From Candidatus Binatia bacterium (GTDB lineage Bacteria > Desulfobacterota > Binatia > UBA12015): DNA of 64,000 nucleotides. The notes under the pieces are model-generated. The model saw nothing but the letters and a program-made list of their open reading frames with translations. It did no database searches and was not told where the DNA came from. The stretch lies in NCBI GenBank assembly GCA_029248525.1, contig JAQWJE010000049.1:613836-677835 (forward strand). The letters are read 5' to 3'. Both the position numbers and the translations under genes were made by a program. Positions within the stretch are counted from its first letter, which is position 1. Each line of letters begins with the position of its first letter. Shown piece after piece: positions 1-64,000 of this stretch.

Positions 1-477
1 GTCGGGCCGACCGTCGCGGATGCTTCCGAAGAGCTTTATGCGCGGACGATGGACGTCTGTCTGGGGAGTGTGTTTCGGATTTGCCGAGCCGCCTATCCGC
101 ACTTGAAGGCGAGCGAATCTGCTTCGGTGATCAACTTCGCTTCGAGTGCCGGTAGTGAGGGAATGGCCGGCAACGCGGTTTATGCTGCAGCGAAAGAAGG
201 AATCCGGGGACTGAGCCGATCGCTGGCGCTCGAGTGGGGACGCGACGGTATTCGAGTGAATATGATCCGCCCGATCGCGTTGTCTCCAAGTATGGCGGGG
301 TGGGCGGAGGCCTATCCGAAGGTAGCGGCGGCGCAGGCGGCGATGATCCCCCTGCGACGCTTCGGAGATTGTGATGCTGATATTGCGCCAGTCGCGGTAT
401 TTCTCGCGAGTGAAGAAGCGCGCTATTTGACGGCGGTGACGCTCCCGGTAGACGGTGGCGGCGGTAAGGAGCGATAA
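1..477 (+). CDS. Short-chain dehydrogenase/reductase, 5' end missing
   Basis: The reading frame is open from base 1, so the gene starts outside the window; 158 residues remain. They show the catalytic YxxxK as YAAAK, the preceding Ser strand (INFASSAG) and a C-terminal VDGGGG, all standard for classical SDR enzymes, which are NAD(P)-dependent alcohol/ketone oxidoreductases. The TGxxxGIG cofactor loop lies upstream and is not visible. The ATG at 49 is internal, because SDR-like sequence precedes it. One base separates its TAA from the next ATG, so it is probably cotranscribed with the luciferase-like oxidoreductase. The substrate cannot be told. Confidence 0.85.
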   Translation, partial: VGPTVADASEELYARTMDVCLGSVFRICRAAYPHLKASESASVINFASSAGSEGMAGNAVYAAAKEGIRGLSRSLALEWGRDGIRVNMIRPIALSPSMAGWAEAYPKVAAAQAAMIPLRRFGDCDADIAPVAVFLASEEARYLTAVTLPVDGGGGKER

Positions 478-478
478 G

Positions 479-1603
479 ATGCGGGGAGTAACGGTTGGCT
501 ATCAGGACGGATGTCTGGCGCCATTTTTTGTCTCAAATTTTTCCGTCCAGCAGGCGGCCCAGATGGGTGCCGACACGATCTGGTTTCCGGACCATTTTAT
601 GGGATTCGCCCCCAAATGGCTTTGGACGCCGGAGCATACCGCTGCTGCCGGTGTGATTCACTCCGGAGACGCGCTTTTTGATCCGGTCCCTGTGATGGCC
701 CATATTGCGGCCAAATTCCCGGCGATGCAGATCGGAACATCGGTCACTGAACCAATCCGACGGCATCCGGTTTCGCTGGCCCAGACCTTCGTCACTCTCG
801 ACCATCTCTCGGAAGGACGCACCATTCTGGGGATTGGCAACGGCCTGCGCGAGAATACCGAACCGTATGGTCTCCCCTCCCGGATGCGAGTGGCCCGATT
901 GGAAGAGGCTCTCGAGGTCTTGCAACTACTTTTTGCGAGCGAGGGAAAGCCGCTCGAGTATTCGGGTCGCTACTATCAACTCGATGGAGCGGTTTTTGAT
1001 TTGCCGCTTTGGGAGGGTCGTCCGCCCCCGGTCTATATCGGCTCCCACGCACCCCGCATGCTGGGGCTCACAGGGCGATACGGCGATGGCTGGTTGCCCG
1101 GTCAGCCAGTGGATGCCGAGGAGTATGCGCGGCGTCTACAGGTGATCCACGCAGCAGGTGAGGATGCGGGCCGCTCGATGAAACACTTCATGGCGACTCA
1201 GACCATGCTTCTGGTTCTGGGTGATGACCGAGGTCCCGTGATCGAGCAGGCGATGCAAAGTCTCTACGTTGCCTACAATACACTGGGCCTCGCGGGCGCC
1301 GTATGGCGCAAGCACGGACTGGACCATCCGATGGGCGACGATTTCGCCGGACAAATCGAGTTGGTCCCGGCCGCGACTCCTCGTGAGTTGGTCGAGACAG
1401 CGATGGAGCGTATGACGCCGGAATTGCTTCTGGAGCAATATTATTTCGGTTCTCCGGATCAGATTGCCGATGCCGTCGCCCCGCTCGTGGACGCCGGTTG
1501 TCGCCATTTCGTGCTGGCGAATATGGGAGGGAATTTCACCGGCCGTGGTTCTGCCGATTTTGCTTCGATGGCCACCTTGACCGAGCGTCTCAAAAATATG
1601 TGA
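479..1603 (+). CDS. Luciferase-like monooxygenase family, probably F420-dependent oxidoreductase
   Basis: A 374-residue TIM-barrel protein of the bacterial luciferase-like (LLM) superfamily. The run GTSVTEPIRRHPVSLAQT and the following LGIGNG strand match the F420-dependent subgroup better than the FMN monooxygenases. Such enzymes carry out hydride transfer with coenzyme F420 or reduced flavin on varied small molecules. I chose ATG 479, one base after the SDR stop, over an in-frame start at 455 because the family homology begins at MRGVTVGYQ. The coupling to an SDR suggests stepwise oxidation of one substrate. F420 dependence is inferred from family resemblance only. Confidence 0.82.
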   Translation: MRGVTVGYQDGCLAPFFVSNFSVQQAAQMGADTIWFPDHFMGFAPKWLWTPEHTAAAGVIHSGDALFDPVPVMAHIAAKFPAMQIGTSVTEPIRRHPVSLAQTFVTLDHLSEGRTILGIGNGLRENTEPYGLPSRMRVARLEEALEVLQLLFASEGKPLEYSGRYYQLDGAVFDLPLWEGRPPPVYIGSHAPRMLGLTGRYGDGWLPGQPVDAEEYARRLQVIHAAGEDAGRSMKHFMATQTMLLVLGDDRGPVIEQAMQSLYVAYNTLGLAGAVWRKHGLDHPMGDDFAGQIELVPAATPRELVETAMERMTPELLLEQYYFGSPDQIADAVAPLVDAGCRHFVLANMGGNFTGRGSADFASMATLTERLKNM

Positions 1604-1625
1604 TTCGTTGCCTGCGGAAAACAGC

Positions 1626-3032
1626 TCAGATGTCAGGCCAATGATGGGCCCATGGACGCGCCTGCTCGAAGGCATAACTTGCCTGCAGGACCAGATCGTC
1701 ACGGTGTCGCGGTCCGACAATTTGCAGACCGACAGGAAGCCCCAGATCGGACAAGCCGGCTCGGACGGTAGCTGCCGGATGCCAGGAGAGATTGAACGGC
1801 ATGGTGAAGCTGCCAACGTTGGCAGCGGGCTGTTTGCGACCCTCGGTCTCTCTCCATAGCGGTCCGCGTGCAGGAGGCGGATCATAGGGGACGGTCGGTG
1901 TCAGGAGGAGATCGAAACGTTCGAAGATATCGCCACACCAGCGATTCAGCTCTTCCCGGCGCAGACGCATCTCGCTCCAGGCCTTGGGCGTCATGCCCGC
2001 ACCGGTCTTTACGCCCTGAATGAAGTTTCGACCAAAGTCCTGTTCATGATCTGCCAGCAGCGGTTCGAGTCGACCGAGCAACTCAAAGGCACCGCTGAAG
2101 CCCCAATCCAGTCCTGGCTCGGGGGGGCCGTCGATGATCGACTCGACATCATGGCCGAGTTCGGCGAAGGCCTGCGCGGCTTCGGCGGCGACGCGGGCAA
2201 CGTCGGACTGGACGACGGCGTAGCCCAGATCCGGTGAGTAACCGATCCGTAGTTTGGGCGGAAGGTCGCGTAAAATGTCGCGGTAGGAGTGGGCGGGGCG
2301 CGGCAGGGAGTTGGGGTCGGCGGGGTGGACGCCGGCGGCGATATCGAGGTGAAGCGCGGCATCTTCGACGGTGCGAGTCAGTGGGCCATGCACAGCCGTA
2401 TCGCCCATGATCCAATGGCGCTCCGGGCCGTTGGGGATTCTTCCGTAGCTGACCTTCAAGCCAAAGCATCCGGTAAACGATGCAGGGATTCGGATCGACC
2501 CCCCGCCATCGCTGCCGGTGGCCAGAGGAAGGACACCACCGGCAATTGCGGCCGACGAACCGCCGCTGGAACCGCCCGGTGTCCAATCCAGATCCCAGGG
2601 ATTGTGAGAGGCGCCGAAAAGAAGGTTTTTCGTGATCGCTGTATGGCCGAATTCCGGAGCGTTGGTTTTCCCCACAACGATCGCCCCGGCAGTCTTGAGT
2701 CGGTCGACCTGGACGGAGTCCTGTTCGGCGAAATCATCACGAAATGGAATCGATCCATTTGTCGACCGGAACCCGAGTGCATCTTCAAGTTCCTTGACCC
2801 CCAGAGGGATTCCCTCCAGAAGGCGTCCCTTGCCTCGGGCCAATCGGTCATCGGCGTTGGCGGCCTCGGCGAGCAGGATATCCGGATCCCCCACCTGACA
2901 GAAGGCTCGCAGGGTATCCTGTGTTTCTTCGATACGTTTCAGCGTCACTTTCATCAGTTCGACCGCCGAGATCTCGCGGGAAGCGATGAGTTGTGTGAGA
3001 TCCGTCAGTGATTTGTGCAGAACATCGTGCAT
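1626..3032 (-). CDS. Amidase signature family hydrolase
   Basis: A 468-residue amidase-signature enzyme that hydrolyses a C-N amide bond. The hallmark Gly/Ser-rich segment is present (GGSSGGSSAAIAGG, with GSDGGGSIRIPA after it), and the catalytic Lys lies in GVKELED near residue 77, giving the Ser-cisSer-Lys triad. The start at 3032 is supported by a GGAGGG ribosome site four bases upstream; in-frame codons further upstream encode only low-complexity sequence. It converges on the luciferase-like gene with a 22-bp gap and is divergent from the cytochrome gene. It is not obviously GatA, as no gatB or gatC neighbour is present; the substrate is unknown. Confidence 0.87.
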   Translation of the reverse strand: MHDVLHKSLTDLTQLIASREISAVELMKVTLKRIEETQDTLRAFCQVGDPDILLAEAANADDRLARGKGRLLEGIPLGVKELEDALGFRSTNGSIPFRDDFAEQDSVQVDRLKTAGAIVVGKTNAPEFGHTAITKNLLFGASHNPWDLDWTPGGSSGGSSAAIAGGVLPLATGSDGGGSIRIPASFTGCFGLKVSYGRIPNGPERHWIMGDTAVHGPLTRTVEDAALHLDIAAGVHPADPNSLPRPAHSYRDILRDLPPKLRIGYSPDLGYAVVQSDVARVAAEAAQAFAELGHDVESIIDGPPEPGLDWGFSGAFELLGRLEPLLADHEQDFGRNFIQGVKTGAGMTPKAWSEMRLRREELNRWCGDIFERFDLLLTPTVPYDPPPARGPLWRETEGRKQPAANVGSFTMPFNLSWHPAATVRAGLSDLGLPVGLQIVGPRHRDDLVLQASYAFEQARPWAHHWPDI

Positions 3033-3175
3033 ATGACCCTCCGGTCGCCGTCCTAGCACGGGTTGTCCCGCAAGCGGAAAGGCTGGCAAGGGGATGGGGG
3101 GAAACATGCAGATGCAAAGGAAGATTTGCGGACTGGATGACGGATGAGGTCGTTCACGCTACGACAAGAATGCTG

Positions 3176-4012
3176 ATGAAGAAAATCGCATGCCTGATGC
3201 TGGCGCTGGCAATTCCGTTGACAGCAGAGGCACTTCCCGATGATTCTCTGAATTTCCGCCGCGGAGGCGAAACGATCGTCTCGTTTTCGCGAGATGAAAT
3301 TGTCTCTCGTTGTGGTCGCGAGCAGATCACCGTGGCGGATCCATATTACGAGAAGCAGAAGACGTTCTACGCTACGTCGCTTTCTTGTGTTCTGGAGGAG
3401 GGGTTTGGCACTGCTCCGGAAGCGTGGGGTGACCGGGAGATTATTTTCCGGGCATTGGACGGTTATGCGCGATCGGCAACGGCCGAGACTCTTCGACGAG
3501 AGGGGGGCTTTCTCGCTCTGGCCGATGCGGGTCTGGCGGTTTGGCCCGAAGTCGCCTGGGCGCCTATCGGTCGCGAGAAAACCGATCCCGGACCTTTTTA
3601 TGTGATCTGGAACCAATCCGGTCAGCAGGACCCTCACCTTTACCCGTGGCCCTACCAACTGTCGGTGATCGAGATGAAGTCCGTCGTCGATGCCTACCCG
3701 CATACGGTTCCGAACGGCCTCGAGGCCAACCATCCGGCACAGCGCGGGCATGAGATTTTTCTTCGAGATTGTCTGACCTGCCACGCGATCAATGGCGATG
3801 GCGGTGTGGTCGGGCCCGAATTGAATCTACCGCAAAGCATTGTCGAGTATCGCGATGTCGAACAGCTCAAGGTTTTCGTTCGGAACCCGCAAGAATTTCG
3901 TTACACCAAGATGCCGGCCAACCCTCATCTTACGGATGCGGATCTCTCGGATCTGATCTCGTATTTTCAGGCCATGAAGGAACGTAAAAACGATCCGAAG
4001 GATCGCTCCTGA
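3176..4012 (+). CDS. Exported monohaem c-type cytochrome with N-terminal extension domain
   Basis: A 278-residue secreted protein. MKKIACLMLALAIPLTAEA is a clear signal peptide with cleavage after AEA. The C-terminal third is a cytochrome c domain with one CxxCH (CLTCH) and a downstream MPANP supplying the likely Met ligand. The approximately 150-residue N-terminal region (SFSRDEIVSRCGREQI onward) resembles the molybdopterin-oxidase-like extension seen in some proteobacterial cytochromes; I see no catalytic motif in it. Start choice is 3176, or 3170 two codons earlier. Its TGA shares one base with the ATG of the RibA paralogue, so the two are translationally coupled. It acts in the periplasm as an electron carrier. 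Confidence 0.83.
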   Translation: MKKIACLMLALAIPLTAEALPDDSLNFRRGGETIVSFSRDEIVSRCGREQITVADPYYEKQKTFYATSLSCVLEEGFGTAPEAWGDREIIFRALDGYARSATAETLRREGGFLALADAGLAVWPEVAWAPIGREKTDPGPFYVIWNQSGQQDPHLYPWPYQLSVIEMKSVVDAYPHTVPNGLEANHPAQRGHEIFLRDCLTCHAINGDGGVVGPELNLPQSIVEYRDVEQLKVFVRNPQEFRYTKMPANPHLTDADLSDLISYFQAMKERKNDPKDRS

Positions 4013-5103
4013 TGCCCGTCAGGAACCTGCCGGTGGTTTCCGGCCAGCTTCTGGTTCTCGGAGAGCGATCCCTGGCGACGCGATACGGAACTTTCGACCT
4101 CCTGATCGCCAGGAGTCTTCAGGACCAGAAACACGTTCTCGCATTATCGCGGGGTGATGTGAGCGGCGAGGAGCCCGTCCTCGCGCGAGTCCATTCCTCC
4201 TGCGTTACCAGTGAAAGCTATGGTGGCCGGGATTGCGATTGTGTGGAGCAATTGGACCTCGCTCTCGAGGCGGTTGCCAAACGCGGTCGTGGCGTCGTCT
4301 TCTATCTGATGCAGGAAGGGCGCGGGGCCGGCTTTCTGGCAAAGGCCCGTGACCGCATGATCGTGCAAGCCAGCGGGAATCGTACAGATACTTTTGAAGC
4401 CTATCAGGCGATGGGATTGGCCCATGATCTGCGCAGCTATGAGGAAGTGGGCTGGATGGCCGAGCTTCTCGGACTGGCGGCACCTCTGGAATTGTTGACC
4501 AACAACCCCGAGAAAGCTCGCGGCGTCGCCTCTTCCTCGGGGCGCCCGGTCGCTCGGACACAGTCGCTGGATGGCGAGGCTTCTCCCTGGAATCGTGATT
4601 ATCTTGCTTCGAAGTCGAGGTCCGGGCACGGCCTGGAAGATCCCGTTGGGCTCGATGGCGCGGTATTGCCGGAGCGGGTGGAGGCCTTTGATCCCTATTG
4701 CCTCCCCGGGCAGAGTCGCTTTGTCCGAGTCGCATCCTACCTCCTGCCAGTTCGTGAGGCCGAGGTGAGTACCGTTCACTGGTTTCGCCTTTACGCCTAC
4801 CTGGATCTCGAGGAGCGTTCGGCCAAAGTCCTGCTCGCCTGGCGCGAAGGGGCAAACGCGAAGCCGTTGCTCCATGTGCAGCCGGAACCCCTTCTGCAAC
4901 GGTTTCCCGAGAAGGCCATCGCGACGGATTCGTGGGAAGCCACGCGGGCCGGCATCACGAGCACAGATTCCGCGCTGGTGGGTTTTGTTCCGGCCCGGGG
5001 ATTTTTGACGACATTGGAGGAGGTTCCGGGAGATCGCGTCCTGATCGAGGAACTCATGCAGCTCCATCTGTCGCATCCAATGCGTTCGTCAGGACCCGGA
5101 TGA
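4012..5103 (+). CDS. GTP cyclohydrolase II (RibA) paralogue with Tyr-to-Arg active-site change and extra C-terminal domain
   Basis: A 363-residue protein. Residues 1-175 align with RibA, which opens the GTP imidazole ring and releases formate and pyrophosphate. The zinc cysteines are kept (C64, C75, C77, with the exact 11-residue spacing), as are QEGR (101-104), the D139/R141 pair matching E. coli D126/R128, and K168 in LLTNNPEK. The residue aligned with E. coli Tyr105 is Arg115. A natural substitution at this Tyr in a Streptomyces paralogue is known to stop the reaction at the formylated pyrimidine, so the product may be FAPy-type. Residues 190-363 match no family I recognise. The gene is coupled to the cytochrome upstream and the SIS-creatininase fusion downstream. 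It is not the housekeeping ribA by context: no ribB, ribD or ribE is nearby. Confidence 0.85.
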   Translation: MPVRNLPVVSGQLLVLGERSLATRYGTFDLLIARSLQDQKHVLALSRGDVSGEEPVLARVHSSCVTSESYGGRDCDCVEQLDLALEAVAKRGRGVVFYLMQEGRGAGFLAKARDRMIVQASGNRTDTFEAYQAMGLAHDLRSYEEVGWMAELLGLAAPLELLTNNPEKARGVASSSGRPVARTQSLDGEASPWNRDYLASKSRSGHGLEDPVGLDGAVLPERVEAFDPYCLPGQSRFVRVASYLLPVREAEVSTVHWFRLYAYLDLEERSAKVLLAWREGANAKPLLHVQPEPLLQRFPEKAIATDSWEATRAGITSTDSALVGFVPARGFLTTLEEVPGDRVLIEELMQLHLSHPMRSSGPG

Positions 5104-6929
5104 ACAAACCTCTGGCGGATCCGGCCGGACTGGCAACGGCTCTCGCCGAACTGCCCGGCGCGTTGCGGGAGGCAGCAGCACTTTCAATGCCTGTGGCGGA
5201 TTTGCGTAGCCTGGCGTTGGTCAGTCGCCGCATTCTTTGTAGTGGTTTGGGCAGTTCCTCGGCGCATGCTCGACTGCTTGCCGCGCAGTTGATGTCGGCG
5301 GGCGTGGCTGCCTATGCCTGCCCTCTTGGTGGGGAGGCTCCCGGGCCGGGCGATACGGTGGTGGTTTTCTCGCAGGGACTTTCAGCTTCGGTGCGTCGGG
5401 TGATCGGCGCTCTTTCGCCAGAAGTCGGGATTGTCCTGGTCACTTCAGTGGACCCCGACGATCCGGAGAGCGGTTCGCCGAACCGCCGGGATTGGTTGGC
5501 TGCAGCCGAGGATAATGGGCTGTGTCGTGTTCCGATGATGGGGGCTATGGAGTACGGGAGTCTTGTCCGGATTACGGGGCCGGTGACCGGTTATTTAACG
5601 GCGCTGCGTCTCGCCAATGCCCTCGGCGCTTCGTTTTCGATTCCCCTGGACGAGATTCTTGCGGAGGTCGTCGCGTGTCTGGATCCGAAGCGGGAGGGGC
5701 CGGGAGGCGAAATTTTTGATCAGGAACTCTCCTTGTTGGGGACAGGGATTCATGACGCCTGTCTCGGGAATCTTGCGCTCAAGGTCCAGGAAGGGCTGCT
5801 GCAGCCTGCACCGCCAATTCTGAGTGTGGACGAAGTCGCTCACGGCCCGTTTCAGGAAGCATATCCTCGACCACGGCAATGGGTCGTCTTTACCCAGCCG
5901 ACGTCGGGCCAGGAGTTGGAAGGCTTGCGGCGCCTTCGGGAAATGATCCCCACCTACCAATCGGTTTGCGAGGTTCATTCGGGTCTGGATTTCCCCTGCT
6001 CGATTTTTTCGCACGAGGTTCTCTGGACGCGAGCCGTGCTGGCCCATCGCAAGGTGCGGGGGGTGTCGACGGATACCTGGCCGGGTCAGGGCGAGGACGG
6101 ACCCCTATATGACTGGGGCGAGACGGCAGCACCGCCTGCGCCGAGGCAGCTGGCTCTTCCCGGATTGGACCGTTGGGCAAGCCCTGAAGTTGCCCGGCGG
6201 TTGGCTGACCATCCGACAGCGATAATCCTACCGCTCGGCTCGACGGAACAACATGGTGCTCATCTCCCGCTGGGAACGGATACGCGGATCGCAGAGGCTT
6301 TGGGCGAAAGACTGTGTCGTCGGCTGCCCGGCTCCTTCTGCCTGCCGACGGTTCCTTTCGGGATCGCCAGTGAGCATCTTTCTTTTGCCGGAACAATTTC
6401 GATCGGGGAAGAAAACTTTATCCGGTTTCTGGCGGATATCCTGAGCTCTCTGGCAGTGCATGCCCCCGCCGAAATCATGATTTTCTCTGCTCATGGCGGG
6501 AATGAAGCCTTTCTTGTCCGGAATCGGGAACGGCTTGAGGGTGCTGCCGCACCCGCTCGATTGTTGTTGGCCTCGATCCCGGAGCAGGTCTCGCAGCGGT
6601 TGGTTTCATTGGCGGATCAATCCGGGATTTCGGAAAGCGAGGCCGGCTGGCATGCGGGAGAGCTGGAGACTTCCATGATGCTCGAACTCGATGCCGCATC
6701 GGTTCGGACAGACCAAATGGCGCCGGGGCATCTGGACCTTGTTCCGCCCGCGGAAAAACTCTTTTACCCGAATCTGGCCGACCGTGTTCCCTCGGGTGTG
6801 GTCGGCGATCCCCGCAGGGCTGCGGGGATCCGAGCCGAGAGCTACCTTTCGGGTTGGGTCGAGGAACTCCTGAAATTCTATCGATCGCGTGCCAGTGTCC
6901 ACCATACGAAGGGCACGAAAAACGCGTAG
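5100..6929 (+). CDS. SIS-domain / creatininase-family fusion protein
   Basis: A 609-residue two-domain protein. Residues about 25-340 form a SIS-type sugar-phosphate-binding region (CSGLGSSSAHARLLA, VVVFSQGLSASVRR, VDEVAHGPFQ), like the isomerase half of GlmS. Residues about 370-595 are a creatininase-fold metal hydrolase: LPLGSTEQHGAHLPLGTD gives E383, H385 and D394; AHGGNE gives H465; HAGELETS gives E521. The family includes creatinine amidohydrolase, MftE of mycofactocin maturation and ArfB, the archaeal FAPy deformylase. The ATG at 5100 overlaps the RibA-paralogue stop by 4 bases, so the two are coupled. I infer the hydrolase half removes the formyl group left by the RibA paralogue while the SIS half acts on the ribose phosphate. 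The last 52 bases overlap the convergent membrane-protein gene. Confidence 0.83.
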   Translation: MNKPLADPAGLATALAELPGALREAAALSMPVADLRSLALVSRRILCSGLGSSSAHARLLAAQLMSAGVAAYACPLGGEAPGPGDTVVVFSQGLSASVRRVIGALSPEVGIVLVTSVDPDDPESGSPNRRDWLAAAEDNGLCRVPMMGAMEYGSLVRITGPVTGYLTALRLANALGASFSIPLDEILAEVVACLDPKREGPGGEIFDQELSLLGTGIHDACLGNLALKVQEGLLQPAPPILSVDEVAHGPFQEAYPRPRQWVVFTQPTSGQELEGLRRLREMIPTYQSVCEVHSGLDFPCSIFSHEVLWTRAVLAHRKVRGVSTDTWPGQGEDGPLYDWGETAAPPAPRQLALPGLDRWASPEVARRLADHPTAIILPLGSTEQHGAHLPLGTDTRIAEALGERLCRRLPGSFCLPTVPFGIASEHLSFAGTISIGEENFIRFLADILSSLAVHAPAEIMIFSAHGGNEAFLVRNRERLEGAAAPARLLLASIPEQVSQRLVSLADQSGISESEAGWHAGELETSMMLELDAASVRTDQMAPGHLDLVPPAEKLFYPNLADRVPSGVVGDPRRAAGIRAESYLSGWVEELLKFYRSRASVHHTKGTKNA

Positions 6930-7600
6930 TAGAGCTGATTGGGAATCACACGAACCGCCCAGCCGAAGTCCATACCGAAGCCCATGATCAAGATATCTGC
7001 GGTCGCCCAGAGCAGATAATACCCGGCGACAAATGCAAGAATAACGCGCAGTCTCTGCTGGTCGCCGGAGCCGGAGGCATGGGATCGGAGCCAGACGTTT
7101 CGCAGATAGAGCGCGACCGCGAAGAAGGATGTTTCGTAGATGAGCCACAGCATTTGCTCGGGCAGTTCCGGCCGCCATTGCCGCAATCCCGTATCGGCTC
7201 CGTAGGCGACCACCGGGACCAGCAGGGTCCACAGAATTGCTCGTCGCAGGGCGCGCCCGAAACTATCGGCAGGCCGGCCAATGCGGAAGACCAATTGAAA
7301 GACGCGAAGATCGCCCAGCAAGACAAAGGAGAGCATGACGCCAGTGCCGATATCGGTTCCCTGCCAGCCCAGCCAGCGACTCAGAGGCCCGGTGGCAAAG
7401 GAGTCCGCCAATGTCTCCACGGTCCAGAAAAGCATCCAGCCGCCGAGGAACGCGGTCATCGGCTGCGTGCTGGCGCGTCGATCTCTCTCGGTTGTGGAGA
7501 ACAGCAGGTAGGCTAGGAAGGCCAGAGGTAGAACCCATAGGGCCCAAGTCCCCTGCCACTCCGATTTGTAGATGTTCTGGAAAAATGGGCTATCGTTCAT
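6878..7600 (-). CDS. Multi-pass membrane protein, function unknown
   Basis: A 240-residue polytopic inner-membrane protein with about six or seven hydrophobic segments separated by short Arg-containing loops (for example WVLPLAFLAYLLF and VILAFVAGYYLLW). I recognise no named family. The start at 7600 (MNDSPFF) is preferred because sequence upstream is basic and unlike a membrane protein. Its 3' end overlaps the SIS-creatininase gene by 52 bases tail to tail, and its start is only 12 bases from the annotated start of the divergent dihaem cytochrome. By context it could be a membrane anchor or quinone-interacting partner for the cytochromes; this is guesswork. Confidence 0.65.
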   Translation of the reverse strand: MNDSPFFQNIYKSEWQGTWALWVLPLAFLAYLLFSTTERDRRASTQPMTAFLGGWMLFWTVETLADSFATGPLSRWLGWQGTDIGTGVMLSFVLLGDLRVFQLVFRIGRPADSFGRALRRAILWTLLVPVVAYGADTGLRQWRPELPEQMLWLIYETSFFAVALYLRNVWLRSHASGSGDQQRLRVILAFVAGYYLLWATADILIMGFGMDFGWAVRVIPNQLYYAFFVPFVWWTLARDR

Positions 7601-7612
7601 GCTGGAGCACCT

Positions 7613-8593
7613 GTGTTGAAAAAAATGGGAACGAATGACTCGATTGAAGACGCCAGGCCGGCGCCGAAGCATTTGAAGGGCTTGCCAGAACAGGTACCCG
7701 CTTCTTTGGGGGCTTGCCAGTTGGCCTGTCTGTTCTTTTTTCTTCTGCTCGCGTCCTGCAGCTCGCCGCCCTCGTCAGAGACGTCCTTCGCTGGCGGCAA
7801 CGCGACTCGGGGCGAGAAAGTGGCAGCACTCGCGGGGGGGTGCGGTTGCCATACGGAGAAAGCAGGTTCCCAGCTTGCGGGTGGCAAGGCATTGATAACC
7901 CCTGCCGGGACGTTCTTTTCGACCAATATCACCAGCGATCCGACGCATGGCATCGGTGCCTGGAGCGATCGAGAGGTTGAGCAGGCGATTCGTGCGGGGA
8001 TTCTGCCGGACGGCTCGATCGAGTCCCCCGCCATGCCGTACTACCGCTATGCAGGGATGTCTGATCAGGACGTGCGCGACCTGATTGCATGGTTGCGCAC
8101 GGTCGCTCCTGCCGACCGGAAGAACCAACCCGCGGAATCTCCGATTCCGGCACAGCGGTTGGTTTGGAGGATTTGGCAGGCCATTTTTGCGCCGTCGGTC
8201 GAGGCTCCGCTGGACGTTCCGCCCGGGCATCCCGACCGGGGGCGTTATTTGACCGAGCATGTCGCGATCTGTGGGGATTGTCATACGCCGCGGACGATTT
8301 TCGGTACCTCAAATACAGGGCTCTATATGGCTGGCGGCGATGATGTGGGCGAGACAGTGCCGAATATCACGCCGGACAAGCAAACGGGGATCGGCGATTG
8401 GGATCTCGAGGATATTGTTGCTTCGCTCGAAATGGGAATGCTCCCGAATATGGATAGCGTGCAAGGTCTGATGGAAGACGTGGTGGATGGCGTCGCCGGG
8501 GGGCCTGGATATGGCGCGGCAGATCCCGAGGATCTGCAAGCGATTGCTGCGTATATTCAGTCCATTCCCGCAATCGCCCACACGCCGGAGTAG
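7613..8593 (+). CDS. Dihaem c-type cytochrome lipoprotein, first haem motif irregular
   Basis: A 326-residue (or shorter) exported protein with a lipobox, LLLASC, after a hydrophobic stretch, so probably a lipid-anchored cytochrome. Two cytochrome c domains follow. The second carries a normal CxxCH (CGDCH) with a later PNMDS segment. The first has GGCGCHTEK, a C-x-C-H spacing one residue shorter than usual. The family resembles the dihaem cytochrome subunits that take electrons from membrane-bound dehydrogenases. The ATG at 7613 gives an unusually long 36-residue n-region and leaves only 12 bases to the divergent gene, so a start further downstream is likely; I could not fix it. MFS gene follows after 10 bases. 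Confidence 0.8.
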   Translation: MLKKMGTNDSIEDARPAPKHLKGLPEQVPASLGACQLACLFFFLLLASCSSPPSSETSFAGGNATRGEKVAALAGGCGCHTEKAGSQLAGGKALITPAGTFFSTNITSDPTHGIGAWSDREVEQAIRAGILPDGSIESPAMPYYRYAGMSDQDVRDLIAWLRTVAPADRKNQPAESPIPAQRLVWRIWQAIFAPSVEAPLDVPPGHPDRGRYLTEHVAICGDCHTPRTIFGTSNTGLYMAGGDDVGETVPNITPDKQTGIGDWDLEDIVASLEMGMLPNMDSVQGLMEDVVDGVAGGPGYGAADPEDLQAIAAYIQSIPAIAHTPE

Positions 8594-8603
8594 GCCGGCC
8601 CTT

Positions 8604-9806
8604 ATGATGAATTCTCGAAGCCGCCTGTTTGCGGCGCTGCAGGACCGCGACTACCGAATGTTCTTCGGGGCCTTTCTCGTCAATCAGACGGGATTCTGGA
8701 TTTCCCATATTTCTCTCCAGGCGCTGATTGCGGAAAAGAGCGACGGAGACCCCTTTATGGTGGGTCTGCTCTTCTTCTGCCTCTTCGTCCCCGCCTTCTT
8801 TCTGGCGCCGATCGCGGGCGTCGCCGCTGACAGATTCAACCGAAAGACAATCATGATTGCAGGTTACTCTGCGATCGCTCTGCTCACAGGGATCCTCGCC
8901 GGTGCGGTATATGCCGAGATCGCAAGCGAACCCCTGATCCTGGGGATCGCCGGGCTGATGGGCGTCTGCTTTGCGATGGGTGGGCCCGCGGGCTCTGCGG
9001 TGGCGGCCAATGCGGTTGACCGGGAGGCGCTTCCCAGTGCGATCTCCCTTCAGGCGGCAGCGAATAATATCACGCGAGTTGCGGGCCCGATCTTCGCGGC
9101 ACCCTTTTTGGCTTCCGGGCAATTTGAAGTTTCCTTTGCGGCGTTTTCGATCCTCTCGTTACTCTCGATCGGATTTCTGCTTCGCATGAATTTGCGTCCC
9201 TACACCGTCGAGGCTGATAGCGGTGGCCTGTGGTCTCGCCTTGGCAGCGGTTTGACGCATGCGCGCGAAAGAAAGCCCGCGGTCGCAGCGCTGCTCACGG
9301 CGGCGGTCCTGGCAGGGTTTGGGGTCGCTCATATTGCTCTCTTGCCGAGCTATGCCTTGCGGGTTCTCGGAGACGAAGCTTACTACGCATGGATTATCGT
9401 GGCGCAGGGCCTCGGTGCCTTCGCCGGAGCGATGGCCAGTGGCCGGGACCCGCATCCCTCTGTTCGGCGTGCCGGATTTCTGCTCGTGGCCTATGCTTGC
9501 GCGCTGTTTCTTTTGGTCCTTGCGCCGGTTCTCTGGGTCGTGCTCGCGGCCGAGTTTATCTCGGGCTTTTTCTATTTCGCGATCATGACCAGCATGCAGA
9601 CGCTGCTCCAGCAGATCGTCGACGAGGCGAAAAGAGGCCGCGTCATGAGCCTTTTTCAGGTGGCCTGGGCCGGGATGTCGCCCTTCGGAGCTCTGTTTCT
9701 GGGAACTCTCGGCAGTGCCTTCGGCTTGTTGCCAGCGATCTTTTTCGCCTCATGCGTTTGTCTGGGATACGGGTTCTGGCTTGTTTTCCGACATCGGGAG
9801 GCCTGA
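8604..9806 (+). CDS. Major facilitator superfamily exporter, EntS-like
   Basis: A 400-residue twelve-helix MFS transporter. The N-terminal RDYRMFFGAFLVNQTGFWI and the loop AGVAADRFNRKT (family A-loop with RxNRK) place it in the MFS_3/EntS-like group, whose members export siderophores, drugs or other small molecules by proton antiport. Two adjacent ATG codons at 8604 and 8607 are possible starts. It follows the dihaem cytochrome by 10 bases and is probably cotranscribed. The substrate is unknown; if the neighbouring RibA/creatininase genes make a small molecule, this is a candidate exporter, but the strand switch at 6878-7600 separates them. Confidence 0.85.
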   Translation: MMNSRSRLFAALQDRDYRMFFGAFLVNQTGFWISHISLQALIAEKSDGDPFMVGLLFFCLFVPAFFLAPIAGVAADRFNRKTIMIAGYSAIALLTGILAGAVYAEIASEPLILGIAGLMGVCFAMGGPAGSAVAANAVDREALPSAISLQAAANNITRVAGPIFAAPFLASGQFEVSFAAFSILSLLSIGFLLRMNLRPYTVEADSGGLWSRLGSGLTHARERKPAVAALLTAAVLAGFGVAHIALLPSYALRVLGDEAYYAWIIVAQGLGAFAGAMASGRDPHPSVRRAGFLLVAYACALFLLVLAPVLWVVLAAEFISGFFYFAIMTSMQTLLQQIVDEAKRGRVMSLFQVAWAGMSPFGALFLGTLGSAFGLLPAIFFASCVCLGYGFWLVFRHREA

Positions 9807-9907
9807 AAACATTGAAGAAAAATAGATTTTCCACCTAAAATTCGGTTTCCGGTCGATTTCTCTTCCCGGGACGGCTCAGGTTCGTCTATGATCCCGGTAC
9901 GCGGTTA

Positions 9908-10582
9908 TCAGTCCTCCTCCTGTAAACCGCATTTTCCATACATTTTACCTTTTTTCTGGACCGGTTTTGCCGGTTTTTCGACGGATTCGCTCCTGCTGCG
10001 CTGTTCCTCCTCTACGGCGACAGCAGGGGCGATGGCGTCGGCCAGTCCCGCGTCAGCCAATTCTGAGTAGAGTCGGATCAGTTCGGGAAGTTGGTAATGG
10101 GCGTTCAATCCACTGGGATTTGGTAGAACCCAAACTCTGGCCCCGACGAGGGCGTTCTCCTGTCGGCCAAGAGGCACCTTCGCTTCTCCGGATGCGAGAC
10201 GGTAGGCTCCGATGCCGAGGAACGCGATATTTTCGGGCCGGTACCGCCGGATTTTCTTCTGCAGGTTCTCCCAGCCTGATGCGAATTCGTCCGGGGAAAG
10301 TTCAGCTGCGGCGCGGGTCGCGCGGTCGACAAGATTGGTGATTCCGAGCCCGAAGCCGGGCAGGAGACCATCTTCCTCAGGGTCGAGAAGCCGCGGCGTC
10401 AGCTTCGCTCCGGCAAGCGTCTTCCAAAATCGATTCCCCGGTCGGGCAAAATGATGTCCGACAGCAGCCGTCATCAAACTTGGATTGATGCCGCAAAACA
10501 GAACTCGCAAATCCTTGCGGATGATATCTCGACAATATTTGTTGGCGGCGTCGGCGAGGACCTCCGCAGAAGGTTGATCCAT
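9908..10582 (-). CDS. mug: G/U mismatch-specific DNA glycosylase
   Basis: A 224-residue protein of the uracil-DNA glycosylase superfamily, MUG/TDG branch, which excises uracil or ethenocytosine from mismatches. Motif A appears as FCGINPSL with Asn in the catalytic position, and the DNA-intercalating motif as NPSGLNAHY. HFARPGNRFWK is also typical of the family. The last 45 residues are a Lys/Glu-rich low-complexity tail (VEEEQRSRSESVEKPAKP) not needed for the fold. It lies 9 bases after the stop of the upstream amidohydrolase on the same strand. Confidence 0.85.
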   Translation of the reverse strand: MDQPSAEVLADAANKYCRDIIRKDLRVLFCGINPSLMTAAVGHHFARPGNRFWKTLAGAKLTPRLLDPEEDGLLPGFGLGITNLVDRATRAAAELSPDEFASGWENLQKKIRRYRPENIAFLGIGAYRLASGEAKVPLGRQENALVGARVWVLPNPSGLNAHYQLPELIRLYSELADAGLADAIAPAVAVEEEQRSRSESVEKPAKPVQKKGKMYGKCGLQEED

Positions 10583-10591
10583 TCGGAAATA

Positions 10592-11806
10592 TCAGGGCAG
10601 TCGTTGAGGTGGCAGCGGATGTCGATAAAGACTCGCGGCGTTTTCATGGGCGATCATGCGAATCTCGCGATCCGGGAGCGGTGCCAGCAGCTTGTGCATG
10701 ACTTCCTGGGTGTCGGGCCACGTCCCGTCACCGTGTGGGTAGTCCGACTCGAAAAGAATATTCTCGACTCCGATGGTCTCTTTCGTGCAGAGAGTGGATG
10801 GATCATCGATCATGCAGAACCAGAAATTACGTCGAAGTGTGTCCGACGGGCTCAGATCGCCTGGCCAATTAGATCCGTAGCCCGAGCGCGCCATGATATT
10901 GTCGACCCGATCGATCAACCCCGCGACCCAGCCGATGCCGCCCTCGGACATGGCGATCTTGAGCTCCGGATAGCGCGCAGGCCAGCCGCTCCAGAGCCAT
11001 TCCGCGCAGGAGGTCACAGCCATCGGGTTGAACAGGGTCGCGCCGAGTTCCAGCATCGGAGCGCCGGCAGGCATGGCGGCGAAACCGGAGGAGCCTACGT
11101 GCAGGTTCATGACGGTTTCCGTCTCGGCACAAGCTCGAATCAGCGGTTCCCAGTGGGGATCGAAGATGGCGGGATAGCCATGCCTGTGAGGTTGTTCGGG
11201 AAGAGTCACGGCCGTGAACCCGCGGGCCGCATTGCGACGAATCTCTGCAGCACCTTTTTCCGGATCGGCGAGGTAGGTGATCCCCAGCGGGACGATTCTC
11301 TCGGGGTAGGGGCTGTACCACTCCTCGAATAGCCAATCGTTCCACGCGCGAACGCAGGCGAGGCCCAGATCGGGGTCCTTGGTTTCGGAGAAGAGAGTGC
11401 CGCCGAATCCAGTCACGCCCGAAGGAAAGTTTACCGAGGCGTGGATTCCGCCGATATCCATATCCGCAATTCGCGCATCGATATCCCAGCAGCCGCGACG
11501 AATTTCGTCGAATCGGGAAGGCTCGACCCGGTGATCCTCACGTGGCCGACCGGCCACGGCCATGAAACCGACCTGGAAATAGGGCTGATCCTCGATCATC
11601 CAGACCTCGTGACCTTCAGCGGTTTCAATCACGCGGGGAGCGGCTTGTCGGAATTTTTCCGGCAATCGTCCTTCGAAGGTGTTTTTGGGTTCCATCAGAT
11701 GGTCGTCGACCGAAATGAGTGTGTAATGAACCGGACGAGGCTCCGGGTCGGGCGGGAGCGGTTTGCTCACCGGTCGTTTGATGCCGAGTTTGACGGGTTG
11801 AACCAT
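10592..11806 (-). CDS. Amidohydrolase-2 family metal-dependent hydrolase
   Basis: A 404-residue TIM-barrel protein of the amidohydrolase-2 (ACMSD-like) family, which carries out metal-dependent hydrolysis or decarboxylation, often in aromatic breakdown. Seen in the sequence: the N-terminal metal signature variant SVDDHLMEP, the central MNLHVGSSG strand and the C-terminal ESDYPHGDGTWP with the metal-binding Asp. The start at 11806 is chosen because residues upstream show no homology. It is probably cotranscribed with mug. The substrate is unknown. Confidence 0.82.
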   Translation of the reverse strand: MVQPVKLGIKRPVSKPLPPDPEPRPVHYTLISVDDHLMEPKNTFEGRLPEKFRQAAPRVIETAEGHEVWMIEDQPYFQVGFMAVAGRPREDHRVEPSRFDEIRRGCWDIDARIADMDIGGIHASVNFPSGVTGFGGTLFSETKDPDLGLACVRAWNDWLFEEWYSPYPERIVPLGITYLADPEKGAAEIRRNAARGFTAVTLPEQPHRHGYPAIFDPHWEPLIRACAETETVMNLHVGSSGFAAMPAGAPMLELGATLFNPMAVTSCAEWLWSGWPARYPELKIAMSEGGIGWVAGLIDRVDNIMARSGYGSNWPGDLSPSDTLRRNFWFCMIDDPSTLCTKETIGVENILFESDYPHGDGTWPDTQEVMHKLLAPLPDREIRMIAHENAASLYRHPLPPQRLP

Positions 11807-11884
11807 GTGCTTATCCCTTCCCCGCGAGGAGACACAGTGCAAGCTCCGGGTTGAAGGAAGTCTCGGAATCAGCAAAATTTCGGT

Positions 11885-12688
11885 ATGGGCCTCGCTGACG
11901 TACACGCACATCTGACGCATCCGGAATTACGGGGCGATCTGGACACCATTTTGGCCAAGGCGGAATCCGTGGGGGTTTCGACGATTTTGGTCAACGGTTT
12001 GAACCCGCGAGACAACGAAGCCGCTCGGGAACTTGCGAAAACCTATCCGCAGATAAAGGCAGCGTTCGGATTCTATCCGATAGATGCGGTGTTGCCGGAA
12101 ATGCGGGCTCTGGGCACGGACTACCCCCGGGAGGGAGAAGAATGCACGGCTGCCGACGGGCTGCAGTGGTTGCAGGCGCACGCAGCTGAAGCGTTTGCGA
12201 TCGGGGAGATCGGCTTGGATGGCTATTGGGTGCCCGAGGCGCTCTGGGAGTCTCAGGAGACGGTCTTTCGCCAGGCCGTGGAGATTGCGATGGAGCATGA
12301 CAAGGCGATCATTATCCACACACGCAAGCGCGAGCGTCGTGCCTTTGAAATCCTGAAGGAGATGGGCGCTGAGCGCGTCGATTGGCATTGCTTTGGGGGG
12401 AAAGTGAAGCTTGCCCGCCAAATTGCCGAGCACGGACATTGGTTGTCGATCCCGGCGAATGCGCGTCGGTCGGAGAGTTTCACGCGGATGCTGGAAACCC
12501 TGCCGCGGGAGAAGATTCTGCTCGAAACGGATTGTCCCTATCTCTCACCCGATCGCACGCGGCGGAGTGGCCCCGCGGATATCGCTGGTACAGCGAGCTA
12601 TGCCGGCGAGTTGTGGGAGACATCGGTCGAAGACGTGATCTCCCGCCTGACCGAAAACTTTGAGCAACTTTTCGGTCAGACACCCTGA
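11885..12688 (+). CDS. tatD: TatD-family metal-dependent deoxyribonuclease
   Basis: A 267-residue TatD-type TIM-barrel nuclease. Metal ligands are visible: DVHAHL (H7, H9), the Glu in IGEIGLDGYW, the His in IIHTRKRE, the His in VDWHCFGG and the Asp in LLETDCPYLSP. The family has 3'-5' exonuclease activity and is used in DNA repair or fragmentation. It is divergent from the amidohydrolase, with 78 bases between, and its start follows a GGT-rich stretch without a strong ribosome site. Confidence 0.9.
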   Translation: MGLADVHAHLTHPELRGDLDTILAKAESVGVSTILVNGLNPRDNEAARELAKTYPQIKAAFGFYPIDAVLPEMRALGTDYPREGEECTAADGLQWLQAHAAEAFAIGEIGLDGYWVPEALWESQETVFRQAVEIAMEHDKAIIIHTRKRERRAFEILKEMGAERVDWHCFGGKVKLARQIAEHGHWLSIPANARRSESFTRMLETLPREKILLETDCPYLSPDRTRRSGPADIAGTASYAGELWETSVEDVISRLTENFEQLFGQTP

Positions 12689-12717
12689 CGCAGTGGCCTA
12701 TCGGTCATGGGCGACGC

Positions 12718-13197
12718 CTAGCCATGAACCATCTTCACTTGCTCGGGCGTCTTGAATTTGCCGCCGGCCTTGATCCACGCGCGGGTCACCTCCGGGGCAT
12801 CCTTGGCGGGGTTGTAGACATCTTCCTCGGACTGCCACAGGCCATTGCCCCCGTAGACCAGCCTTGACCAGTTCGGAAAGCGGAAAGGTGTGCCGTCAGC
12901 CTGAAAGGGCTCGGGGTATGCGTTGTAGACTTCCCAGATCACGGCACCACGCTCCTCGTCGATGACGGACCAGCCTTCCGGGAACGTCATGGTCGGAAAG
13001 GGAGCCATTACGCCGCAGATCCATTTGCGGATGGTCTCGCGTCCATTCATTTCGCCATAGGCGTGCTCAACGTAGTGGGCGTCTTCGGTGAAGAGATCGG
13101 CCCAGATATTCCAATCCCCTGTCTTCGAGGCGATGTCCCGCGCCCGCCGATAGTTTTGAAAGGCCTCAAGAATTTCTTCGCGTGTGTATTTACCCAT
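12718..13197 (-). CDS. NTF2-like / SnoaL-like cone-fold protein
   Basis: A 159-residue protein with the cone-shaped NTF2/SnoaL fold signature: an N-terminal helix, the WADLFTEDAHYVEH strand with the usual acidic and His residues, and the ETIRKWI helix. The family includes ketosteroid isomerases, polyketide cyclases and dehydratases as well as binding proteins with no activity. No full catalytic set can be named here. It is divergent from the thioesterase gene; the 118-base gap between them probably holds both promoters. Confidence 0.75.
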   Translation of the reverse strand: MGKYTREEILEAFQNYRRARDIASKTGDWNIWADLFTEDAHYVEHAYGEMNGRETIRKWICGVMAPFPTMTFPEGWSVIDEERGAVIWEVYNAYPEPFQADGTPFRFPNWSRLVYGGNGLWQSEEDVYNPAKDAPEVTRAWIKAGGKFKTPEQVKMVHG

Positions 13198-13315
13198 GAT
13201 TTTCCTCTTGTCGCGTCATCGCTGCCCGGAATGCTTTTTCGTCTCGATGGTTGTGGCCTGTCGCTTGCGCTTCGTCAATCTCGTTACTCAGCTCTGGGCA
13301 CGCTATAGGAATTCC

Positions 13316-14068
13316 ATGGTGGATTTGAAGTCCGAAGAGTTCCGCGCGCTCTGGGAGCCCCGTGATAATCCGGCAACGGGTGTTTGGCGGGTTCGACGAC
13401 GTCTGGCGGCTGCGATGCGATTGGTGATCGAGCGTCTGACGACCAGTGATGCCCCCGAAGAAGAATTGGCTGTGGTAGCGGCCCGCCTGGAGGACTATGC
13501 CGATCGATTGGCCGACCATCCCCAGCGTGATCGTTATGACGGCTTTGCCGAGGCGGCGGTTGCAGATCCTGCGGCTGCCAAAAAGTCCATGGGTGGAGCG
13601 CATTTTGATTTCTCGCCACTCATCGGCCAATCGAATCCGCTCGCTCCTCCGATCGTAATCACGTCGGATGAGCAAGGCGTTCGAGGAGAGGCGACTTTCG
13701 GGTCTGCCTATGAGGGACCTCCGGGCTGTGTGCACGGGGGATGTATTGCGGCCGCCTTTGATGAAGTTCTTGGTTACACCCAAACGTTTACAGGGCAGCC
13801 GGGCATGACCGGAACATTGGAGACCCTCTATCGGTCGCCGACACCGCTCCACACCCCTCTGGTCTTTCGCAGCCATGTCGAGTCCATCGAGGGACGCAAG
13901 GTCATTTGTCGAGGGACTCTGCACGAAGGAGATCGCCTTTGCGCGGAGGCGAAGGCCATCTTTATTTCGCTTCGTGAGGGCAAGATGGCGGGGCTGGTGG
14001 ACAAGCGCGCCATGCGGACACGTGCAGGAACGGCCGCGCAGTCGGAGCCCTCGGACAAGGATTCCTAG
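13316..14068 (+). CDS. PaaI-type hotdog thioesterase with N-terminal extension
   Basis: A 250-residue protein whose C-terminal 150 residues form a hotdog fold. The signature GPPGCVHGGCIAAAFDEVLGY places it in the PaaI-like acyl-CoA thioesterase group, which clears stalled CoA esters. The N-terminal 90 residues are Arg- and Ala-rich and predicted helical (AVVAARLEDYADRLAD); this part is common in actinobacterial and deltaproteobacterial relatives. The start at 13316 (MVDLKSEE) is chosen over an in-frame start 44 codons earlier, which would overlap the NTF2-like gene and encodes unrelated sequence. Confidence 0.8.
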   Translation: MVDLKSEEFRALWEPRDNPATGVWRVRRRLAAAMRLVIERLTTSDAPEEELAVVAARLEDYADRLADHPQRDRYDGFAEAAVADPAAAKKSMGGAHFDFSPLIGQSNPLAPPIVITSDEQGVRGEATFGSAYEGPPGCVHGGCIAAAFDEVLGYTQTFTGQPGMTGTLETLYRSPTPLHTPLVFRSHVESIEGRKVICRGTLHEGDRLCAEAKAIFISLREGKMAGLVDKRAMRTRAGTAAQSEPSDKDS

Positions 14069-14157
14069 AGTCGCCACGCGCACGGGAGTTGCTGGCCGGG
14101 CAGGCGCGGGGTAGCACGGCTCTCGGGGCGGGCGATCTGGCAACGGGGGGGACAGTC

Positions 14158-15246
14158 GTGGCGGGTGGGAAGAGCACTGCGGGAAAACGCGCGAAGCCCC
14201 GGAAGGCTCCTGCCCGCAAGAAGCGCGCCCCGCGTCGGGGTAAGGCGAAAGGACGGAAGTCCGGAGGAGGATTGGGCCCCCGGATCTACCGGGCCGCGGA
14301 AATTCTTGTCGGGGGGAGTTTGGTTGCCGCCGCGAGCTTGGCGGTTCTGGCGCGTCAGGCCGGATCGGTATCGCCGCTAGCTCTTTTGGCAAGCTTGGCA
14401 GGGATCACGGTCCTCGGCACCGTACTCGTGCTGGTTCTGGAGAAGCTCCGCCGCCTGGCTCCCGGGCGTTGGCGAGATTGTCTGAATCTGGCCGCATTGC
14501 TGGGCCTTGGCGGCCTTGTTTGGGCTGCGCCGCCGACTTTGGCTTTGGATGCCTTGCGCGAAGTTCTCGCCGGAGAGCGAATGACGCAGGTGCGGGTTGT
14601 CCGCCACCAAGTTTTCGCTGCCTACCGCCGAATGGATCTGGTCGGACAGGAAATGATTCTCGAGCGGTCGCGAGTCTTTGAACCAACTGTTCGGGAAGCC
14701 GCGACCGCCTTTGGCGAAGATCCGGAGATTCTGATGGGCGTGGCCGCCACCGAGTCGAGTTTCCATCCGCGCCCCAGTCGTGACGGTGGGCGAGGGCTGT
14801 TCCAGATTACGTCTGTGCCGGTGGACGCCAGAGTTCTGGCACGGGAGAAGTTGCAGGTGGCTCGACTGGATCCTTTGAACCAGAGGCACAACGCCTATCT
14901 CGCAGCAGCCACTCTGGCGAAGTACCGGGAGCAGATGAATGGGGATCTTTTCTTGACGCTTCTGGCGTATAATATCGGGCCGCATAACGGCGGCCTGAAG
15001 TTCATCATGGAGAAGTACGGAGCAAGCAATTTCGCTCAGGCGCAGCCGTACCTGAAAGAATTACCCAGAGACTACCCGATCCGGGTGCTCGCGGCGGCGC
15101 TGGCCTATCGAGTTTGGGGTAAACTTGGCTCGCTTCCTCGTTATGAGGAGGGTTCTCGTGCTCAGGAGGTTCAGGCGTTGGGAATTCCTGGACTCGATGA
15201 GCCTTCGTTGCTGGACGCCTGGGTGTCGGGGGCTCCTCCTCGTTGA
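14158..15246 (+). CDS. Membrane-anchored SLT-type lytic transglycosylase
   Basis: A 362-residue protein that cleaves peptidoglycan glycan strands. Residues 10-36 are almost all Lys, Arg, Ala and Pro (a cytoplasmic basic tail); residues 43-130 hold about three hydrophobic helices; the C-terminal half is an SLT/goose-lysozyme-like domain with the catalytic Glu at 199 in ATESSFHPR, then GRGLFQIT and LLAYNIGP. The GTG at 14158 is preceded by a purine-rich GGGGGGA; a TTG at 14089 would add 23 residues. Its last 76 bases overlap the convergent Lgt-like gene. Confidence 0.82.
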   Translation: MAGGKSTAGKRAKPRKAPARKKRAPRRGKAKGRKSGGGLGPRIYRAAEILVGGSLVAAASLAVLARQAGSVSPLALLASLAGITVLGTVLVLVLEKLRRLAPGRWRDCLNLAALLGLGGLVWAAPPTLALDALREVLAGERMTQVRVVRHQVFAAYRRMDLVGQEMILERSRVFEPTVREAATAFGEDPEILMGVAATESSFHPRPSRDGGRGLFQITSVPVDARVLAREKLQVARLDPLNQRHNAYLAAATLAKYREQMNGDLFLTLLAYNIGPHNGGLKFIMEKYGASNFAQAQPYLKELPRDYPIRVLAAALAYRVWGKLGSLPRYEEGSRAQEVQALGIPGLDEPSLLDAWVSGAPPR

Positions 15247-16028
15247 CGGTGCTGCTGCCAGAAAATTCCGACGAGCGACCCGAAGAGCAATGACCGGTCG
15301 ATCTGCTGCTGGAGAGGAATCTCCACCAGCAAGATGGTTTCCCGAAAGGATTCGACGGCCAGTCGGCCGCCGCAGAATATCGCCACAAAAAGCAGAAAAG
15401 ATACTCCGTCCTTTGCGCCTCGTTGAAGCGCGTATCGGGCGACCGTCGTTGCGAGGAGACCAACGGCGACCAGATAGAAAGGGAGAGGGTGGACCGGGAG
15501 GCTTGAGGTCGCGTCTTCGGGCACGAGTCCGCGTGCGAAATGGTTCCACCACGCGGGACGCCCTTGCGCATATTCGAGGCAAAAAAAGGTGTCGCAAAGG
15601 GAACCGAAACAACAACCGGCGATCAGGCAGCCCAAGCGTCCGATCGCCATGGCGATCCCGGACAAAGGCGCTACCCGGTCCAGAATGGACCATCCATCGA
15701 GGCGGTGTTGGCAAAGCCTCGGCAGGATCATTCCCAAAAACACCGCGGCCAGGACCAGACCTCCGGCGATGCGTTGTCCCGACTGGTTGAGCGCCATGAA
15801 TCCGCGCTGCCCGGTCAGGATTTCCGGAAGTTGGCTCATTTGTCCGAAAAAGGGGTGCAGCTTGGCTCCCGCAAGGGCCAGAAGGACTGCCAAGCTCGGC
15901 CCGGCCCAGAGCAGTGGATGGGATGGGCGGCCCAGCTCCCGACATCTCGCGTGAAGGAGGAGGGCGCCGCCGATCGCAAAGAATACGGCGGCGCTCCCCC
16001 AGGCAATCGCGTAGGGGCTGGTGCCCAT
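15171..16028 (-). CDS. Lgt-like prolipoprotein diacylglyceryl transferase paralogue
   Basis: A 285-residue polytopic membrane protein related to Lgt, the enzyme that attaches diacylglycerol to lipobox cysteines. The signature loop reads AIGRLGCLIAGCCFG: the essential Arg is kept, but residues equivalent to E. coli N146 and E151 are both Cys. VESFR near the C-terminus matches the second conserved Arg region. Cys-containing variants occur in several phyla, so this may be active or a paralogue with another lipid-transfer role. Its ATG overlaps the stop of the exported repeat protein by one base, so the two are translationally coupled; the 3' end overlaps the transglycosylase. Confidence 0.75.
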   Translation of the reverse strand: MGTSPYAIAWGSAAVFFAIGGALLLHARCRELGRPSHPLLWAGPSLAVLLALAGAKLHPFFGQMSQLPEILTGQRGFMALNQSGQRIAGGLVLAAVFLGMILPRLCQHRLDGWSILDRVAPLSGIAMAIGRLGCLIAGCCFGSLCDTFFCLEYAQGRPAWWNHFARGLVPEDATSSLPVHPLPFYLVAVGLLATTVARYALQRGAKDGVSFLLFVAIFCGGRLAVESFRETILLVEIPLQQQIDRSLLFGSLVGIFWQQHRQRGGAPDTQASSNEGSSSPGIPNA

Positions 16029-17245
16029 CAGAAGATACTCAAAAAATCGATTCCAAAGTCGATATCGACGTCAACGTCGACGTCCACATCGATGAGGACG
16101 TCGGCCATATCTCGATCGCGGCTCCTGTAGGTGGCCAGAAACATCGCACCCGGCCGCATGGCCGATGTCACCCCGAGGACGAAAGGAAACTCTGCGGATC
16201 GTCCGAGGAGAGGGGCATTCACGTAGATGGTTGGCGCCTGTTGGATTAGCCATCCGAGACGGCAACTGGACGCATGAGGGCCGTTGCACGCGGTGTTGGC
16301 CGTATAAGCGACGACGGCGTCGTCTGGTCGTAATTCGAGCCAAAAATTGGGCGTGTCCTGATCCACGTCGAGAATGGTTTCAAATCCATCGCCATCGTCG
16401 GGCCCGTCGGCGATGGAGGCATGCATCCATTGCGCATTGCGGACGCGTGTTTCGATGAACGCAGTCCGTCCTTCCTGGCCATTCCATTCAACGCGGAAGG
16501 AGCCGAGTTCGGGGGGCTCGGTAAAGCGGCTCCAGAGGCCTGTGCGCTCGTCGCGAGTGCGGACCCGGAGGTCCGTAAGCATGCCATATTCGGATCCGCT
16601 GCCGGGGCGGCTGGTGATCAGCTGCGTCGAGAGCGAACTGTCGAGTTCGGAGAGGGAAAACCCGCCTCGATCATCGGCGCGAGTCTCGCCAAGATAGAGC
16701 CAATCACAATTGTTGATGCACTTGGTGGGGAGTGGTTTATGAGGTTTTTCGAGACTGCTCCGTTTTGAAAAAAAGCGCTGGCGCGCAAAGACCTGAACCG
16801 CGCCGAGAGGCTTTGCGCAACGGCCGCTGACCATCGCCAGATCGTTTCCTTTCATGCGAGCCGTTTCGATGATCGGAACCCCGCCGTAGGCGCATCCGCA
16901 GAGTGCAGATGCCTCGTTGGGGACGGCTGCCTGCAGTCCGATCAGGAGTGCCAGAATGGCGAGGACTCCGAGGCACTTTTTCTTGCCGGGGATATTCCGT
17001 ATGCTGCCGGGCTGATTTTTCCATCGTGATCCCGCTTTGGGCTCTGACCTGGATCGCGTTCTTCCGCCGGAGCGAGCCATCGTCGTAATCGTAAACGAGT
17101 CATATTCCGACTCGCCGACGGGATCGCCTCCAAGGTTTGGGGAGTGATTCGGGGAGTGATTCGGGGAGTGATTCGGGCGGTGATTCGGGCGGTGATTCGG
17201 GCAGTCGCTTTGGCGGTGCTGCATGGGTTTTTCGGTTTCGAGCAT
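16028..17245 (-). CDS. Exported protein of unknown function with Pro-Asn-His repeats and an Asp-Val tail
   Basis: 405 residues. No known family recognised. Residues 17-37 are five tandem PNHR/PNHS units; a basic stretch follows, then a hydrophobic segment (CLGVLAILALLIGLQAA) ending NEASA, which looks like a late signal peptide or anchor. The mature part has paired cysteines (CGCAYGG, TKCINNC, ACNGPHASSC) and a beta-rich central region; it ends in a DVDVDVDVDID tail. The start at 17245 is fixed by a consensus AGGAGG six bases upstream; the downstream ATG at 17080 has no ribosome site. No good lipobox is visible. It is coupled to an Lgt paralogue, suggesting that both act at the envelope. Confidence 0.7.
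   Translation of the reverse strand: MLETEKPMQHRQSDCPNHRPNHRPNHSPNHSPNHSPNLGGDPVGESEYDSFTITTMARSGGRTRSRSEPKAGSRWKNQPGSIRNIPGKKKCLGVLAILALLIGLQAAVPNEASALCGCAYGGVPIIETARMKGNDLAMVSGRCAKPLGAVQVFARQRFFSKRSSLEKPHKPLPTKCINNCDWLYLGETRADDRGGFSLSELDSSLSTQLITSRPGSGSEYGMLTDLRVRTRDERTGLWSRFTEPPELGSFRVEWNGQEGRTAFIETRVRNAQWMHASIADGPDDGDGFETILDVDQDTPNFWLELRPDDAVVAYTANTACNGPHASSCRLGWLIQQAPTIYVNAPLLGRSAEFPFVLGVTSAMRPGAMFLATYRSRDRDMADVLIDVDVDVDVDIDFGIDFLSIF
17139..17210. repeat. 12-bp tandem repeat, about six units, coding
   Basis: Plus-strand units GGGGAGTGATTC (three copies), GGGCGGTGATTC (two copies) and a degenerate sixth. They lie in frame in the exported protein and encode PNHS and PNHR on the minus strand. 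A unit length divisible by three means copy-number change keeps the frame. Confidence 0.9.
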
Positions 17246-17251
17246 TGAAAT

Positions 17252-17257
17252 CCTCCT
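17252..17257 (-). promoter_or_regulatory. Strong ribosome binding site deciding the start at 17245
   Basis: The minus strand reads AGGAGG, six bases before the ATG at 17245. This decides in favour of a start that includes the Pro-Asn-His repeats, and against both the in-frame upstream extension and the ATG at 17080. Confidence 0.7.
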
Positions 17258-17370
17258 GGTTGGGGCACCCCCTACGGAGTGCAGACTTTTCGGCAGCGCA
17301 GCAGCAAAATGCGGCAGGGCCCGGAACAGAAGAATCCGGGACCTCGGATCCCGTAAGCCGGATATCCGCA

Positions 17371-17430
17371 GGCCACGCACCCGCAGGCCACGCACCCGCA
17401 GGCCACGCACCCGCAGGCCACGAGTCGGCG
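17371..17430. repeat. 15-bp tandem repeat, three exact units plus a degenerate fourth
   Basis: The unit GGCCACGCACCCGCA occurs exactly at 17371, 17386 and 17401, with a diverged copy at 17416 and a partial copy just before. It is intergenic. It differs in sequence and length from the 12-bp coding repeat 160 bases away. It is directly tandem with no spacers, so it is not a CRISPR array. Confidence 0.9.
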
Positions 17431-17712
17431 GGCCAGGATTTTGTGCACTCGAAGTTCGAGTGGATCGATCCGGGTGGGGCCTAGCGGATTCCGGGCGGAG
17501 CCCGGTGTTGTATCCGTGGTGCATGGCTCGGGTAGATGCAGGACTCGTGCCGTCGGGGGGCCGTGCTCGCGGGCGGCAAGTCGGGGTCCTGAGCCGATGA
17601 TGAATGGGCTTGTTTCAACGTGGAGCGAAAGGTTGCAGGGGAAGGTCGCTCAAGCTGCCGCCAGAAAAACCTCCCGAAATTCAGTTCTATGCGGAATCGC
17701 TGGCCGGGTCCG

Positions 17713-17740
17713 TTGACACAACCCTCGGTTGGACTACAAC
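17713..17740 (+). promoter_or_regulatory. Predicted sigma70-type promoter for the kdsB operon
   Basis: A perfect TTGACA at 17713-17718, a 16-base spacer and TACAAC at 17735-17740 (4 of 6 matches to TATAAT). It lies about 145 bases before the kdsB start and points into the long envelope/PTS gene block. It is a prediction by pattern only. Confidence 0.45.
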
Positions 17741-17883
17741 AGCGTTCCGTGGTCCGTTTTTGTTTCCCCTGAGAGGGAGGTGGTTCCACGGACGTCTTTC
17801 GGCAGAGATCTGCGATGCGCGGATCGGGGCAGGAAGTCTCCGCGGGTTCGCCGGAAACAGGGCAGAACCCGGAAGACTCTCTA

Positions 17884-20326
<2,443 letters not shown>

Positions 20327-20373
20327 GCCGAATGGCTAGTTGATCGGGCGCCGCTTCTGCTAGGGTTGGTTTC

Positions 20374-21201
20374 GTGGAATCGCAGCAGATCAAGATCGCC
20401 GACATCGCTTTCGGGGGAGGGGCCCCGCTGGGCCTGATTGCGGGGCCCTGTGTCATTGAAAGTCTCGATTCTTCGCTTCGCCATGCCTCGGCGATCCGGA
20501 AAATCGCCGAGAAGGTCGGCGTGGGCGTCATTTTCAAGTCCTCCTGGGACAAGGCGAATCGGACTTCGGGAAACTCGTTTCGTGGACCAGGTCGAGAGGA
20601 AGGCTTGCGGATTCTCGAGGAGGTGGGCAGGGAGACCGGTTTGCCGATCCTGACCGATGTGCACAGGGAAGAAGACGTCACCGCTGTGGCGCAGGTCGCT
20701 GATATTCTGCAGACGCCAGCCTTTCTCTGTCGCCAAACCGATTTCATTCTCGCGGTTGCCGCTTCGGGAAAACCGGCCAATCTGAAAAAGGGCCAATTCC
20801 TCTCGCCATGGGAAATGAAACATGTGGTCGACAAGGCACGCACGGTGCCGGGGGCCGAGATCCTCGTCACCGAAAGAGGGGCGAGCTTTGGGTACCAGAA
20901 TCTCGTCTCGGATATGCGGTCGCTGGTGGTTCTCGGGGAAATCGGTGTTCCCGTGATCTTCGATGCGACCCATAGCGTCCAGTTACCCGGTGGCGCGGGC
21001 GGTGCTTCCGGTGGCCAACGTGAGTTCGTGCCGGCTCTGGCCCGCGCGGCTGTGGCGGTGGGCATCGATGGACTCTTTCTCGAGGTGCATGAAAATCCCG
21101 CGGAAGCGCTCTCCGATGGAGCGACCTGTTGGCCGCTCGATCAATTAGCCGCCTTGCTCGAAAAGTTGCGCGCCATCGAAGAAGCGGTTCGTGACCGATG
21201 A
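20374..21201 (+). CDS. kdsA: 3-deoxy-8-phosphooctulonate synthase (KDO-8-P synthase)
   Basis: 275 residues from a GTG start. It condenses phosphoenolpyruvate with arabinose 5-phosphate. Diagnostic segments: LIAGPCVIES, FKSSWDKANRTS, DVHREEDV, CRQTDFI, TERGASFGY and FDATHSVQLPG. The family divides into metal and non-metal types; I did not assign this one. It overlaps kdsD by four bases (ATGA). Confidence 0.96.
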   Translation: MESQQIKIADIAFGGGAPLGLIAGPCVIESLDSSLRHASAIRKIAEKVGVGVIFKSSWDKANRTSGNSFRGPGREEGLRILEEVGRETGLPILTDVHREEDVTAVAQVADILQTPAFLCRQTDFILAVAASGKPANLKKGQFLSPWEMKHVVDKARTVPGAEILVTERGASFGYQNLVSDMRSLVVLGEIGVPVIFDATHSVQLPGGAGGASGGQREFVPALARAAVAVGIDGLFLEVHENPAEALSDGATCWPLDQLAALLEKLRAIEEAVRDR

Positions 21202-22184
21202 CCGCCAAGTTGACCGATAAAGCGCAAGCCGATCTCGATTCGGCGCGCCGCGTCCTCACGATCGAGATCAGCGCGTTGGAGGAGGTCTCTCGTCGATTGG
21301 GTGAAGAATTCGCTCAGGCCGTGGAAATATTGGCTTCGATCGAGGGCAAGGTTGTCGTCACGGGTCTCGGAAAGTCCGGACTGATCTGTCGCAAGATGGC
21401 AGCCACGCTCGCCTCGACGGGGACGCCAGCGCTCTTCCTGCATGCGGCCGAAGGGCTGCACGGCGATATCGGGATGCTGGCGCGGGGAGATGCGTTGATT
21501 GCTGTTTCCAATAGTGGGAGTACGGAAGAAGTGGTTGGCCTGGTCGCGCCTGCGCGGCGATTGGGTTTGCCGGTGATTGCCCTTACCGGCGAGACGGATG
21601 CCCCCTTGAGCCGTGCGGCGGATGTATGTTTATCCATTGCGGTTGCGGAGGAGGCTTGTCCTCTGGGGCTCGCGCCGACCGCAAGTACAACGGTTACTTT
21701 GGCGATCGGCGACGCGCTGGCGATTGCATTGCTGGAGCGTGGCGGTTTTGCGGCAAACGATTTTGGAACCTTGCACCCGGGTGGAGCTCTGGGCAGGCGG
21801 TTGCGCAAGGTGGACGACCTGATGCATCGCGAGGCCCAACTTCCATCTGTCTCCGTGGATGCACCCATGCGAGAGGTCTTTGGTGAAATGACCACGAAAA
21901 AACTCGGAGTCACCTGCGTGGTGGATGTGTCCGGATGTCTCGTCGGGATTATTACCGATGGTGATTTGCGTCGGGCGGCCGAGGTGCATGGAGATTTGCG
22001 AGGACTTGCTGCATCCGATGTGATGACCTCCGACCCCAAGACGATCCCCGCAGGAGCGGTCGCTGAACAGGCGGTCGCAGTGATGGAAGATCTCGCGATC
22101 ACGGCGCTGTTCATTGTCGATGAACAGGGACACCCCTGCGGCGCCATCAAGTTGTTGGACCTTCTGCGCGCAGGCGTTGTTTGA
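21198..22184 (+). CDS. kdsD: Arabinose-5-phosphate isomerase
   Basis: 328 residues. An N-terminal SIS domain (VVTGLGKSGLICRKMAATL, SNSGSTEEV) interconverts ribulose 5-phosphate and arabinose 5-phosphate, the substrate of KdsA. Two CBS domains follow (about residues 210-325), usual for KdsD and probably regulatory. It sits between kdsA and the acyltransferase with overlapping stop/start codons on both sides, completing the KDO pathway except for the phosphatase KdsC, which is not in the window. Confidence 0.95.
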   Translation: MTAKLTDKAQADLDSARRVLTIEISALEEVSRRLGEEFAQAVEILASIEGKVVVTGLGKSGLICRKMAATLASTGTPALFLHAAEGLHGDIGMLARGDALIAVSNSGSTEEVVGLVAPARRLGLPVIALTGETDAPLSRAADVCLSIAVAEEACPLGLAPTASTTVTLAIGDALAIALLERGGFAANDFGTLHPGGALGRRLRKVDDLMHREAQLPSVSVDAPMREVFGEMTTKKLGVTCVVDVSGCLVGIITDGDLRRAAEVHGDLRGLAASDVMTSDPKTIPAGAVAEQAVAVMEDLAITALFIVDEQGHPCGAIKLLDLLRAGVV

Positions 22185-23131
22185 TGCCGCGACTGCTCCG
22201 GGGCGCTCGCCGGCAGCGATACCGCGCCCGTCGCGACCGTTTTTTTGTGGCGTGCATTCGAGGGTTTCGGCGAGGGCTTGGTTGGATCGGATTGCGCCGG
22301 GCCTCGATGCTCGGTTCCAGCCTCGGGGGTTTCACGCGATGGCTTTTACGCGGTCCCCGCGCGGTTGCGCGCGGCCAATTGGCGATGGCCTTGCCCGAAC
22401 TTGCCCCTGCCGAGCATGACCGCATCATCGCCGACATGTTCCGTGGCCTGGGGCGTTCGATGGCCGAAATTATTCTGATGGATGAAATCGCGGCGGATAT
22501 CGACCACTGGGTGGAGTCGGAGGGATTGGATATCCTCGACCAGGCTCTGGCGAAGGGCCGCGGGGTCATCGTGGTGACCGGTCATGTGGGGAATTGGGAA
22601 TTGCTGGCCGCTTTTCTGGGCCTCAAGAACTACCCCGTGACCGCGATTGCGACTCCGGTGAAAGGAGAAGCTCTGAATCAGGAGAATATCGATCTTCGCC
22701 GGAGGGTCGGTGTAGAGACGGTTCCCAGAGATGGCGCGGGTTCGGCCAAGGCGATTTTGCGGACCCTTCGCGCCGGTCGGATTCTGGGGATTCTGATGGA
22801 TCAGGATACTCGGGGGAAGGGGGTGGTCGTTCCGTTTTTCGGTCGGCCGGCATTTACGCCCGTCGGCCCCGCCGCGCTCGCGTGGCGAACGGGGGCGGCT
22901 GTCGTCGGCATCTTTATCCATCGGGGTCCGCAGGGAAGGCACCGCGTGCGGGTTCGCGAATTGCCGCTGCCAGACCGCGGCAGTGAAAGTGGGGAAGCGC
23001 GCGCCGCCTGGCAGGAGGAGGCGACCGCGAGGTTCAATCTCGCGATTGAGGACGAGATTCGAGAACGACCCGACGAGTGGGTCTGGTGGCATGAGCGATG
23101 GCGTCGGGGGAAGCTGGATCCGGTTTCATGA
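22184..23131 (+). CDS. Lipid A late acyltransferase (LpxL/HtrB family)
   Basis: 315 residues. Members transfer a secondary acyl chain to KDO-lipid A at the inner membrane. The HX4E motif is present in GHVGNWELL, and LMDQDTRGKGVVVPFFG is typical of the family. The N-terminus is strongly basic with one hydrophobic segment (an uncleaved anchor). The ATG at 22184 shares its first base with the kdsD stop. LpxL cannot be told from LpxM by sequence alone. Confidence 0.9.
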   Translation: MPRLLRGARRQRYRARRDRFFVACIRGFRRGLGWIGLRRASMLGSSLGGFTRWLLRGPRAVARGQLAMALPELAPAEHDRIIADMFRGLGRSMAEIILMDEIAADIDHWVESEGLDILDQALAKGRGVIVVTGHVGNWELLAAFLGLKNYPVTAIATPVKGEALNQENIDLRRRVGVETVPRDGAGSAKAILRTLRAGRILGILMDQDTRGKGVVVPFFGRPAFTPVGPAALAWRTGAAVVGIFIHRGPQGRHRVRVRELPLPDRGSESGEARAAWQEEATARFNLAIEDEIRERPDEWVWWHERWRRGKLDPVS

Positions 23132-23144
23132 GGAGTGTTCAGCA

Positions 23145-24284
23145 ATGAATCGCCGTGCGCGCTTGCGTGTCTTTCTGGTCGTCGTTCTTTGCGTAAGTCT
23201 CGGGGCGTTGACTTTTTTTCTGGGCCGCTCGCTTTTGGAGCAGCAGGCCGACGTTGTGAGTTCGTCCGTGCCGGAAATGGCCGATAATATCGAGCAGCGC
23301 ATTCAAGGATTTCATCGGGTGAACGTGCGTGATGGTGCCAAGGTATGGGATCTGAGTGCACGTGAGGCGCGTATCCAAAAAGGACAGGGCCGGATTCTTG
23401 TCGATGAGCCCAGTCTGGAATTACACGATGCGGACTTCGCTCAGGTCAACATTCGGAGCGGCCGGGGCCAGGTGGATTTGAAAGACGGTGATCTGGACCG
23501 CGTAGAACTCGATCGGGGGCTGGTTGTGGAGTTCGACGGCTATCGCCTCGAGAGCACCCGTGGCACGTACCTGGGCGAGAGTCGTCACATCGTACTCGCC
23601 GATGGTGGCTCGGTCGATAGCGCCGTGGTCGACCTTTCCGGCGAATTTATGCTCCTCGATCTCGAGCAAAGTATTGTTGGCGTCGTTGGCAAGGTAGTGA
23701 CCGAATTTCATCCGGCGGCCTCGCCTGCGGAATCGGATCCCCCGATGGACGGGCCGGAGGTTGCCGGTCCGTTTGGTGCCGACCTTCTACCCGGTATTTC
23801 CTTCAGTGACGCCTCGTCGGATGTGACCATCCGTGCCAAGGAGCTGCAGTTCGATATGAAGGCATCGCGAATTGTCTATCGCGGAAATGTTGAAGTCGAG
23901 CAGGGTGACTTTGGCACGCGCTCCGATGAGCTCGAGATTGTCTACGCGGGAGATCCGCAAAGCGGGGAGGCCGTCGCGCTCGACCGCGTTGTCGCTCGCG
24001 GTGGCGTCGTGGTTCGACAGAATGATCGGACCGCATGGGGTGATATCGCTGAGTTTCAACAACGGGAGAGAAAAATTCTCCTTTCCGGGAATGCTCGCTT
24101 GCAGGAGGGCGATAGCGAAGTCCGGGGCGAGAAACTGACGGTTTTTCTGGACGAAGGCGCCAGCATCATCGAATCCGAGCCGGGCAGGCGGGTTTCGGCG
24201 GTTCTTTTCGAGGACGATTTCGGGGCGCAGGAAGAAAGCGATAAGGAAGCCGGTGAATCTGTGCTACCTCAAAAACGACCATGA
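23145..24284 (+). CDS. LptC-LptA fusion, lipopolysaccharide transport bridge
   Basis: 379 residues. Residues 8-28 form one transmembrane helix ([19 protein letters not shown]); residues about 45-200 match LptC ([15 protein letters not shown], a repeated beta pattern); after a Pro-rich linker (about 200-225), residues 225-365 match LptA/OstA ([33 protein letters not shown]). LptC and LptA normally are separate proteins that stack their beta-jellyrolls to carry LPS across the periplasm. The start at 23145 is supported by AGGAG nine bases upstream. The stop overlaps lptB by four bases. LptD, LptE, LptF and LptG are not in the window. Confidence 0.86.
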
Positions 24285-25039
24285 GCGACACTGGCAGAGC
24301 AACGGAAGTGGGCGACGCGCCGCAACTTGCGGCGCGTCATCTCCGAAAAGCCTATGGCTCCCGCGAGGTTCTGCGCGATGTCTCGATCGAGATCACGCCC
24401 GGCGAGGTTGTAGGCCTGCTTGGGCCCAACGGTGCCGGCAAGACGACTACTTTTTATTGCGTGGTCGGATTGACCCGACCGGACGAGGGCTCTGTCGCGC
24501 TCGGGGCCGAGGACCTCACGGGATTGCCCATGTTTCAGCGCGCGCGCCATGGCATCAGTTATCTGCCTCAGGAAGCATCTGTCTTTCGGGGGCTGACAGT
24601 TTCCGAGAATATTCAGGCAGTTCTGGAAACTTTGCCTCTTTCTCGGAGCGATCGCCGCCAGCGGCTGCAGGAGCTTCTCGAGGAACTCTCCATCAGCCAT
24701 CTCGCAGACACCAAGTCGAGTGCGCTATCGGGGGGGGAACGCCGGCGTCTGGAGATCACACGAGCTTTGGTGATATCGCCTTCCTTCATCCTGCTCGATG
24801 AGCCCTTTGCGGGTATCGATCCAATTGCCGTGATCGATATTCAGAAAATTATCGGTCAACTGAAGGCTCGCGGTATCGGTGTGCTATTGACCGATCACAA
24901 CGTTCGGGAGACTCTGGGCATCTGCGATAGAGCATATATTCTCAATGACGGTACGATCCTCGAAGAGGGGAGCCCTGAAAAAATCGCGAACAGCACCCGC
25001 GCGAAAGAAATTTATCTGGGGCACGAATTCCAATTATAA
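24281..25039 (+). CDS. lptB: LPS export ABC transporter ATP-binding protein
   Basis: 252 residues. This cytoplasmic ATPase drives LPS extraction with LptF and LptG. Walker A is [12 protein letters not shown], the signature is [11 protein letters not shown] and Walker B runs into [15 protein letters not shown]; the Asp-Pro-Ile-Ala after Walker B is typical of LptB. A roughly 15-residue N-terminal extension precedes the ABC core. It is coupled to the LptC-LptA fusion and followed by rpoN after 6 bases, the usual order in proteobacteria. Confidence 0.95.
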
Positions 25040-25045
25040 GACTCC

Positions 25046-26560
25046 ATGGCTTACGAGCAGAAAATTTCCATCTCCGGACGACTCCAGCAATCGCTGGTGA
25101 TCACGCCCCAGCTCAAGCATGCCATCAAGATTCTCCAGCTTTCTCGTGCGGACCTCGAAACTTTGGTCACCGAAGAGATGGAGCAAAACCCGACGATTGA
25201 GGAACTCGGCGTCGGTCAGGAAGACTTCGAGGCTGAACAGGATTCCCGCACGCCGGATGAACGGGTCGGGGAGCTGGCTGATCCGGTCACCAACCCGGAG
25301 GCTGCCAAGGCTGAAACGCCCGAGCAGGAGCTCTCCCCTGAAGAGTCCCAACTCGGCGATATCAATTGGGAGGAGTACCTTTCCGACTACGCGACCAACG
25401 CCACGCAAGGGTCGATGAGCGGAGGGGGTGGTGATTGGGACGAGAACCGTTCCGGCATCGAGAACACTCTGGCACGAGCCTCCTCTTTGGCGGATCATCT
25501 GACCTGGCAGGTTCGCATGGGCGGCTTCAACGAATCCGACCAAGCGATAGCCGATGTCCTGATCGGCAACGTGGATGAGCAGGGGTATCTGCGGTTGTCG
25601 GTCGATGAGGCTGCTTTCGAGGCCGGCGTGGACACCACCGATGTGGAGTCGGTACTGGGGAGGTTGCAGGAATTCGATCCTGCAGGTGTTTTCGCTCGAA
25701 ACCTCAGTGAATGTTTGTCCATCCAGCTGCGCGAGGCGGAATTGCCGGCGGACATCCGCAAGAATGCTCTCGCGGTCGTGGATGGTCATCTCGAATTGCT
25801 CGAAGCAAAGCGCATCGACAAGCTGGCTCGAGAGTTATCTCTCAGCAAAGACGAAGTCGGCGAGGCTGTCGAGGTCATTGCCAAACTCGAACCCAAGCCC
25901 GGGCGAGATTTTGTTTCGGAAGAACCGCGTTACGTGACACCCGATGTCTACGTCTACAAAATGGACGATGAATGGGTCATTCAGCTCAATGACGACGGGC
26001 TGCCCAGGCTGCGCGTAAGCAATAGCTACCGACAATTGCTCACCGGAGCCGATAGTGGGGCCGAGGCCAAATCCTATATCCGAGAAAAACTTTCTGCAGC
26101 GCAGTGGTTGATCAAGAGCATCGACCAGCGACAAAGCACCTTGAAGCGAGTCACAGCATCGATCGTCGGGTTCCAGAGAGATTTTCTCGAAGAGGGAGTC
26201 CGAGCTCTTCGTCCGCTCGTATTGAAGGATGTGGCCGCGGATATCGGGATGCATGAGTCGACAGTGAGTCGAGCCACCTCCAATAAATACGTCCACACTC
26301 CTCAGGGTACCCTGGAGCTTAAATACTTCTTTACCTCGAGTATTAAATCCGCGGGTGGTGGCGAAGGCGTCTCGGCCGAATCTGTCAAGGAGAAGATTCG
26401 CAAGATCGTTGAAACAGAAGATCCCAGACGCCCCCACAGCGACCAGCATATTGCGTCGAGTCTGGCTGTGGAGGGTGTTGATATTGCGCGCCGCACGGTT
26501 GCCAAATATCGGGAGCTCATGGGAATTCTTCCCTCGTCCAAACGGAGGCATATGAAATGA
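25046..26560 (+). CDS. rpoN: RNA polymerase sigma-54 factor
   Basis: 504 residues. Region I, the Gln/Leu-rich activator-contact region, runs from SGRLQQSLVITPQLKHAIK; an acidic region II follows; the core-binding and DNA-binding parts follow, with the RpoN box ARRTVAKYRE near the C-terminus. It directs transcription from -24/-12 promoters with enhancer-binding ATPases. It follows lptB by 6 bases and overlaps hpf by 4. Confidence 0.96.
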   Translation: MAYEQKISISGRLQQSLVITPQLKHAIKILQLSRADLETLVTEEMEQNPTIEELGVGQEDFEAEQDSRTPDERVGELADPVTNPEAAKAETPEQELSPEESQLGDINWEEYLSDYATNATQGSMSGGGGDWDENRSGIENTLARASSLADHLTWQVRMGGFNESDQAIADVLIGNVDEQGYLRLSVDEAAFEAGVDTTDVESVLGRLQEFDPAGVFARNLSECLSIQLREAELPADIRKNALAVVDGHLELLEAKRIDKLARELSLSKDEVGEAVEVIAKLEPKPGRDFVSEEPRYVTPDVYVYKMDDEWVIQLNDDGLPRLRVSNSYRQLLTGADSGAEAKSYIREKLSAAQWLIKSIDQRQSTLKRVTASIVGFQRDFLEEGVRALRPLVLKDVAADIGMHESTVSRATSNKYVHTPQGTLELKYFFTSSIKSAGGGEGVSAESVKEKIRKIVETEDPRRPHSDQHIASSLAVEGVDIARRTVAKYRELMGILPSSKRRHMK

Positions 26561-26898
26561 ACAGCAACGAAGTCCCTGTCAGTATTACGTTTCGTCACCT
26601 GGATTCGACCGATGCCATTCGCGAACATCTGGAAAAAAAATTATCGCACGTGCTGGAGCATATCCCTGCGGCAACCGATGTTCACGTGATTCTAGGCGCC
26701 GAGATCCACCACCATCGAAAGACTTGCGAGATTGTTGTGCACGCAAGCCACACGCAATTGACGGCTCATGATGAGGAACAGGATCTATATGCCGCGATTG
26801 ATCGCGCCACAGCGAAGCTGGATGCTCAGGCGCGAAAATTGAAGGGTCGTGTCGTCAAGGAAGCACGACGCAGCAGCAGTTCGCGCAAGGCGAGCTGA
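26557..26898 (+). CDS. hpf: Ribosome hibernation promoting factor, short form
   Basis: 113 residues with the beta-alpha-beta S30AE fold: an N-terminal SITFRHLDSTDAIREHLEKK and a basic C-terminal helix. It binds the 30S decoding site and inactivates ribosomes in stationary phase. It is the short form, without the dimerising C-terminal domain. GGAGG lies a few bases before the ATG. The rpoN-hpf-ptsN order is widely conserved. Confidence 0.92.
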   Translation: MNSNEVPVSITFRHLDSTDAIREHLEKKLSHVLEHIPAATDVHVILGAEIHHHRKTCEIVVHASHTQLTAHDEEQDLYAAIDRATAKLDAQARKLKGRVVKEARRSSSSRKAS

Positions 26899-26922
26899 GT
26901 ACAACTCCTTTAGAGCCTCCAC

Positions 26923-27381
26923 ATGACAGTCTCTGATTTACTGGCCGAGGAGAGAATTCTTCCGGATCTTGTTGGGGCCAACAAGACAGAAGTCCTGGTC
27001 GAATTGTCGAGGTTGATGGTGCCCTCTCTCCCGGAGGTGAAGGAGGAGACGATTCTGAAGGTTATTCAGGAGCGGGAGGACCTGAACAGCACTGCGATCG
27101 GTAGCGGGGTAGCTCTGCCGCACGGTCGTTTGCCGGGGCTGGCGGAGGTTATGGTCGGCTTCGCCCGAACGCGCACGGGTGTGGATTTCGAGTCACTCGA
27201 TGGCGGCGCTACACATTTATTTTTCGTGCTTCTGGCCCCGGACGATTCGGCGGCGAAGCATTTGAAAGCGTTGGCGAGTATCTCACGATTGTTGATGGAT
27301 GACGAATTTCGATCCGATCTCCTTCTCGCTCCGGAGTGCGAAATTCTGAACCTGATTCGTACGCGGGACGGAGAGGCTTGA
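26923..27381 (+). CDS. ptsN: Nitrogen-PTS EIIA protein
   Basis: 152 residues, a PTS EIIA fructose/Ntr-type domain. The phosphorylated His is in ALPHGRLPG; FVLLAPDDSAAKHLKALA is characteristic. EIIA-Ntr usually regulates potassium uptake, nitrogen genes and sigma-54-dependent output rather than sugar transport. Followed by hprK after 4 bases. Confidence 0.94.
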   Translation: MTVSDLLAEERILPDLVGANKTEVLVELSRLMVPSLPEVKEETILKVIQEREDLNSTAIGSGVALPHGRLPGLAEVMVGFARTRTGVDFESLDGGATHLFFVLLAPDDSAAKHLKALASISRLLMDDEFRSDLLLAPECEILNLIRTRDGEA

Positions 27382-27385
27382 ATTG

Positions 27386-28330
27386 ATGAAGGTTTCGGTG
27401 CGAGAACTCGCGGAGCTCCGCCCGCAACTCAAGGCCCGCCTGCTCGCGGGCGGGCAGGGTATGGATCGATTGATCCAGGCTCCGCGCATCCAGAAGCCGG
27501 CACTGGCGCTGGCAGGCTATCTGGACCAGCTCCATCCGGGCCGAGTGCAATTGCTCGGAAACGCCGAGATCGGATATTTGCGACGGCTCGAGAAAAAGGC
27601 AGCGGAAGAAGCTGTCGAAGCTCTGTGTGAGTCGGAAATCTCCTGCATCGTTGTCTGCAACAAGAACCTCGTCCCGGAGTCTCTCCGTCGCGGTTGCTCG
27701 AAGCACGATGTCCCTCTGTTTTTATCAGAGCGTCGGACGGCGACGGTCATCCGCTCGATCCATTCATGGCTAGAGGATCGCTTTGCCCCGCAAACAACAG
27801 TGCACGGCGTTTTGCTGCGGGTGACTGGATTGGGGATTCTGCTCACGGGCAAAAGCGGGATCGGCAAGAGCGAGGCCGCGCTCGCCCTGCTCAATCGTGG
27901 CCACCGTCTGGTCGCAGACGATGTGGTGCTCCTGCGCGAGGCACCTCCGGGCGTCCTGAAGGGTCATGCCCCCGAGGAATTGCGGCACCATATAGAGATC
28001 CGTGGTCTGGGCGTATTGAACGTCGCCGAGCTCTTCGGGACGCTGGCGACCCGGGAGGAGACTCCCGTAGACCTGGCCATCGAGTTCACCGACTCCGCGG
28101 GTCTGTCGGAGTCTGACCGGCTCGGCATTGAGGATCGAACGGTCAATTTCCTCGGCGTCGAAATTCCCTTTTTACAGATACAGTTGCGGCCTGGTCGTGA
28201 CATCGCCACTCTGGTGGAAGTGGCGGCACGGAATCAGCATCTCAAGTCCAGAGGAATCCATGGAGCCCGACGATTCGTCGCGGCGATGGATCGGAACTTG
28301 CGCCGAGCGGCGGGGCGGAAAAGCGAATGA
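27386..28330 (+). CDS. hprK: HPr kinase/phosphorylase
   Basis: 314 residues. Walker A is GKSGIGKSE (155-163), preceded by an N-terminal receiver-like domain; the bifunctional motif region EIRGLGVLNV follows. It phosphorylates HPr at Ser46 and reverses this with inorganic phosphate. ATG 27386 is preferred over the TTG one codon earlier. Its target HPr is encoded four genes downstream and has Ser at position 46. It overlaps rapZ by 4 bases. Confidence 0.94.
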   Translation: MKVSVRELAELRPQLKARLLAGGQGMDRLIQAPRIQKPALALAGYLDQLHPGRVQLLGNAEIGYLRRLEKKAAEEAVEALCESEISCIVVCNKNLVPESLRRGCSKHDVPLFLSERRTATVIRSIHSWLEDRFAPQTTVHGVLLRVTGLGILLTGKSGIGKSEAALALLNRGHRLVADDVVLLREAPPGVLKGHAPEELRHHIEIRGLGVLNVAELFGTLATREETPVDLAIEFTDSAGLSESDRLGIEDRTVNFLGVEIPFLQIQLRPGRDIATLVEVAARNQHLKSRGIHGARRFVAAMDRNLRRAAGRKSE

Positions 28331-29193
28331 AGGGCCAATTACGGATAGCTCTGGTCACCGGGCTCTCGGGCTCGGGTAAAAGTACCGCGATCAACGCACT
28401 GGAGGACCTCGGGTACTATTGTATTGATAATCTCCCGCCGGAGCTCATCGCGAGGTTTGCCGAGCTTTGTGAAGGCAGCGAGGAGATTTCGAAGATCGCG
28501 CTGGGTGTGGATTCACGGGGACGTGAATTTCTTGAAGAGCTGCAACCAGCGCTGGATGCGCTTGAGGCCGGTGGCTACCGAGCCGAGGTCCTTTACCTCG
28601 AAGCCGGTGATGATGTTCTGGTGAGGCGCTTCAGTGAAACGAGGCGTCCCCATCCGCTGGCCGACGGTAGTGACGTCAAGGCCGGGATTCGACGGGAGCG
28701 TGAGTTGCTCGCACCGTTGCGAGGTCGGGCCAGCCGAGTTTTGGACACGGGAGCATTGACCGGACACGAATTACGTCGGTCGGTCCGCGAGCTTTATGGT
28801 GACGAGGTCGTTGCGGGAGCGCTGCAGTTGAACCTTCTCTCGTTCGGGTTCAAATACGGTGTGCCGGCGGACGCCGATATCGTATGGGATGTGCGCTTTC
28901 TGCCGAACCCCTTTTATGTTCCGGAGCTTCGTGAAAAGACCGGCCTGAACAAGGATGTATCCGACTACGTTCTCGCAAGTGAGGGAGCAATTCGCTTTGC
29001 GCAATTGGCTTGGGAGTATCTTGAATTTACGCTGCCCCTATATGAACGTGAAGGAAAGAGTTATCTCACCGTGGCAATCGGGTGCACGGGTGGCCATCAT
29101 CGATCGGTGACTTTGGTCGAGAAACTTGGCAAGATGTTGGAAGCCGAGGAAATCGGAGCGGTGCTGCGTCATCGTGATGTGCAACGTCAATGA
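28327..29193 (+). CDS. rapZ: RapZ/YvcJ family nucleotide-binding protein
   Basis: 288 residues. Walker A is TGLSGSGKST near the N-terminus; CIDNLPPELI, RFSETRRPHPL and the C-terminal AIGCTGGHHRSV are diagnostic. In E. coli RapZ senses glucosamine 6-phosphate and guides RNase E to the GlmZ small RNA; in other phyla its role is less clear. Linkage to hprK and HPr genes is standard. Confidence 0.95.
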   Translation: MKGQLRIALVTGLSGSGKSTAINALEDLGYYCIDNLPPELIARFAELCEGSEEISKIALGVDSRGREFLEELQPALDALEAGGYRAEVLYLEAGDDVLVRRFSETRRPHPLADGSDVKAGIRRERELLAPLRGRASRVLDTGALTGHELRRSVRELYGDEVVAGALQLNLLSFGFKYGVPADADIVWDVRFLPNPFYVPELREKTGLNKDVSDYVLASEGAIRFAQLAWEYLEFTLPLYEREGKSYLTVAIGCTGGHHRSVTLVEKLGKMLEAEEIGAVLRHRDVQRQ

Positions 29194-29209
29194 GATTGCG
29201 AGCAGAACC

Positions 29210-29665
29210 ATGAGCATGTTCAAAACCGAAAGTCAGGAAGCGTTGGTCGGCGTGGTGGTCGTGGGGCATGGACGCCTTGCTCTGGAAATGGTGGAGACCC
29301 TGTCGTCGGTGGTCGGCCCGTTGGCCGGGGTGCAAGCCGTGGTCTACCAGATGGATGCCGATCCCGAAGAGATCCAGAAATCTCTCCGGACTGCCGTCGA
29401 TAAGGTGGATACCGGAGCTGGTGCGATTATCTTTACGGATATGTTGGGAGATACAGCCTGTAACGCCAGCATGCATGTTGCTGCGGACCGGCAACATGTC
29501 GAGGTGCTGGCCGGGGTGAATATGCCGATGTTGATCAAGTTGACGACCGCAAGGATGGAGATGCGGTCCGCTCCAGATTTGGCCGGCTTCATCCGCCGCT
29601 ACGGCCAGGATCATATTTTCTGGCCGACCGGAGACCGCTCCCTTCAGGCAGGGGCCGGGTGTTGA
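29210..29665 (+). CDS. PTS EIIA of the mannose family
   Basis: 151 residues, an EIIA-Man domain: the active-site His lies in VVVGHGRLALEM, and GAIIFTDMLGDTACNAS is typical. There is no EIIB, EIIC or EIID gene nearby, so this probably acts in phosphorylation signalling rather than sugar uptake. ATG 29210 or 29216 may be the start. The HPr gene begins inside its last codons. Confidence 0.9.
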   Translation: MSMFKTESQEALVGVVVVGHGRLALEMVETLSSVVGPLAGVQAVVYQMDADPEEIQKSLRTAVDKVDTGAGAIIFTDMLGDTACNASMHVAADRQHVEVLAGVNMPMLIKLTTARMEMRSAPDLAGFIRRYGQDHIFWPTGDRSLQAGAGC

Positions 29666-29928
29666 CGCGTTCTTATGACATTGTGAACCGACTCGGGCTT
29701 CATGCGCGCGCGGCGGCACAACTGGTGCAGTTGGCCTCTGGTTTCGCCGCGGAATTGAGCCTTCGCAAAGACGACCAGAGCGTGAACGGCAAGAGCATCA
29801 TGGGCGTCATGATGCTTGCCGCTGGGCAGGGGTCGGTGGTTGAAGCGACCGCCGAGGGCGAAGACGCCAGCGAAATGCTCGATGCTCTGGGGATCCTGAT
29901 CGAAGCTAAATTCAACGAGGACCGCTGA
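29659..29928 (+). CDS. ptsH: Phosphocarrier protein HPr
   Basis: 89 residues from a GTG start. His15 (NRLGLHARAA) accepts phosphate from enzyme I; Ser46 (NGKSIMGVM) is the HprK site, both at canonical positions. The GTG overlaps the EIIA-Man stop. It is the last gene of the block, and no ptsI gene for enzyme I follows, so enzyme I must be encoded elsewhere if this chain works. Confidence 0.95.
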   Translation: MLTRSYDIVNRLGLHARAAAQLVQLASGFAAELSLRKDDQSVNGKSIMGVMMLAAGQGSVVEATAEGEDASEMLDALGILIEAKFNEDR

Positions 29929-29952
29929 GACTCTCGGGATACTCCTGCTGTT

Positions 29953-29971
29953 CTTCGGACCGCTTCCGAAG
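29953..29971. terminator. Possible weak hairpin between convergent ptsH and hemW
   Basis: A 7-bp inverted repeat (CTTCGGA / TCCGAAG) with a 5-base loop lies in the 70-base gap between the convergent 3' ends. There is no T-tract on either side, so intrinsic termination is doubtful. Confidence 0.25.
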
Positions 29972-29998
29972 GCTGCTCGCGTCGAGGGCTTGTCGTTC

Positions 29999-31159
29999 TC
30001 AGAAGAAGGAGGCGAAGATATCGTCTGCGGCGAGCAGCCCCTGCGGTGTCAGCCGCAGCCAATCATCGGACCACTCCAGCATACCCTGCTCGCATAATTC
30101 AGGAATGTGCGGGTAGGCCTCGAGCGTGGGTTCGCCATAGCGGGACTGGAAGTTCCGCGTATCGAGACCGCGGCCTTCGCGGAGAGCGAGCCAGCATACC
30201 TCGCCCATGGCCTGCTGCCGGGTCAGTTCCTCGGATTCGTCCTCGGCCAGTCCGGTGCCCTCAACCGATTCCATATATTCGGCGGGCTCGCGCAGGTTCA
30301 TCCATCGACGACCAAAGGAGTTTTCCGCAGCCTTTCCGGGACGGTAGGAATGGGCCCCGGCGCCGAGTCCGATATAAGGATTGCCGCGCCAATAGGCCTG
30401 ATTGTGGCGCGCTTCGAAACCCGGCCGGGCGAAATTCGAGATCTCGTAGGCCATGAGTCCGGCTGGCGGGAGGACCTTCCGAATTGTTTCAAACATCTCG
30501 GCTTCTTCTTCGTTGCCGAGTCTTTGGACGCGACCACGTTCGAGGTCGCGCGTCAGGGGGGTCCCGGGCTCATAGGTGAGAGAATAGGCAGAGATATGGT
30601 CGGGACCGAAGCTCAGGGCCTCGTCGAGGTCGGCCTGCAGTTCTGCGGCGGTTTGCCCCGGAATCGCATGGATGAGGTCGAGAGAGAGATTCGTGAAGGA
30701 GGCGCTCCGAGCGTCGCGAAGTGCGGTCCGGGAGTCGTCGACTGAATGCTGTCGACCAAGAGCCCGAAGCAGGTGCGGGGTGAAGGTCTGTACGCCGAGA
30801 GAGAGCCGATTGATCCCGGCTTGCCGAAAGCCTCGGAGCCTGTCGAGGTCGATGCTGCCCGGATTCGTCTCGAGAGTAATCTCGGCATTCTCGACAACGG
30901 ATCCTGTTTCTCGAATACCATCCAGCAGCATGGATATTGTTTGCGGCGCAAAGAGGGAGGGTGTTCCGCCGCCCATGAAGATCGTGCCCACCGAGCTTCC
31001 GGCAAACGGACTCTGTTGCATTCGTTGGCGCAGCTCTGCCAGCAGCGCCTTTGCATAACGTTCTTCCGGCCACTTTCGAGCAGCCCGGGTGTTGAAATCG
31101 CAATAAGGGCAGAGCTCCAGACACCAGGGGATGTGGAGATAGATCGAAATCACGCTCAA
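29999..31159 (-). CDS. hemW: Radical SAM haem chaperone HemW-like protein
   Basis: 386 residues. The radical-SAM cluster motif is C13, C17 and C20 (CLELCPYCDF); FMGGGTPSL and the C-terminal HemN_C-like domain follow. It was long annotated as oxygen-independent coproporphyrinogen oxidase, but the cluster lacks the N-terminal features of true HemN, so HemW (haem insertion) is the better call. Its ATG overlaps the lexA stop by 4 bases, giving lexA-hemW coupling. Confidence 0.9.
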   Translation of the reverse strand: MSVISIYLHIPWCLELCPYCDFNTRAARKWPEERYAKALLAELRQRMQQSPFAGSSVGTIFMGGGTPSLFAPQTISMLLDGIRETGSVVENAEITLETNPGSIDLDRLRGFRQAGINRLSLGVQTFTPHLLRALGRQHSVDDSRTALRDARSASFTNLSLDLIHAIPGQTAAELQADLDEALSFGPDHISAYSLTYEPGTPLTRDLERGRVQRLGNEEEAEMFETIRKVLPPAGLMAYEISNFARPGFEARHNQAYWRGNPYIGLGAGAHSYRPGKAAENSFGRRWMNLREPAEYMESVEGTGLAEDESEELTRQQAMGEVCWLALREGRGLDTRNFQSRYGEPTLEAYPHIPELCEQGMLEWSDDWLRLTPQGLLAADDIFASFF

Positions 31160-31779
31160 TAACGACGCATCAAACCGACGATCACGCCCCGGATTTCCAG
31201 ATCACCTTCATGGCAGAGAATCGGCGGGACCTGATCGTTGGCAGGCTGCAGTCGGACGCGCCCACCTTTTTCGCGGAAGAAGCGTTTGATCGTGGCTTCT
31301 CCGTTGAGCACGGCAACAACCGTTTGGCCGTTGTCGGCCAGGGCGCGGCTTTCCACGACCACGAGATCCCCGTCGAGAATGCCATCATCTCGCATGGATT
31401 CGCCGGCAACCTGAAGAACAAAGCTCTCGGCTTTTCGGACGAGCTCTTCGGGGACCGAAACGAATTCGTCATGAAGTTCGGCGGCGATCGGTTTCCCGGC
31501 GGCGGCGAGGCCAAGCAAGGGTAATTCCACACTCTCGGAATGCCGTTGTTGTGGTACGATTTCGACGGCGCGGCTCTGTCCGGGGCGCCGGCGAATCATC
31601 CCTTTGCCTTCCAGATTGCTCAGGTGCTTGTGGACGGTGGCCAGCGAGGTCAGGCCGAAGTTCTCCCCGATTTCTTCGAGAGTCGGCGCGTAGCCGTATT
31701 CGCGAATATAATTGGTGAGGAAATCCAGCAGCTCTTTCTGGCGCCGGGTCATTGTTTTCGAAGATGCCTGCTCAAGCAT
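31156..31779 (-). CDS. lexA: LexA SOS repressor
   Basis: 207 residues. An N-terminal winged helix (TRRQKELLDFLTNYIREYG) is followed by an S24 autopeptidase domain: cleavage site Ala94-Gly95 (LAAAGKP), Ser128 (GESM) and Lys165 (TIKRF). It represses DNA-repair genes until RecA filaments trigger self-cleavage. A second ATG at 31752 (MTRRQKE) is a possible start, and would leave room for an operator upstream. It follows mltG by 54 bases and is coupled to hemW. Confidence 0.95.
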   Translation of the reverse strand: MLEQASSKTMTRRQKELLDFLTNYIREYGYAPTLEEIGENFGLTSLATVHKHLSNLEGKGMIRRRPGQSRAVEIVPQQRHSESVELPLLGLAAAGKPIAAELHDEFVSVPEELVRKAESFVLQVAGESMRDDGILDGDLVVVESRALADNGQTVVAVLNGEATIKRFFREKGGRVRLQPANDQVPPILCHEGDLEIRGVIVGLMRRY

Positions 31780-31783
31780 GGGC

Positions 31784-31798
31784 GAACAATAGGCGAAA
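31784..31798. promoter_or_regulatory. Possible LexA operator upstream of lexA
   Basis: GAAC-N7-GAAA, one mismatch from the GAAC-N7-GAAC (GTTC-N7-GTTC) direct repeat used by alphaproteobacterial LexA proteins. It lies 4 bases before the ATG at 31779, or 31 bases before the alternative ATG at 31752. Autoregulation of lexA is the norm, but the site type for this lineage is not known to me. Confidence 0.3.
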
Positions 31799-31833
31799 AT
31801 CTGTCTCGGAGCAACCAGGGCGGCGAAATCGGT

Positions 31834-32835
31834 TCAGCGGTTTTGACGAATGGCTCGCCGATGTTCCCGGTAGCTGCGGCTGAAGACGTGTGTCCGGTCG
31901 TTCCTGGCGACAAAATAGAGGACTTTCGAGTCATCTGCCGGTCGCACGGCGGCGATCAGGGCGGCTTGGCCGGGATTGGCGATCGGCCCCGGCGGTAGTC
32001 CCTTGATTTTGTAGGTATTATAAGGGCTTTCGCGATCGAGATGGCTCGGTCGCACACGTCCGGTGTTCCCCGGCAAATCGTAGACGGCGGTCGGGTCTGA
32101 CTGCAGTCTCATCCCCCGCCGCAACCGGTTGCGAAAGACGGCGGAAATCAATGCACGTTCGCTGGCGACGGCGGCCTCCTTTTCGATCAGCGAGGCCAGG
32201 GTGACGATTTCCAGAGGGTCGAGGCCGAGTTCGCGGCCTTCTTCCTGCATGCCGGGCGTAAATATTGTGAAGAATCGTTCGGTCATATGGCGAAGGATTT
32301 CTGCGGGCGGTGCGCCGGCGGCGAAGGCGTATGTGTCCGGGAAGAGAAACCCCTCCAGAGTCGGAGCGGGGACGCCCAGATTGGCAGCGAAGGTGGGGTC
32401 CCGACCGAGTTTCAGAAAACGCTCGGCATCGCCCAGCCCACCACTCGCCAAAGCGTCTGCCGTCTCCTGCAGGGTCAAGCCTTCGGGGATCACCACGAAG
32501 TCCAGCTTTTGTGGTCCACTGACCAGAGCTTCGAGAAGTTCTCCCGTCGTCGCATTCCCCTGGAATTCGTAGTTCCCGCTGCGGATGTTCCTGTCGATGC
32601 CGCGCCAGCGCGCCAGCAGAACGAAGAGGCGTGGTTCGCGAAGCAGATTCGCCGACTTAAGGGTTTCCCCTAGCGTCGATAGCGACATCCCGGTTTTCAC
32701 CGACACGACGACCGCAGGATTTTGCACGGGACCTCTCGCCTCGAGGCTTTGGCGCAAGGCGACACTCATGCTGATCGCGCCGATCAACGCGATCAGCAGC
32801 AGGGCGCCAAGAATCTTTTGCAGCGAGAGTGTCAT
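31834..32835 (-). CDS. mltG: Endolytic transglycosylase MltG
   Basis: 333 residues. A single N-terminal helix (ILGALLLIALIGAISMSVAL) anchors a periplasmic YceG domain with a LysM-like part and the catalytic Glu in ASLIEKEAAV; GLPPGPIANPG is diagnostic. It cuts nascent glycan and sets strand length. The start at 32835 is chosen because upstream codons of the long open frame lack homology and cross the divergent M23 gene. Confidence 0.93.
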   Translation of the reverse strand: MTLSLQKILGALLLIALIGAISMSVALRQSLEARGPVQNPAVVVSVKTGMSLSTLGETLKSANLLREPRLFVLLARWRGIDRNIRSGNYEFQGNATTGELLEALVSGPQKLDFVVIPEGLTLQETADALASGGLGDAERFLKLGRDPTFAANLGVPAPTLEGFLFPDTYAFAAGAPPAEILRHMTERFFTIFTPGMQEEGRELGLDPLEIVTLASLIEKEAAVASERALISAVFRNRLRRGMRLQSDPTAVYDLPGNTGRVRPSHLDRESPYNTYKIKGLPPGPIANPGQAALIAAVRPADDSKVLYFVARNDRTHVFSRSYREHRRAIRQNR

Positions 32836-32895
32836 TTGCTTTTCAAACGTAAGGTCTTCGATGTTGTTTCGAAAGGCCACCAAGATTGGCAACAA

Positions 32896-32923
32896 GTTGA
32901 CAATTGTGGAAACAATTGCGAAC
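32896..32923. promoter_or_regulatory. 28-bp dyad between divergent mltG and M23 peptidase genes
   Basis: GTT-NN-CAATTGT-NNNN-ACAATTG-NN-AAC: two perfect 7-bp arms around GGAA plus matching outer GTT/AAC triplets. A TTGACA hexamer (32897-32902) sits inside one half. The site is 60 bases from the mltG start and 12 from the M23 start, where a dimeric repressor could cover both promoters. A terminator is unlikely, as there is no T-tract. Confidence 0.5.
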
Positions 32924-32935
32924 TGAAGTTGTCGT

Positions 32936-34408
32936 TTGGGGGGATTCGAGCTGCATTTACCGAAGGAATTCGACGCAGCGGTGAGGGGTGGTGGTCGACG
33001 CCGTCTTCTGCCGATATGCGTAACTGCCTTGTTGTTGGGAGGAGCTATCGTGATCGGGGATCCGGTCTCGGTTGCTCGCCAGGATGCCCACGCGGGCAAT
33101 GCGGCGGGGGAGGGGCGTTTTATCCTTCCTCCGGTGCCTCTGGAGAATCCTTTCGCGCCGCGTGCGGGTACCTGCGCACCGACGCAAAAGCAGAAGTTCC
33201 TCCGAACCGGAAAGCCGGCTTCGGTCAGGCCGGCGATCGCCGGTGTACGTGGGGGCGACCTGCAGCCGGCCATTCGTGCGCGCATCGAGAAAACGCAGAC
33301 CGTCCGAAGCGGGGATACCTTCACCGCTCTGATGCGCCGGATGGGTGTTCGCTCGGCGGAGTCGCTGCGCTGGTATCGAGCTGCCAAACCGGTTTTTGAT
33401 CTGTCCCGACTTCGCCCGGGTCGGGAGATGACCATCTTCTTCGATCCCGACGAGCAGTCGCTCGAAGAGATTCATTACGAAGTCGACCAGTTCGAGCTTG
33501 TCGTAGTCGAGCGCGCTCCGGACGGTTCCCTCGAGTCGCGACTCTCCGAAGCACCGGCCATGGTGGAGATCCGTGGCGCCGGTGGTTCGATCGGCTCCAG
33601 CATCACCGCCGATTGCATGGCGGCGGATGTCCCGCAGCCGGTCGTGCAGAAACTCAGTGATATTTTCGCATGGGAAATCGATTTTCGTCGCCTGCAGCGT
33701 GGGGACCAGTTCCGGGTTCTCTACGAGGTGAAGCGAAGTCTCGATGGCAAGATCACTCGAACAGGTAATGTGATTGCCGCCGAAGTCGTCACGGGGAACA
33801 AGACCCATATCGCGCTCCGACATGAGGACGATCGGGGTCGGGCCGGCTATTTTGATCTGGAAGGGCGACCCGTGGCGATGTCTGCCGTTCGTTATCCTGT
33901 CGAATTCACGCGGATCTCATCGAAGTTCAGTCGTTCGCGCAAACATCCAGTCTTCGGGCGACGACGTCCCCACCTGGGGGTTGATTTTGCGGCGCCCCGA
34001 GGAACTCCCGTCCGCGCGATTGCCGGCGGCCGTATTGTTTACGCTGGCCGTAAGGGACAACTCGGACGGGCTGTACGAATCGATCACGAAACGCCATCCC
34101 GCTACGATTCGATTTACGGCCATCTGCACCGAATTGCCAAGGGCGTCAAGCGCGGCGGTTGGGTGCAAAAAGGTCAGGTGATCGGCACCGTGGGCAGCAC
34201 AGGCGCTGCGACGGGACCCCATCTTCATTTCTCGCTGGTCGAGGGGAAGACATACGTAGATCCCCTCAAGGCACTTCCGGCGGCAGCCGCTTCTACACTC
34301 AAACGCCCTGGCCCCGACTTTCATGAGCGCAAGGGCGAGATCGTTCAGGCCATGGCGGGCCTTGCGGCCGAAGGCCCCGTGCGCCTGACTCTGCTCGACG
34401 ATATTTGA
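32936..34408 (+). CDS. LysM-containing M23 metallopeptidase
   Basis: Up to 490 residues. After a basic N-terminus, one hydrophobic segment (LPICVTALLLGGAIVIG) serves as signal or anchor. A LysM/OapA-like domain (VRSGDTFTALMRRMGV) and a beta-rich middle follow, then a C-terminal lysostaphin-type M23 domain with zinc ligands in HLGVDFAAPRG and GPHLHFSL. It cleaves peptidoglycan cross-links in the periplasm. The start is uncertain: TTG 32936 or GTG 32981. Divergent from mltG, so two wall enzymes share one control region. Confidence 0.88.
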   Translation: MGGFELHLPKEFDAAVRGGGRRRLLPICVTALLLGGAIVIGDPVSVARQDAHAGNAAGEGRFILPPVPLENPFAPRAGTCAPTQKQKFLRTGKPASVRPAIAGVRGGDLQPAIRARIEKTQTVRSGDTFTALMRRMGVRSAESLRWYRAAKPVFDLSRLRPGREMTIFFDPDEQSLEEIHYEVDQFELVVVERAPDGSLESRLSEAPAMVEIRGAGGSIGSSITADCMAADVPQPVVQKLSDIFAWEIDFRRLQRGDQFRVLYEVKRSLDGKITRTGNVIAAEVVTGNKTHIALRHEDDRGRAGYFDLEGRPVAMSAVRYPVEFTRISSKFSRSRKHPVFGRRRPHLGVDFAAPRGTPVRAIAGGRIVYAGRKGQLGRAVRIDHETPSRYDSIYGHLHRIAKGVKRGGWVQKGQVIGTVGSTGAATGPHLHFSLVEGKTYVDPLKALPAAAASTLKRPGPDFHERKGEIVQAMAGLAAEGPVRLTLLDDI

Positions 34409-34435
34409 TCGCGACCAGAGCCTCTGGCTCTCGCG

Positions 34436-35878
34436 TCAGGACCAGGGTCGAAAGAGGGCGTGGAAGCCGTGCGGAACTCGGTGCGGGAGGCGCGCTGTTG
34501 CGATCGGTCCGTCCTCGACGTGCAACGCATCGAGGAGCAACAATTCAGAGATATCTTCTTCTCCGCGCCAGGCCAGCGTCAGCACATAGCCGTCTCCTTC
34601 GCCGGACGGGTTCGCTCGTGGCACAAAGACGGGTTCTCCCAAAAGATCGGTTGATGGCAAAGAGAATGTTTTGACGTCACCGCGCAGGCGATCACTATGC
34701 GCTACAGCGTTGTTGGAGAAACCGGGGGGGTGTTCTCCCACCGCTCCGGCGAACCAGCCATGCCGGTAGGGGCCACAGGCGAAACTTTCATCGATGCGCG
34801 GAAACTCTCCGCGGACAGGGGCGATTTCCTCGCTGCGGAGTTGGCCCGAGACGAGGTCGAGGTCCCAATGGTGCAGGCTGGCTTCGGCTGATGCACGAGC
34901 CGGCAATGAGCCGTCGGCAAATGGGAAGAGCGGAGGTGCCTCGAATTGCAGAACGTCTGCCTGTATTCTCTTGCCGGACTCTCCGGGCACGTCCCATGCG
35001 TTCATATAATGAAAGACGAAGGCCGGGTCGGCTTCGATCCAGCGAACTTCTTCGCTCCGACTTCCGCGAGGCAGCACGGCTAGCCAGGAGTTTTTCTCGG
35101 GCTCCCAGGCGAAAGCAGACTGCTTGTTCAGGGCTCGTTCAATCGAGAAGGTCAGCGGAAATACCGGAACAACGATAAACTCACGGGTGACGATCATGTC
35201 GTGAACCATCGCGGCAAAAGGTGCGCGGAACTTTCGTTGGTAGATCAGCCGCCCATCCGGGGCGATCTCTCCGCACGAAATCGTATCGCTGCCGACGCCA
35301 TCGGCCATGTATCCGAAGAAAACCAGATTGCCGGTCGCCGGATCGATATGAGGGTGTGCGCTGAAGGGACCACCGTGGGCCCCTCCGAAATCGTTGACCT
35401 CGAGCGTTGCAAGACTGAGCGGGTCAAAGGCCAGAGGCGCATGACCCTCTTCCAGAGCGTAGAGTGCTCCGTGATGCCAGGTCATCGCCGTATTGGCCAC
35501 GCCATTGGATGTTCGATCCGCGAAGCTGGGGTCGTCGTTGGTCGGGTCGAAGGGATTGATCAGGGCACGGTTTGCCGCCGCTTCGGCGCGCCGTTTTTCC
35601 GTTTGCAGGTAGCGGTTGCGGTAAGCCACGTTCCCGCCGTCAATATGGAAGGCATGCACCATGCCGTCGCCAGCAAACCAGTGGTAGAAACCGCCCCGCG
35701 GGGGGAAAGCCGGATTGGGTCCGATTCGGTAGAAGCTGCCTCGGACTTCCTCTGGCCAGCGACCAGTTGTTTCGAGGGTGGCGTGGTCGAGCTCGGCATG
35801 GAGTGGCGCGAAATTGCTCCGCAGATTCGGATGGTTGGGGAACCCTTCGGGAACACCCCCGGGATAAGCTGAGACCAT
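34436..35878 (-). CDS. Carotenoid cleavage oxygenase (RPE65 family)
   Basis: 480 residues. A seven-bladed propeller iron(II) enzyme that cleaves conjugated or stilbene-like double bonds with oxygen. Four iron-binding His are visible in order: HPHIDP, MVHDMIV, FHYMNAW and VPHGFHALF; FAGDGMVHAF and RIGPNP are also diagnostic. ATG 35878 has AGGAG seven bases upstream, while ATG 35884 lies almost inside that site, so 35878 is chosen. It is 17 bases after the DUF1015 gene on the same strand. Substrate unknown; no carotenoid biosynthesis genes are nearby. Confidence 0.9.
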   Translation of the reverse strand: MVSAYPGGVPEGFPNHPNLRSNFAPLHAELDHATLETTGRWPEEVRGSFYRIGPNPAFPPRGGFYHWFAGDGMVHAFHIDGGNVAYRNRYLQTEKRRAEAAANRALINPFDPTNDDPSFADRTSNGVANTAMTWHHGALYALEEGHAPLAFDPLSLATLEVNDFGGAHGGPFSAHPHIDPATGNLVFFGYMADGVGSDTISCGEIAPDGRLIYQRKFRAPFAAMVHDMIVTREFIVVPVFPLTFSIERALNKQSAFAWEPEKNSWLAVLPRGSRSEEVRWIEADPAFVFHYMNAWDVPGESGKRIQADVLQFEAPPLFPFADGSLPARASAEASLHHWDLDLVSGQLRSEEIAPVRGEFPRIDESFACGPYRHGWFAGAVGEHPPGFSNNAVAHSDRLRGDVKTFSLPSTDLLGEPVFVPRANPSGEGDGYVLTLAWRGEEDISELLLLDALHVEDGPIATARLPHRVPHGFHALFRPWS

Positions 35879-35895
35879 GCTCATTCTCCTTATGA

Positions 35896-37125
35896 CTAGT
35901 CGATAGGATTGTATGCGATTCCACTTGGAACTTTGGGATAAAAATAGGTGGACTTCTGCGGCATGGTCAATGCGGCTCGCGAGATGCTCAAAACGTCTTC
36001 GACGCTGGGCGGGGGAAGCAGAATTGCGATCTCGGCTTTGCCTGAGTTTACCGCATCGATCGTTTCGGTTTCATCGTGAGTATAGATGAACTGATCGTTG
36101 GGGATCTCCGGCATCAGGACGTTGTGCAGGAAAGTAACGTCGAGAATCGCCAGCTCCGGGGCAATCGCCGCAAGCTCTTTCCGCGCCCCCTCTCCGGGTT
36201 CGAGCAATAAAGCTCGGCCGTCGGGCAGCAGGGCGCCAAGGCGTGGCTGGCGTTCCCCTTCCTGAGGCGCGTCGAGTGCTTGCCAGAGTGCCTGACCATC
36301 CTTCATTTCGGTTATCGAGCAAAGCGTCTTGCAGCGATCGACAAAGGTTTCGAGTTGGGGGGCCGTCTTCGGAATGCGGTGGGTAGGGAGCACCGCAAGG
36401 CCCGCATCACGCGTCGAACAGAGATGGCAAAGGAGAAAATCGAAATCCTGCGCCCCCTCCCCGGGGGCTTCGGCCCGACGTTCGTCGCGATAGCCGAGAG
36501 CGGTTTCGTAGCGATGGTGACCGTCCGCGATGAAAACCTGTTGCGCTGCCATGCGTTCTTCGAGCTGTTGGAGGACCTTGGGATCCGTGATCTTCCAGAT
36601 GCGCTGTTGCACGCCCTTGTCATCTTCGAAGTCGGCAATTGAAATCGCGTCGCTGGCCAATTCGTCCAACCCGAGCGGCGCATCGACGAATCCGAAGATC
36701 GGACTGAGGTTGGTGCGGCAAGCGCGAATCAGGCGCAGGCGGTCTTCCTTGGGCCCCGTCAGGGTTCGTTCGTGCGGCAGGACGATATTATCCTCGAATT
36801 TTTCGAGTTGCAGCGTGGTGAGCAAGCCCCAGCGTTGGTAGTCGCGGCCCCCTGCGGAGAATCCCTGGCAGGAGAGAAACATGGAAGCCTCCTCTTCTCG
36901 CGCGATCAGACCACGAGTCTTCCAGTCCGCGAGCAGGTCGGCCGCCGCGGTATATTTCTCTTCACCGCGGGGCAGAATGACGTGGATCGCTCCAGCCTCG
37001 CGCCGCGCGGCCAGCGACTCGCGCTCCTCGGGACTGATCACATCGTAGGGTGGGGCGATCAGCTCGGCGAGTGGTCCTGCGGTATCGGTGTAACGGAAAG
37101 GTCGGAAAGGTCGAATGACAGCCAC
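35896..37125 (-). CDS. DUF1015 family protein
   Basis: 409 residues, GTG start with GGAGG five bases upstream. IRPFRPFRY, LIAPPYDVIS and the conserved FIADGHHRYETALGYRDE identify the DUF1015 family (SERK-like), whose biochemical role is not established. Cytoplasmic, no signal peptide. Probably cotranscribed with the carotenoid oxygenase gene. Confidence 0.88.
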   Translation of the reverse strand: MAVIRPFRPFRYTDTAGPLAELIAPPYDVISPEERESLAARREAGAIHVILPRGEEKYTAAADLLADWKTRGLIAREEEASMFLSCQGFSAGGRDYQRWGLLTTLQLEKFEDNIVLPHERTLTGPKEDRLRLIRACRTNLSPIFGFVDAPLGLDELASDAISIADFEDDKGVQQRIWKITDPKVLQQLEERMAAQQVFIADGHHRYETALGYRDERRAEAPGEGAQDFDFLLCHLCSTRDAGLAVLPTHRIPKTAPQLETFVDRCKTLCSITEMKDGQALWQALDAPQEGERQPRLGALLPDGRALLLEPGEGARKELAAIAPELAILDVTFLHNVLMPEIPNDQFIYTHDETETIDAVNSGKAEIAILLPPPSVEDVLSISRAALTMPQKSTYFYPKVPSGIAYNPID

Positions 37126-37239
37126 GAATTCCTCCAGCGATGACGCCTCACGCGCCCAAAAGGGTCCCGAAAAAGAACCATTGCTCTTCTAGCGAAAGAG
37201 GAGATTCGATCCAGTCACCCGGACAGCTTTTCTGGCGGC

Positions 37240-37836
37240 CTAATCGAGCTTCTGGCGCAGGGATTCCTCGGAAATGGTTCCACTGCGAAGGATTTTCAGG
37301 GGTGGGCCGGGAATGACGACCGTCGAGGCCTCCCCGTCACGGGGACCATCATCGAGGTATACGGCAACATCCTTGTCAAAATAGGCGCGAGCGCCGCGAG
37401 CTCCCGGTGCGGGGGGCAGCCCGGTGGGATTCGCGCTGGGGGCGCAGATGGGGCGGCCCAGCTCGCGAGAAAGTCGCGCGGCGACAGGATCGCTGCTGAC
37501 CCGGAGGCCGATGGTTTGATCTCCCACGATCGCTTCGGGCAGGTTTTCCCGGGCGGGAAGCACCAGAGTGAGGGGCCCTGGCCAGTAGCTCTCGGCGAGT
37601 CGAGTTGCTGCGGGGGAGAAATCGGAAGTCAGTTGGTCGGCCATGGAAGTTTCCCCGAGAATCACGGCCAGGGGCTTTCCGGCCGGTCGCTTTTTGGCGT
37701 CACATAAGCGCGCCACCGCTTCCGGGTTGAGCGCATCACAGCCGATGCCGTAGAGAGTTTCGGTCGGAAAGACGATCAATTCGCCGTTGCGAAGGGCTTC
37801 CAGGGCCTGTTGGATTTGTTCGTCGGTCGCGCTCAT
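37240..37836 (-). CDS. tsaC: L-threonylcarbamoyladenylate synthase
   Basis: 198 residues, the short YrdC/TsaC form without the Sua5 C-terminal domain. VFPTETLYGIGCDA, KRPAGKPLAVI and the SANPTGLPPA segment are diagnostic. It makes threonylcarbamoyl-AMP for the t6A modification of tRNA. AGGAG lies eight bases upstream of the ATG. It is the last gene of the alr-purH-purD-tsaC run, 12 bases after purD. Confidence 0.92.
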   Translation of the reverse strand: MSATDEQIQQALEALRNGELIVFPTETLYGIGCDALNPEAVARLCDAKKRPAGKPLAVILGETSMADQLTSDFSPAATRLAESYWPGPLTLVLPARENLPEAIVGDQTIGLRVSSDPVAARLSRELGRPICAPSANPTGLPPAPGARGARAYFDKDVAVYLDDGPRDGEASTVVIPGPPLKILRSGTISEESLRQKLD

Positions 37837-37848
37837 GGAGATTTCTCC

Positions 37849-39105
37849 TCAAAGGGCTCGATGGCCAATATCGCGCCGGAACTGAAGGCCCGGCCAGGAA
37901 ATCTTGTCGCACGCTTCGTAGGCTCTTGCGACCGCTTCGCCGATGGAGTCCCCCAGGGCCGTGACTCCGAGCACGCGGCCGCCCGCGGTTTCCACGGTGC
38001 CGTCCGGTCCGTCCTTGGTCCCTGCGTGAAAAACAAAGGAATCTTCAACCTCTGCGGCTTGTTCGAGCCCGTGAATCGTATCGCCTTTGGTGGGGGTCCC
38101 CGGGTAGCCAGCCGCGGCGATGACCACGCAGGCTGCGGGCCGGGGGTCCCATTCAATCGAAATTTGGTCGAGATGCCCGTCGATCACAGCATCGATGAGG
38201 TCGATCAGATCGGTACGCAGACGCATCATCAAAGGTTGGCACTCGGGATCCCCGAACCGAACGTTGAACTCAAGGACTCGGATTCTTCCCTCATGGATCA
38301 TCAATCCGGCGTAGAGAACGCCTTTGAAGATAATCCCGCGGGCACGCAGTGCCGCGACTACGGGTTCGCAGACCTCGCGCGTTGCCTTTTCGAAGATTTC
38401 TTCGGTGACTATCGGTGCGGGGGAGTATGCGCCCATGCCACCCGTATTGGGGCCTGTGTCGCCTTCACCGATCCGTTTATGATCTTGCGAGGAAGCGAGA
38501 GGGAGGACGTTCTTGCCATCGACCAGAGCGATGAAGGAGGCTTCTTCTCCGAGGAGCATTTCCTCGATCACCACCCGCGCTCCGGCATCGCCAAAGGCAT
38601 TATCGACCATGGCTTCGTCTACGGCCTGATGGGCTTCATCCGTGGTGGCGCAGACGGTGACGCCTTTGCCGGCAGCCAGTCCATCGGCCTTGACCACGAT
38701 CGGAGCGCCTCGTTCCTTGATATAGGCGTGTGCTGCGGCTGCATCGACAAAGGTCCCGTGTGCAGCGGTGTCGACGCCCGCTTCCAGCAGAATTTCCTTG
38801 GTAAAGGCTTTGCTTTCCTCCAGCCGCGCTCCCTCGCGTCCGGGGCCGAAGATCCGCAGCCCGCGGGACTCGAAAAGGTCCACGATGCCTTCGGTCAGAG
38901 GTGCTTCAGGGCCCACAACGGTCAGGTCGACCCCTTCTTTTTCCGCAAATGCCGCGAGCTCCTCGGCATCCAGACCTCCGGGCACGTTGCCCGTTGTCCC
39001 ACCATTTCCGGGGCGACACAAAACCTGAGTCACCCTCGGGGATTGGCTGATCTTCCAGGCCAGAGCATGCTCACGGCCGCCGCCGCCGATAATGAGTACC
39101 TTCAT
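37849..39105 (-). CDS. purD: Phosphoribosylamine-glycine ligase
   Basis: 418 residues, ATP-grasp. It begins [28 protein letters not shown] and [11 protein letters not shown] are diagnostic. It joins glycine to phosphoribosylamine in purine synthesis. The start at 39105 is one base after the purH stop; the longer open frame upstream lies within purH. Confidence 0.96.
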
Positions 39106-39106
39106 T

Positions 39107-40666
39107 TCAGTGCCGGAAATGCCGGGCGCCGGTAAGCACCATGCTGACGTCGCGCTGGTCGGCGAGTTCGATTGCGGCATCATCCCGCACGCTGCCGCCT
39201 GGCTGCACGACTGAGGTGGCCCCCGCATCGAGAGCCAGGGCCACTCCGTCCGGGAAAGGGAAGAATGCGTCGCTGGCGATTGTGCTACCGGCGAGCGAAA
39301 GTCCTTGCCGTTGGGCGGATTCGATCGCGATGCGCACGGCATCTACCCGAGACGTCTGTCCGCCGCCGACGCCCAGAGTTCGATCGGCGGTACAGAAAAC
39401 GATCGCATTGGACTTGATATGCTTCACGACGCGCCAGCCAAAGTCCATCGCCTGAAGTTCGGTTGCGGAAGGCGCCTTGCGCGTCGCTACATTTGAGGTG
39501 TGGACGTCTTCCACGCTCTGGTCTCGTTCCTGCACCAACCAGCCTCCGAAGACCCGACGAATATCCGCCTCGTCGGTAGGCGTCGCGGCGACATTCCAAC
39601 GCATCAAGCGACGGTTTTTCTTTTTCTGCAAAAGAGAAAGTGCTTCTTCGGTGAAATCGGGAGCGATGAGGACCTCGGTGAAAATTTCATCGACGGTCTC
39701 GGCCAGTTGCAGATCCCACGTCTGGTTGCAGATCAGAATACCGCCAAATGGAGATTCCGGATCTGTGGCAAAAGCTTTTTCATAAGCCTCTCTGGGGTTG
39801 GCGCCGGCACCGACGCCACATGGAGTATTGTGCTTGAGGATCGCGACGACCGCACGTTTCTCCTGTTGGAAATCGCTCATCAATCGCAAGGCCGCGTCGA
39901 TGTCCACGATATTATTATAGGAGAGTTCCTTGCCGTGTAGTTGCTCGAGAAGTTCGCTGAGGTTCCCGTAAAGAGCTGCTTTCTGTGCAGGGTTTTCGCC
40001 GTAGCGCAGGTTGGCCTCGCGGGTCAGCGGGAGATGCAGCGTTTCTCCGAAGGGCTCGTCGGCGCTGGTCTGCAGGTTGCCCAGATAATCGGCAATCATG
40101 CCATCGTACGCCGCGGTCGCTGCGTAGACCTTGCGGGCCAGGGTGGCTCGCGTTTCGTGGGTGGTCGCGCCTCCGCTCGCTTTCATCTCATCGAGAACGA
40201 CGGCGTAGTCTGCGGGATCAACCAGGACGGTTACCGCCTCATGGTTTTTGGCCGCCGAACGGAGCATCGAGGGACCGCCGATATCGATATTTTCGATGGC
40301 TTCCTCAAGAGTGCAGCCGCGAGCGGTGACCTCTGCGAAGGGGTAGAGATTGACGCAGACGAGATCGATCGGAGGAATATCGTGCTCGGCCATGGCAGCC
40401 TGATGGCTGTCCAGATCACGCCGTCCGAGAAGGCCCCCGTGGATTTTGGGGTGGAGCGTTTTGACCCGCCCATCCATCATTTCGGGGAAGCCGGTATGCT
40501 CCGAAACTTCTTTGACTTCCAGTCCGGCCTCCCGCAGCATTTTCGCGGTACCGCCGGTCGAGAGCAGTTCCACGTTATGGGCGGCGAGGCCCTGAGCCAA
40601 TTCCAGGACACCATTTTTGTCGCTTACGGAGAGCAGGGCTCTCCGGATCGGGGCGTTCGAACTCAT
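39107..40666 (-). CDS. purH: Bifunctional AICAR formyltransferase / IMP cyclohydrolase
   Basis: 519 residues, the last two steps of IMP synthesis. The N-terminal cyclohydrolase ([31 protein letters not shown]) is followed by the formyltransferase ([35 protein letters not shown]). Full length, no lesions. Sits between alr (15-base gap) and purD. Confidence 0.96.
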
Positions 40667-40681
40667 CTGCCTTGTCTCTCC

Positions 40682-41827
40682 TCAACCAAAGGGTTCAATA
40701 TAGGTGCGTGGGACGGTGTTCCCGACGCGGGTCAATAACTCGTAGCCAATCGTACCGGCACGCTCGGCAAGTTCCATTACATCGGGAGCACCTTCCGCGG
40801 TGCCACCCCATAAAGTGACTTCATCTCCCGGTTTGACGCTGCCGGCAGCTGTCACATCGATCATTGTCTGGTCCATCGAGATGGTGCCCACGACGGGTGC
40901 CAGGCGACCGCGGATCATCGTATACCCGCGGTTGGAAAGAGAGCGCAGGTAGCCCTGGCCGTAGCCGATGGGGAGGACCGCGATCCGGCTGTCGCGCGGG
41001 GCACGCCAGGTGTGCCCGTAGCCAATCCCGTCGCCGGCGGTGACTTTGCGTACCTGTGCGACACGGGTGATCACTTCCATCACGGGCTTGAGAGACGCAC
41101 GCGACGCATAGCCGGGGTGGGGCAGTCCGCCGTAGAGGGCGATTCCCGTCCGGACCATATCGAGATGGGTACCGTTCTCGGCAAACAGGCCGGCGCTTCC
41201 CGCGAGATGCCGCATCGGCAGGGGAATGCCGAGCCTGGAAAGATTTTCGCAGGCGGCCAGAAGTTCGACCTTCTGGGCCTCGTGACTCTCGTGTCCCGGG
41301 CTGTCACCGTGGGCAAGGTGGGAATAGGCTCCTGCGACCACAAGACCGCTGCCGTCGAGGAGTTTGGGCAGGCCGGCGAGTTCAGCCGGAGAAAAACCGA
41401 TGCGGCGCATGCCGGTGTCAATTTTCAGGTGGACCGGCAAGCGTTGGTCCTTGTCGACGACTTCGCGCAGGGTTCGAGCGGCATCCACGGAGCCCAGAGT
41501 CGCGGTCAGCCCGAGGCGAATCGCTTCGGAGGTCTCGGCGGCTGTGAGGTCTCCAAAAACAAGAATCTTGCTCGGAATCCCTGCGTCGCGCAGCTGAGAG
41601 GCTTCCTCAACCGAGGCGACGGCAAGTACCTCGACGCCGCAGCGGACGAGGTGCCGAGCGACGGGCACGGCCCCGTGGCCGTAGGCATCGGCTTTGACCA
41701 CGGCGCAGAGCTGCACGCCCGGCCCCGTGATGCGTCGGATTTCAGCTGTATTGTGGGAGAGGGCTGCCAGATCGATTCTCGCGACCGCGCGTCGGTTTCC
41801 CAACCCTTTTGCGGTGCGATCTGCCAT
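40682..41827 (-). CDS. alr: Alanine racemase
   Basis: 381 residues. The PLP Lys is in AVVKADAYGHG; IDTGMRRIGF and the GYGHTWRAP segment with the catalytic Tyr follow. It supplies D-alanine for peptidoglycan. ATG 41827 is chosen; an alternative start at 41860 adds 11 unconserved residues. Divergent from thiS. Confidence 0.94.
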   Translation of the reverse strand: MADRTAKGLGNRRAVARIDLAALSHNTAEIRRITGPGVQLCAVVKADAYGHGAVPVARHLVRCGVEVLAVASVEEASQLRDAGIPSKILVFGDLTAAETSEAIRLGLTATLGSVDAARTLREVVDKDQRLPVHLKIDTGMRRIGFSPAELAGLPKLLDGSGLVVAGAYSHLAHGDSPGHESHEAQKVELLAACENLSRLGIPLPMRHLAGSAGLFAENGTHLDMVRTGIALYGGLPHPGYASRASLKPVMEVITRVAQVRKVTAGDGIGYGHTWRAPRDSRIAVLPIGYGQGYLRSLSNRGYTMIRGRLAPVVGTISMDQTMIDVTAAGSVKPGDEVTLWGGTAEGAPDVMELAERAGTIGYELLTRVGNTVPRTYIEPFG

Positions 41828-41965
41828 CGCGAGACCTGAAGACGCCTGAGCCACGTGCAAAACTACTCACCCAGACGCCCCTTGTAAAGATGGACAGACG
41901 GCCTTCGTTGGAGGAATTTGGGTCGGGAAGTTGCACTTTTTTGCGAGACTCCTAGGCTTCTCTAC

Positions 41966-42166
41966 GTGGAGCTCCAATTAAACGGCGAGAGTCGAACCTT
42001 CCCGGAAGGGATTTCGCTGGTCGACCTGATTGTGCACCTGGATCTTGCCGACCGCCGCGTTGCGGTGGAATGTAACCGTGAAATCATACCTCGAGATCGC
42101 CATGCGGAGCATATTCTTGTCGCAGGCGATATTGTCGAGGTTGTACAATTTGTGGGTGGGGGATGA
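41966..42166 (+). CDS. thiS: Sulfur carrier protein ThiS
   Basis: 66 residues from a GTG start, a ubiquitin-like fold ending in the required Gly-Gly (QFVGGG), where the thiocarboxylate forms for thiazole synthesis. It overlaps thiG by 4 bases. The 138-base gap to alr shows no TPP riboswitch that I can recognise. Confidence 0.92.
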
Positions 42167-42954
42167 ATTCGGAAGACCAAATCGAGGATCCGCTGGTCAT
42201 TGGTGATCGGACTTTTTCTTCACGTCTGATTGTGGGCACCGGCAAATACAAGGATTTTACCGAGACCCGGCAGGCGATTGAGGCCAGCGGGGCCGAAATG
42301 GTCACCGTCGCGGTGCGGCGCGTAAACATCACGGATCCGGGCAAGGAGAACCTTCTCGATTACCTCCCTCTGGATCGATACACCATCCTGCCCAACACGG
42401 CGGGTTGTTTTACCGCGGACGAGGCCATCCGTACCGCGATGCTGGCTCGCGAGGCGGGTGTCGGTAATCTCGTGAAGGTCGAGGTCCTGGGCGACGAAAA
42501 GACGCTCTTCCCGGATGTGCCCGCGACTCTGGAGGCCTCAGAGAAACTGGTTCAGGAAGGTTTCGTTGTGTTGCCGTATATCACGGATGATCCAATCACC
42601 TGTCGCAAGCTGGAAGATATGGGCTGTGCCGCGGTGATGCCTCTGGCGGCACCCATCGGTTCGGGTCTGGGGATTCGAAATCCATACAACCTGCGGATCA
42701 TTGTGGAGCATGCATCGGTTCCCGTCATCGTCGATGCGGGCGTTGGCTGCGCTTCGGATACCGCCAAGGTTTTCGAGTTGGGCTGTGATGCCGTGTTGAT
42801 GAATACGGCGATCGCGGGCGCAGACGACCCGGTTGGCATGGCTCGGGCGATGAAGTTGGCGGTCGAGGCGGGACGAGCCTCGCATCGAGCGGGTCGTATT
42901 CCGCGGAAGCTGTATGCCACGGCTTCCAGTCCCATCGAGGGGATGCTCGACTGA
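42163..42954 (+). CDS. thiG: Thiazole synthase
   Basis: 263 residues, a TIM barrel that builds the thiazole phosphate from deoxyxylulose phosphate, dehydroglycine and ThiS thiocarboxylate. [29 protein letters not shown]-like ILPNTAGC and [12 protein letters not shown] are diagnostic. No thiF, thiH or thiO is adjacent. Confidence 0.96.
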
Positions 42955-42980
42955 GTGGCTCCCGCCAAGCTTCGGGTGTG

Positions 42981-43613
42981 ATGTTGGTCACGGACCGGCG
43001 GCGGTTCCCGACACCAAAGCCGGATGAGGGCATCGCTCGCGCCGAAGCGGAAGTGATCGAAGAGATCCTCGGCAGGGGGGTCGGAATCGTGCAATTGCGG
43101 GAGAAGGATCTCGATGGGGCAGCGCTCCTGCGCCGGGCATTGCGGTTGCGCCAGATATGCGATGCGCATGGAGCTCGTTTGGTCGTGAACGGACGCGTGG
43201 ATGTGGCGGTGGCGGCCTCGGCTGATGGCGTACATTTGCCGGTGGGAGGCGTCTCCGTGCCGGACGCCCGACGGCTTCTGCCGCGCGGGGCTCTGGTCGG
43301 ATGTTCCGTCCATCACCAGGAGGAACTCTCTCGCGTGGGAGACGCAGATTACGTGATTTTCGGCCCGATCTTCGAGACGCCGAGCAAGCCCGGGTACGGA
43401 CCGGCACGGGGACCGGCCGGGCTGCGGGCGATGGTGGCCAGCGCGGCGATGCCTGTTTTGGCGATCGGCGGCATCGGGCCCGAGAACGCAGCCTGCGTAT
43501 GGGAAGCGGGGGCGGCCGGGATCGCGATGATGGGTGCGCCTCTGGCCAACCCGGCCTGCCTTGACTCGCTCGAGTTCCGCAAGCGCCGTTCGCTTTTCAA
43601 TCGAGAGGCTTGA
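42981..43613 (+). CDS. thiE: Thiamine-phosphate synthase
   Basis: 210 residues, joins the thiazole and pyrimidine halves of thiamine. MLVTDRRRFP, VQLREKDLDG, GPIFETPSKPG and LAIGGIGPEN are typical. A GTG one codon upstream may be used instead. The last 17 bases overlap the convergent carbonic anhydrase. Confidence 0.92.
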   Translation: MLVTDRRRFPTPKPDEGIARAEAEVIEEILGRGVGIVQLREKDLDGAALLRRALRLRQICDAHGARLVVNGRVDVAVAASADGVHLPVGGVSVPDARRLLPRGALVGCSVHHQEELSRVGDADYVIFGPIFETPSKPGYGPARGPAGLRAMVASAAMPVLAIGGIGPENAACVWEAGAAGIAMMGAPLANPACLDSLEFRKRRSLFNREA

Positions 43614-44196
43614 AATCAACCTGACCTGTAGCCGGGTCGTAGAGGGCCGCGGCGATTCGCACCACGCCTCGCCTGGATGCTTCCGCGAGGACAGGACTCT
43701 GGTCCACGAGCGCCTGACAGGTTCCGGCGATATTTGCGCGGATCGCCGTTTTTGAATCCTCGATGCCTTTGACTCGCGGTCGAATCGCGCGGACGATTTC
43801 GCCGAGATGTCCCGGCGGTGTTTCCGAACCTTGCGCAGCGGCGACTGCGGCACACGAGACGTGCCCCATAACGACGAGCAGAGGAACGTGGAGCTCCAGC
43901 ACGGCGAGTTCCAGACTACCCAGAGTTGATGAGGACTCGCCGACGTTTCCGCCCTCGCGGATAACGAAGAGCGCACCGAGAAGCTCGTCGAAGACAATTT
44001 CGGGAGCGACGCGCGAGTCGGCGCAGGTAAGCACCGCGGCAAAGGGGCTCTGACCGGATGCATTGCGTGCGCGCATCGTTTCAAGATCGGCGGCACTCAC
44101 AGCTCGTCGCGCACCTGTGGCGAAACGTTGGTTGCCGTCGACCAGCATTTGCAGAGCTGCGGTCGCATTGGGCGGCTTCGGATCAGATTTGGACAT
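43597..44196 (-). CDS. Beta-class carbonic anhydrase
   Basis: 199 residues. Zinc ligands C58, H112 and C115 and the Asp-Arg dyad D60/R62 are visible (LTCADSRVAPE, VMGHVSCAAV). It interconverts carbon dioxide and bicarbonate in the cytoplasm. The open frame extends 214 codons upstream but without homology and across sixA, so ATG 44196 is used. Confidence 0.92.
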   Translation of the reverse strand: MSKSDPKPPNATAALQMLVDGNQRFATGARRAVSAADLETMRARNASGQSPFAAVLTCADSRVAPEIVFDELLGALFVIREGGNVGESSSTLGSLELAVLELHVPLLVVMGHVSCAAVAAAQGSETPPGHLGEIVRAIRPRVKGIEDSKTAIRANIAGTCQALVDQSPVLAEASRRGVVRIAAALYDPATGQVDFKPLD

Positions 44197-44280
44197 AAGG
44201 ATCGCCGGAGCGTGCCATGAGCGAAAGAGACACTCAACTCTTTCCGCTGTCTTTGTCATGTGAATATGCGATGAGGGGGC

Positions 44281-44787
44281 ATGGCCGAGAGACAGATATA
44301 TTTGGTTCGTCACGGGGTGGCTGAAGATATCAGCTCGACGGGAGCAGACTTCGACCGCGCGCTGACCTCGGGCGGGGTTCGCAAGATGCACGCGGCGGCC
44401 ACGGGACTCCGGACGATCGGGGTGCAGCCCGGGATTCTCGTGGCGAGTCCCTACCGGCGGGCGCAGGAGACCGCCGCGGTGCTGGCCGACGTCCTGGCGC
44501 CGGGGCAGCGCGAAACCTGGGATGAATTGGGTTGCGGGGTGGAACCTCGGGCTGTGCTCGCCAAGATCGTCGGACTGGACCCTCGCGCGGACCTGATGCT
44601 GGTCGGCCATGAGCCCGATATGGGGGTTCTGCTCTCGCTTTTCCTCACCGGGAATACGGACGGCTTCTGGACACATTTCCGCAAGGGTGCCGTTGCCTGT
44701 ATTTCCGGCGCGAATTTGCCCCCACAGGGGCGGGCCCGGCTGGAATGGTTCGAGCGCGCGACGGTTTTGGGTCGGGTCGGGGACTGA
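44281..44787 (+). CDS. sixA: SixA-type phosphohistidine phosphatase
   Basis: 168 residues. The histidine phosphatase RHG motif (YLVRHGVAED) is near the N-terminus, with ASPYRRAQETA and the second His in LMLVGHEPDM. SixA proteins remove phosphate from phospho-His, in E. coli from the nitrogen PTS, a possible link to the PTS genes at 26923-29928. Confidence 0.88.
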   Translation: MAERQIYLVRHGVAEDISSTGADFDRALTSGGVRKMHAAATGLRTIGVQPGILVASPYRRAQETAAVLADVLAPGQRETWDELGCGVEPRAVLAKIVGLDPRADLMLVGHEPDMGVLLSLFLTGNTDGFWTHFRKGAVACISGANLPPQGRARLEWFERATVLGRVGD

Positions 44788-44899
44788 TCGCTCCGGGTCC
44801 CGGCAAGGACTCGGCAATTTGCAGAGCGCGTGGAACAATGCGATTCAAGCGGGTGTCACGGCACTTCCGTCGTGGCGAGCCACAACAATGAGGTAGGCG

Positions 44900-45328
44900 A
44901 TGTCGGAAGAACAGAAGGGGCCACTGCCGGTCGTAAAGTTTCTAAAAATTCCTTCGATGGGAGAACCCTACCTTGAGGGCCATCGTTGCGGCAATTGCGG
45001 GGCGATCTACCTTGGCGAGCGCCGGGTATGCGGCAAATGCGGGACACGTGACGAGATGGAAGCATTCCCGTTGGCCAAAACCGGAAAGCTCTACAGCTAC
45101 TCGATTGTCTACCGCTCGTTTCCGGGGATCGAGACGCCCTATATTTCGGCAATCGTCGACCTCGATGGCGGTGGGACCGTCAAGGGGAATCTGATTGATG
45201 TCGAACCGGACCCGGCCAAGGTCGAATTCGACATGCCGGTCGAGGTTGTCTTTGCCGATGCGTTGGGTCGCAAGGATAAAGAAGGCAACAGCTATTTAAG
45301 CTACTTCTTCCGCCCTCTGGCGGCCTGA
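44900..45328 (+). CDS. DUF35 zinc-ribbon/OB-fold protein, thiolase partner (first copy)
   Basis: 142 residues. An N-terminal rubredoxin-like zinc ribbon (HRCGNCGAIYLGER, then CGKCG) is followed by an OB-fold (GKLYSYSIVYRSFPGIETPY). DUF35 proteins bind acyl-CoA and pair with thiolase-fold enzymes such as Ltp2. The thiolase follows after 13 bases, with a good AGGAGAG ribosome site, so they are a two-gene unit. Confidence 0.85.
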   Translation: MSEEQKGPLPVVKFLKIPSMGEPYLEGHRCGNCGAIYLGERRVCGKCGTRDEMEAFPLAKTGKLYSYSIVYRSFPGIETPYISAIVDLDGGGTVKGNLIDVEPDPAKVEFDMPVEVVFADALGRKDKEGNSYLSYFFRPLAA

Positions 45329-45341
45329 AGAGGAGAGAACC

Positions 45342-46481
45342 ATGAGTGACGTCTATATTCTCGGAATCGATATGATTCGTTTTGGCCGTTTCCCCGATCG
45401 GGATGTGGCGGATATTGCGGCCGAATCCGCATTGGGAGCTCTCGATGATGCTGGCGTGAGTATTCATGACATCGAGGCCATGTGGTCGGGTAACCTGATG
45501 CAGGCGAATGCGATGGTCGGCCAGCGCGTCCTGCAGGAAATCGGGCAGACCGGGATTCCGGTCGTAAACTGCGCGAATGCTTGTGCCACGGGAGCGACCG
45601 CGTTCCGGGATGCATGGCTGTCGGTCAAAGCCGGAGTCTACGATCTGGTTCTGGCGGTTGGCGTGGAGCAGATGGGTCGGGGCCTTCTCGGCGGCGGTGG
45701 TGGCGGCGGTGGGATTCCCAAGGAAGGACTTCTGGGGTCCGGGACGATGCCCGCTATTTTTGCAGAAGCGGGGATGGAGCACGCTCGCAAATATGGAACG
45801 ACATTCGAACAATTCGCCAAGGTTTCAGTGAAAAATCATCATCATTCCACGATGAATCCAAAGGCGATGTATCAGAAGGAAACGCCGCTCGATGAGGTGA
45901 TGGGCGCGGAGATGATCTCCTACCCCAATACCAAATTGATGTGTTCCGTGAATGTGGATGGATCGGCTGCTGCAGTGATTGCTTCGGAGAAAAAAGCCAA
46001 GGAGCTTGGCCTGGGCCGTGCCGTGAAGGTGCGAGCATCGGTGATGACCAGCGATCCGTTTACCGATCGTGATCTGACCATGCCGGATGTGAATACCTGC
46101 ACACGAAACGCCGCCGCCGCCGCATACAAGATGGCGGGATGCGGCCCTGAGGACATCAACCTGGTCGAGTTGCACGATTGCTTCGCGACAGCGGAAATCC
46201 TCCACTATGAGAACCTGGGTCTTTGCAAGGATGGTGAAGCCGGACGCCTGATCGATGAAGGCGAGACGGCCCATGGCGGCCGCGTTCCGGTAAATATGTC
46301 AGGGGGACTGCTCTCGAAGGGCCACCCTCTCGGCGCTACCGGGATCGCCAATATCTATGAGGTCTCGACCCACCTTCGCGGCGAGGCCGGTAAGCGTCAG
46401 GTCGAGGGCGCCCGAATGGGTATGACCCATGTGATCGGCCTGGGTTCGGCCTGCGCCATTCATATTCTGGAAAAGACCTGA
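45342..46481 (+). CDS. Thiolase-family protein with catalytic Cys
   Basis: 379 residues of the SCP-x/lipid-transfer thiolase group. The nucleophile is C81 in NACATGATAF; LHDCFATAE and LLSKGHPLGATG give the catalytic His residues. A Gly-rich loop (residues 113-121) is unusual. Probably cleaves or forms a beta-keto or beta-hydroxy acyl-CoA with its DUF35 partner. A strong terminator follows. Confidence 0.87.
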   Translation: MSDVYILGIDMIRFGRFPDRDVADIAAESALGALDDAGVSIHDIEAMWSGNLMQANAMVGQRVLQEIGQTGIPVVNCANACATGATAFRDAWLSVKAGVYDLVLAVGVEQMGRGLLGGGGGGGGIPKEGLLGSGTMPAIFAEAGMEHARKYGTTFEQFAKVSVKNHHHSTMNPKAMYQKETPLDEVMGAEMISYPNTKLMCSVNVDGSAAAVIASEKKAKELGLGRAVKVRASVMTSDPFTDRDLTMPDVNTCTRNAAAAAYKMAGCGPEDINLVELHDCFATAEILHYENLGLCKDGEAGRLIDEGETAHGGRVPVNMSGGLLSKGHPLGATGIANIYEVSTHLRGEAGKRQVEGARMGMTHVIGLGSACAIHILEKT

Positions 46482-46548
46482 GCTGGCTATGCCCTGAGCC
46501 TTCCGGGAAGGGCGTGCGGGGTTCAGACAAATCCAGGCTGAAGATCGA

Positions 46549-46578
46549 GGGCGCGGGAAATATCCCGCGCCCTTTTTT
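46549..46578 (+). terminator. Rho-independent terminator after the thiolase gene
   Basis: A perfect 10-bp GC-rich stem (GGGCGCGGGA / TCCCGCGCCC), a 4-base AATA loop and six T. It lies 67 bases after the thiolase stop and reaches the stop codon of the convergent exonuclease fusion. Confidence 0.92.
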
Positions 46579-48704
46579 CAGGCCTCTCGGATCGTTCTGG
46601 CCAGATCCGGGTCGAGCAGGCTCAACGCCAGATCCGGGAGTCGCGCGGCGCGGAGGAGTCCGTCTTCGAGTTCCGCCAGACCTTGCGCGGAGAGGGCGGC
46701 GCGCCTGAGCACCGGACCCGGAGTGCGTCCTTCCAGCACATCCTTGTCGGCGCTGCCGACGATCCAGCCGAGAAAACGTCCGTGAAGTTCGGTGATTTCG
46801 TCGCGGATCTTTCCGGACAACATCTGCCGGGCACAGGTTTCGGCGAGGCGCTGCGGGGTCGAGAGTTCCTCGACCCGGTGAACGATTGCCAGCAGTCGCG
46901 CGGTAGCGGCAATGACGGTTTCGCCCTCGGCCTCGAGGTCGATGGTCTCGGCCTTGCGACTGCTGGGTTGGGCCGCCTTGAGAAGCGTCGCCAGAATGGC
47001 CGGAGATTCTGCGCCGCAGTCGCGCACTTTTTGCATCAGGTCGGTTGCCAGATCCTCATCGCCGACGACCAGACGCGCATCGAAAAAGCTGCCGATGGCC
47101 TTGGGATGCGGGGCCTGATTCCCGAGTGCCCAACGGTCTACCGCGGCGAGCCAACCGGCATAGCTGCGCCGCCAGGTTGCATGCCTTGCTCCGAGCGAGG
47201 GGTGGATGTCGGGGATGCCGATCTCGTCGAGGACATCGGATAAATGCCGCCCCAGACGCTCAAACCAGCCGTCTATCGATTCCTCGTTTTCATTACCTTC
47301 GTAGACGATTGCGTGATGACGCTCGGGCGCGAGAAGACCTTCGCCTCGTCCGCCGGCACCGAGGGAGAGAACGGCCCATGGGACGGGCGCGCGTTCCAGT
47401 CCCTCGGCAGCCATTCGCTGTTCGGCAAAGCGGGCTGCGCGCGCCAGAACCTCGCGCATTTCTATGTCGACGACCGCGATGGTCTCGTGCGGGTCGACGC
47501 CATCCTGCACCAGGCGACGGACCAGTTCGGGCAGGCCGCGCCGCACATCACCCAAGGCGCGGGGGGTGCTGGCTTCGGCAAGGTTCTCTCCGAGCGCCAC
47601 CGCGTCGGTGCCGGGATCACCGAGAAGATCTCGTTGTTGCAAGAGGCCTACGGTTCGACCGGCGGCATCGACCGCGAGCAGGCGTCGGACGCCCAACCCG
47701 CGCATTCGGGCGACCGCACGGTAGAGAAAAGCTTCGGTCGAAATCGAGGCGACCGGGGAGGTCATGATCTCTTCGATGCGTCGGTCGAGAGCTGCGGCAC
47801 CTTCTCGTGCGAGCAGGGCGATGACGTCGCGTTCGGTGACAATGCCGTCGGCCCGGCCCCGTTCGTCGTCGCCGGCGATCGCCGCGCCTAAATGAGACTC
47901 ATCCATCTGGCGGATGGCATCCGCCAGCGTTTGTCGGGGCAGGAGCAGTCCCACACTGGGTGCCATCGCATCTCGCACGCGGTGGCGGTAGAGAAAACGA
48001 TCGAGCCGGGCGAGCGGTGCTCGATCGCGTCCGCTTTGCCATGGATCGGGTGGCGGCAGGGCGGTTCTGTCATACCAGCCCTCGTCTCCTTGACGGTTTC
48101 GAATCCGCATTTGTCCGCCCATGCGAGTTTCGGCATCCGCGATGGTGCGGATGCCCGCGTTCTCCAGCTCCGGAAGCAGATGGCGGAAGATCTCGCCGGT
48201 CATCAGAGCGTCACCAAGAGCCTGATGTCGATCGACCAGCGGTATCTCGAAGCGGGCGGCGAGAGCATCGAGAGTGGATTCGGCGTCGGATCCGTCCAGC
48301 GCGGCGGCGAGCAGTTTTGTGTCCAGGCAGCGGGGCGGCCGCCATTCGATGCCGGAGTTGCGCATCTCCCGGACCAGAATGGCCAGATCGAATCCGATAC
48401 TTTGACCCACGATAATATCATCCCCGATCCATTCGAGGAATTCGTCTCGAATTTCCTCGAATGAGGGAGCCCCACGGACCATCGCATCGGTGATTCCATG
48501 TATGGCCGTGGCAGCCTCGACAATTGGCTGCCGGGGGTCGATCCGCACCGAAAAAGTTTCGCTTTCGAGGCACTTTCCCTCTTGAAAGCGGGTCGCGCCG
48601 ATCTGGATCAGGCGGTCGTGCGTCACGTCGAGCCCGGTCGTTTCCGTATCGAGGATCACGGCATGGATTTCCCGCAGGGGCGTGAGTCGACTGGCGCGTG
48701 GCAT
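46578..48704 (-). CDS. DnaQ-like exonuclease / CBS pair / degenerate DUF294 nucleotidyltransferase fusion
   Basis: 708 residues. Residues 10-175 form a DEDDh 3'-5' exonuclease with all ligands: D19, E21, D106, H160 and D165. Residues about 240-365 are two CBS domains, which usually bind adenine nucleotides. Residues about 380-560 match DUF294, a GlnE/GlnD-like nucleotidyltransferase, but the usual Thr-Asp-x-Asp metal motif after the GGRGE turn reads PERHHA (460-465), so catalysis is probably lost. Residues 560-700 are the helical DUF294 C-terminal domain. It may degrade or sense a nucleotide; the role is unknown. Divergent from the HExxH gene. Confidence 0.85.
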   Translation of the reverse strand: MPRASRLTPLREIHAVILDTETTGLDVTHDRLIQIGATRFQEGKCLESETFSVRIDPRQPIVEAATAIHGITDAMVRGAPSFEEIRDEFLEWIGDDIIVGQSIGFDLAILVREMRNSGIEWRPPRCLDTKLLAAALDGSDAESTLDALAARFEIPLVDRHQALGDALMTGEIFRHLLPELENAGIRTIADAETRMGGQMRIRNRQGDEGWYDRTALPPPDPWQSGRDRAPLARLDRFLYRHRVRDAMAPSVGLLLPRQTLADAIRQMDESHLGAAIAGDDERGRADGIVTERDVIALLAREGAAALDRRIEEIMTSPVASISTEAFLYRAVARMRGLGVRRLLAVDAAGRTVGLLQQRDLLGDPGTDAVALGENLAEASTPRALGDVRRGLPELVRRLVQDGVDPHETIAVVDIEMREVLARAARFAEQRMAAEGLERAPVPWAVLSLGAGGRGEGLLAPERHHAIVYEGNENEESIDGWFERLGRHLSDVLDEIGIPDIHPSLGARHATWRRSYAGWLAAVDRWALGNQAPHPKAIGSFFDARLVVGDEDLATDLMQKVRDCGAESPAILATLLKAAQPSSRKAETIDLEAEGETVIAATARLLAIVHRVEELSTPQRLAETCARQMLSGKIRDEITELHGRFLGWIVGSADKDVLEGRTPGPVLRRAALSAQGLAELEDGLLRAARLPDLALSLLDPDLARTIREA

Positions 48705-48772
48705 AGAGCGATGAGTTCCTTTTCTGTCCCGGATCTTGCCTCTTCACCGGCAAGTTTGCGAGAACTCTACCT

Positions 48773-49432
48773 ATGGGGAGCGATTGGTGGAAGCGTTTGC
48801 CGGCCGAAGAGCGCCGGGAGTACGAGCGAAGCAATGCCATCACGGAGGTTCCCCTGCCTCCACACGAGGGCTACTCGAGGGTGATTACGACTTTGAGTGA
48901 AGCTCTCGGGGCTGGGGATGCCGAGGAGGTGCAGCGTGTTTCGAACGTTCTGGTGCGCGGAATTTGCCGCGCCTTGAAGACGGGCCGAGCGGTGGTGCGC
49001 ATTGCCAGCGGGCGCCCGCATAATGACCGTGGCGAGCTGCATGGACTTTATGAGCCCTGCGAGGAGGGTGGCGTGGCTCATATCACGGTCTGGATGCGAA
49101 CCGCGAAGCGAGGCGAGGTGGTGGCGCCAAGGACCTTCCTCCGGACACTTCTGCATGAGGTTGGGCATCATCTCGATATGGAGCTTTTCGATCTGCCTCA
49201 GTCCCATCACTCGCGAGGGTTTTATCGACGAGAATCGAGCCTCTATCGGATCATCACGCAGGATACGGCGTTGGCAGTGCAGCGCGGCCGTCGCCGATCC
49301 ACCAATCGCCCGCGAGCAGCGCCTGAGACGCTCGTCTCCGAGCCTGCCGTCTCGGCCACCGACGGGATGGCCATGCTCAAGGCGGTTGCTGACGAGATCC
49401 GGGAAAGGCGGCGGAAGCGATCCGATTCCTAG
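48773..49432 (+). CDS. Small HExxH metalloprotease-like protein
   Basis: 219 residues, no signal peptide. TLLHEVGHHLDM is a zincin HExxH motif with a following His, but no further family assignment is possible. The C-terminal 50 residues are basic and low in complexity. It begins 69 bases from the divergent exonuclease fusion. Possibly an intracellular metallopeptidase; activity unproven. Confidence 0.65.
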   Translation: MGSDWWKRLPAEERREYERSNAITEVPLPPHEGYSRVITTLSEALGAGDAEEVQRVSNVLVRGICRALKTGRAVVRIASGRPHNDRGELHGLYEPCEEGGVAHITVWMRTAKRGEVVAPRTFLRTLLHEVGHHLDMELFDLPQSHHSRGFYRRESSLYRIITQDTALAVQRGRRRSTNRPRAAPETLVSEPAVSATDGMAMLKAVADEIRERRRKRSDS

Positions 49433-49510
49433 GGTCTTTGACGATCGGCTTCGAGGCTGCGAGGCTGGGTGCGTGATGGCAGCCACCTGCGTGGAGTTCG
49501 GGAGTTTTCT

Positions 49511-49948
49511 ATGACCGCAACCTCGGTGCCCTTTCGTGTGCTGCCGGAACTAAGTGATCGGACGGCCTCCTTCTGGCAAGGAGGAGAGCAGGGCGAGTTG
49601 AGATTTCACCGCTGCGGACCCTGCGGCATGCGGCTGCATCCCCCCGTTCCGGTCTGTCCCTCGTGCGGATCGCATGAGGTCAACCCCGAGGCGGTCTCGG
49701 GTCGCGCAACGATTCTGACCTTCACCACCAACTATCAGGCCTGGATGCCCGGCCCGGACCTTCCCTACGTCGTCGCAATTATCGCAATTGACGAAGACCC
49801 GCGGGTGCGACTGACGACGAATATCGTCGGATGCCGCCCGGAGGATGTCCGCATCGGCATGCCGGTACAGGTCGTCTTCGAGCATCACCCGGATCCGGAC
49901 GGCGATATCTGGATTCCGCTTTTTATGCCGGCTGAGGAGCTTGTCTGA
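49511..49948 (+). CDS. DUF35 zinc-ribbon/OB-fold protein, thiolase partner (second copy)
   Basis: 145 residues with the same layout as the first copy: zinc ribbon (HRCGPCGMRL, CPSCGSHE), then an OB-fold ending VFEHHPDPDGDIWIPLF. The start at ATG 49511 is chosen over an in-frame codon at 49469. Its stop overlaps the next start by one base, so it is coupled to the thiolase-like gene. Confidence 0.83.
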   Translation: MTATSVPFRVLPELSDRTASFWQGGEQGELRFHRCGPCGMRLHPPVPVCPSCGSHEVNPEAVSGRATILTFTTNYQAWMPGPDLPYVVAIIAIDEDPRVRLTTNIVGCRPEDVRIGMPVQVVFEHHPDPDGDIWIPLFMPAEELV

Positions 49949-51147
49949 TGGGGGCGGCTTCCGAGCGATTGGAGAAACGATCCTGCATTACGGGTATTGG
50001 TCAATCCGAAATTGGCCGCCGCTTGTTCCGCGATCCGCTCGAATTGACCATCGATGCCTGTCGGGCAGCTATCGCGGATGCCGGATTGCAGCCCTCGGAT
50101 ATCGACGGTCTGTCGACGTATCCCGGAATGCTCGACGGTGGGCCCGGATTCAATGGAGCCAACGCAACCGAGGTTCAGGATGCGATGCGCTTGGAACTTG
50201 ACTGGTTTGATTCGGGTGTCGAAACGTCCGGGCAATTGGGCTCGGTGATCAAGGCATGCCTCGCGGTGGGTGCGGGGTTGGCGAATCACGTTCTCTGCTT
50301 CCGAAGTGTCTGGGAGGGATCCGCACAGAAGGGCGGTGGCCGAGCCCCCATTGGTGGAGGCAGTGCGGCTTTTCGTGCTTCCGGATCTCTGCAGTGGACT
50401 CTTCCGTTTGCCGCACCGTCGGCGGCAATCTGGATTGCCATGTTTGCCGCACGCCATTTTCACGAGTTCGGCACAACGCGCGAGCAGTTGGCCGCGATCG
50501 CGATCAATGGTCGGCGCAACGCGGCGCGCAACCCACAGGCGATTTATCGCGAACCGCTTTCACTGGACGATTATATGGCTGCGCGCATGATCTCGTGGCC
50601 CTTCTGTCTTCTGGATTGCGACGTGCCCTGCGACGGCGCGACCGCGTTTATTGTGTCGCGGGACGAGCGGGCCAGTGATTTGCGGCATCCTCCAGTGCGG
50701 GTGGAGGCCGTTGGCACCGCTTTGCACGGGCGACCATCGTGGGATCAGTTTGATGATTTGACGACGATGGCGAACCGCGATGCGGCGGCGCACCTTTGGT
50801 CAAGGACGGATCTGAAGCCGTCGGATGTGGATATCGCCCAAATCTATGATGGCTTCAGCTTTCTTGCATTGTCGTGGCTGGAGGCTCTAGGTTTTTGCGA
50901 GGTCGGCGAAGGTGGACCTTTCCTTGCCGGCGGGGAACGCATTGCGCCAACCGGAGAATTGCCCATGAATACCCATGGCGGTCAACTTTCGGCCGGGCGC
51001 CTGCATGGATACGGCTTTCTCCACGAGGCCGTGGTGCAGTTGCGCGGCGACGGCGGGGCGCGTCAGGTTGCCGGCGATCCCCGAGTGGCGGTCGCAGCCG
51101 CAGGGGGCGGAAACACCTGTGGGTGTCTGCTGGTCTCTCGGGATTGA
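49948..51147 (+). CDS. Thiolase-fold protein lacking the nucleophilic Cys
   Basis: 399 residues. Overall it aligns with SCP-x/Ltp thiolases (ITGIGQSEIGRR, NTHGGQLSAGRLHGYGF), but where active thiolases have NAC-x-x-G this protein has VETSGQLGS (91-99). Such proteins, e.g. Ltp2 with ChsH2, act as retro-aldolases with a DUF35 partner in steroid side-chain removal. The coupled DUF35 gene supports an aldolase. Substrate unknown. Confidence 0.8.
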   Translation: MGAASERLEKRSCITGIGQSEIGRRLFRDPLELTIDACRAAIADAGLQPSDIDGLSTYPGMLDGGPGFNGANATEVQDAMRLELDWFDSGVETSGQLGSVIKACLAVGAGLANHVLCFRSVWEGSAQKGGGRAPIGGGSAAFRASGSLQWTLPFAAPSAAIWIAMFAARHFHEFGTTREQLAAIAINGRRNAARNPQAIYREPLSLDDYMAARMISWPFCLLDCDVPCDGATAFIVSRDERASDLRHPPVRVEAVGTALHGRPSWDQFDDLTTMANRDAAAHLWSRTDLKPSDVDIAQIYDGFSFLALSWLEALGFCEVGEGGPFLAGGERIAPTGELPMNTHGGQLSAGRLHGYGFLHEAVVQLRGDGGARQVAGDPRVAVAAAGGGNTCGCLLVSRD

Positions 51148-51191
51148 TCTTTTTAGCTGCGCTTTCGTCTCACTTGGTTTAGAAAAGCGTC

Positions 51192-53471
51192 ATGGCCCTC
51201 TCCGGAATTCGTGTGCTCGATTTGGGTGGACCGTCCGGGCGCTACCTGGGTCGGTTGCTGGCGGGTCTGGGCGCGGAGGTCCTGCGCCCCTCGACGCTGA
51301 TCGCGGCTACGGAGGCCTCGTTGGGGATCGCGGGGCGGCTTTATTACGAAAGCGGCAAGAAGGAGGTTCGCGAGGATGAAGACTTCTGGCTCTCCGGGGA
51401 CGAAGCTCCAGCAGATATTCTGATCGAGGAGGGGCTCGACCTCGAGGCTTCTCAAGCCCTGGCCGAGCGATGGCCGCGAGCCATCATTCTCCACTGCACC
51501 CCATTTGGTGCCTCGGGGCCGCGTCAGGATTGGGTGGGCTCCGATCTGGTCTGCGCTTCACGCGCGGGAATGGTTTTTGTGAATGGCCATCCGGGAAGCG
51601 CGCCCCTGCAGCCCTTCGGGCTTCAAGCCTACCACGCAGCCGGTATCTGGGGCGTCCTCGCGAGTCTCCTGGCGCTTTCTGCGCGCCGACACACGGGCCG
51701 CGGCGACTGGATCGACCTTTCGGTGCAGGCGGCTGCAGCCGCAGCCGTGGAGCATGTGACCGGATTGCGCCGGCAGGGTCGGGCTATTCCACGCCGGCAG
51801 GGGACCCTGCATTGGAGTCGCGTATTTCGCGGCGGACCCGCCGAGGATGGCTGGATTCTGCAGACAACCGCAGGCGATTGGCAAACTCTCGCGCTCTGGG
51901 TCCATGAAGAGTCCAATCAACCCGAGCTGCTTGAAGCCGATTTGGAAGAGATCGATATCCGCCGGGAGCGATGTGACGAAATCTTCGATCGCCTGGACCA
52001 ATGGGCGGCGCATAAATCCGCCGGTCAAATTGAACAAGAGGGGCAGTTGCGTCGGTTGACCTTCGCGGAAATTCGCAAGCCCGAGCGTTTGGCGGATGAT
52101 CCCCAGTTGGCGGCACGAGGATTCCCCGGGGATCGTGTCGGGGATCTGGCCTTGCCCGGCCCTCCGCTGGTTTTCTCCCGGACGCCCTACCGAAGCAAGG
52201 TTGCTTCGCGCGCGGCGGCACCCTGGTCGTCAGCTTCGTGCGATTTGCCGGCTGCGGGACCGTGCGAACTTCCGCTTGCCGGTTGCGTGGTTCTCGACTT
52301 CACGTGGGTGGTGGCGGGTCCGGTGACAACGCGCATTCTGGCCGATCATGGGGCGACGGTGATCAAGGTCGAACATTTACAGTCAGCGGATTTTGGGACT
52401 CGTCGAGGGGGTCTGACCGGCAACCTGAACCGTGGCAAGCAGAGCCTCGGGCTGAATATGAATTTGCCCCGGGGGCAGGAGATCGCCCGTCGTCTTGCGG
52501 CTCGAGCGGATTTGGTCATCGATAATTTCTCCGCGCGCGTGATGCAGAACTGGGGTCTGGATTATCCGTCTCTTTGTCAGTTGCGCTCGGATATCATTCA
52601 GGTCCGGCTATCCGGCTTCGGCTTGAGTGGACCGGAACGTGATCGTGTCAGTTACGGGCCTACCTTGCAGGCGATGGCGGGATTACCGCATTTGATGCGA
52701 CACCCGGATGGTCCCCCCGCCGGTTGGGGCTATTCATGGTCGGATATGGTCGGTGGGCTGATGGGGGCTGTGGGAAGTCTGGCTGCACTCGAGTGCCGAG
52801 CTTCGACCGGAATGGGCCAATTGGTCGATGTCGGCCAGTACGGAAATTTGATCAGCTTGCTCGGCCCGGGGGTCTGTGAGCTGCTCGCCGGGCATCCGCT
52901 CGCCCCCCCGGGCAATCAAAGTCAGGAGGGTGCGGCCTGGCCGCATGGGGTCTACCGTGCCCGCGATGAGGCGCGCGCTGATGGTGGAGCCGCGGATCGT
53001 TGGCTTGCGATTGCCATTCTCACGGATGGGCATTGGGACCGGTTCGCGCGGATTCTGGAGAGCGACGGGCTTCGCTGGGCATCAGCCGACGAGCTACGGT
53101 CTCTGGCGGGGCGCCTTGAGGCGGGGTCCGCCCTCGGGGATCGCGTAGCTGCATGGGTCGCGTCGCAGCTGGCGACCGCGGTGGAAGACCGTTTGCAGGG
53201 AGCCGGTATCCCGGCGGCATTGGTTGCCGATGCCGATGATCTCCAGTCGGACGAGCAGCTCCTTGCAAGGGGCTATTTCCCGAGGATAGATACTCCCGAA
53301 GGAGAAACCGAGATCTTTGACGCGATTCCCTTTCTCGCAAAGCGGACCTCGGGCGCCGTGCGGCAGCCGGGCCCGTTGCGGGGGGAGCAGGGAGAGATGG
53401 TTCTCGCAGAAATTTTACAGATGAGCACCGAAGAGATCGAGAGCCTGCGTGCAGAGGGGGTCATGGCTTGA
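51192..53471 (+). CDS. Tandem CaiB/BaiF CoA-transferase, N-terminal half apparently inactive
   Basis: 759 residues, two family III CoA-transferase domains. The C-terminal copy (about 360-755) keeps the catalytic Asp at 518 (YSWSDMVGGLMG), TGMGQLVDVGQYG and LNRGKQSLGLNM. The N-terminal copy (1-345) is shorter, and the equivalent position is Tyr147 (LQAYHAAGIWG), so it is probably structural. It would transfer CoA between carboxylic acids, feeding the adjacent thiolase/aldolase. It overlaps purM by 4 bases. Confidence 0.85.
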   Translation: MALSGIRVLDLGGPSGRYLGRLLAGLGAEVLRPSTLIAATEASLGIAGRLYYESGKKEVREDEDFWLSGDEAPADILIEEGLDLEASQALAERWPRAIILHCTPFGASGPRQDWVGSDLVCASRAGMVFVNGHPGSAPLQPFGLQAYHAAGIWGVLASLLALSARRHTGRGDWIDLSVQAAAAAAVEHVTGLRRQGRAIPRRQGTLHWSRVFRGGPAEDGWILQTTAGDWQTLALWVHEESNQPELLEADLEEIDIRRERCDEIFDRLDQWAAHKSAGQIEQEGQLRRLTFAEIRKPERLADDPQLAARGFPGDRVGDLALPGPPLVFSRTPYRSKVASRAAAPWSSASCDLPAAGPCELPLAGCVVLDFTWVVAGPVTTRILADHGATVIKVEHLQSADFGTRRGGLTGNLNRGKQSLGLNMNLPRGQEIARRLAARADLVIDNFSARVMQNWGLDYPSLCQLRSDIIQVRLSGFGLSGPERDRVSYGPTLQAMAGLPHLMRHPDGPPAGWGYSWSDMVGGLMGAVGSLAALECRASTGMGQLVDVGQYGNLISLLGPGVCELLAGHPLAPPGNQSQEGAAWPHGVYRARDEARADGGAADRWLAIAILTDGHWDRFARILESDGLRWASADELRSLAGRLEAGSALGDRVAAWVASQLATAVEDRLQGAGIPAALVADADDLQSDEQLLARGYFPRIDTPEGETEIFDAIPFLAKRTSGAVRQPGPLRGEQGEMVLAEILQMSTEEIESLRAEGVMA

Positions 53472-54571
53472 GCAACGAAGTCAGAAGTTATGCTCAGGCG
53501 GGTGTGGATGTTGCAGCGCTCGCTGGCGGTCTGGGTAACCTGGTGGGACGCTTGGCCGAGACCAGCAGTTTTCCTCGTCGTGGCAAGCCGGTATTACCCA
53601 ACGGTCTCTTTGCCAATGTTCTGGACCTCGGGACCGGTCAGGGCCTGGCCATCGGCACCGGGGGGGTCGGAACCAAGTTGTTGGTCGCGCACGCACTGCA
53701 GAAGTACGACACGGTTGGCATCGACCTGATCGCGACCAATGTGAACGATCTCCTCTGCGTCGGTGCAGAACCCATTGCGATGGTGGATTCGGTCGCGGTG
53801 CCGGATGCGGATGCCGACCTCCTGGAGCAGTTGGCGATTGGACTTGTCGAGGGCGCACGTCAGGCACGGATCAGTGTTCCCGGTGGCGAGATTGCTCAAG
53901 TGCGCGAGTTACTCGCGACGCACCCCCCGGATGGTCGGGCCGGAGTTGATCTGGTCGGAACAGCTGTGGGCATCGTGCCAATGGACCGTTTGGTTGTGGG
54001 CGAGGATGTTCAACCGGGAGACCTGGTAATCGGTCTGCCCTCCTCCGGCCTTCATGCCAATGGATATACACTGGCACGTAAGGTTCTTGCGACCGGCTAT
54101 GGCGCTGAGGACTATGCGGAGCGACCCGACGAACTCGGCGGCTCGTCCATTGGCGAAGAATTACTCACGCCGGCCCGGGTCTATGTCCGTGAGGTGATGA
54201 GCGTGCTGGACGCAGGGGTGCCGATCAAGGCCATGGCGCATATTGCCGGCGATGGTTTGCTGAACCTCCTTCGGATCCAAAGCGAGGCTGTTGGTTTTGT
54301 GCTCGAGAGTCTTCCGGATCCCCCCGCCGTGATGCAACTGGTCGCGAGTCGCGGTGGCTTGGCTCCGGCGGAGATGTATCTCACCTTCAATATGGGTATC
54401 GGCTTCACCTTTGTGGTCAGCGAGGCGCAAGCGGGTCGCACGGTCGAGATTCTTCGGGAGGCTGGGTCAGAGCCCATGGTTCTCGGTCGGGCGGTTCGTG
54501 ACGATTGCAGCGGTTTATCACTGCCGCAGCACCATCTGGTCGGATCCGGTAAGGAGTTTCGAGCGGTCTGA
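53468..54571 (+). CDS. purM: Phosphoribosylformylglycinamidine cyclo-ligase (AIR synthetase), archaeal-like
   Basis: 367 residues from a TTG start overlapping the CoA-transferase stop. SYAQAGVDVAAL, GVGTKLLVAHALQKYDTVGID, VNDLLCVGAEP and SSGLHANGYTLARKVL are PurM hallmarks. Two deviations: the usual GTDGVGTK reads GTGGVGTK, and GGETAEMPG reads GGEIAQVREL. These resemble archaeal-type sequences more than E. coli PurM. It may be the purine enzyme or a divergent paralogue; its neighbours are catabolic. Confidence 0.8.
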   Translation: MSNEVRSYAQAGVDVAALAGGLGNLVGRLAETSSFPRRGKPVLPNGLFANVLDLGTGQGLAIGTGGVGTKLLVAHALQKYDTVGIDLIATNVNDLLCVGAEPIAMVDSVAVPDADADLLEQLAIGLVEGARQARISVPGGEIAQVRELLATHPPDGRAGVDLVGTAVGIVPMDRLVVGEDVQPGDLVIGLPSSGLHANGYTLARKVLATGYGAEDYAERPDELGGSSIGEELLTPARVYVREVMSVLDAGVPIKAMAHIAGDGLLNLLRIQSEAVGFVLESLPDPPAVMQLVASRGGLAPAEMYLTFNMGIGFTFVVSEAQAGRTVEILREAGSEPMVLGRAVRDDCSGLSLPQHHLVGSGKEFRAV

Positions 54572-54611
54572 ATCAAGGGCCAGCCGAGGCCGAAATACGC
54601 AGGGAGAAAAG

Positions 54612-55976
54612 ATGGAACTGTCAGAACTCGAAAAGCTCGTACAAGCCGGAGAAGTCGATACGGTCATCGTGGGATTTACGGATCTATACGGACGTCTCAT
54701 GGGCAAGCGTTGCGATGCGGAGTTTTTTCTCGAAGAGGTCGCCCGAGACGGGACGCATGGGTGCGACTATCTACTGACGGCGGACATGGAGATGGAGCCG
54801 GTCCCCGGGTACAAGATCGCTAATTGGGAGAGTGGGTACGGCGATTTCCACTTATCCCCTGATTTCTCGACGATGCGTCTGGCTTCGTGGCTTTCGCGCA
54901 CGGCGTTGATTTTATGCGATGTGCAGGCTGATGGGGATCACGCATTGGTCGCACAAGCACCGCGATCGATTCTCCGCCGGCAACTGGCCGCGGCTCAGGA
55001 ACTCGGTTTTGATGTCATGGCGGCGTCCGAACTGGAGTATTATATCTTCGAAAACAGCTACCGAGCCGCCATGGAGAAAAACTTTCAGGACCTGAAGCCC
55101 GCGGGTTGGTACCTCGAGGACTACCATACGTTTCAAGGTTCTCGGGTGGAGAAACTCAACGCCGCTGCCCGCCGCCACCTCCGACTGTCGGAAGTGCCCG
55201 TTGAAACGACCAAGGGCGAGTGGGGGCTGGGCCAGCATGAACTGAATGTTCGTTATGCGGAGGCTCTGGCGATGGCGGATCGCCACGTGATTCTCAAGCA
55301 GTGCGTGCGCGAGATCGCGGATCAGCTTGATCCGCCGATGAGTGTCACCTTCATGGCGAAGTTCGCTGAAGATCGGGCAGGTTCGAGCTGTCATATTCAT
55401 ATGAGCCTGTGGAAGGACGGCAAGAACGCCTTTGCCGGAACGGAGTCTTTTGGTCCGGTGCGAGGTTCGAGTACCTTCGGGTCCTTTCTGGCGGGTTGGC
55501 AGGCACACGCCCCCGAAATGATGGCGCTTTATGCGCCCACGGTGAACTCCTACAAGCGCTACCAGCCCGGATCCTGGGCGCCGACCCGTCTCGCCTGGAG
55601 TCAGGATAACCGCACAGCCGGGTTTCGGGTGGTCGGTCGAGATCAGTCGTTACGCGTCGAGTGCCGGATTCCGGGAGCGGACGTGAATCCCTATCTGGCC
55701 TATGCCGCGGCGATTGCCTCCGGCCTGGACGGTGTGCGCCGAGGACTTGTTCCGGAGCCGAATTTTTCCGGGGATGTCTATCAGGCCGACGAACTTCCTG
55801 AGGTGCCGATGAGTCTCGGGGAAGCGACAGACCTGTTTGCAGGGAGTGCGTTTGTCCGGGAAGTGCTCGGGGCGGACGTGGTGGACCACTATACGCATTT
55901 CTTCCGCGAAGAGCTGCGTGCCCACCATGCAGCGGTAAGCGACTGGGAGCGTCGTCGCTACTTCGAGCGTATCTGA
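54612..55976 (+). CDS. Glutamine synthetase-like gamma-glutamyl ligase
   Basis: 454 residues, GS type I fold. ASELEYYIFEN, CHIHMSLW, NSYKRYQPGSWAP and NRTAGFRVV cover the ammonium/glutamate and ATP sites. It is closer to PuuA/FluG-like ligases than to GlnA: no adenylylation loop is obvious. These join glutamate to an amine. AGGGAG lies five bases upstream. The nearby aldehyde dehydrogenase would fit a gamma-glutamylated amine route; this is inference. Confidence 0.85.
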   Translation: MELSELEKLVQAGEVDTVIVGFTDLYGRLMGKRCDAEFFLEEVARDGTHGCDYLLTADMEMEPVPGYKIANWESGYGDFHLSPDFSTMRLASWLSRTALILCDVQADGDHALVAQAPRSILRRQLAAAQELGFDVMAASELEYYIFENSYRAAMEKNFQDLKPAGWYLEDYHTFQGSRVEKLNAAARRHLRLSEVPVETTKGEWGLGQHELNVRYAEALAMADRHVILKQCVREIADQLDPPMSVTFMAKFAEDRAGSSCHIHMSLWKDGKNAFAGTESFGPVRGSSTFGSFLAGWQAHAPEMMALYAPTVNSYKRYQPGSWAPTRLAWSQDNRTAGFRVVGRDQSLRVECRIPGADVNPYLAYAAAIASGLDGVRRGLVPEPNFSGDVYQADELPEVPMSLGEATDLFAGSAFVREVLGADVVDHYTHFFREELRAHHAAVSDWERRRYFERI

Positions 55977-55980
55977 GTTC

Positions 55981-56790
55981 GTGAACTTCTCTCTACTCGA
56001 CCCACGCAACGGCGAGGCATTCGATCTGCCTTTGTCGACGGAGGCCCAACGTAATTATGTGGTGGCCTCCACGCCACGGACGGGCAGCACCTTGTTGTGT
56101 CGACTCCTGTGGGATCTTGGGCGCGTGGGCGCCCCCAAGGAATATCTCAACCCGATGCAGATGCGCGATTGGGAGATCCGGCTGGGGGAATCTGCCTGGC
56201 AGCGATTTATCTGTGGTTGCCTGCGCGGTCCCGCCGTCGGATTGCTCAGGCTCCGTCGTTGGACACCGGAGGAATTACGTCGATATCTGGAACGGATTCG
56301 AGAGCGCCGCACGAGTGCGGGAGGTCTGTTCGGGATCAAGCTTCATCGCCATCACTTCGACCAACTTTTTGGACCGGGAAAGGCTGCTTTCGACGAGGTT
56401 GTATCGCCTCGCCAATGGATTTTTCTTCGTCGCGAGGATCGTGTCGCGCAAGCTGTGTCCTGGGCGCGCGCGCTGCAGAGCGGTCGCTGGGCGTCCCATC
56501 AGAAATTTGGGCTGCCTGTGGTTTATCGTCGCCGTCAAATTCAGCGCCTGATCGAGTTGGTCGATGTGCAGGAAGCGGCGTGGGAGACTTTCTTCAGTGC
56601 TCACGAGATCGAACCACTGCGTTTGCGCTATGAGGATCTGAGCGAAGATCGCGAACAGAGTTTAAGGAATGTCCTCGATTTTCTGGGCGTGGAGGGTGCT
56701 GCCGAAATTGCTCTGCCCGATCCGGATCTCGAACGACAATCTGATGACATCAACCAACGATGGATCGAGCGCTTTCGAAGCGAGTCCTGA
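55981..56790 (+). CDS. Stf0-type sulfotransferase
   Basis: 269 residues from a GTG start, 4 bases after the ligase stop. The PAPS-binding loop is STPRTGSTLLCRLLW; FGIKLHRHHFDQL and RREDRVAQAVSWARALQ are typical of the Stf0 family, known for trehalose 2-sulfotransferase. It transfers sulfate to a hydroxyl. Acceptor unknown. Confidence 0.85.
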   Translation: MNFSLLDPRNGEAFDLPLSTEAQRNYVVASTPRTGSTLLCRLLWDLGRVGAPKEYLNPMQMRDWEIRLGESAWQRFICGCLRGPAVGLLRLRRWTPEELRRYLERIRERRTSAGGLFGIKLHRHHFDQLFGPGKAAFDEVVSPRQWIFLRREDRVAQAVSWARALQSGRWASHQKFGLPVVYRRRQIQRLIELVDVQEAAWETFFSAHEIEPLRLRYEDLSEDREQSLRNVLDFLGVEGAAEIALPDPDLERQSDDINQRWIERFRSES

Positions 56791-56848
56791 ATAAAGCAGA
56801 GCCTTCCGGGTGCGGGACGAAACGGGTTTTCTGTGGTATTTGCCGCCC

Positions 56849-57622
56849 ATGCGTTTGGAAAATCGAGTTGCTTTGATTACAGGAGCCGCAGCCGGGATCG
56901 GCCGGGAAACGGCATTGCTTTTTGCTCGCGAAGGGGCCCAGGTCGTCTGCGTCGACCTCGATGCCGCGAATGCCGAAAAAACCGTATCCGAGATTGTTAC
57001 GGGCGGCGGCCAGGCCGTCTCTCATAAGGCGGACGTCTCGCGTGCTGCCGATTGCGAGGCGATGATCGCGCGCGCGGAGTCGGAGTTCGGCAAGTTGCAT
57101 ATCGTCTTCAATAACGCCGGCATCATGGACTCGGCAGATGATAATGCCGAAGTGACGGAAGAAGCGGTTTTTGATCGTACGATGGCGATTAATGTCAAAG
57201 GAGTGTTCTTTGGCTGCAAATACGGAATTCCGGCCATCCGTCGATCGGGCGGAGGGTCGATTATCAATACGGCTTCCTTTGTCGCACTTTTGGGTGCGGC
57301 GACACCGCAAGTGGCCTATACGGCTTCCAAGGGGGCGGTCCTGGCGATGTCGCGGGAACTATCGGTGATTCATGCTCGCGAGGGAATTCGGGTCAACGCG
57401 CTGTGCCCCGGCCCCCTGCGTACCGAATTGCTCATGAAGTTTCTCGATACAGAAGCCAAAAAACAGCGTCGTCTGGTGCATGTTCCGATGGGGCGTTTTG
57501 GCGAAGCGGCCGAGATGGCGCAAGCGGCGCTCTATCTCGCGAGCGAAGAGTCCTCTTATGTCACGGGTACGAATTTCATGGTCGACGGCGGCATCACCGC
57601 CGCCTATGTGACACCGGAGTGA
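56849..57622 (+). CDS. Short-chain dehydrogenase/reductase
   Basis: 257 residues, complete classical SDR: TGAAAGIGRET cofactor loop, VDLD acidic end of the second strand (favouring NAD), NNAG, and YTASK. MRLENRVALITG at 56849 is the natural start. Five bases precede the aldehyde dehydrogenase ATG, so an alcohol-to-aldehyde-to-acid sequence is plausible. Confidence 0.93.
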   Translation: MRLENRVALITGAAAGIGRETALLFAREGAQVVCVDLDAANAEKTVSEIVTGGGQAVSHKADVSRAADCEAMIARAESEFGKLHIVFNNAGIMDSADDNAEVTEEAVFDRTMAINVKGVFFGCKYGIPAIRRSGGGSIINTASFVALLGAATPQVAYTASKGAVLAMSRELSVIHAREGIRVNALCPGPLRTELLMKFLDTEAKKQRRLVHVPMGRFGEAAEMAQAALYLASEESSYVTGTNFMVDGGITAAYVTPE

Positions 57623-57627
57623 AATTG

Positions 57628-59001
57628 ATGAGTGATAGGCTTTGCGTTCGAAATCCCTGGAATGACCAACTGGTCGCGGAGTTGCCCTACGATGACGAGG
57701 CTTCTCTGGAGAAGAAAGTTTCCGCATCTGCGGCTGCATTCGCGCACTGGCGCAAAGTGCCGCTGGCGGATCGGATCGCTCAAGTCGAAGAGGGATTGGC
57801 ACGCTTCTCCGCTGCTGGAGACGAGATCGCCTTGAGCATTACCCAGCAAATGGGCAAGCCGCTGGCTCAGTCCGAAGGTGAGCATGCGACCTGTATCGCG
57901 CGGGCGAGACAATCGATTATCGATGCTCCTGTAGCTTTGGCAACGGACATTCTCGAAGCACCCGAGGGGTTTGATTATCGGATTGCGCATGACCCATTAG
58001 GGGTCGTTTTTGATCTGGCCGCCTGGAATTATCCGCTTCTGATTCCGATCAATGTTATTGCGCCGGCACTGCTCGCCGGCAATACGGTGCTCCTGAAGCA
58101 TAGCGCGCGAACCCCTCTCTGCGCGCGTGCTTTGGCCGATGCATTTGGGGATCTGGATGTTCCTGATCTGGTGCAGGACCTGGTTCTGCGCCATGACCAG
58201 TCGACGAATTTGATCGGGGATCGGCGGATAGCTCACGTAGCCTTTACCGGATCCGTCGAGGGCGGTCGCGAGATCCACCGAGCGGTCGGGGAGCGATTCA
58301 TTGATGCCGGGCTTGAATTAGGTGGCAAGGACCCTGCCTATATCGCGGAGGATGCAGATCTGTCGCAGGCCATCGCCGGGGTCGTGGATGGGGCTTGCTA
58401 TAATGCGGGACAGTCCTGCTGCGCGGTGGAGCGGGTCTATGTGCATCGCTCGCGACACGCCGAATTTCTCGAGGGGGCTCAGGCTCTGCTCGACGCCTAT
58501 CGTGCGGGGGATCCGCTCGATCCGGAAACCACGATCGGCCCCCTCGCCAGTGCCTCAGCGCCCGCGTTTCTTCAGGAGCAAGTCGACGAGGCTGTGTCGC
58601 GAGGGGCACGGGTCGTGACCGGGGGGCAGAGTCTTGGGGACCATCCACGATTCTACCCGCCGACGCTTCTCGACGGTGTGCCCAACGATGCTCGCGTCAT
58701 GCAGGAAGAGAGCTTTGGTCCCTTGCTACCCGTTCTGTCGGTCGATTCGGATCAGGAAGCGCTTGCCTGCATGAACGATAGCGCGTTCGGGCTGACTGCG
58801 AGCGTCTGGAGCGCGGATTCCGAGAGGGTCGATGCTTTGGCCGCCGACCTGATCACCGGCACCGTATTTCAGAATCGATGTGACTATCTGGAGCCGGCTC
58901 TTCCCTGGACGGGCGTTGGAGATAGCGGCAAAGGGTCGACGCTCTCGAAATATGGTTTTCATGCACTGACACGACGGAAGTCCTTGCACTTCCGCCGGTG
59001 A
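57628..59001 (+). CDS. NAD(P)-dependent aldehyde dehydrogenase
   Basis: 457 residues. Catalytic Cys in YNAGQSCCAVERV, general-base Glu in LELGGKDP, oxyanion Asn in AAWNYPLL and the EESFGPLLPV end motif. FTGSVEGG is the cofactor loop. It is close to succinate-semialdehyde-type enzymes in length; substrate not assigned. Last gene of the plus-strand run that begins at the ligase. Confidence 0.93.
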   Translation: MSDRLCVRNPWNDQLVAELPYDDEASLEKKVSASAAAFAHWRKVPLADRIAQVEEGLARFSAAGDEIALSITQQMGKPLAQSEGEHATCIARARQSIIDAPVALATDILEAPEGFDYRIAHDPLGVVFDLAAWNYPLLIPINVIAPALLAGNTVLLKHSARTPLCARALADAFGDLDVPDLVQDLVLRHDQSTNLIGDRRIAHVAFTGSVEGGREIHRAVGERFIDAGLELGGKDPAYIAEDADLSQAIAGVVDGACYNAGQSCCAVERVYVHRSRHAEFLEGAQALLDAYRAGDPLDPETTIGPLASASAPAFLQEQVDEAVSRGARVVTGGQSLGDHPRFYPPTLLDGVPNDARVMQEESFGPLLPVLSVDSDQEALACMNDSAFGLTASVWSADSERVDALAADLITGTVFQNRCDYLEPALPWTGVGDSGKGSTLSKYGFHALTRRKSLHFRR

Positions 59002-59039
59002 AACTTTGCCGGGAATGGTTTCGGGGCGGCGGGCGGCAA

Positions 59040-60761
59040 CTATAGGGCAGTGCCTGCGGTATCGATTCCCGATCGCATCACCTGTCCCGGCGTGGCGCCG
59101 GTAGGCTCCCCGTCGACGAGGATGTCCACCCCGGCAACGATGACGCGGGAGATCCCTTCAGCCTCGGCATAGAGCCTGGCTGCACCGCCAGGCAAGTCCT
59201 CTCGTGTATGAACGGGCCCGGCGCCGATTGTGTTTTCGTCGAATATGACGAGGTCAGCATGCCAGCCTTCGGCGATCCTGCCGCGGTCCGTGAAGCCATA
59301 GAGTCGCCCGGGAATGTCGGTGAGTTGGTGGACGGCTTCTTCGAGCGAGAGAAGTTTTTTCTCGCGGACCCCGGGCCCCAGAAGCATGGTCGATACCGCA
59401 AAGGTGTCGATCATATCCAGATGCGCGCCTGCGTCGGAGGCTCCGATGACGGTGCGTTCGTCCTGCCAGACTTTGGCGCGCAGGTTCCAGCTTTGCTCGT
59501 CATCCCCCGGCATATCGGGTTTGAATGAGGTCTTGAGTTTGTCGGCCACCGCGATGTCGAGCATCGCATCGAAGGTCGTCTTGTTCTCTGCCTGCGCGAT
59601 CTCGGCGACCGTACGGCCCTCATGGGCTTTTGTTGCGCTACTGAAGGCCTCATCGATTCGGTAGATCCCCCAGTTGGCGAAAAACCCCATCGCTCCGGCA
59701 TCGGGGGAGGCGGCACGTTCGGCGAGGTCGGCGCGGACCGCGGGGTCGGCGAGTTTCTCGATACGCTCGGGCAGGGGGAGTGCGATGATCTCGGCAAAGC
59801 CCGGCAGCGCATCGAAGATGAACCCCGAGACAAAGTTGAGCCGGAGGGACATGACCTGAGGGAGCGTCAGGGCGATCACGCGACCCCCACGCTCTGCCGC
59901 AAAGTCGGCGGCTCCCAACTGGTGTGCGGGATGATCGGGCTGGTAGGAGTTCACCACCAGCACGTTCCAATTCAATGCGCGCTGGGAGGCGCAGGAGAGG
60001 TCGGCCATCATTTCCTGCTCGGCAGGTTGGAAGGGGCCCACCCCGGGCAGGAATTCGAGGCTGGTGCCCTCATGCTCCCGGAGCGCGCCTGCCAATGCGA
60101 TCAATTCCTCACGGGCAGCATGGCGCGAGGGAACCGGCTGCCCGTCTCCATCATTATGGGTGGGCGCCACGGAGGAGGAGAAGCCGAGCCCGCCGCCGCG
60201 CAGGGATTCATGGAGGAGTTCGACCATGGCCGCGATCTCCTGCTCATCGGCTTCATGGCCGACGGCCTTCTCGCCCATGACGACGCGTCGCAAGGCCGAA
60301 TGTCCGACCATGAAGCCGGCATTGATAGCGAGGTCTTCCTCGAAGCTCTCGAGATACTCGGCAAAGCTCGTCCAATTCCAGGGGACGCCTTGCTGCAGCG
60401 ACTCCAGCGGCATTCCTTCGACGCGTGCGAGCATGCGGGTAAGGTAGTCCCCGGCATCGGGTGAGAGCGGCGCGATGGAGAATCCGCAGTTCCCACCGAC
60501 GACTGTGGTCACGCCGTGGTTGGAGGACGGGCTGAGGGTAGGATCCCAGAAAACCTGAGCATCATAATGAGTGTGGATATCGATGAAGCCGGGGGCCACG
60601 ATCTGGCCGCGGATGTCGAGCACTCGATCGCTGCTTTTGGAAGAAAGATCACCGACAGCTGCGATCCGGCCGTCGCGGAGACCGATATCTGCCTGGTGTC
60701 GTGGGCTTCCGGTCCCGTCCACGATAGTTCCATTCCTCAAAAGGGTATCAAAGTCTGCCAT
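59040..60761 (-). CDS. N-acyl-D-amino-acid deacylase-like amidohydrolase
   Basis: 573 residues. The metal-binding HTHYDAQVFWDP and GNCGFSIAPL mark the D-aminoacylase branch of the amidohydrolase-3 family; GASDAGAHLDM carries the late metal Asp. ATG 60761 gives MADFDTLLRNGTIVDGTG, the usual family start. Many relatives of unknown substrate exist in marine and soil bacteria. Confidence 0.88.
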   Translation of the reverse strand: MADFDTLLRNGTIVDGTGSPRHQADIGLRDGRIAAVGDLSSKSSDRVLDIRGQIVAPGFIDIHTHYDAQVFWDPTLSPSSNHGVTTVVGGNCGFSIAPLSPDAGDYLTRMLARVEGMPLESLQQGVPWNWTSFAEYLESFEEDLAINAGFMVGHSALRRVVMGEKAVGHEADEQEIAAMVELLHESLRGGGLGFSSSVAPTHNDGDGQPVPSRHAAREELIALAGALREHEGTSLEFLPGVGPFQPAEQEMMADLSCASQRALNWNVLVVNSYQPDHPAHQLGAADFAAERGGRVIALTLPQVMSLRLNFVSGFIFDALPGFAEIIALPLPERIEKLADPAVRADLAERAASPDAGAMGFFANWGIYRIDEAFSSATKAHEGRTVAEIAQAENKTTFDAMLDIAVADKLKTSFKPDMPGDDEQSWNLRAKVWQDERTVIGASDAGAHLDMIDTFAVSTMLLGPGVREKKLLSLEEAVHQLTDIPGRLYGFTDRGRIAEGWHADLVIFDENTIGAGPVHTREDLPGGAARLYAEAEGISRVIVAGVDILVDGEPTGATPGQVMRSGIDTAGTAL

Positions 60762-60931
60762 GCGCTCTCGGTCCTCGGCTTACCCGCAACTGGCGAGTTC
60801 GGTGAATCCCAGCATTAGTCCGTCGAGGCTTGGGTGGTCAAGGTGGTGGCGGTTTCGGAGCAGTTTACCCGTGAAAAAACCTCTACGATTCGTGCTTGTC
60901 GCATTCTGGCAGGAGGTGCTCGGAGCCATTG

Positions 60932-62854
60932 TCAGAGAGGGGCGTTGTGTTTTTCTCCCGCAAGACAATCGTTCCAGCCCTTTTGATCCATGCTCAGGGC
61001 CAGCATCTCTTTCATTTTCGGGGCAACGGCGCCACATACCGTATCTGCTTCGTGAAAGAGTTCGTTTCGCTCGCTGGGGTCGCTGTTCAAATCAAAAAGC
61101 TCGTGAAAGCCGGCGCAATCACGACGGTAGAGTTTGCAGAGGTGATTGCCGGTGCTGGTCGATGGATCTTCGACCTCGGCAAGCAGATACCATTGCTTCC
61201 CCGGATTGGTCGTCTGTCCGGAGCCATGTTTTCGGCCGATCATACATTGCCGGAATATCTGCTTTTCGTTGGGACTGAAGTGGGCAGGGATATCGCAGGG
61301 GCGGGGCTCGCGATTTGTGAGCGTGATTCCCTCGTAGCGTGATTTCTGATCCGGGCGTGAGTCCGGGCAACAGTTTACGCAATCGACGCCTGGTGGCGGG
61401 CAGGTTTGAGTCGCGGTTCCCGAGACCTCACGCATGGTTGCGAGGAGATCGACAGCGTGCGCGAAGCGACTTTGGCAGCCCGGAAGATTGGGACCGCAAT
61501 TCTGGCCGGCATTTTGGTTTCGTCCATCGAACATGACAATCGGCGACTGCATGCCGTTAGCCGAGAAATGCTTTTTGCTGTTGTTGGCCGTGTTGAATCC
61601 GTTGTCCGTGATCAGCATGATGATCGTGTTTTCAAGTTCTCCGCGCGCTGCCAGCTGAACGTAAAGTTCATCTACCGCGCGGTCGAGAACGCTGATCCAG
61701 GATAGATAGGCGACGTTCCGATCGAGTCCGGAAGCCTCTCGGAAACGATCTCCTTCGGCGGCGATATTGGATGCGATCTGTCGATATCCCGGAATCAGTC
61801 CTTCACATACGAGATACTCGTCGCCGGTCAACACGCCGTCGTCGTTGCGATCGAGTTCGGGTCGATAATGACAATAGGCGCTGTGGCTTTTGTAGGGCTC
61901 TTTCCCGCATTGCACCTCATCCCGCGGGAAAATCGGACAGTATTTTGGCAAACGTATATTCTGGTGAGGTATCGAGGGACCGATCACCAGGAAGAATGGT
62001 TGCGCAGTGCAGCTATCGACTCGGGGGGCCATGCGGGAACTGTCCGGGTCGGCCCGTCGTTCTGTGGCCGGGAGAATACACTTGGAGGCGTCGGCACAGG
62101 TGGCGCAATCGATAAAGTCCATCGCTCGCTCAAAGGGTATGCCGTCGGCCCCGCGGCGGGGACTGAGGATCTCTCGGTTTCGCGTGGCCGCTTCGGGATT
62201 TCCCCTGGGATAATCCCGATCAAAAGGTTTTTTGCGACGGAAGCGTCGATCCACAAATGTTTTCCCGTAGGCCCATTTCCCGCCGGCCATGGTCAGATAG
62301 GTGGTCGGGTCTCGAATACCTTGCTCTTCAGAAAACCCGGGTAACCATTCCGGCAGTGTCGGGGTGAGGATCTTGCCGCGAACGGACTGGTAATCGCCAT
62401 TATGGAGTCCTGTGAGGATGCTGGCCATGGAAGGTTTGCAGACAACGGCCCCCGTGTGGGCTGCCGGGAAATAGGAACCGTCTTCGGCGAGGCGATCGAT
62501 CGAAGGCGTGAGAATTCGATGGATTGGCGGGGTGCAGTCACCGTCCCTGCAGGGCTGACAACCGGGTTGGTCGACGCCGCAATCCTGTGTGGGACTTGAG
62601 GAGACGATGTCCTCGGGGATCACGATTTCGGGATGGTCGTAACCTTCCCTGAAGCGAGTCGGGTCGATCCGGAATTCACCGCGGTTCAAACGTTCGCGGA
62701 GATATCGCTGCATGAAGCCATAGTAGGGCCACCCGTGATCATCCGAGATGATCAGAATAATATTCGGGTTCTCTTGCGGCTTGGCGGCCTGCGCCAAGGC
62801 GGGGACGCAGAGAAGGCCAAATGCACACAGGATCCAACCAAGACAACGCATCAA
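60932..62854 (-). CDS. Exported sulfatase-family protein with altered maturation motif
   Basis: 640 residues. Signal peptide ending ALAQA; the alkaline-phosphatase/sulfatase fold begins IILIISDDHGW with metal Asp38 and Asp39. The formylglycine site reads CKPSM (C139-M143), so the Arg of CxPxR is Met. A Cys-rich insert (residues 92-107) and other Cys pairs (ADASKC, VDCVNCCPD) are uncommon in sulfatases. It is either an oddly matured sulfatase or an inactive or other phospho/sulfo hydrolase. Separated by 176 bases from the divergent dehydrogenase. Confidence 0.82.
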   Translation of the reverse strand: MMRCLGWILCAFGLLCVPALAQAAKPQENPNIILIISDDHGWPYYGFMQRYLRERLNRGEFRIDPTRFREGYDHPEIVIPEDIVSSSPTQDCGVDQPGCQPCRDGDCTPPIHRILTPSIDRLAEDGSYFPAAHTGAVVCKPSMASILTGLHNGDYQSVRGKILTPTLPEWLPGFSEEQGIRDPTTYLTMAGGKWAYGKTFVDRRFRRKKPFDRDYPRGNPEAATRNREILSPRRGADGIPFERAMDFIDCATCADASKCILPATERRADPDSSRMAPRVDSCTAQPFFLVIGPSIPHQNIRLPKYCPIFPRDEVQCGKEPYKSHSAYCHYRPELDRNDDGVLTGDEYLVCEGLIPGYRQIASNIAAEGDRFREASGLDRNVAYLSWISVLDRAVDELYVQLAARGELENTIIMLITDNGFNTANNSKKHFSANGMQSPIVMFDGRNQNAGQNCGPNLPGCQSRFAHAVDLLATMREVSGTATQTCPPPGVDCVNCCPDSRPDQKSRYEGITLTNREPRPCDIPAHFSPNEKQIFRQCMIGRKHGSGQTTNPGKQWYLLAEVEDPSTSTGNHLCKLYRRDCAGFHELFDLNSDPSERNELFHEADTVCGAVAPKMKEMLALSMDQKGWNDCLAGEKHNAPL

Positions 62855-63018
62855 GTCACCTTACCGGAAAGCAAAAGGCGCCGTAAAGGCTCTTAGTTTA
62901 TCTGAAATTACCGCAGGACCTCCAGCGAATATGGCTTTTTTCGTGGGGCTTCGGACTGGCGATCATTCCTTCTGCCGGGTAGCGTCCAACGGGCAGATGG
63001 CCTGATTCCGCAGGTCTC

Positions 63019-63025
63019 GGAGGAG
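63019..63025 (+). promoter_or_regulatory. Strong ribosome site of the alcohol dehydrogenase gene
   Basis: GGAGGAG five bases before the ATG at 63031. It confirms that start for a gene whose end is outside the window. Confidence 0.7.
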
Positions 63026-63030
63026 AAATC

Positions 63031-64000
63031 ATGCGTGCAGCCGTATTGGAAGAAGCCGGAAAACCGGTCGAGATTCGTCAGGACGTGGAAATCGCAGCAC
63101 CCAAGGCCGGGCAGGTCTCGGTGGAAGTTCGCCATTGCGGTCTCTGCCACTCGGATCTCAGCATCATTGACGGCGTGTTTCCCGGAATGATGCCTCTGGT
63201 GCTTGGCCACGAAGCTTCGGGCGTCGTTGCGGAAGTGGGCCCCGGGGTGACCTCTCTGGTTCCGGGGGATCACGTCGTTCTGACACCGACGCCGCCCTGC
63301 GGCACCTGCTATTTCTGCATTCGGGGTGAGGCCAGCGTTTGCACCAATGCCAACTCGATTATCACCGGCCTGTTGCCCGACGGAACAACGCCGCTCTCCA
63401 TCAATGGTGAGCCTGTCTATCGTGGGGTCGGTGTCGGTGCGTTTGCGGACCGGGTGGTCACGCAGGAAACCGGTGCGGTGAAGATCGACAAGGATATTCC
63501 TCTTGATATTGCCTGCGTGATTGGATGCGCCGTGCAGACGGGCACAGGAGCGGTCCTGAACGCAGCCGGTGTGAAATCCGGGGACACTGTTCTGATCATG
63601 GGATTGGGTGGTGTCGGACTATCCGCCGTTCAGGGGGCTCGCGTCGCCGGAGCCTCTCGCATTCTTGTTTCCGATCCGGTGGGGGAGCGGCGCGAGGCGG
63701 CTCTCTCCATGGGAGCTACGGACCTGCTCGATCCGATGCAGGACGATGTCGCGGCAGTCGCGCAGGCTGTGAACGGCGTGGGTGTGGACTTCGCTTTCGA
63801 GACCGCAGGTAAAAGCGCTCTCCTCGACACCGGTTTGGCTGCGATCCGCAATGGGGGCACTCTGGTCTGCGTCGGAGCACCGCCGCTGGATGAAGCCTTT
63901 ACTGTTCTTCCTGCCGCGCTCGTGATCACGGGAAAGAAAATCATCTCGACTGTTCTGGGTGATGCGCATTCGCTGCGCGATATCCCTCGCTACCTCGATC
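63031..64000 (+). CDS. Zinc-dependent alcohol dehydrogenase (MDR family), 3' end missing
   Basis: The frame is open to the window end, giving 323 residues. Catalytic zinc ligands lie in HCGLCHSD and GHEASG; four structural-zinc Cys are in PCGTCYFCIRGEASVC; GLGGVGLS is the NAD loop and VSDP shows an acidic residue favouring NAD. It is a class III-like or benzyl/aryl alcohol-type dehydrogenase. Roughly the last 40-60 residues are outside. Confidence 0.92.
   Translation, partial: MRAAVLEEAGKPVEIRQDVEIAAPKAGQVSVEVRHCGLCHSDLSIIDGVFPGMMPLVLGHEASGVVAEVGPGVTSLVPGDHVVLTPTPPCGTCYFCIRGEASVCTNANSIITGLLPDGTTPLSINGEPVYRGVGVGAFADRVVTQETGAVKIDKDIPLDIACVIGCAVQTGTGAVLNAAGVKSGDTVLIMGLGGVGLSAVQGARVAGASRILVSDPVGERREAALSMGATDLLDPMQDDVAAVAQAVNGVGVDFAFETAGKSALLDTGLAAIRNGGTLVCVGAPPLDEAFTVLPAALVITGKKIISTVLGDAHSLRDIPRYLD

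Follow-up and report, generated by a model that had tools for sequence, protein, structure and literature searches.

What would a creatininase-fold hydrolase joined to an SIS domain be doing beside an odd RibA? The window analysed here, a 64,000-nucleotide stretch of contig JAQWJE010000049.1 from a Candidatus Binatia bacterium, encodes such a fusion in an open reading frame at 5100-6929 (+ strand, ATG start, 609 aa). Its ATG shares 4 bases (ATGA) with the stop codon of the gene upstream, a GTP cyclohydrolase II (GCH II) paralogue that we call RibA', and the overlap noted in the initial annotation is therefore real. The surroundings are laid out in Table 1. Two further conserved genes, absent from the initial description of 5100-6929, flank the pair: a cytochrome c gene upstream and a convergent membrane protein gene that overlaps the 3' end of the fusion. 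The start codon of the cytochrome gene is uncertain, as its frame is open from 3008 and has in-frame ATGs at 3137, 3170 and 3176. An LLM-type oxidoreductase resembling F420-dependent ones is encoded near the start of the window.

Table 1. Features of the cassette, in window coordinates.
Feature	Nucleotides	Residues	Strand	Basis
Cytochrome gene	3137..4012		+	Cytochrom_C Pfam, CxxCH, PruR homology, upstream of RibA' in relatives
PruR-like domain of cytochrome gene	3242-3706		+	
Cytochrome c domain of cytochrome gene	3737-3973		+	
RibA', GTP cyclohydrolase II paralogue	4012..5103		+	Pfam, fold match, Zn Cys triad
RibA' catalytic domain	4042-4575	11-188	+	
RibA' degenerate second GCH II half-domain	4696-5061	about 229-350	+	Internal repeat
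Fusion, double-SIS (phosphosugar isomerase-type) domain	5100..6119	1-340	+	Structure and profile matches
Fusion, creatininase-fold metal hydrolase domain and C-terminal tail	6177..6929	Pfam 360-593	+	
Multi-pass membrane protein	6878..7672 (likely start 7600)		-	Conserved neighbour, hydropathy

Parts of the cassette are present in 16 of 148 genomes of the host class. The order cytochrome, RibA', SIS-creatininase and convergent membrane protein is found in 12 of these carriers, and in the other four the locus is interrupted by contig ends. In a sample of 395 genomes of the phylum, there was no match outside the host class; the SIS profile and the membrane-protein profile each hit three, all belonging to that class. 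The fusion and its RibA-like partner recur in further genera and families at 36-44% identity across the fusion, so their pairing is not due to chance. The objection anticipated in the initial annotation, that the pair might be confined to this genome, falls away since it is conserved beyond it. The cytochrome gene is kept upstream of RibA' in relatives, and the membrane protein gene adjoins the fusion in all 12 uncut loci and also in loci L020 and L060.

RibA' is recognizably a GCH II by Pfam (115.9 bits against a cut-off of 23.3) and falls short of the TIGR00505 equivalog (122.8 bits; cut-off 205.85). In a fold search spanning residues 10-213, it matches E. coli GCH II at Z 18.4 and 38% identity versus Z 13.2 and 18% for UTP cyclohydrolase. 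Like RibA, it has the zinc triad (C64, C75 and C77) and the catalytic Asp and Arg (the D126/R128 equivalents), all invariant in 12/12 RibA' sequences. It also departs from RibA. The position of E. coli Tyr105 is Arg in 15/15 RibA' sequences, whereas it is Tyr in all six canonical RibA of the class and in E. coli RibA. There are changes near the active site, with HSS for HSE, EAY for EAN and a 3-residue insertion. Finally, there is a degenerate second domain, detected as an internal repeat (hhalign E 1.5e-5) and as second GCH II Pfam stretches in RibA' of four genomes. In RibA, Tyr105 is a switch residue that completes deformylation, and a study of a Streptomyces GCH II reportedly bears on the meaning of that switch. 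Because Arg replaces it, RibA' should stop at the formylated pyrimidine, FAPy.

The creatininase half of the fusion matches PF02633 over residues 360-593 (177.2 bits; cut-off 31.3), as do 10/10 fusion members above cut-off, and Foldseek matches it to creatininase at E 2.3e-10. The five predicted ligands, E383, H385, D394, H465 and E521, which we take to be of the creatininase metal-binding type, are all present as first reported and are kept in 12/12 full-length fusions (10 in a first alignment plus L058 and L059). The initial annotation also suggested a FAPy deformylase by reference to archaeal ArfB. The lost switch tyrosine of RibA' fits that activity; by sequence, the domain itself is not ArfB-like. 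It has the creatininase fold and metal-site pattern of ArfB but scores 13.6 bits against the ArfB model NF033501 (cut-off 180), and ArfB follows the unrelated GCH III. The nearest NCBIfam model is MftE, TIGR03964, at 127.8 bits (cut-off 172). Bacteria are known to have a FAPy deformylase of the creatininase family, the formamidase BrbF of Sinorhizobium meliloti (SMc02977; PMC9478397). BrbF resembles the fusion in its family and in the proposed deformylation of FAPy next to a GCH II-type step; it differs in that the passages on it do not describe an SIS fusion and in serving riboflavin.

The SIS half is larger than the initial annotation implied. In the AlphaFold model of the fusion (mean pLDDT 76, pTM 0.53), residues 6-324 match the isomerase domain of GlmS and the NagB-II deaminases by VIA-align (best match Z 25.6, 3.0 A, 301 residues), and since the match takes in that whole domain, the region is a double SIS. 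A profile match to phosphosugar isomerases has E 0.0014. Pfam SIS is not listed for the 10 fusion members at E<=5; HMMER filters drop weak matches. Residues G49, G51, S53, S91, Q92, E231 and H248 are kept in 12/12 fusions. In a weak profile alignment, E231 and H248 fall on a Glu and a His of GlcN6P deaminase (2cb0), and they presumably correspond to E488 and H504, which we take to be catalytic in GlmS. Comparing the SIS alignment by hhalign with GlmS of E. coli as a single sequence yielded nothing usable. The fusion shares the double-SIS fold and the placement of Glu and His with GlmS and NagB-II, but unlike GlmS, it has no glutaminase domain, has WPGxG in place of the C-terminal Lys603 motif and carries the creatininase domain. 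Fifteen weak SIS matches, at first taken for GlmS, proved otherwise: of three inspected by eye, two look like PfkB-SIS fusions and one is unrelated.

The cytochrome begins with a hydrophobic N-terminus that is likely an export signal. Both the Cytochrom_C Pfam domain and CxxCH are found in 12/12 members. The domain at its N-terminus shows homology along its length to the periplasmic pterin-binding protein PruR, with hhalign values of 94.0 and 95.1% against 8 homologues, where 11 controls all gave <= 0.5%; by PDB search alone, PruR appears at E 0.45 and 0.69. The likeness extends to the export signal. In contrast, PruR itself is a free-standing protein (about 170 aa) whose gene shares a two-gene operon with that of a DcpA or DTB regulator, and regulators of those types are not among the conserved neighbours here, which are RibA', the fusion and the membrane protein. 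Since C59 is near-invariant in the PruR-like domain, the ligand may instead be molybdopterin. Homologues of the cytochrome occur in 15 Proteobacterial records, and in four neighbourhoods (one annotated, three read by eye after crude gene calling), the surrounding genes had no evident pterin link. The membrane protein has 4-7 hydrophobic segments by simple hydropathy among 11 members and matches no Pfam family above cut-off.

One genome, G012, bears on the product. It lacks RibA' and the SIS-creatininase, and adjoining its cytochrome and membrane genes is a paralogue of FolE, GTP cyclohydrolase I (136 bits; cut-off 27), with the zinc motifs CAHH and HLCM. This exchange is a single case; five other genomes of the class carry the cytochrome but not the fusion, and a search around it turned up no FolE. 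We considered whether the cassette replaces FolE for folate, but this is unlikely because a FolE was detected in 36 of the 39 genomes. Among the remaining three is one cassette genome, G006, a draft in 400 contigs.

The reading we lean towards, and only tentatively, is that this is a dedicated cassette that makes and uses a pterin, in which RibA', the deformylase and the SIS isomerase would between them do the work of GTP cyclohydrolase I. RibA' would open GTP, remove pyrophosphate and stop at FAPy, and the creatininase domain would then take off the formyl group. The double SIS would convert the ribosyl-5-phosphate amine from aldose to ketose (an Amadori rearrangement); ring closure of the 5-amino group on that ketone could then yield a dihydroneopterin-monophosphate-type pterin. 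The periplasmic PruR-like domain would bind it, and the cytochrome and its membrane partner may use or sense its redox state. We infer each chemical step, the Amadori/SIS step most of all, as well as pterin export and what the membrane protein does. The cassette would be equivalent to FolE in output but differs in being built of unrelated proteins with three activities in place of a single enzyme.

Several observations support this pathway: the shared gene order, the retention in RibA' of the zinc and catalytic residues with Arg at the switch position, the intact metal site together with the BrbF precedent, and the double SIS with its conserved Glu231 and His248. Counting against it are the single swap and the five cytochrome genomes lacking a nearby FolE, the Proteobacterial homologues outside any evident pterin context, the very low ArfB score, the replaced Lys603 motif and the FolE already present in nearly all the genomes. 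In addition, C59 leaves room for molybdopterin, and the sense given to the Tyr switch comes from general background on RibA. Where the initial annotation left the product as pyrimidine, pterin or deazaflavin-like, the PruR-like cytochrome and the one FolE swap favour a pterin, and no part of the cassette hints at a flavin or deazaflavin.

The main competitor, which we consider unlikely, is a BrbF-like branch in which RibA' and the creatininase supply a riboflavin-type pyrimidine for flavin secretion or for FO/F420, while the SIS merely holds the ribosyl phosphate. The precedent of BrbF in Sinorhizobium and Brucella (PMC9478397) and the LLM oxidoreductase resembling F420-dependent ones speak for it. 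However, 39/39 genomes have other GCH II-domain genes, most with strong canonical scores, RibD, RibE and RibH are absent from the four conserved genes, and relatives do not keep the LLM gene beside the cassette. The PruR-like domain and the FolE swap also tell against it. The same two features would need extra steps if the fusion deformylated the RibA' product and then cleaved off the ribosyl, leaving a free pyrimidine that goes into another product or into GTP breakdown. FrlB-type SIS enzymes have deglycase action, sugar amines are substrates for some members of the SIS family, and the double-SIS fold suits either role, yet on balance we find this quite improbable. We would give slightly less credence again to RibA' taking another nucleotide, for example in a UTP cyclohydrolase-like reaction whose product the creatininase domain acts on; the HSS, EAY and insertion changes would suit this, but RibA' is nearer to GCH II than to UTP cyclohydrolase in both fold and identity. 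The nearest NCBIfam model suggests an MftE-like peptidase from a mycofactocin-type pathway, which is very improbable. We rejected it, as the score lies under the MftE cut-off and the mycofactocin radical SAM model exceeds its cut-off in 0/39 genomes.

Stated more broadly, the pterin reading amounts to a route independent of GTP cyclohydrolase I, in which a GCH II-type enzyme, a creatininase-type deformylase and an SIS isomerase would supply a dihydroneopterin-type product to a pterin-binding cytochrome c acting as a heme-linked redox or signalling protein. We regard this form as somewhat more doubtful than the cassette reading itself. Most biological pterins, molybdopterin apart, are said to begin with GTP cyclohydrolase I (PMC13259868). 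In the open-licence literature, we found no paper combining an SIS domain with a creatininase and none on GCH II in alternative pterin biosynthesis. If true, a second, modular pterin route would clearly exemplify the convergent assembly of a pathway, the SIS-creatininase fusion would have a role, and a periplasmic pterin-heme partnership would become testable, with a bearing on what exported bacterial pterins do.

Traces of the parts were also sought among plasmids. There, 355 records match the fusion, none with 80% coverage. The single long RibA match in the collection is a Pseudoalteromonas gene with no annotated creatininase or SIS neighbour; its switch state is ambiguous because Val occupies the place of Tyr105 and a Tyr follows one position later. 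The G012 membrane protein has no plasmid matches, and the G012 cytochrome matches 12 plasmid records.

RibA', a RibA-like GTP cyclohydrolase II (GCH II) paralogue, and the SIS-creatininase fusion belong to a cassette with a cytochrome gene and a convergent membrane protein gene. The initial annotation had paired the first two genes here, and on checking, the pair recurs outside this genome: 16 genomes of the class, this one included, carry cassette parts, and their neighborhoods were all compared by tblastn. The order cytochrome, RibA', SIS-creatininase, convergent membrane protein is present in 12 of the 16 (the window and loci L009-L017, L058 and L059); the other four loci (L018, L019, L020 with L061, and L060) agree with it, but end at contig ends. 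The sixteenth genome, G006, has its cassette parts split between contigs. In all 11 loci scored (L009-L019) the cytochrome and RibA' genes share 4 nt; in the window they share 1 nt. RibA' and the fusion overlap by 4 nt in the window and in seven of 10 loci scored, by 1 nt in two and not at all in one, where the start codons are our choice, L012 is omitted for an ambiguous start, and L058, L059 and L061 are outside the count. The next commonest neighbor is another cytochrome c gene, also found near L009, L010, L013 and partly L016.

Coordinates of the cassette genes and of genes at other loci
Feature	Location	Strand	Remark
Cytochrome	3137-4012	+	PruR-like and cytochrome c domains
RibA'	4012-5103	+	
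SIS-creatininase fusion	5100-6929	+	609 aa; start codon inside the RibA' stop (ATGA)
Membrane protein	6878-7672	-	
Other cytochrome c	7613-8593	+	
Lipid_desat gene, G012	L074:3434-4243	-	PF10520, 164 bits
Pseudoalteromonas plasmid RibA	L067:9028-10035	+	long C-terminal part
Aminobacter PruR homologue locus	L088:1-863		

Some match to the fusion protein occurs in 22 of 39 related genomes, in many of them confined to the creatininase part. A search of the 148 class genomes with the SIS profile returned 30 matches. Fifteen are strong (E 4.7e-95 or better; families f1, f4, f6, f8 and f11); the other 15 are weak (E 4e-6 to 7e-4), and none of the three weak ones inspected is a cassette member. Among 395 phylum genomes sampled, the SIS profile has three matches, all in the same class. 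Pairwise distances of the four cassette proteins correlate (r 0.78-0.93), as shared ancestry by itself would yield.

The proposed fusion overlapping a RibA-like gene is borne out by Pfam, structure matching and the ATGA overlap. The C-terminal part belongs to the creatininase family of hydrolases (Pfam, 177 bits; Foldseek E 2.3e-10). The Pfam SIS model has no match in the N-terminal part, which matches phosphosugar isomerases in a PDB profile search (E 0.0014 and 0.0015) and whose predicted model (whole protein, mean pLDDT 76, pTM 0.53) resembles the double-SIS domains of GlmS and NagB-II enzymes (Z about 25). As modeled, the SIS part comprises a complete isomerase domain. No published description of a SIS-creatininase fusion was found. 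At L043 and L047, proteins appear by eye to resemble a PfkB-type kinase fused to a KpsF-like SIS domain.

RibA' folds like GCH II (Z 18.4 to the E. coli enzyme, 1.5 A over 173 residues, versus 13.2 to UTP cyclohydrolase). All 12 RibA' compared share the zinc Cys triad and the counterparts of E. coli D126 and R128. RibA' very probably acts on GTP. The E. coli Tyr105 position holds Tyr in six of six aligned canonical RibA of the class and Arg in 12 of 12 aligned RibA' and in L058, L059 and L061, the exact placement of Arg being alignment-dependent because of a 3-residue insertion nearby. A Streptomyces GCH II paralogue with Met there reportedly releases FAPy, the formylated pyrimidine intermediate, and restoring Tyr is said to restore deformylation. 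RibA' probably stops at FAPy. Altered GCH II activities in Streptomyces are reported in an excerpt of PMC3509567. The predicted model shows a structured C-terminal extension, which by its alignment to the protein's own GCH II domain (hhalign E 1.5e-5, 87 columns, probability 80%) resembles a second, degenerate half of GCH II; second Pfam GCH II stretches occur in RibA' of four genomes, one under the cut-off. RibBA pairs at L062 and L063-L065 (G000:C14, G000:C49, G029:C12, G017:C293) seem by eye to have divided their functions: one copy retains the Cys motif of GCH II alongside a degenerate-looking N-terminal domain, and the other has a DHBPS-like half and a GCH II half lacking that motif. The Pseudoalteromonas plasmid RibA lies among glycosyltransferase, asparagine synthase-like and arylamine N-acetyltransferase genes, perhaps a natural-product pathway.

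GTP cyclohydrolase I (FolE), as a single enzyme, takes GTP through ring opening, deformylation, Amadori rearrangement and ring closure. In the cassette, RibA' would convert GTP to FAPy, the creatininase domain would deformylate it, the double SIS would catalyze Amadori rearrangement of the ribosylamine 5-phosphate, and ring closure would give a pterin of the dihydroneopterin-monophosphate type. A GCH II-type enzyme stopping at FAPy needs a separate deformylase; this is ArfB in archaea and, in Sinorhizobium and Brucella, BrbF, originally annotated as a creatininase (excerpts of PMC9478397). The creatininase domain is a likely FAPy deformylase. That idea had been reached through ArfB; the metal site, kept in 12 of 12 fusions, favors it, and the ArfB model score (13.6 bits, cut-off 180) argues against ArfB itself. 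The domain reaches no other named subfamily (MftE, 127.8 bits, cut-off 172; creatininase, 85, cut-off 235; IolN, 47.3, cut-off 245), and the fusion, though not an ArfB, may act as ArfB or BrbF does. Amadori rearrangement is only a tentative assignment for the SIS step, and replacement of the GlmS Lys603 region in the fusion counts against the mechanism.

Of the pterin, pyrimidine or deazaflavin-like products first envisaged, we lean towards a pterin, because FolE adjoins the cytochrome and membrane genes in genome G012, the cytochrome has a PruR-like N-terminal domain, and PruR binds tetrahydropterins; none of the cassette genes speaks for a flavin or deazaflavin. G012 is an 87% complete draft from the window's family, with no SIS domain by profile search of the draft and two GCH II matches versus three in the window's genome. 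Its divergent cytochrome (E 1e-50) and membrane protein (E 2e-30) homologues adjoin, all on the same strand, one of three FolE matches, a paralogue scoring 136 bits (cut-off 27) with motifs CAHH and HLCM kept. The chance of FolE adjoining the cytochrome by coincidence is about 0.1%, given an estimated 6000 genes or so. This swap is a single case, which counts against the pterin reading; FolE was not found near the cytochrome, within the stretch fetched, in five of six class genomes having the cytochrome and lacking the fusion. Upstream of the G012 FolE paralogue, on the same strand, is a Lipid_desat gene, presumably of the CarF/Kua/plasmanylethanolamine desaturase type.

Relatives of the cassette parts are known (GCH II, creatininase-type formamidase, SIS isomerase, PruR and cytochrome c), and we file the whole as a variant form of pterin synthesis with PruR-type use. 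A further point against is that 36 of 39 genomes already have FolE, which would leave the cassette a route for a special purpose; a pterin route independent of GTP cyclohydrolase I is the bold reading. Also on that side, the conserved cassette genes include no pterin reductase, phosphatase or exporter, and Pfam assigned no family to the membrane protein.

The likeness of the cytochrome N-terminal domain to PruR was guessed after the G012 result and before the comparison. A PDB search returned only two sequences at E<=10. Both are pterin-binding proteins, with E values (0.45 and 0.69) that fall short of significance by themselves. Against eight plasmid PruR homologues, hhalign gave 94.0% and 95.1% (E 1.5e-7 and 3.2e-8) over the whole domain, with controls (one reversed, six shuffled and four unrelated profiles) at <=0.5%. 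Tetrahydropterins, whose precursor is a FolE product, are bound by PruR in the periplasm (excerpt of PMC13259868). The cytochrome is likely to bind the pterin; a near-invariant Cys in the domain makes molybdopterin a possible ligand. Four neighborhoods of Proteobacterial cytochrome homologues showed no evident pterin link. The Aminobacter PruR homologue, one of those retrieved, lies beside and is divergent from an annotated 6-carboxytetrahydropterin synthase gene, a possible local source of pterin for PruR.
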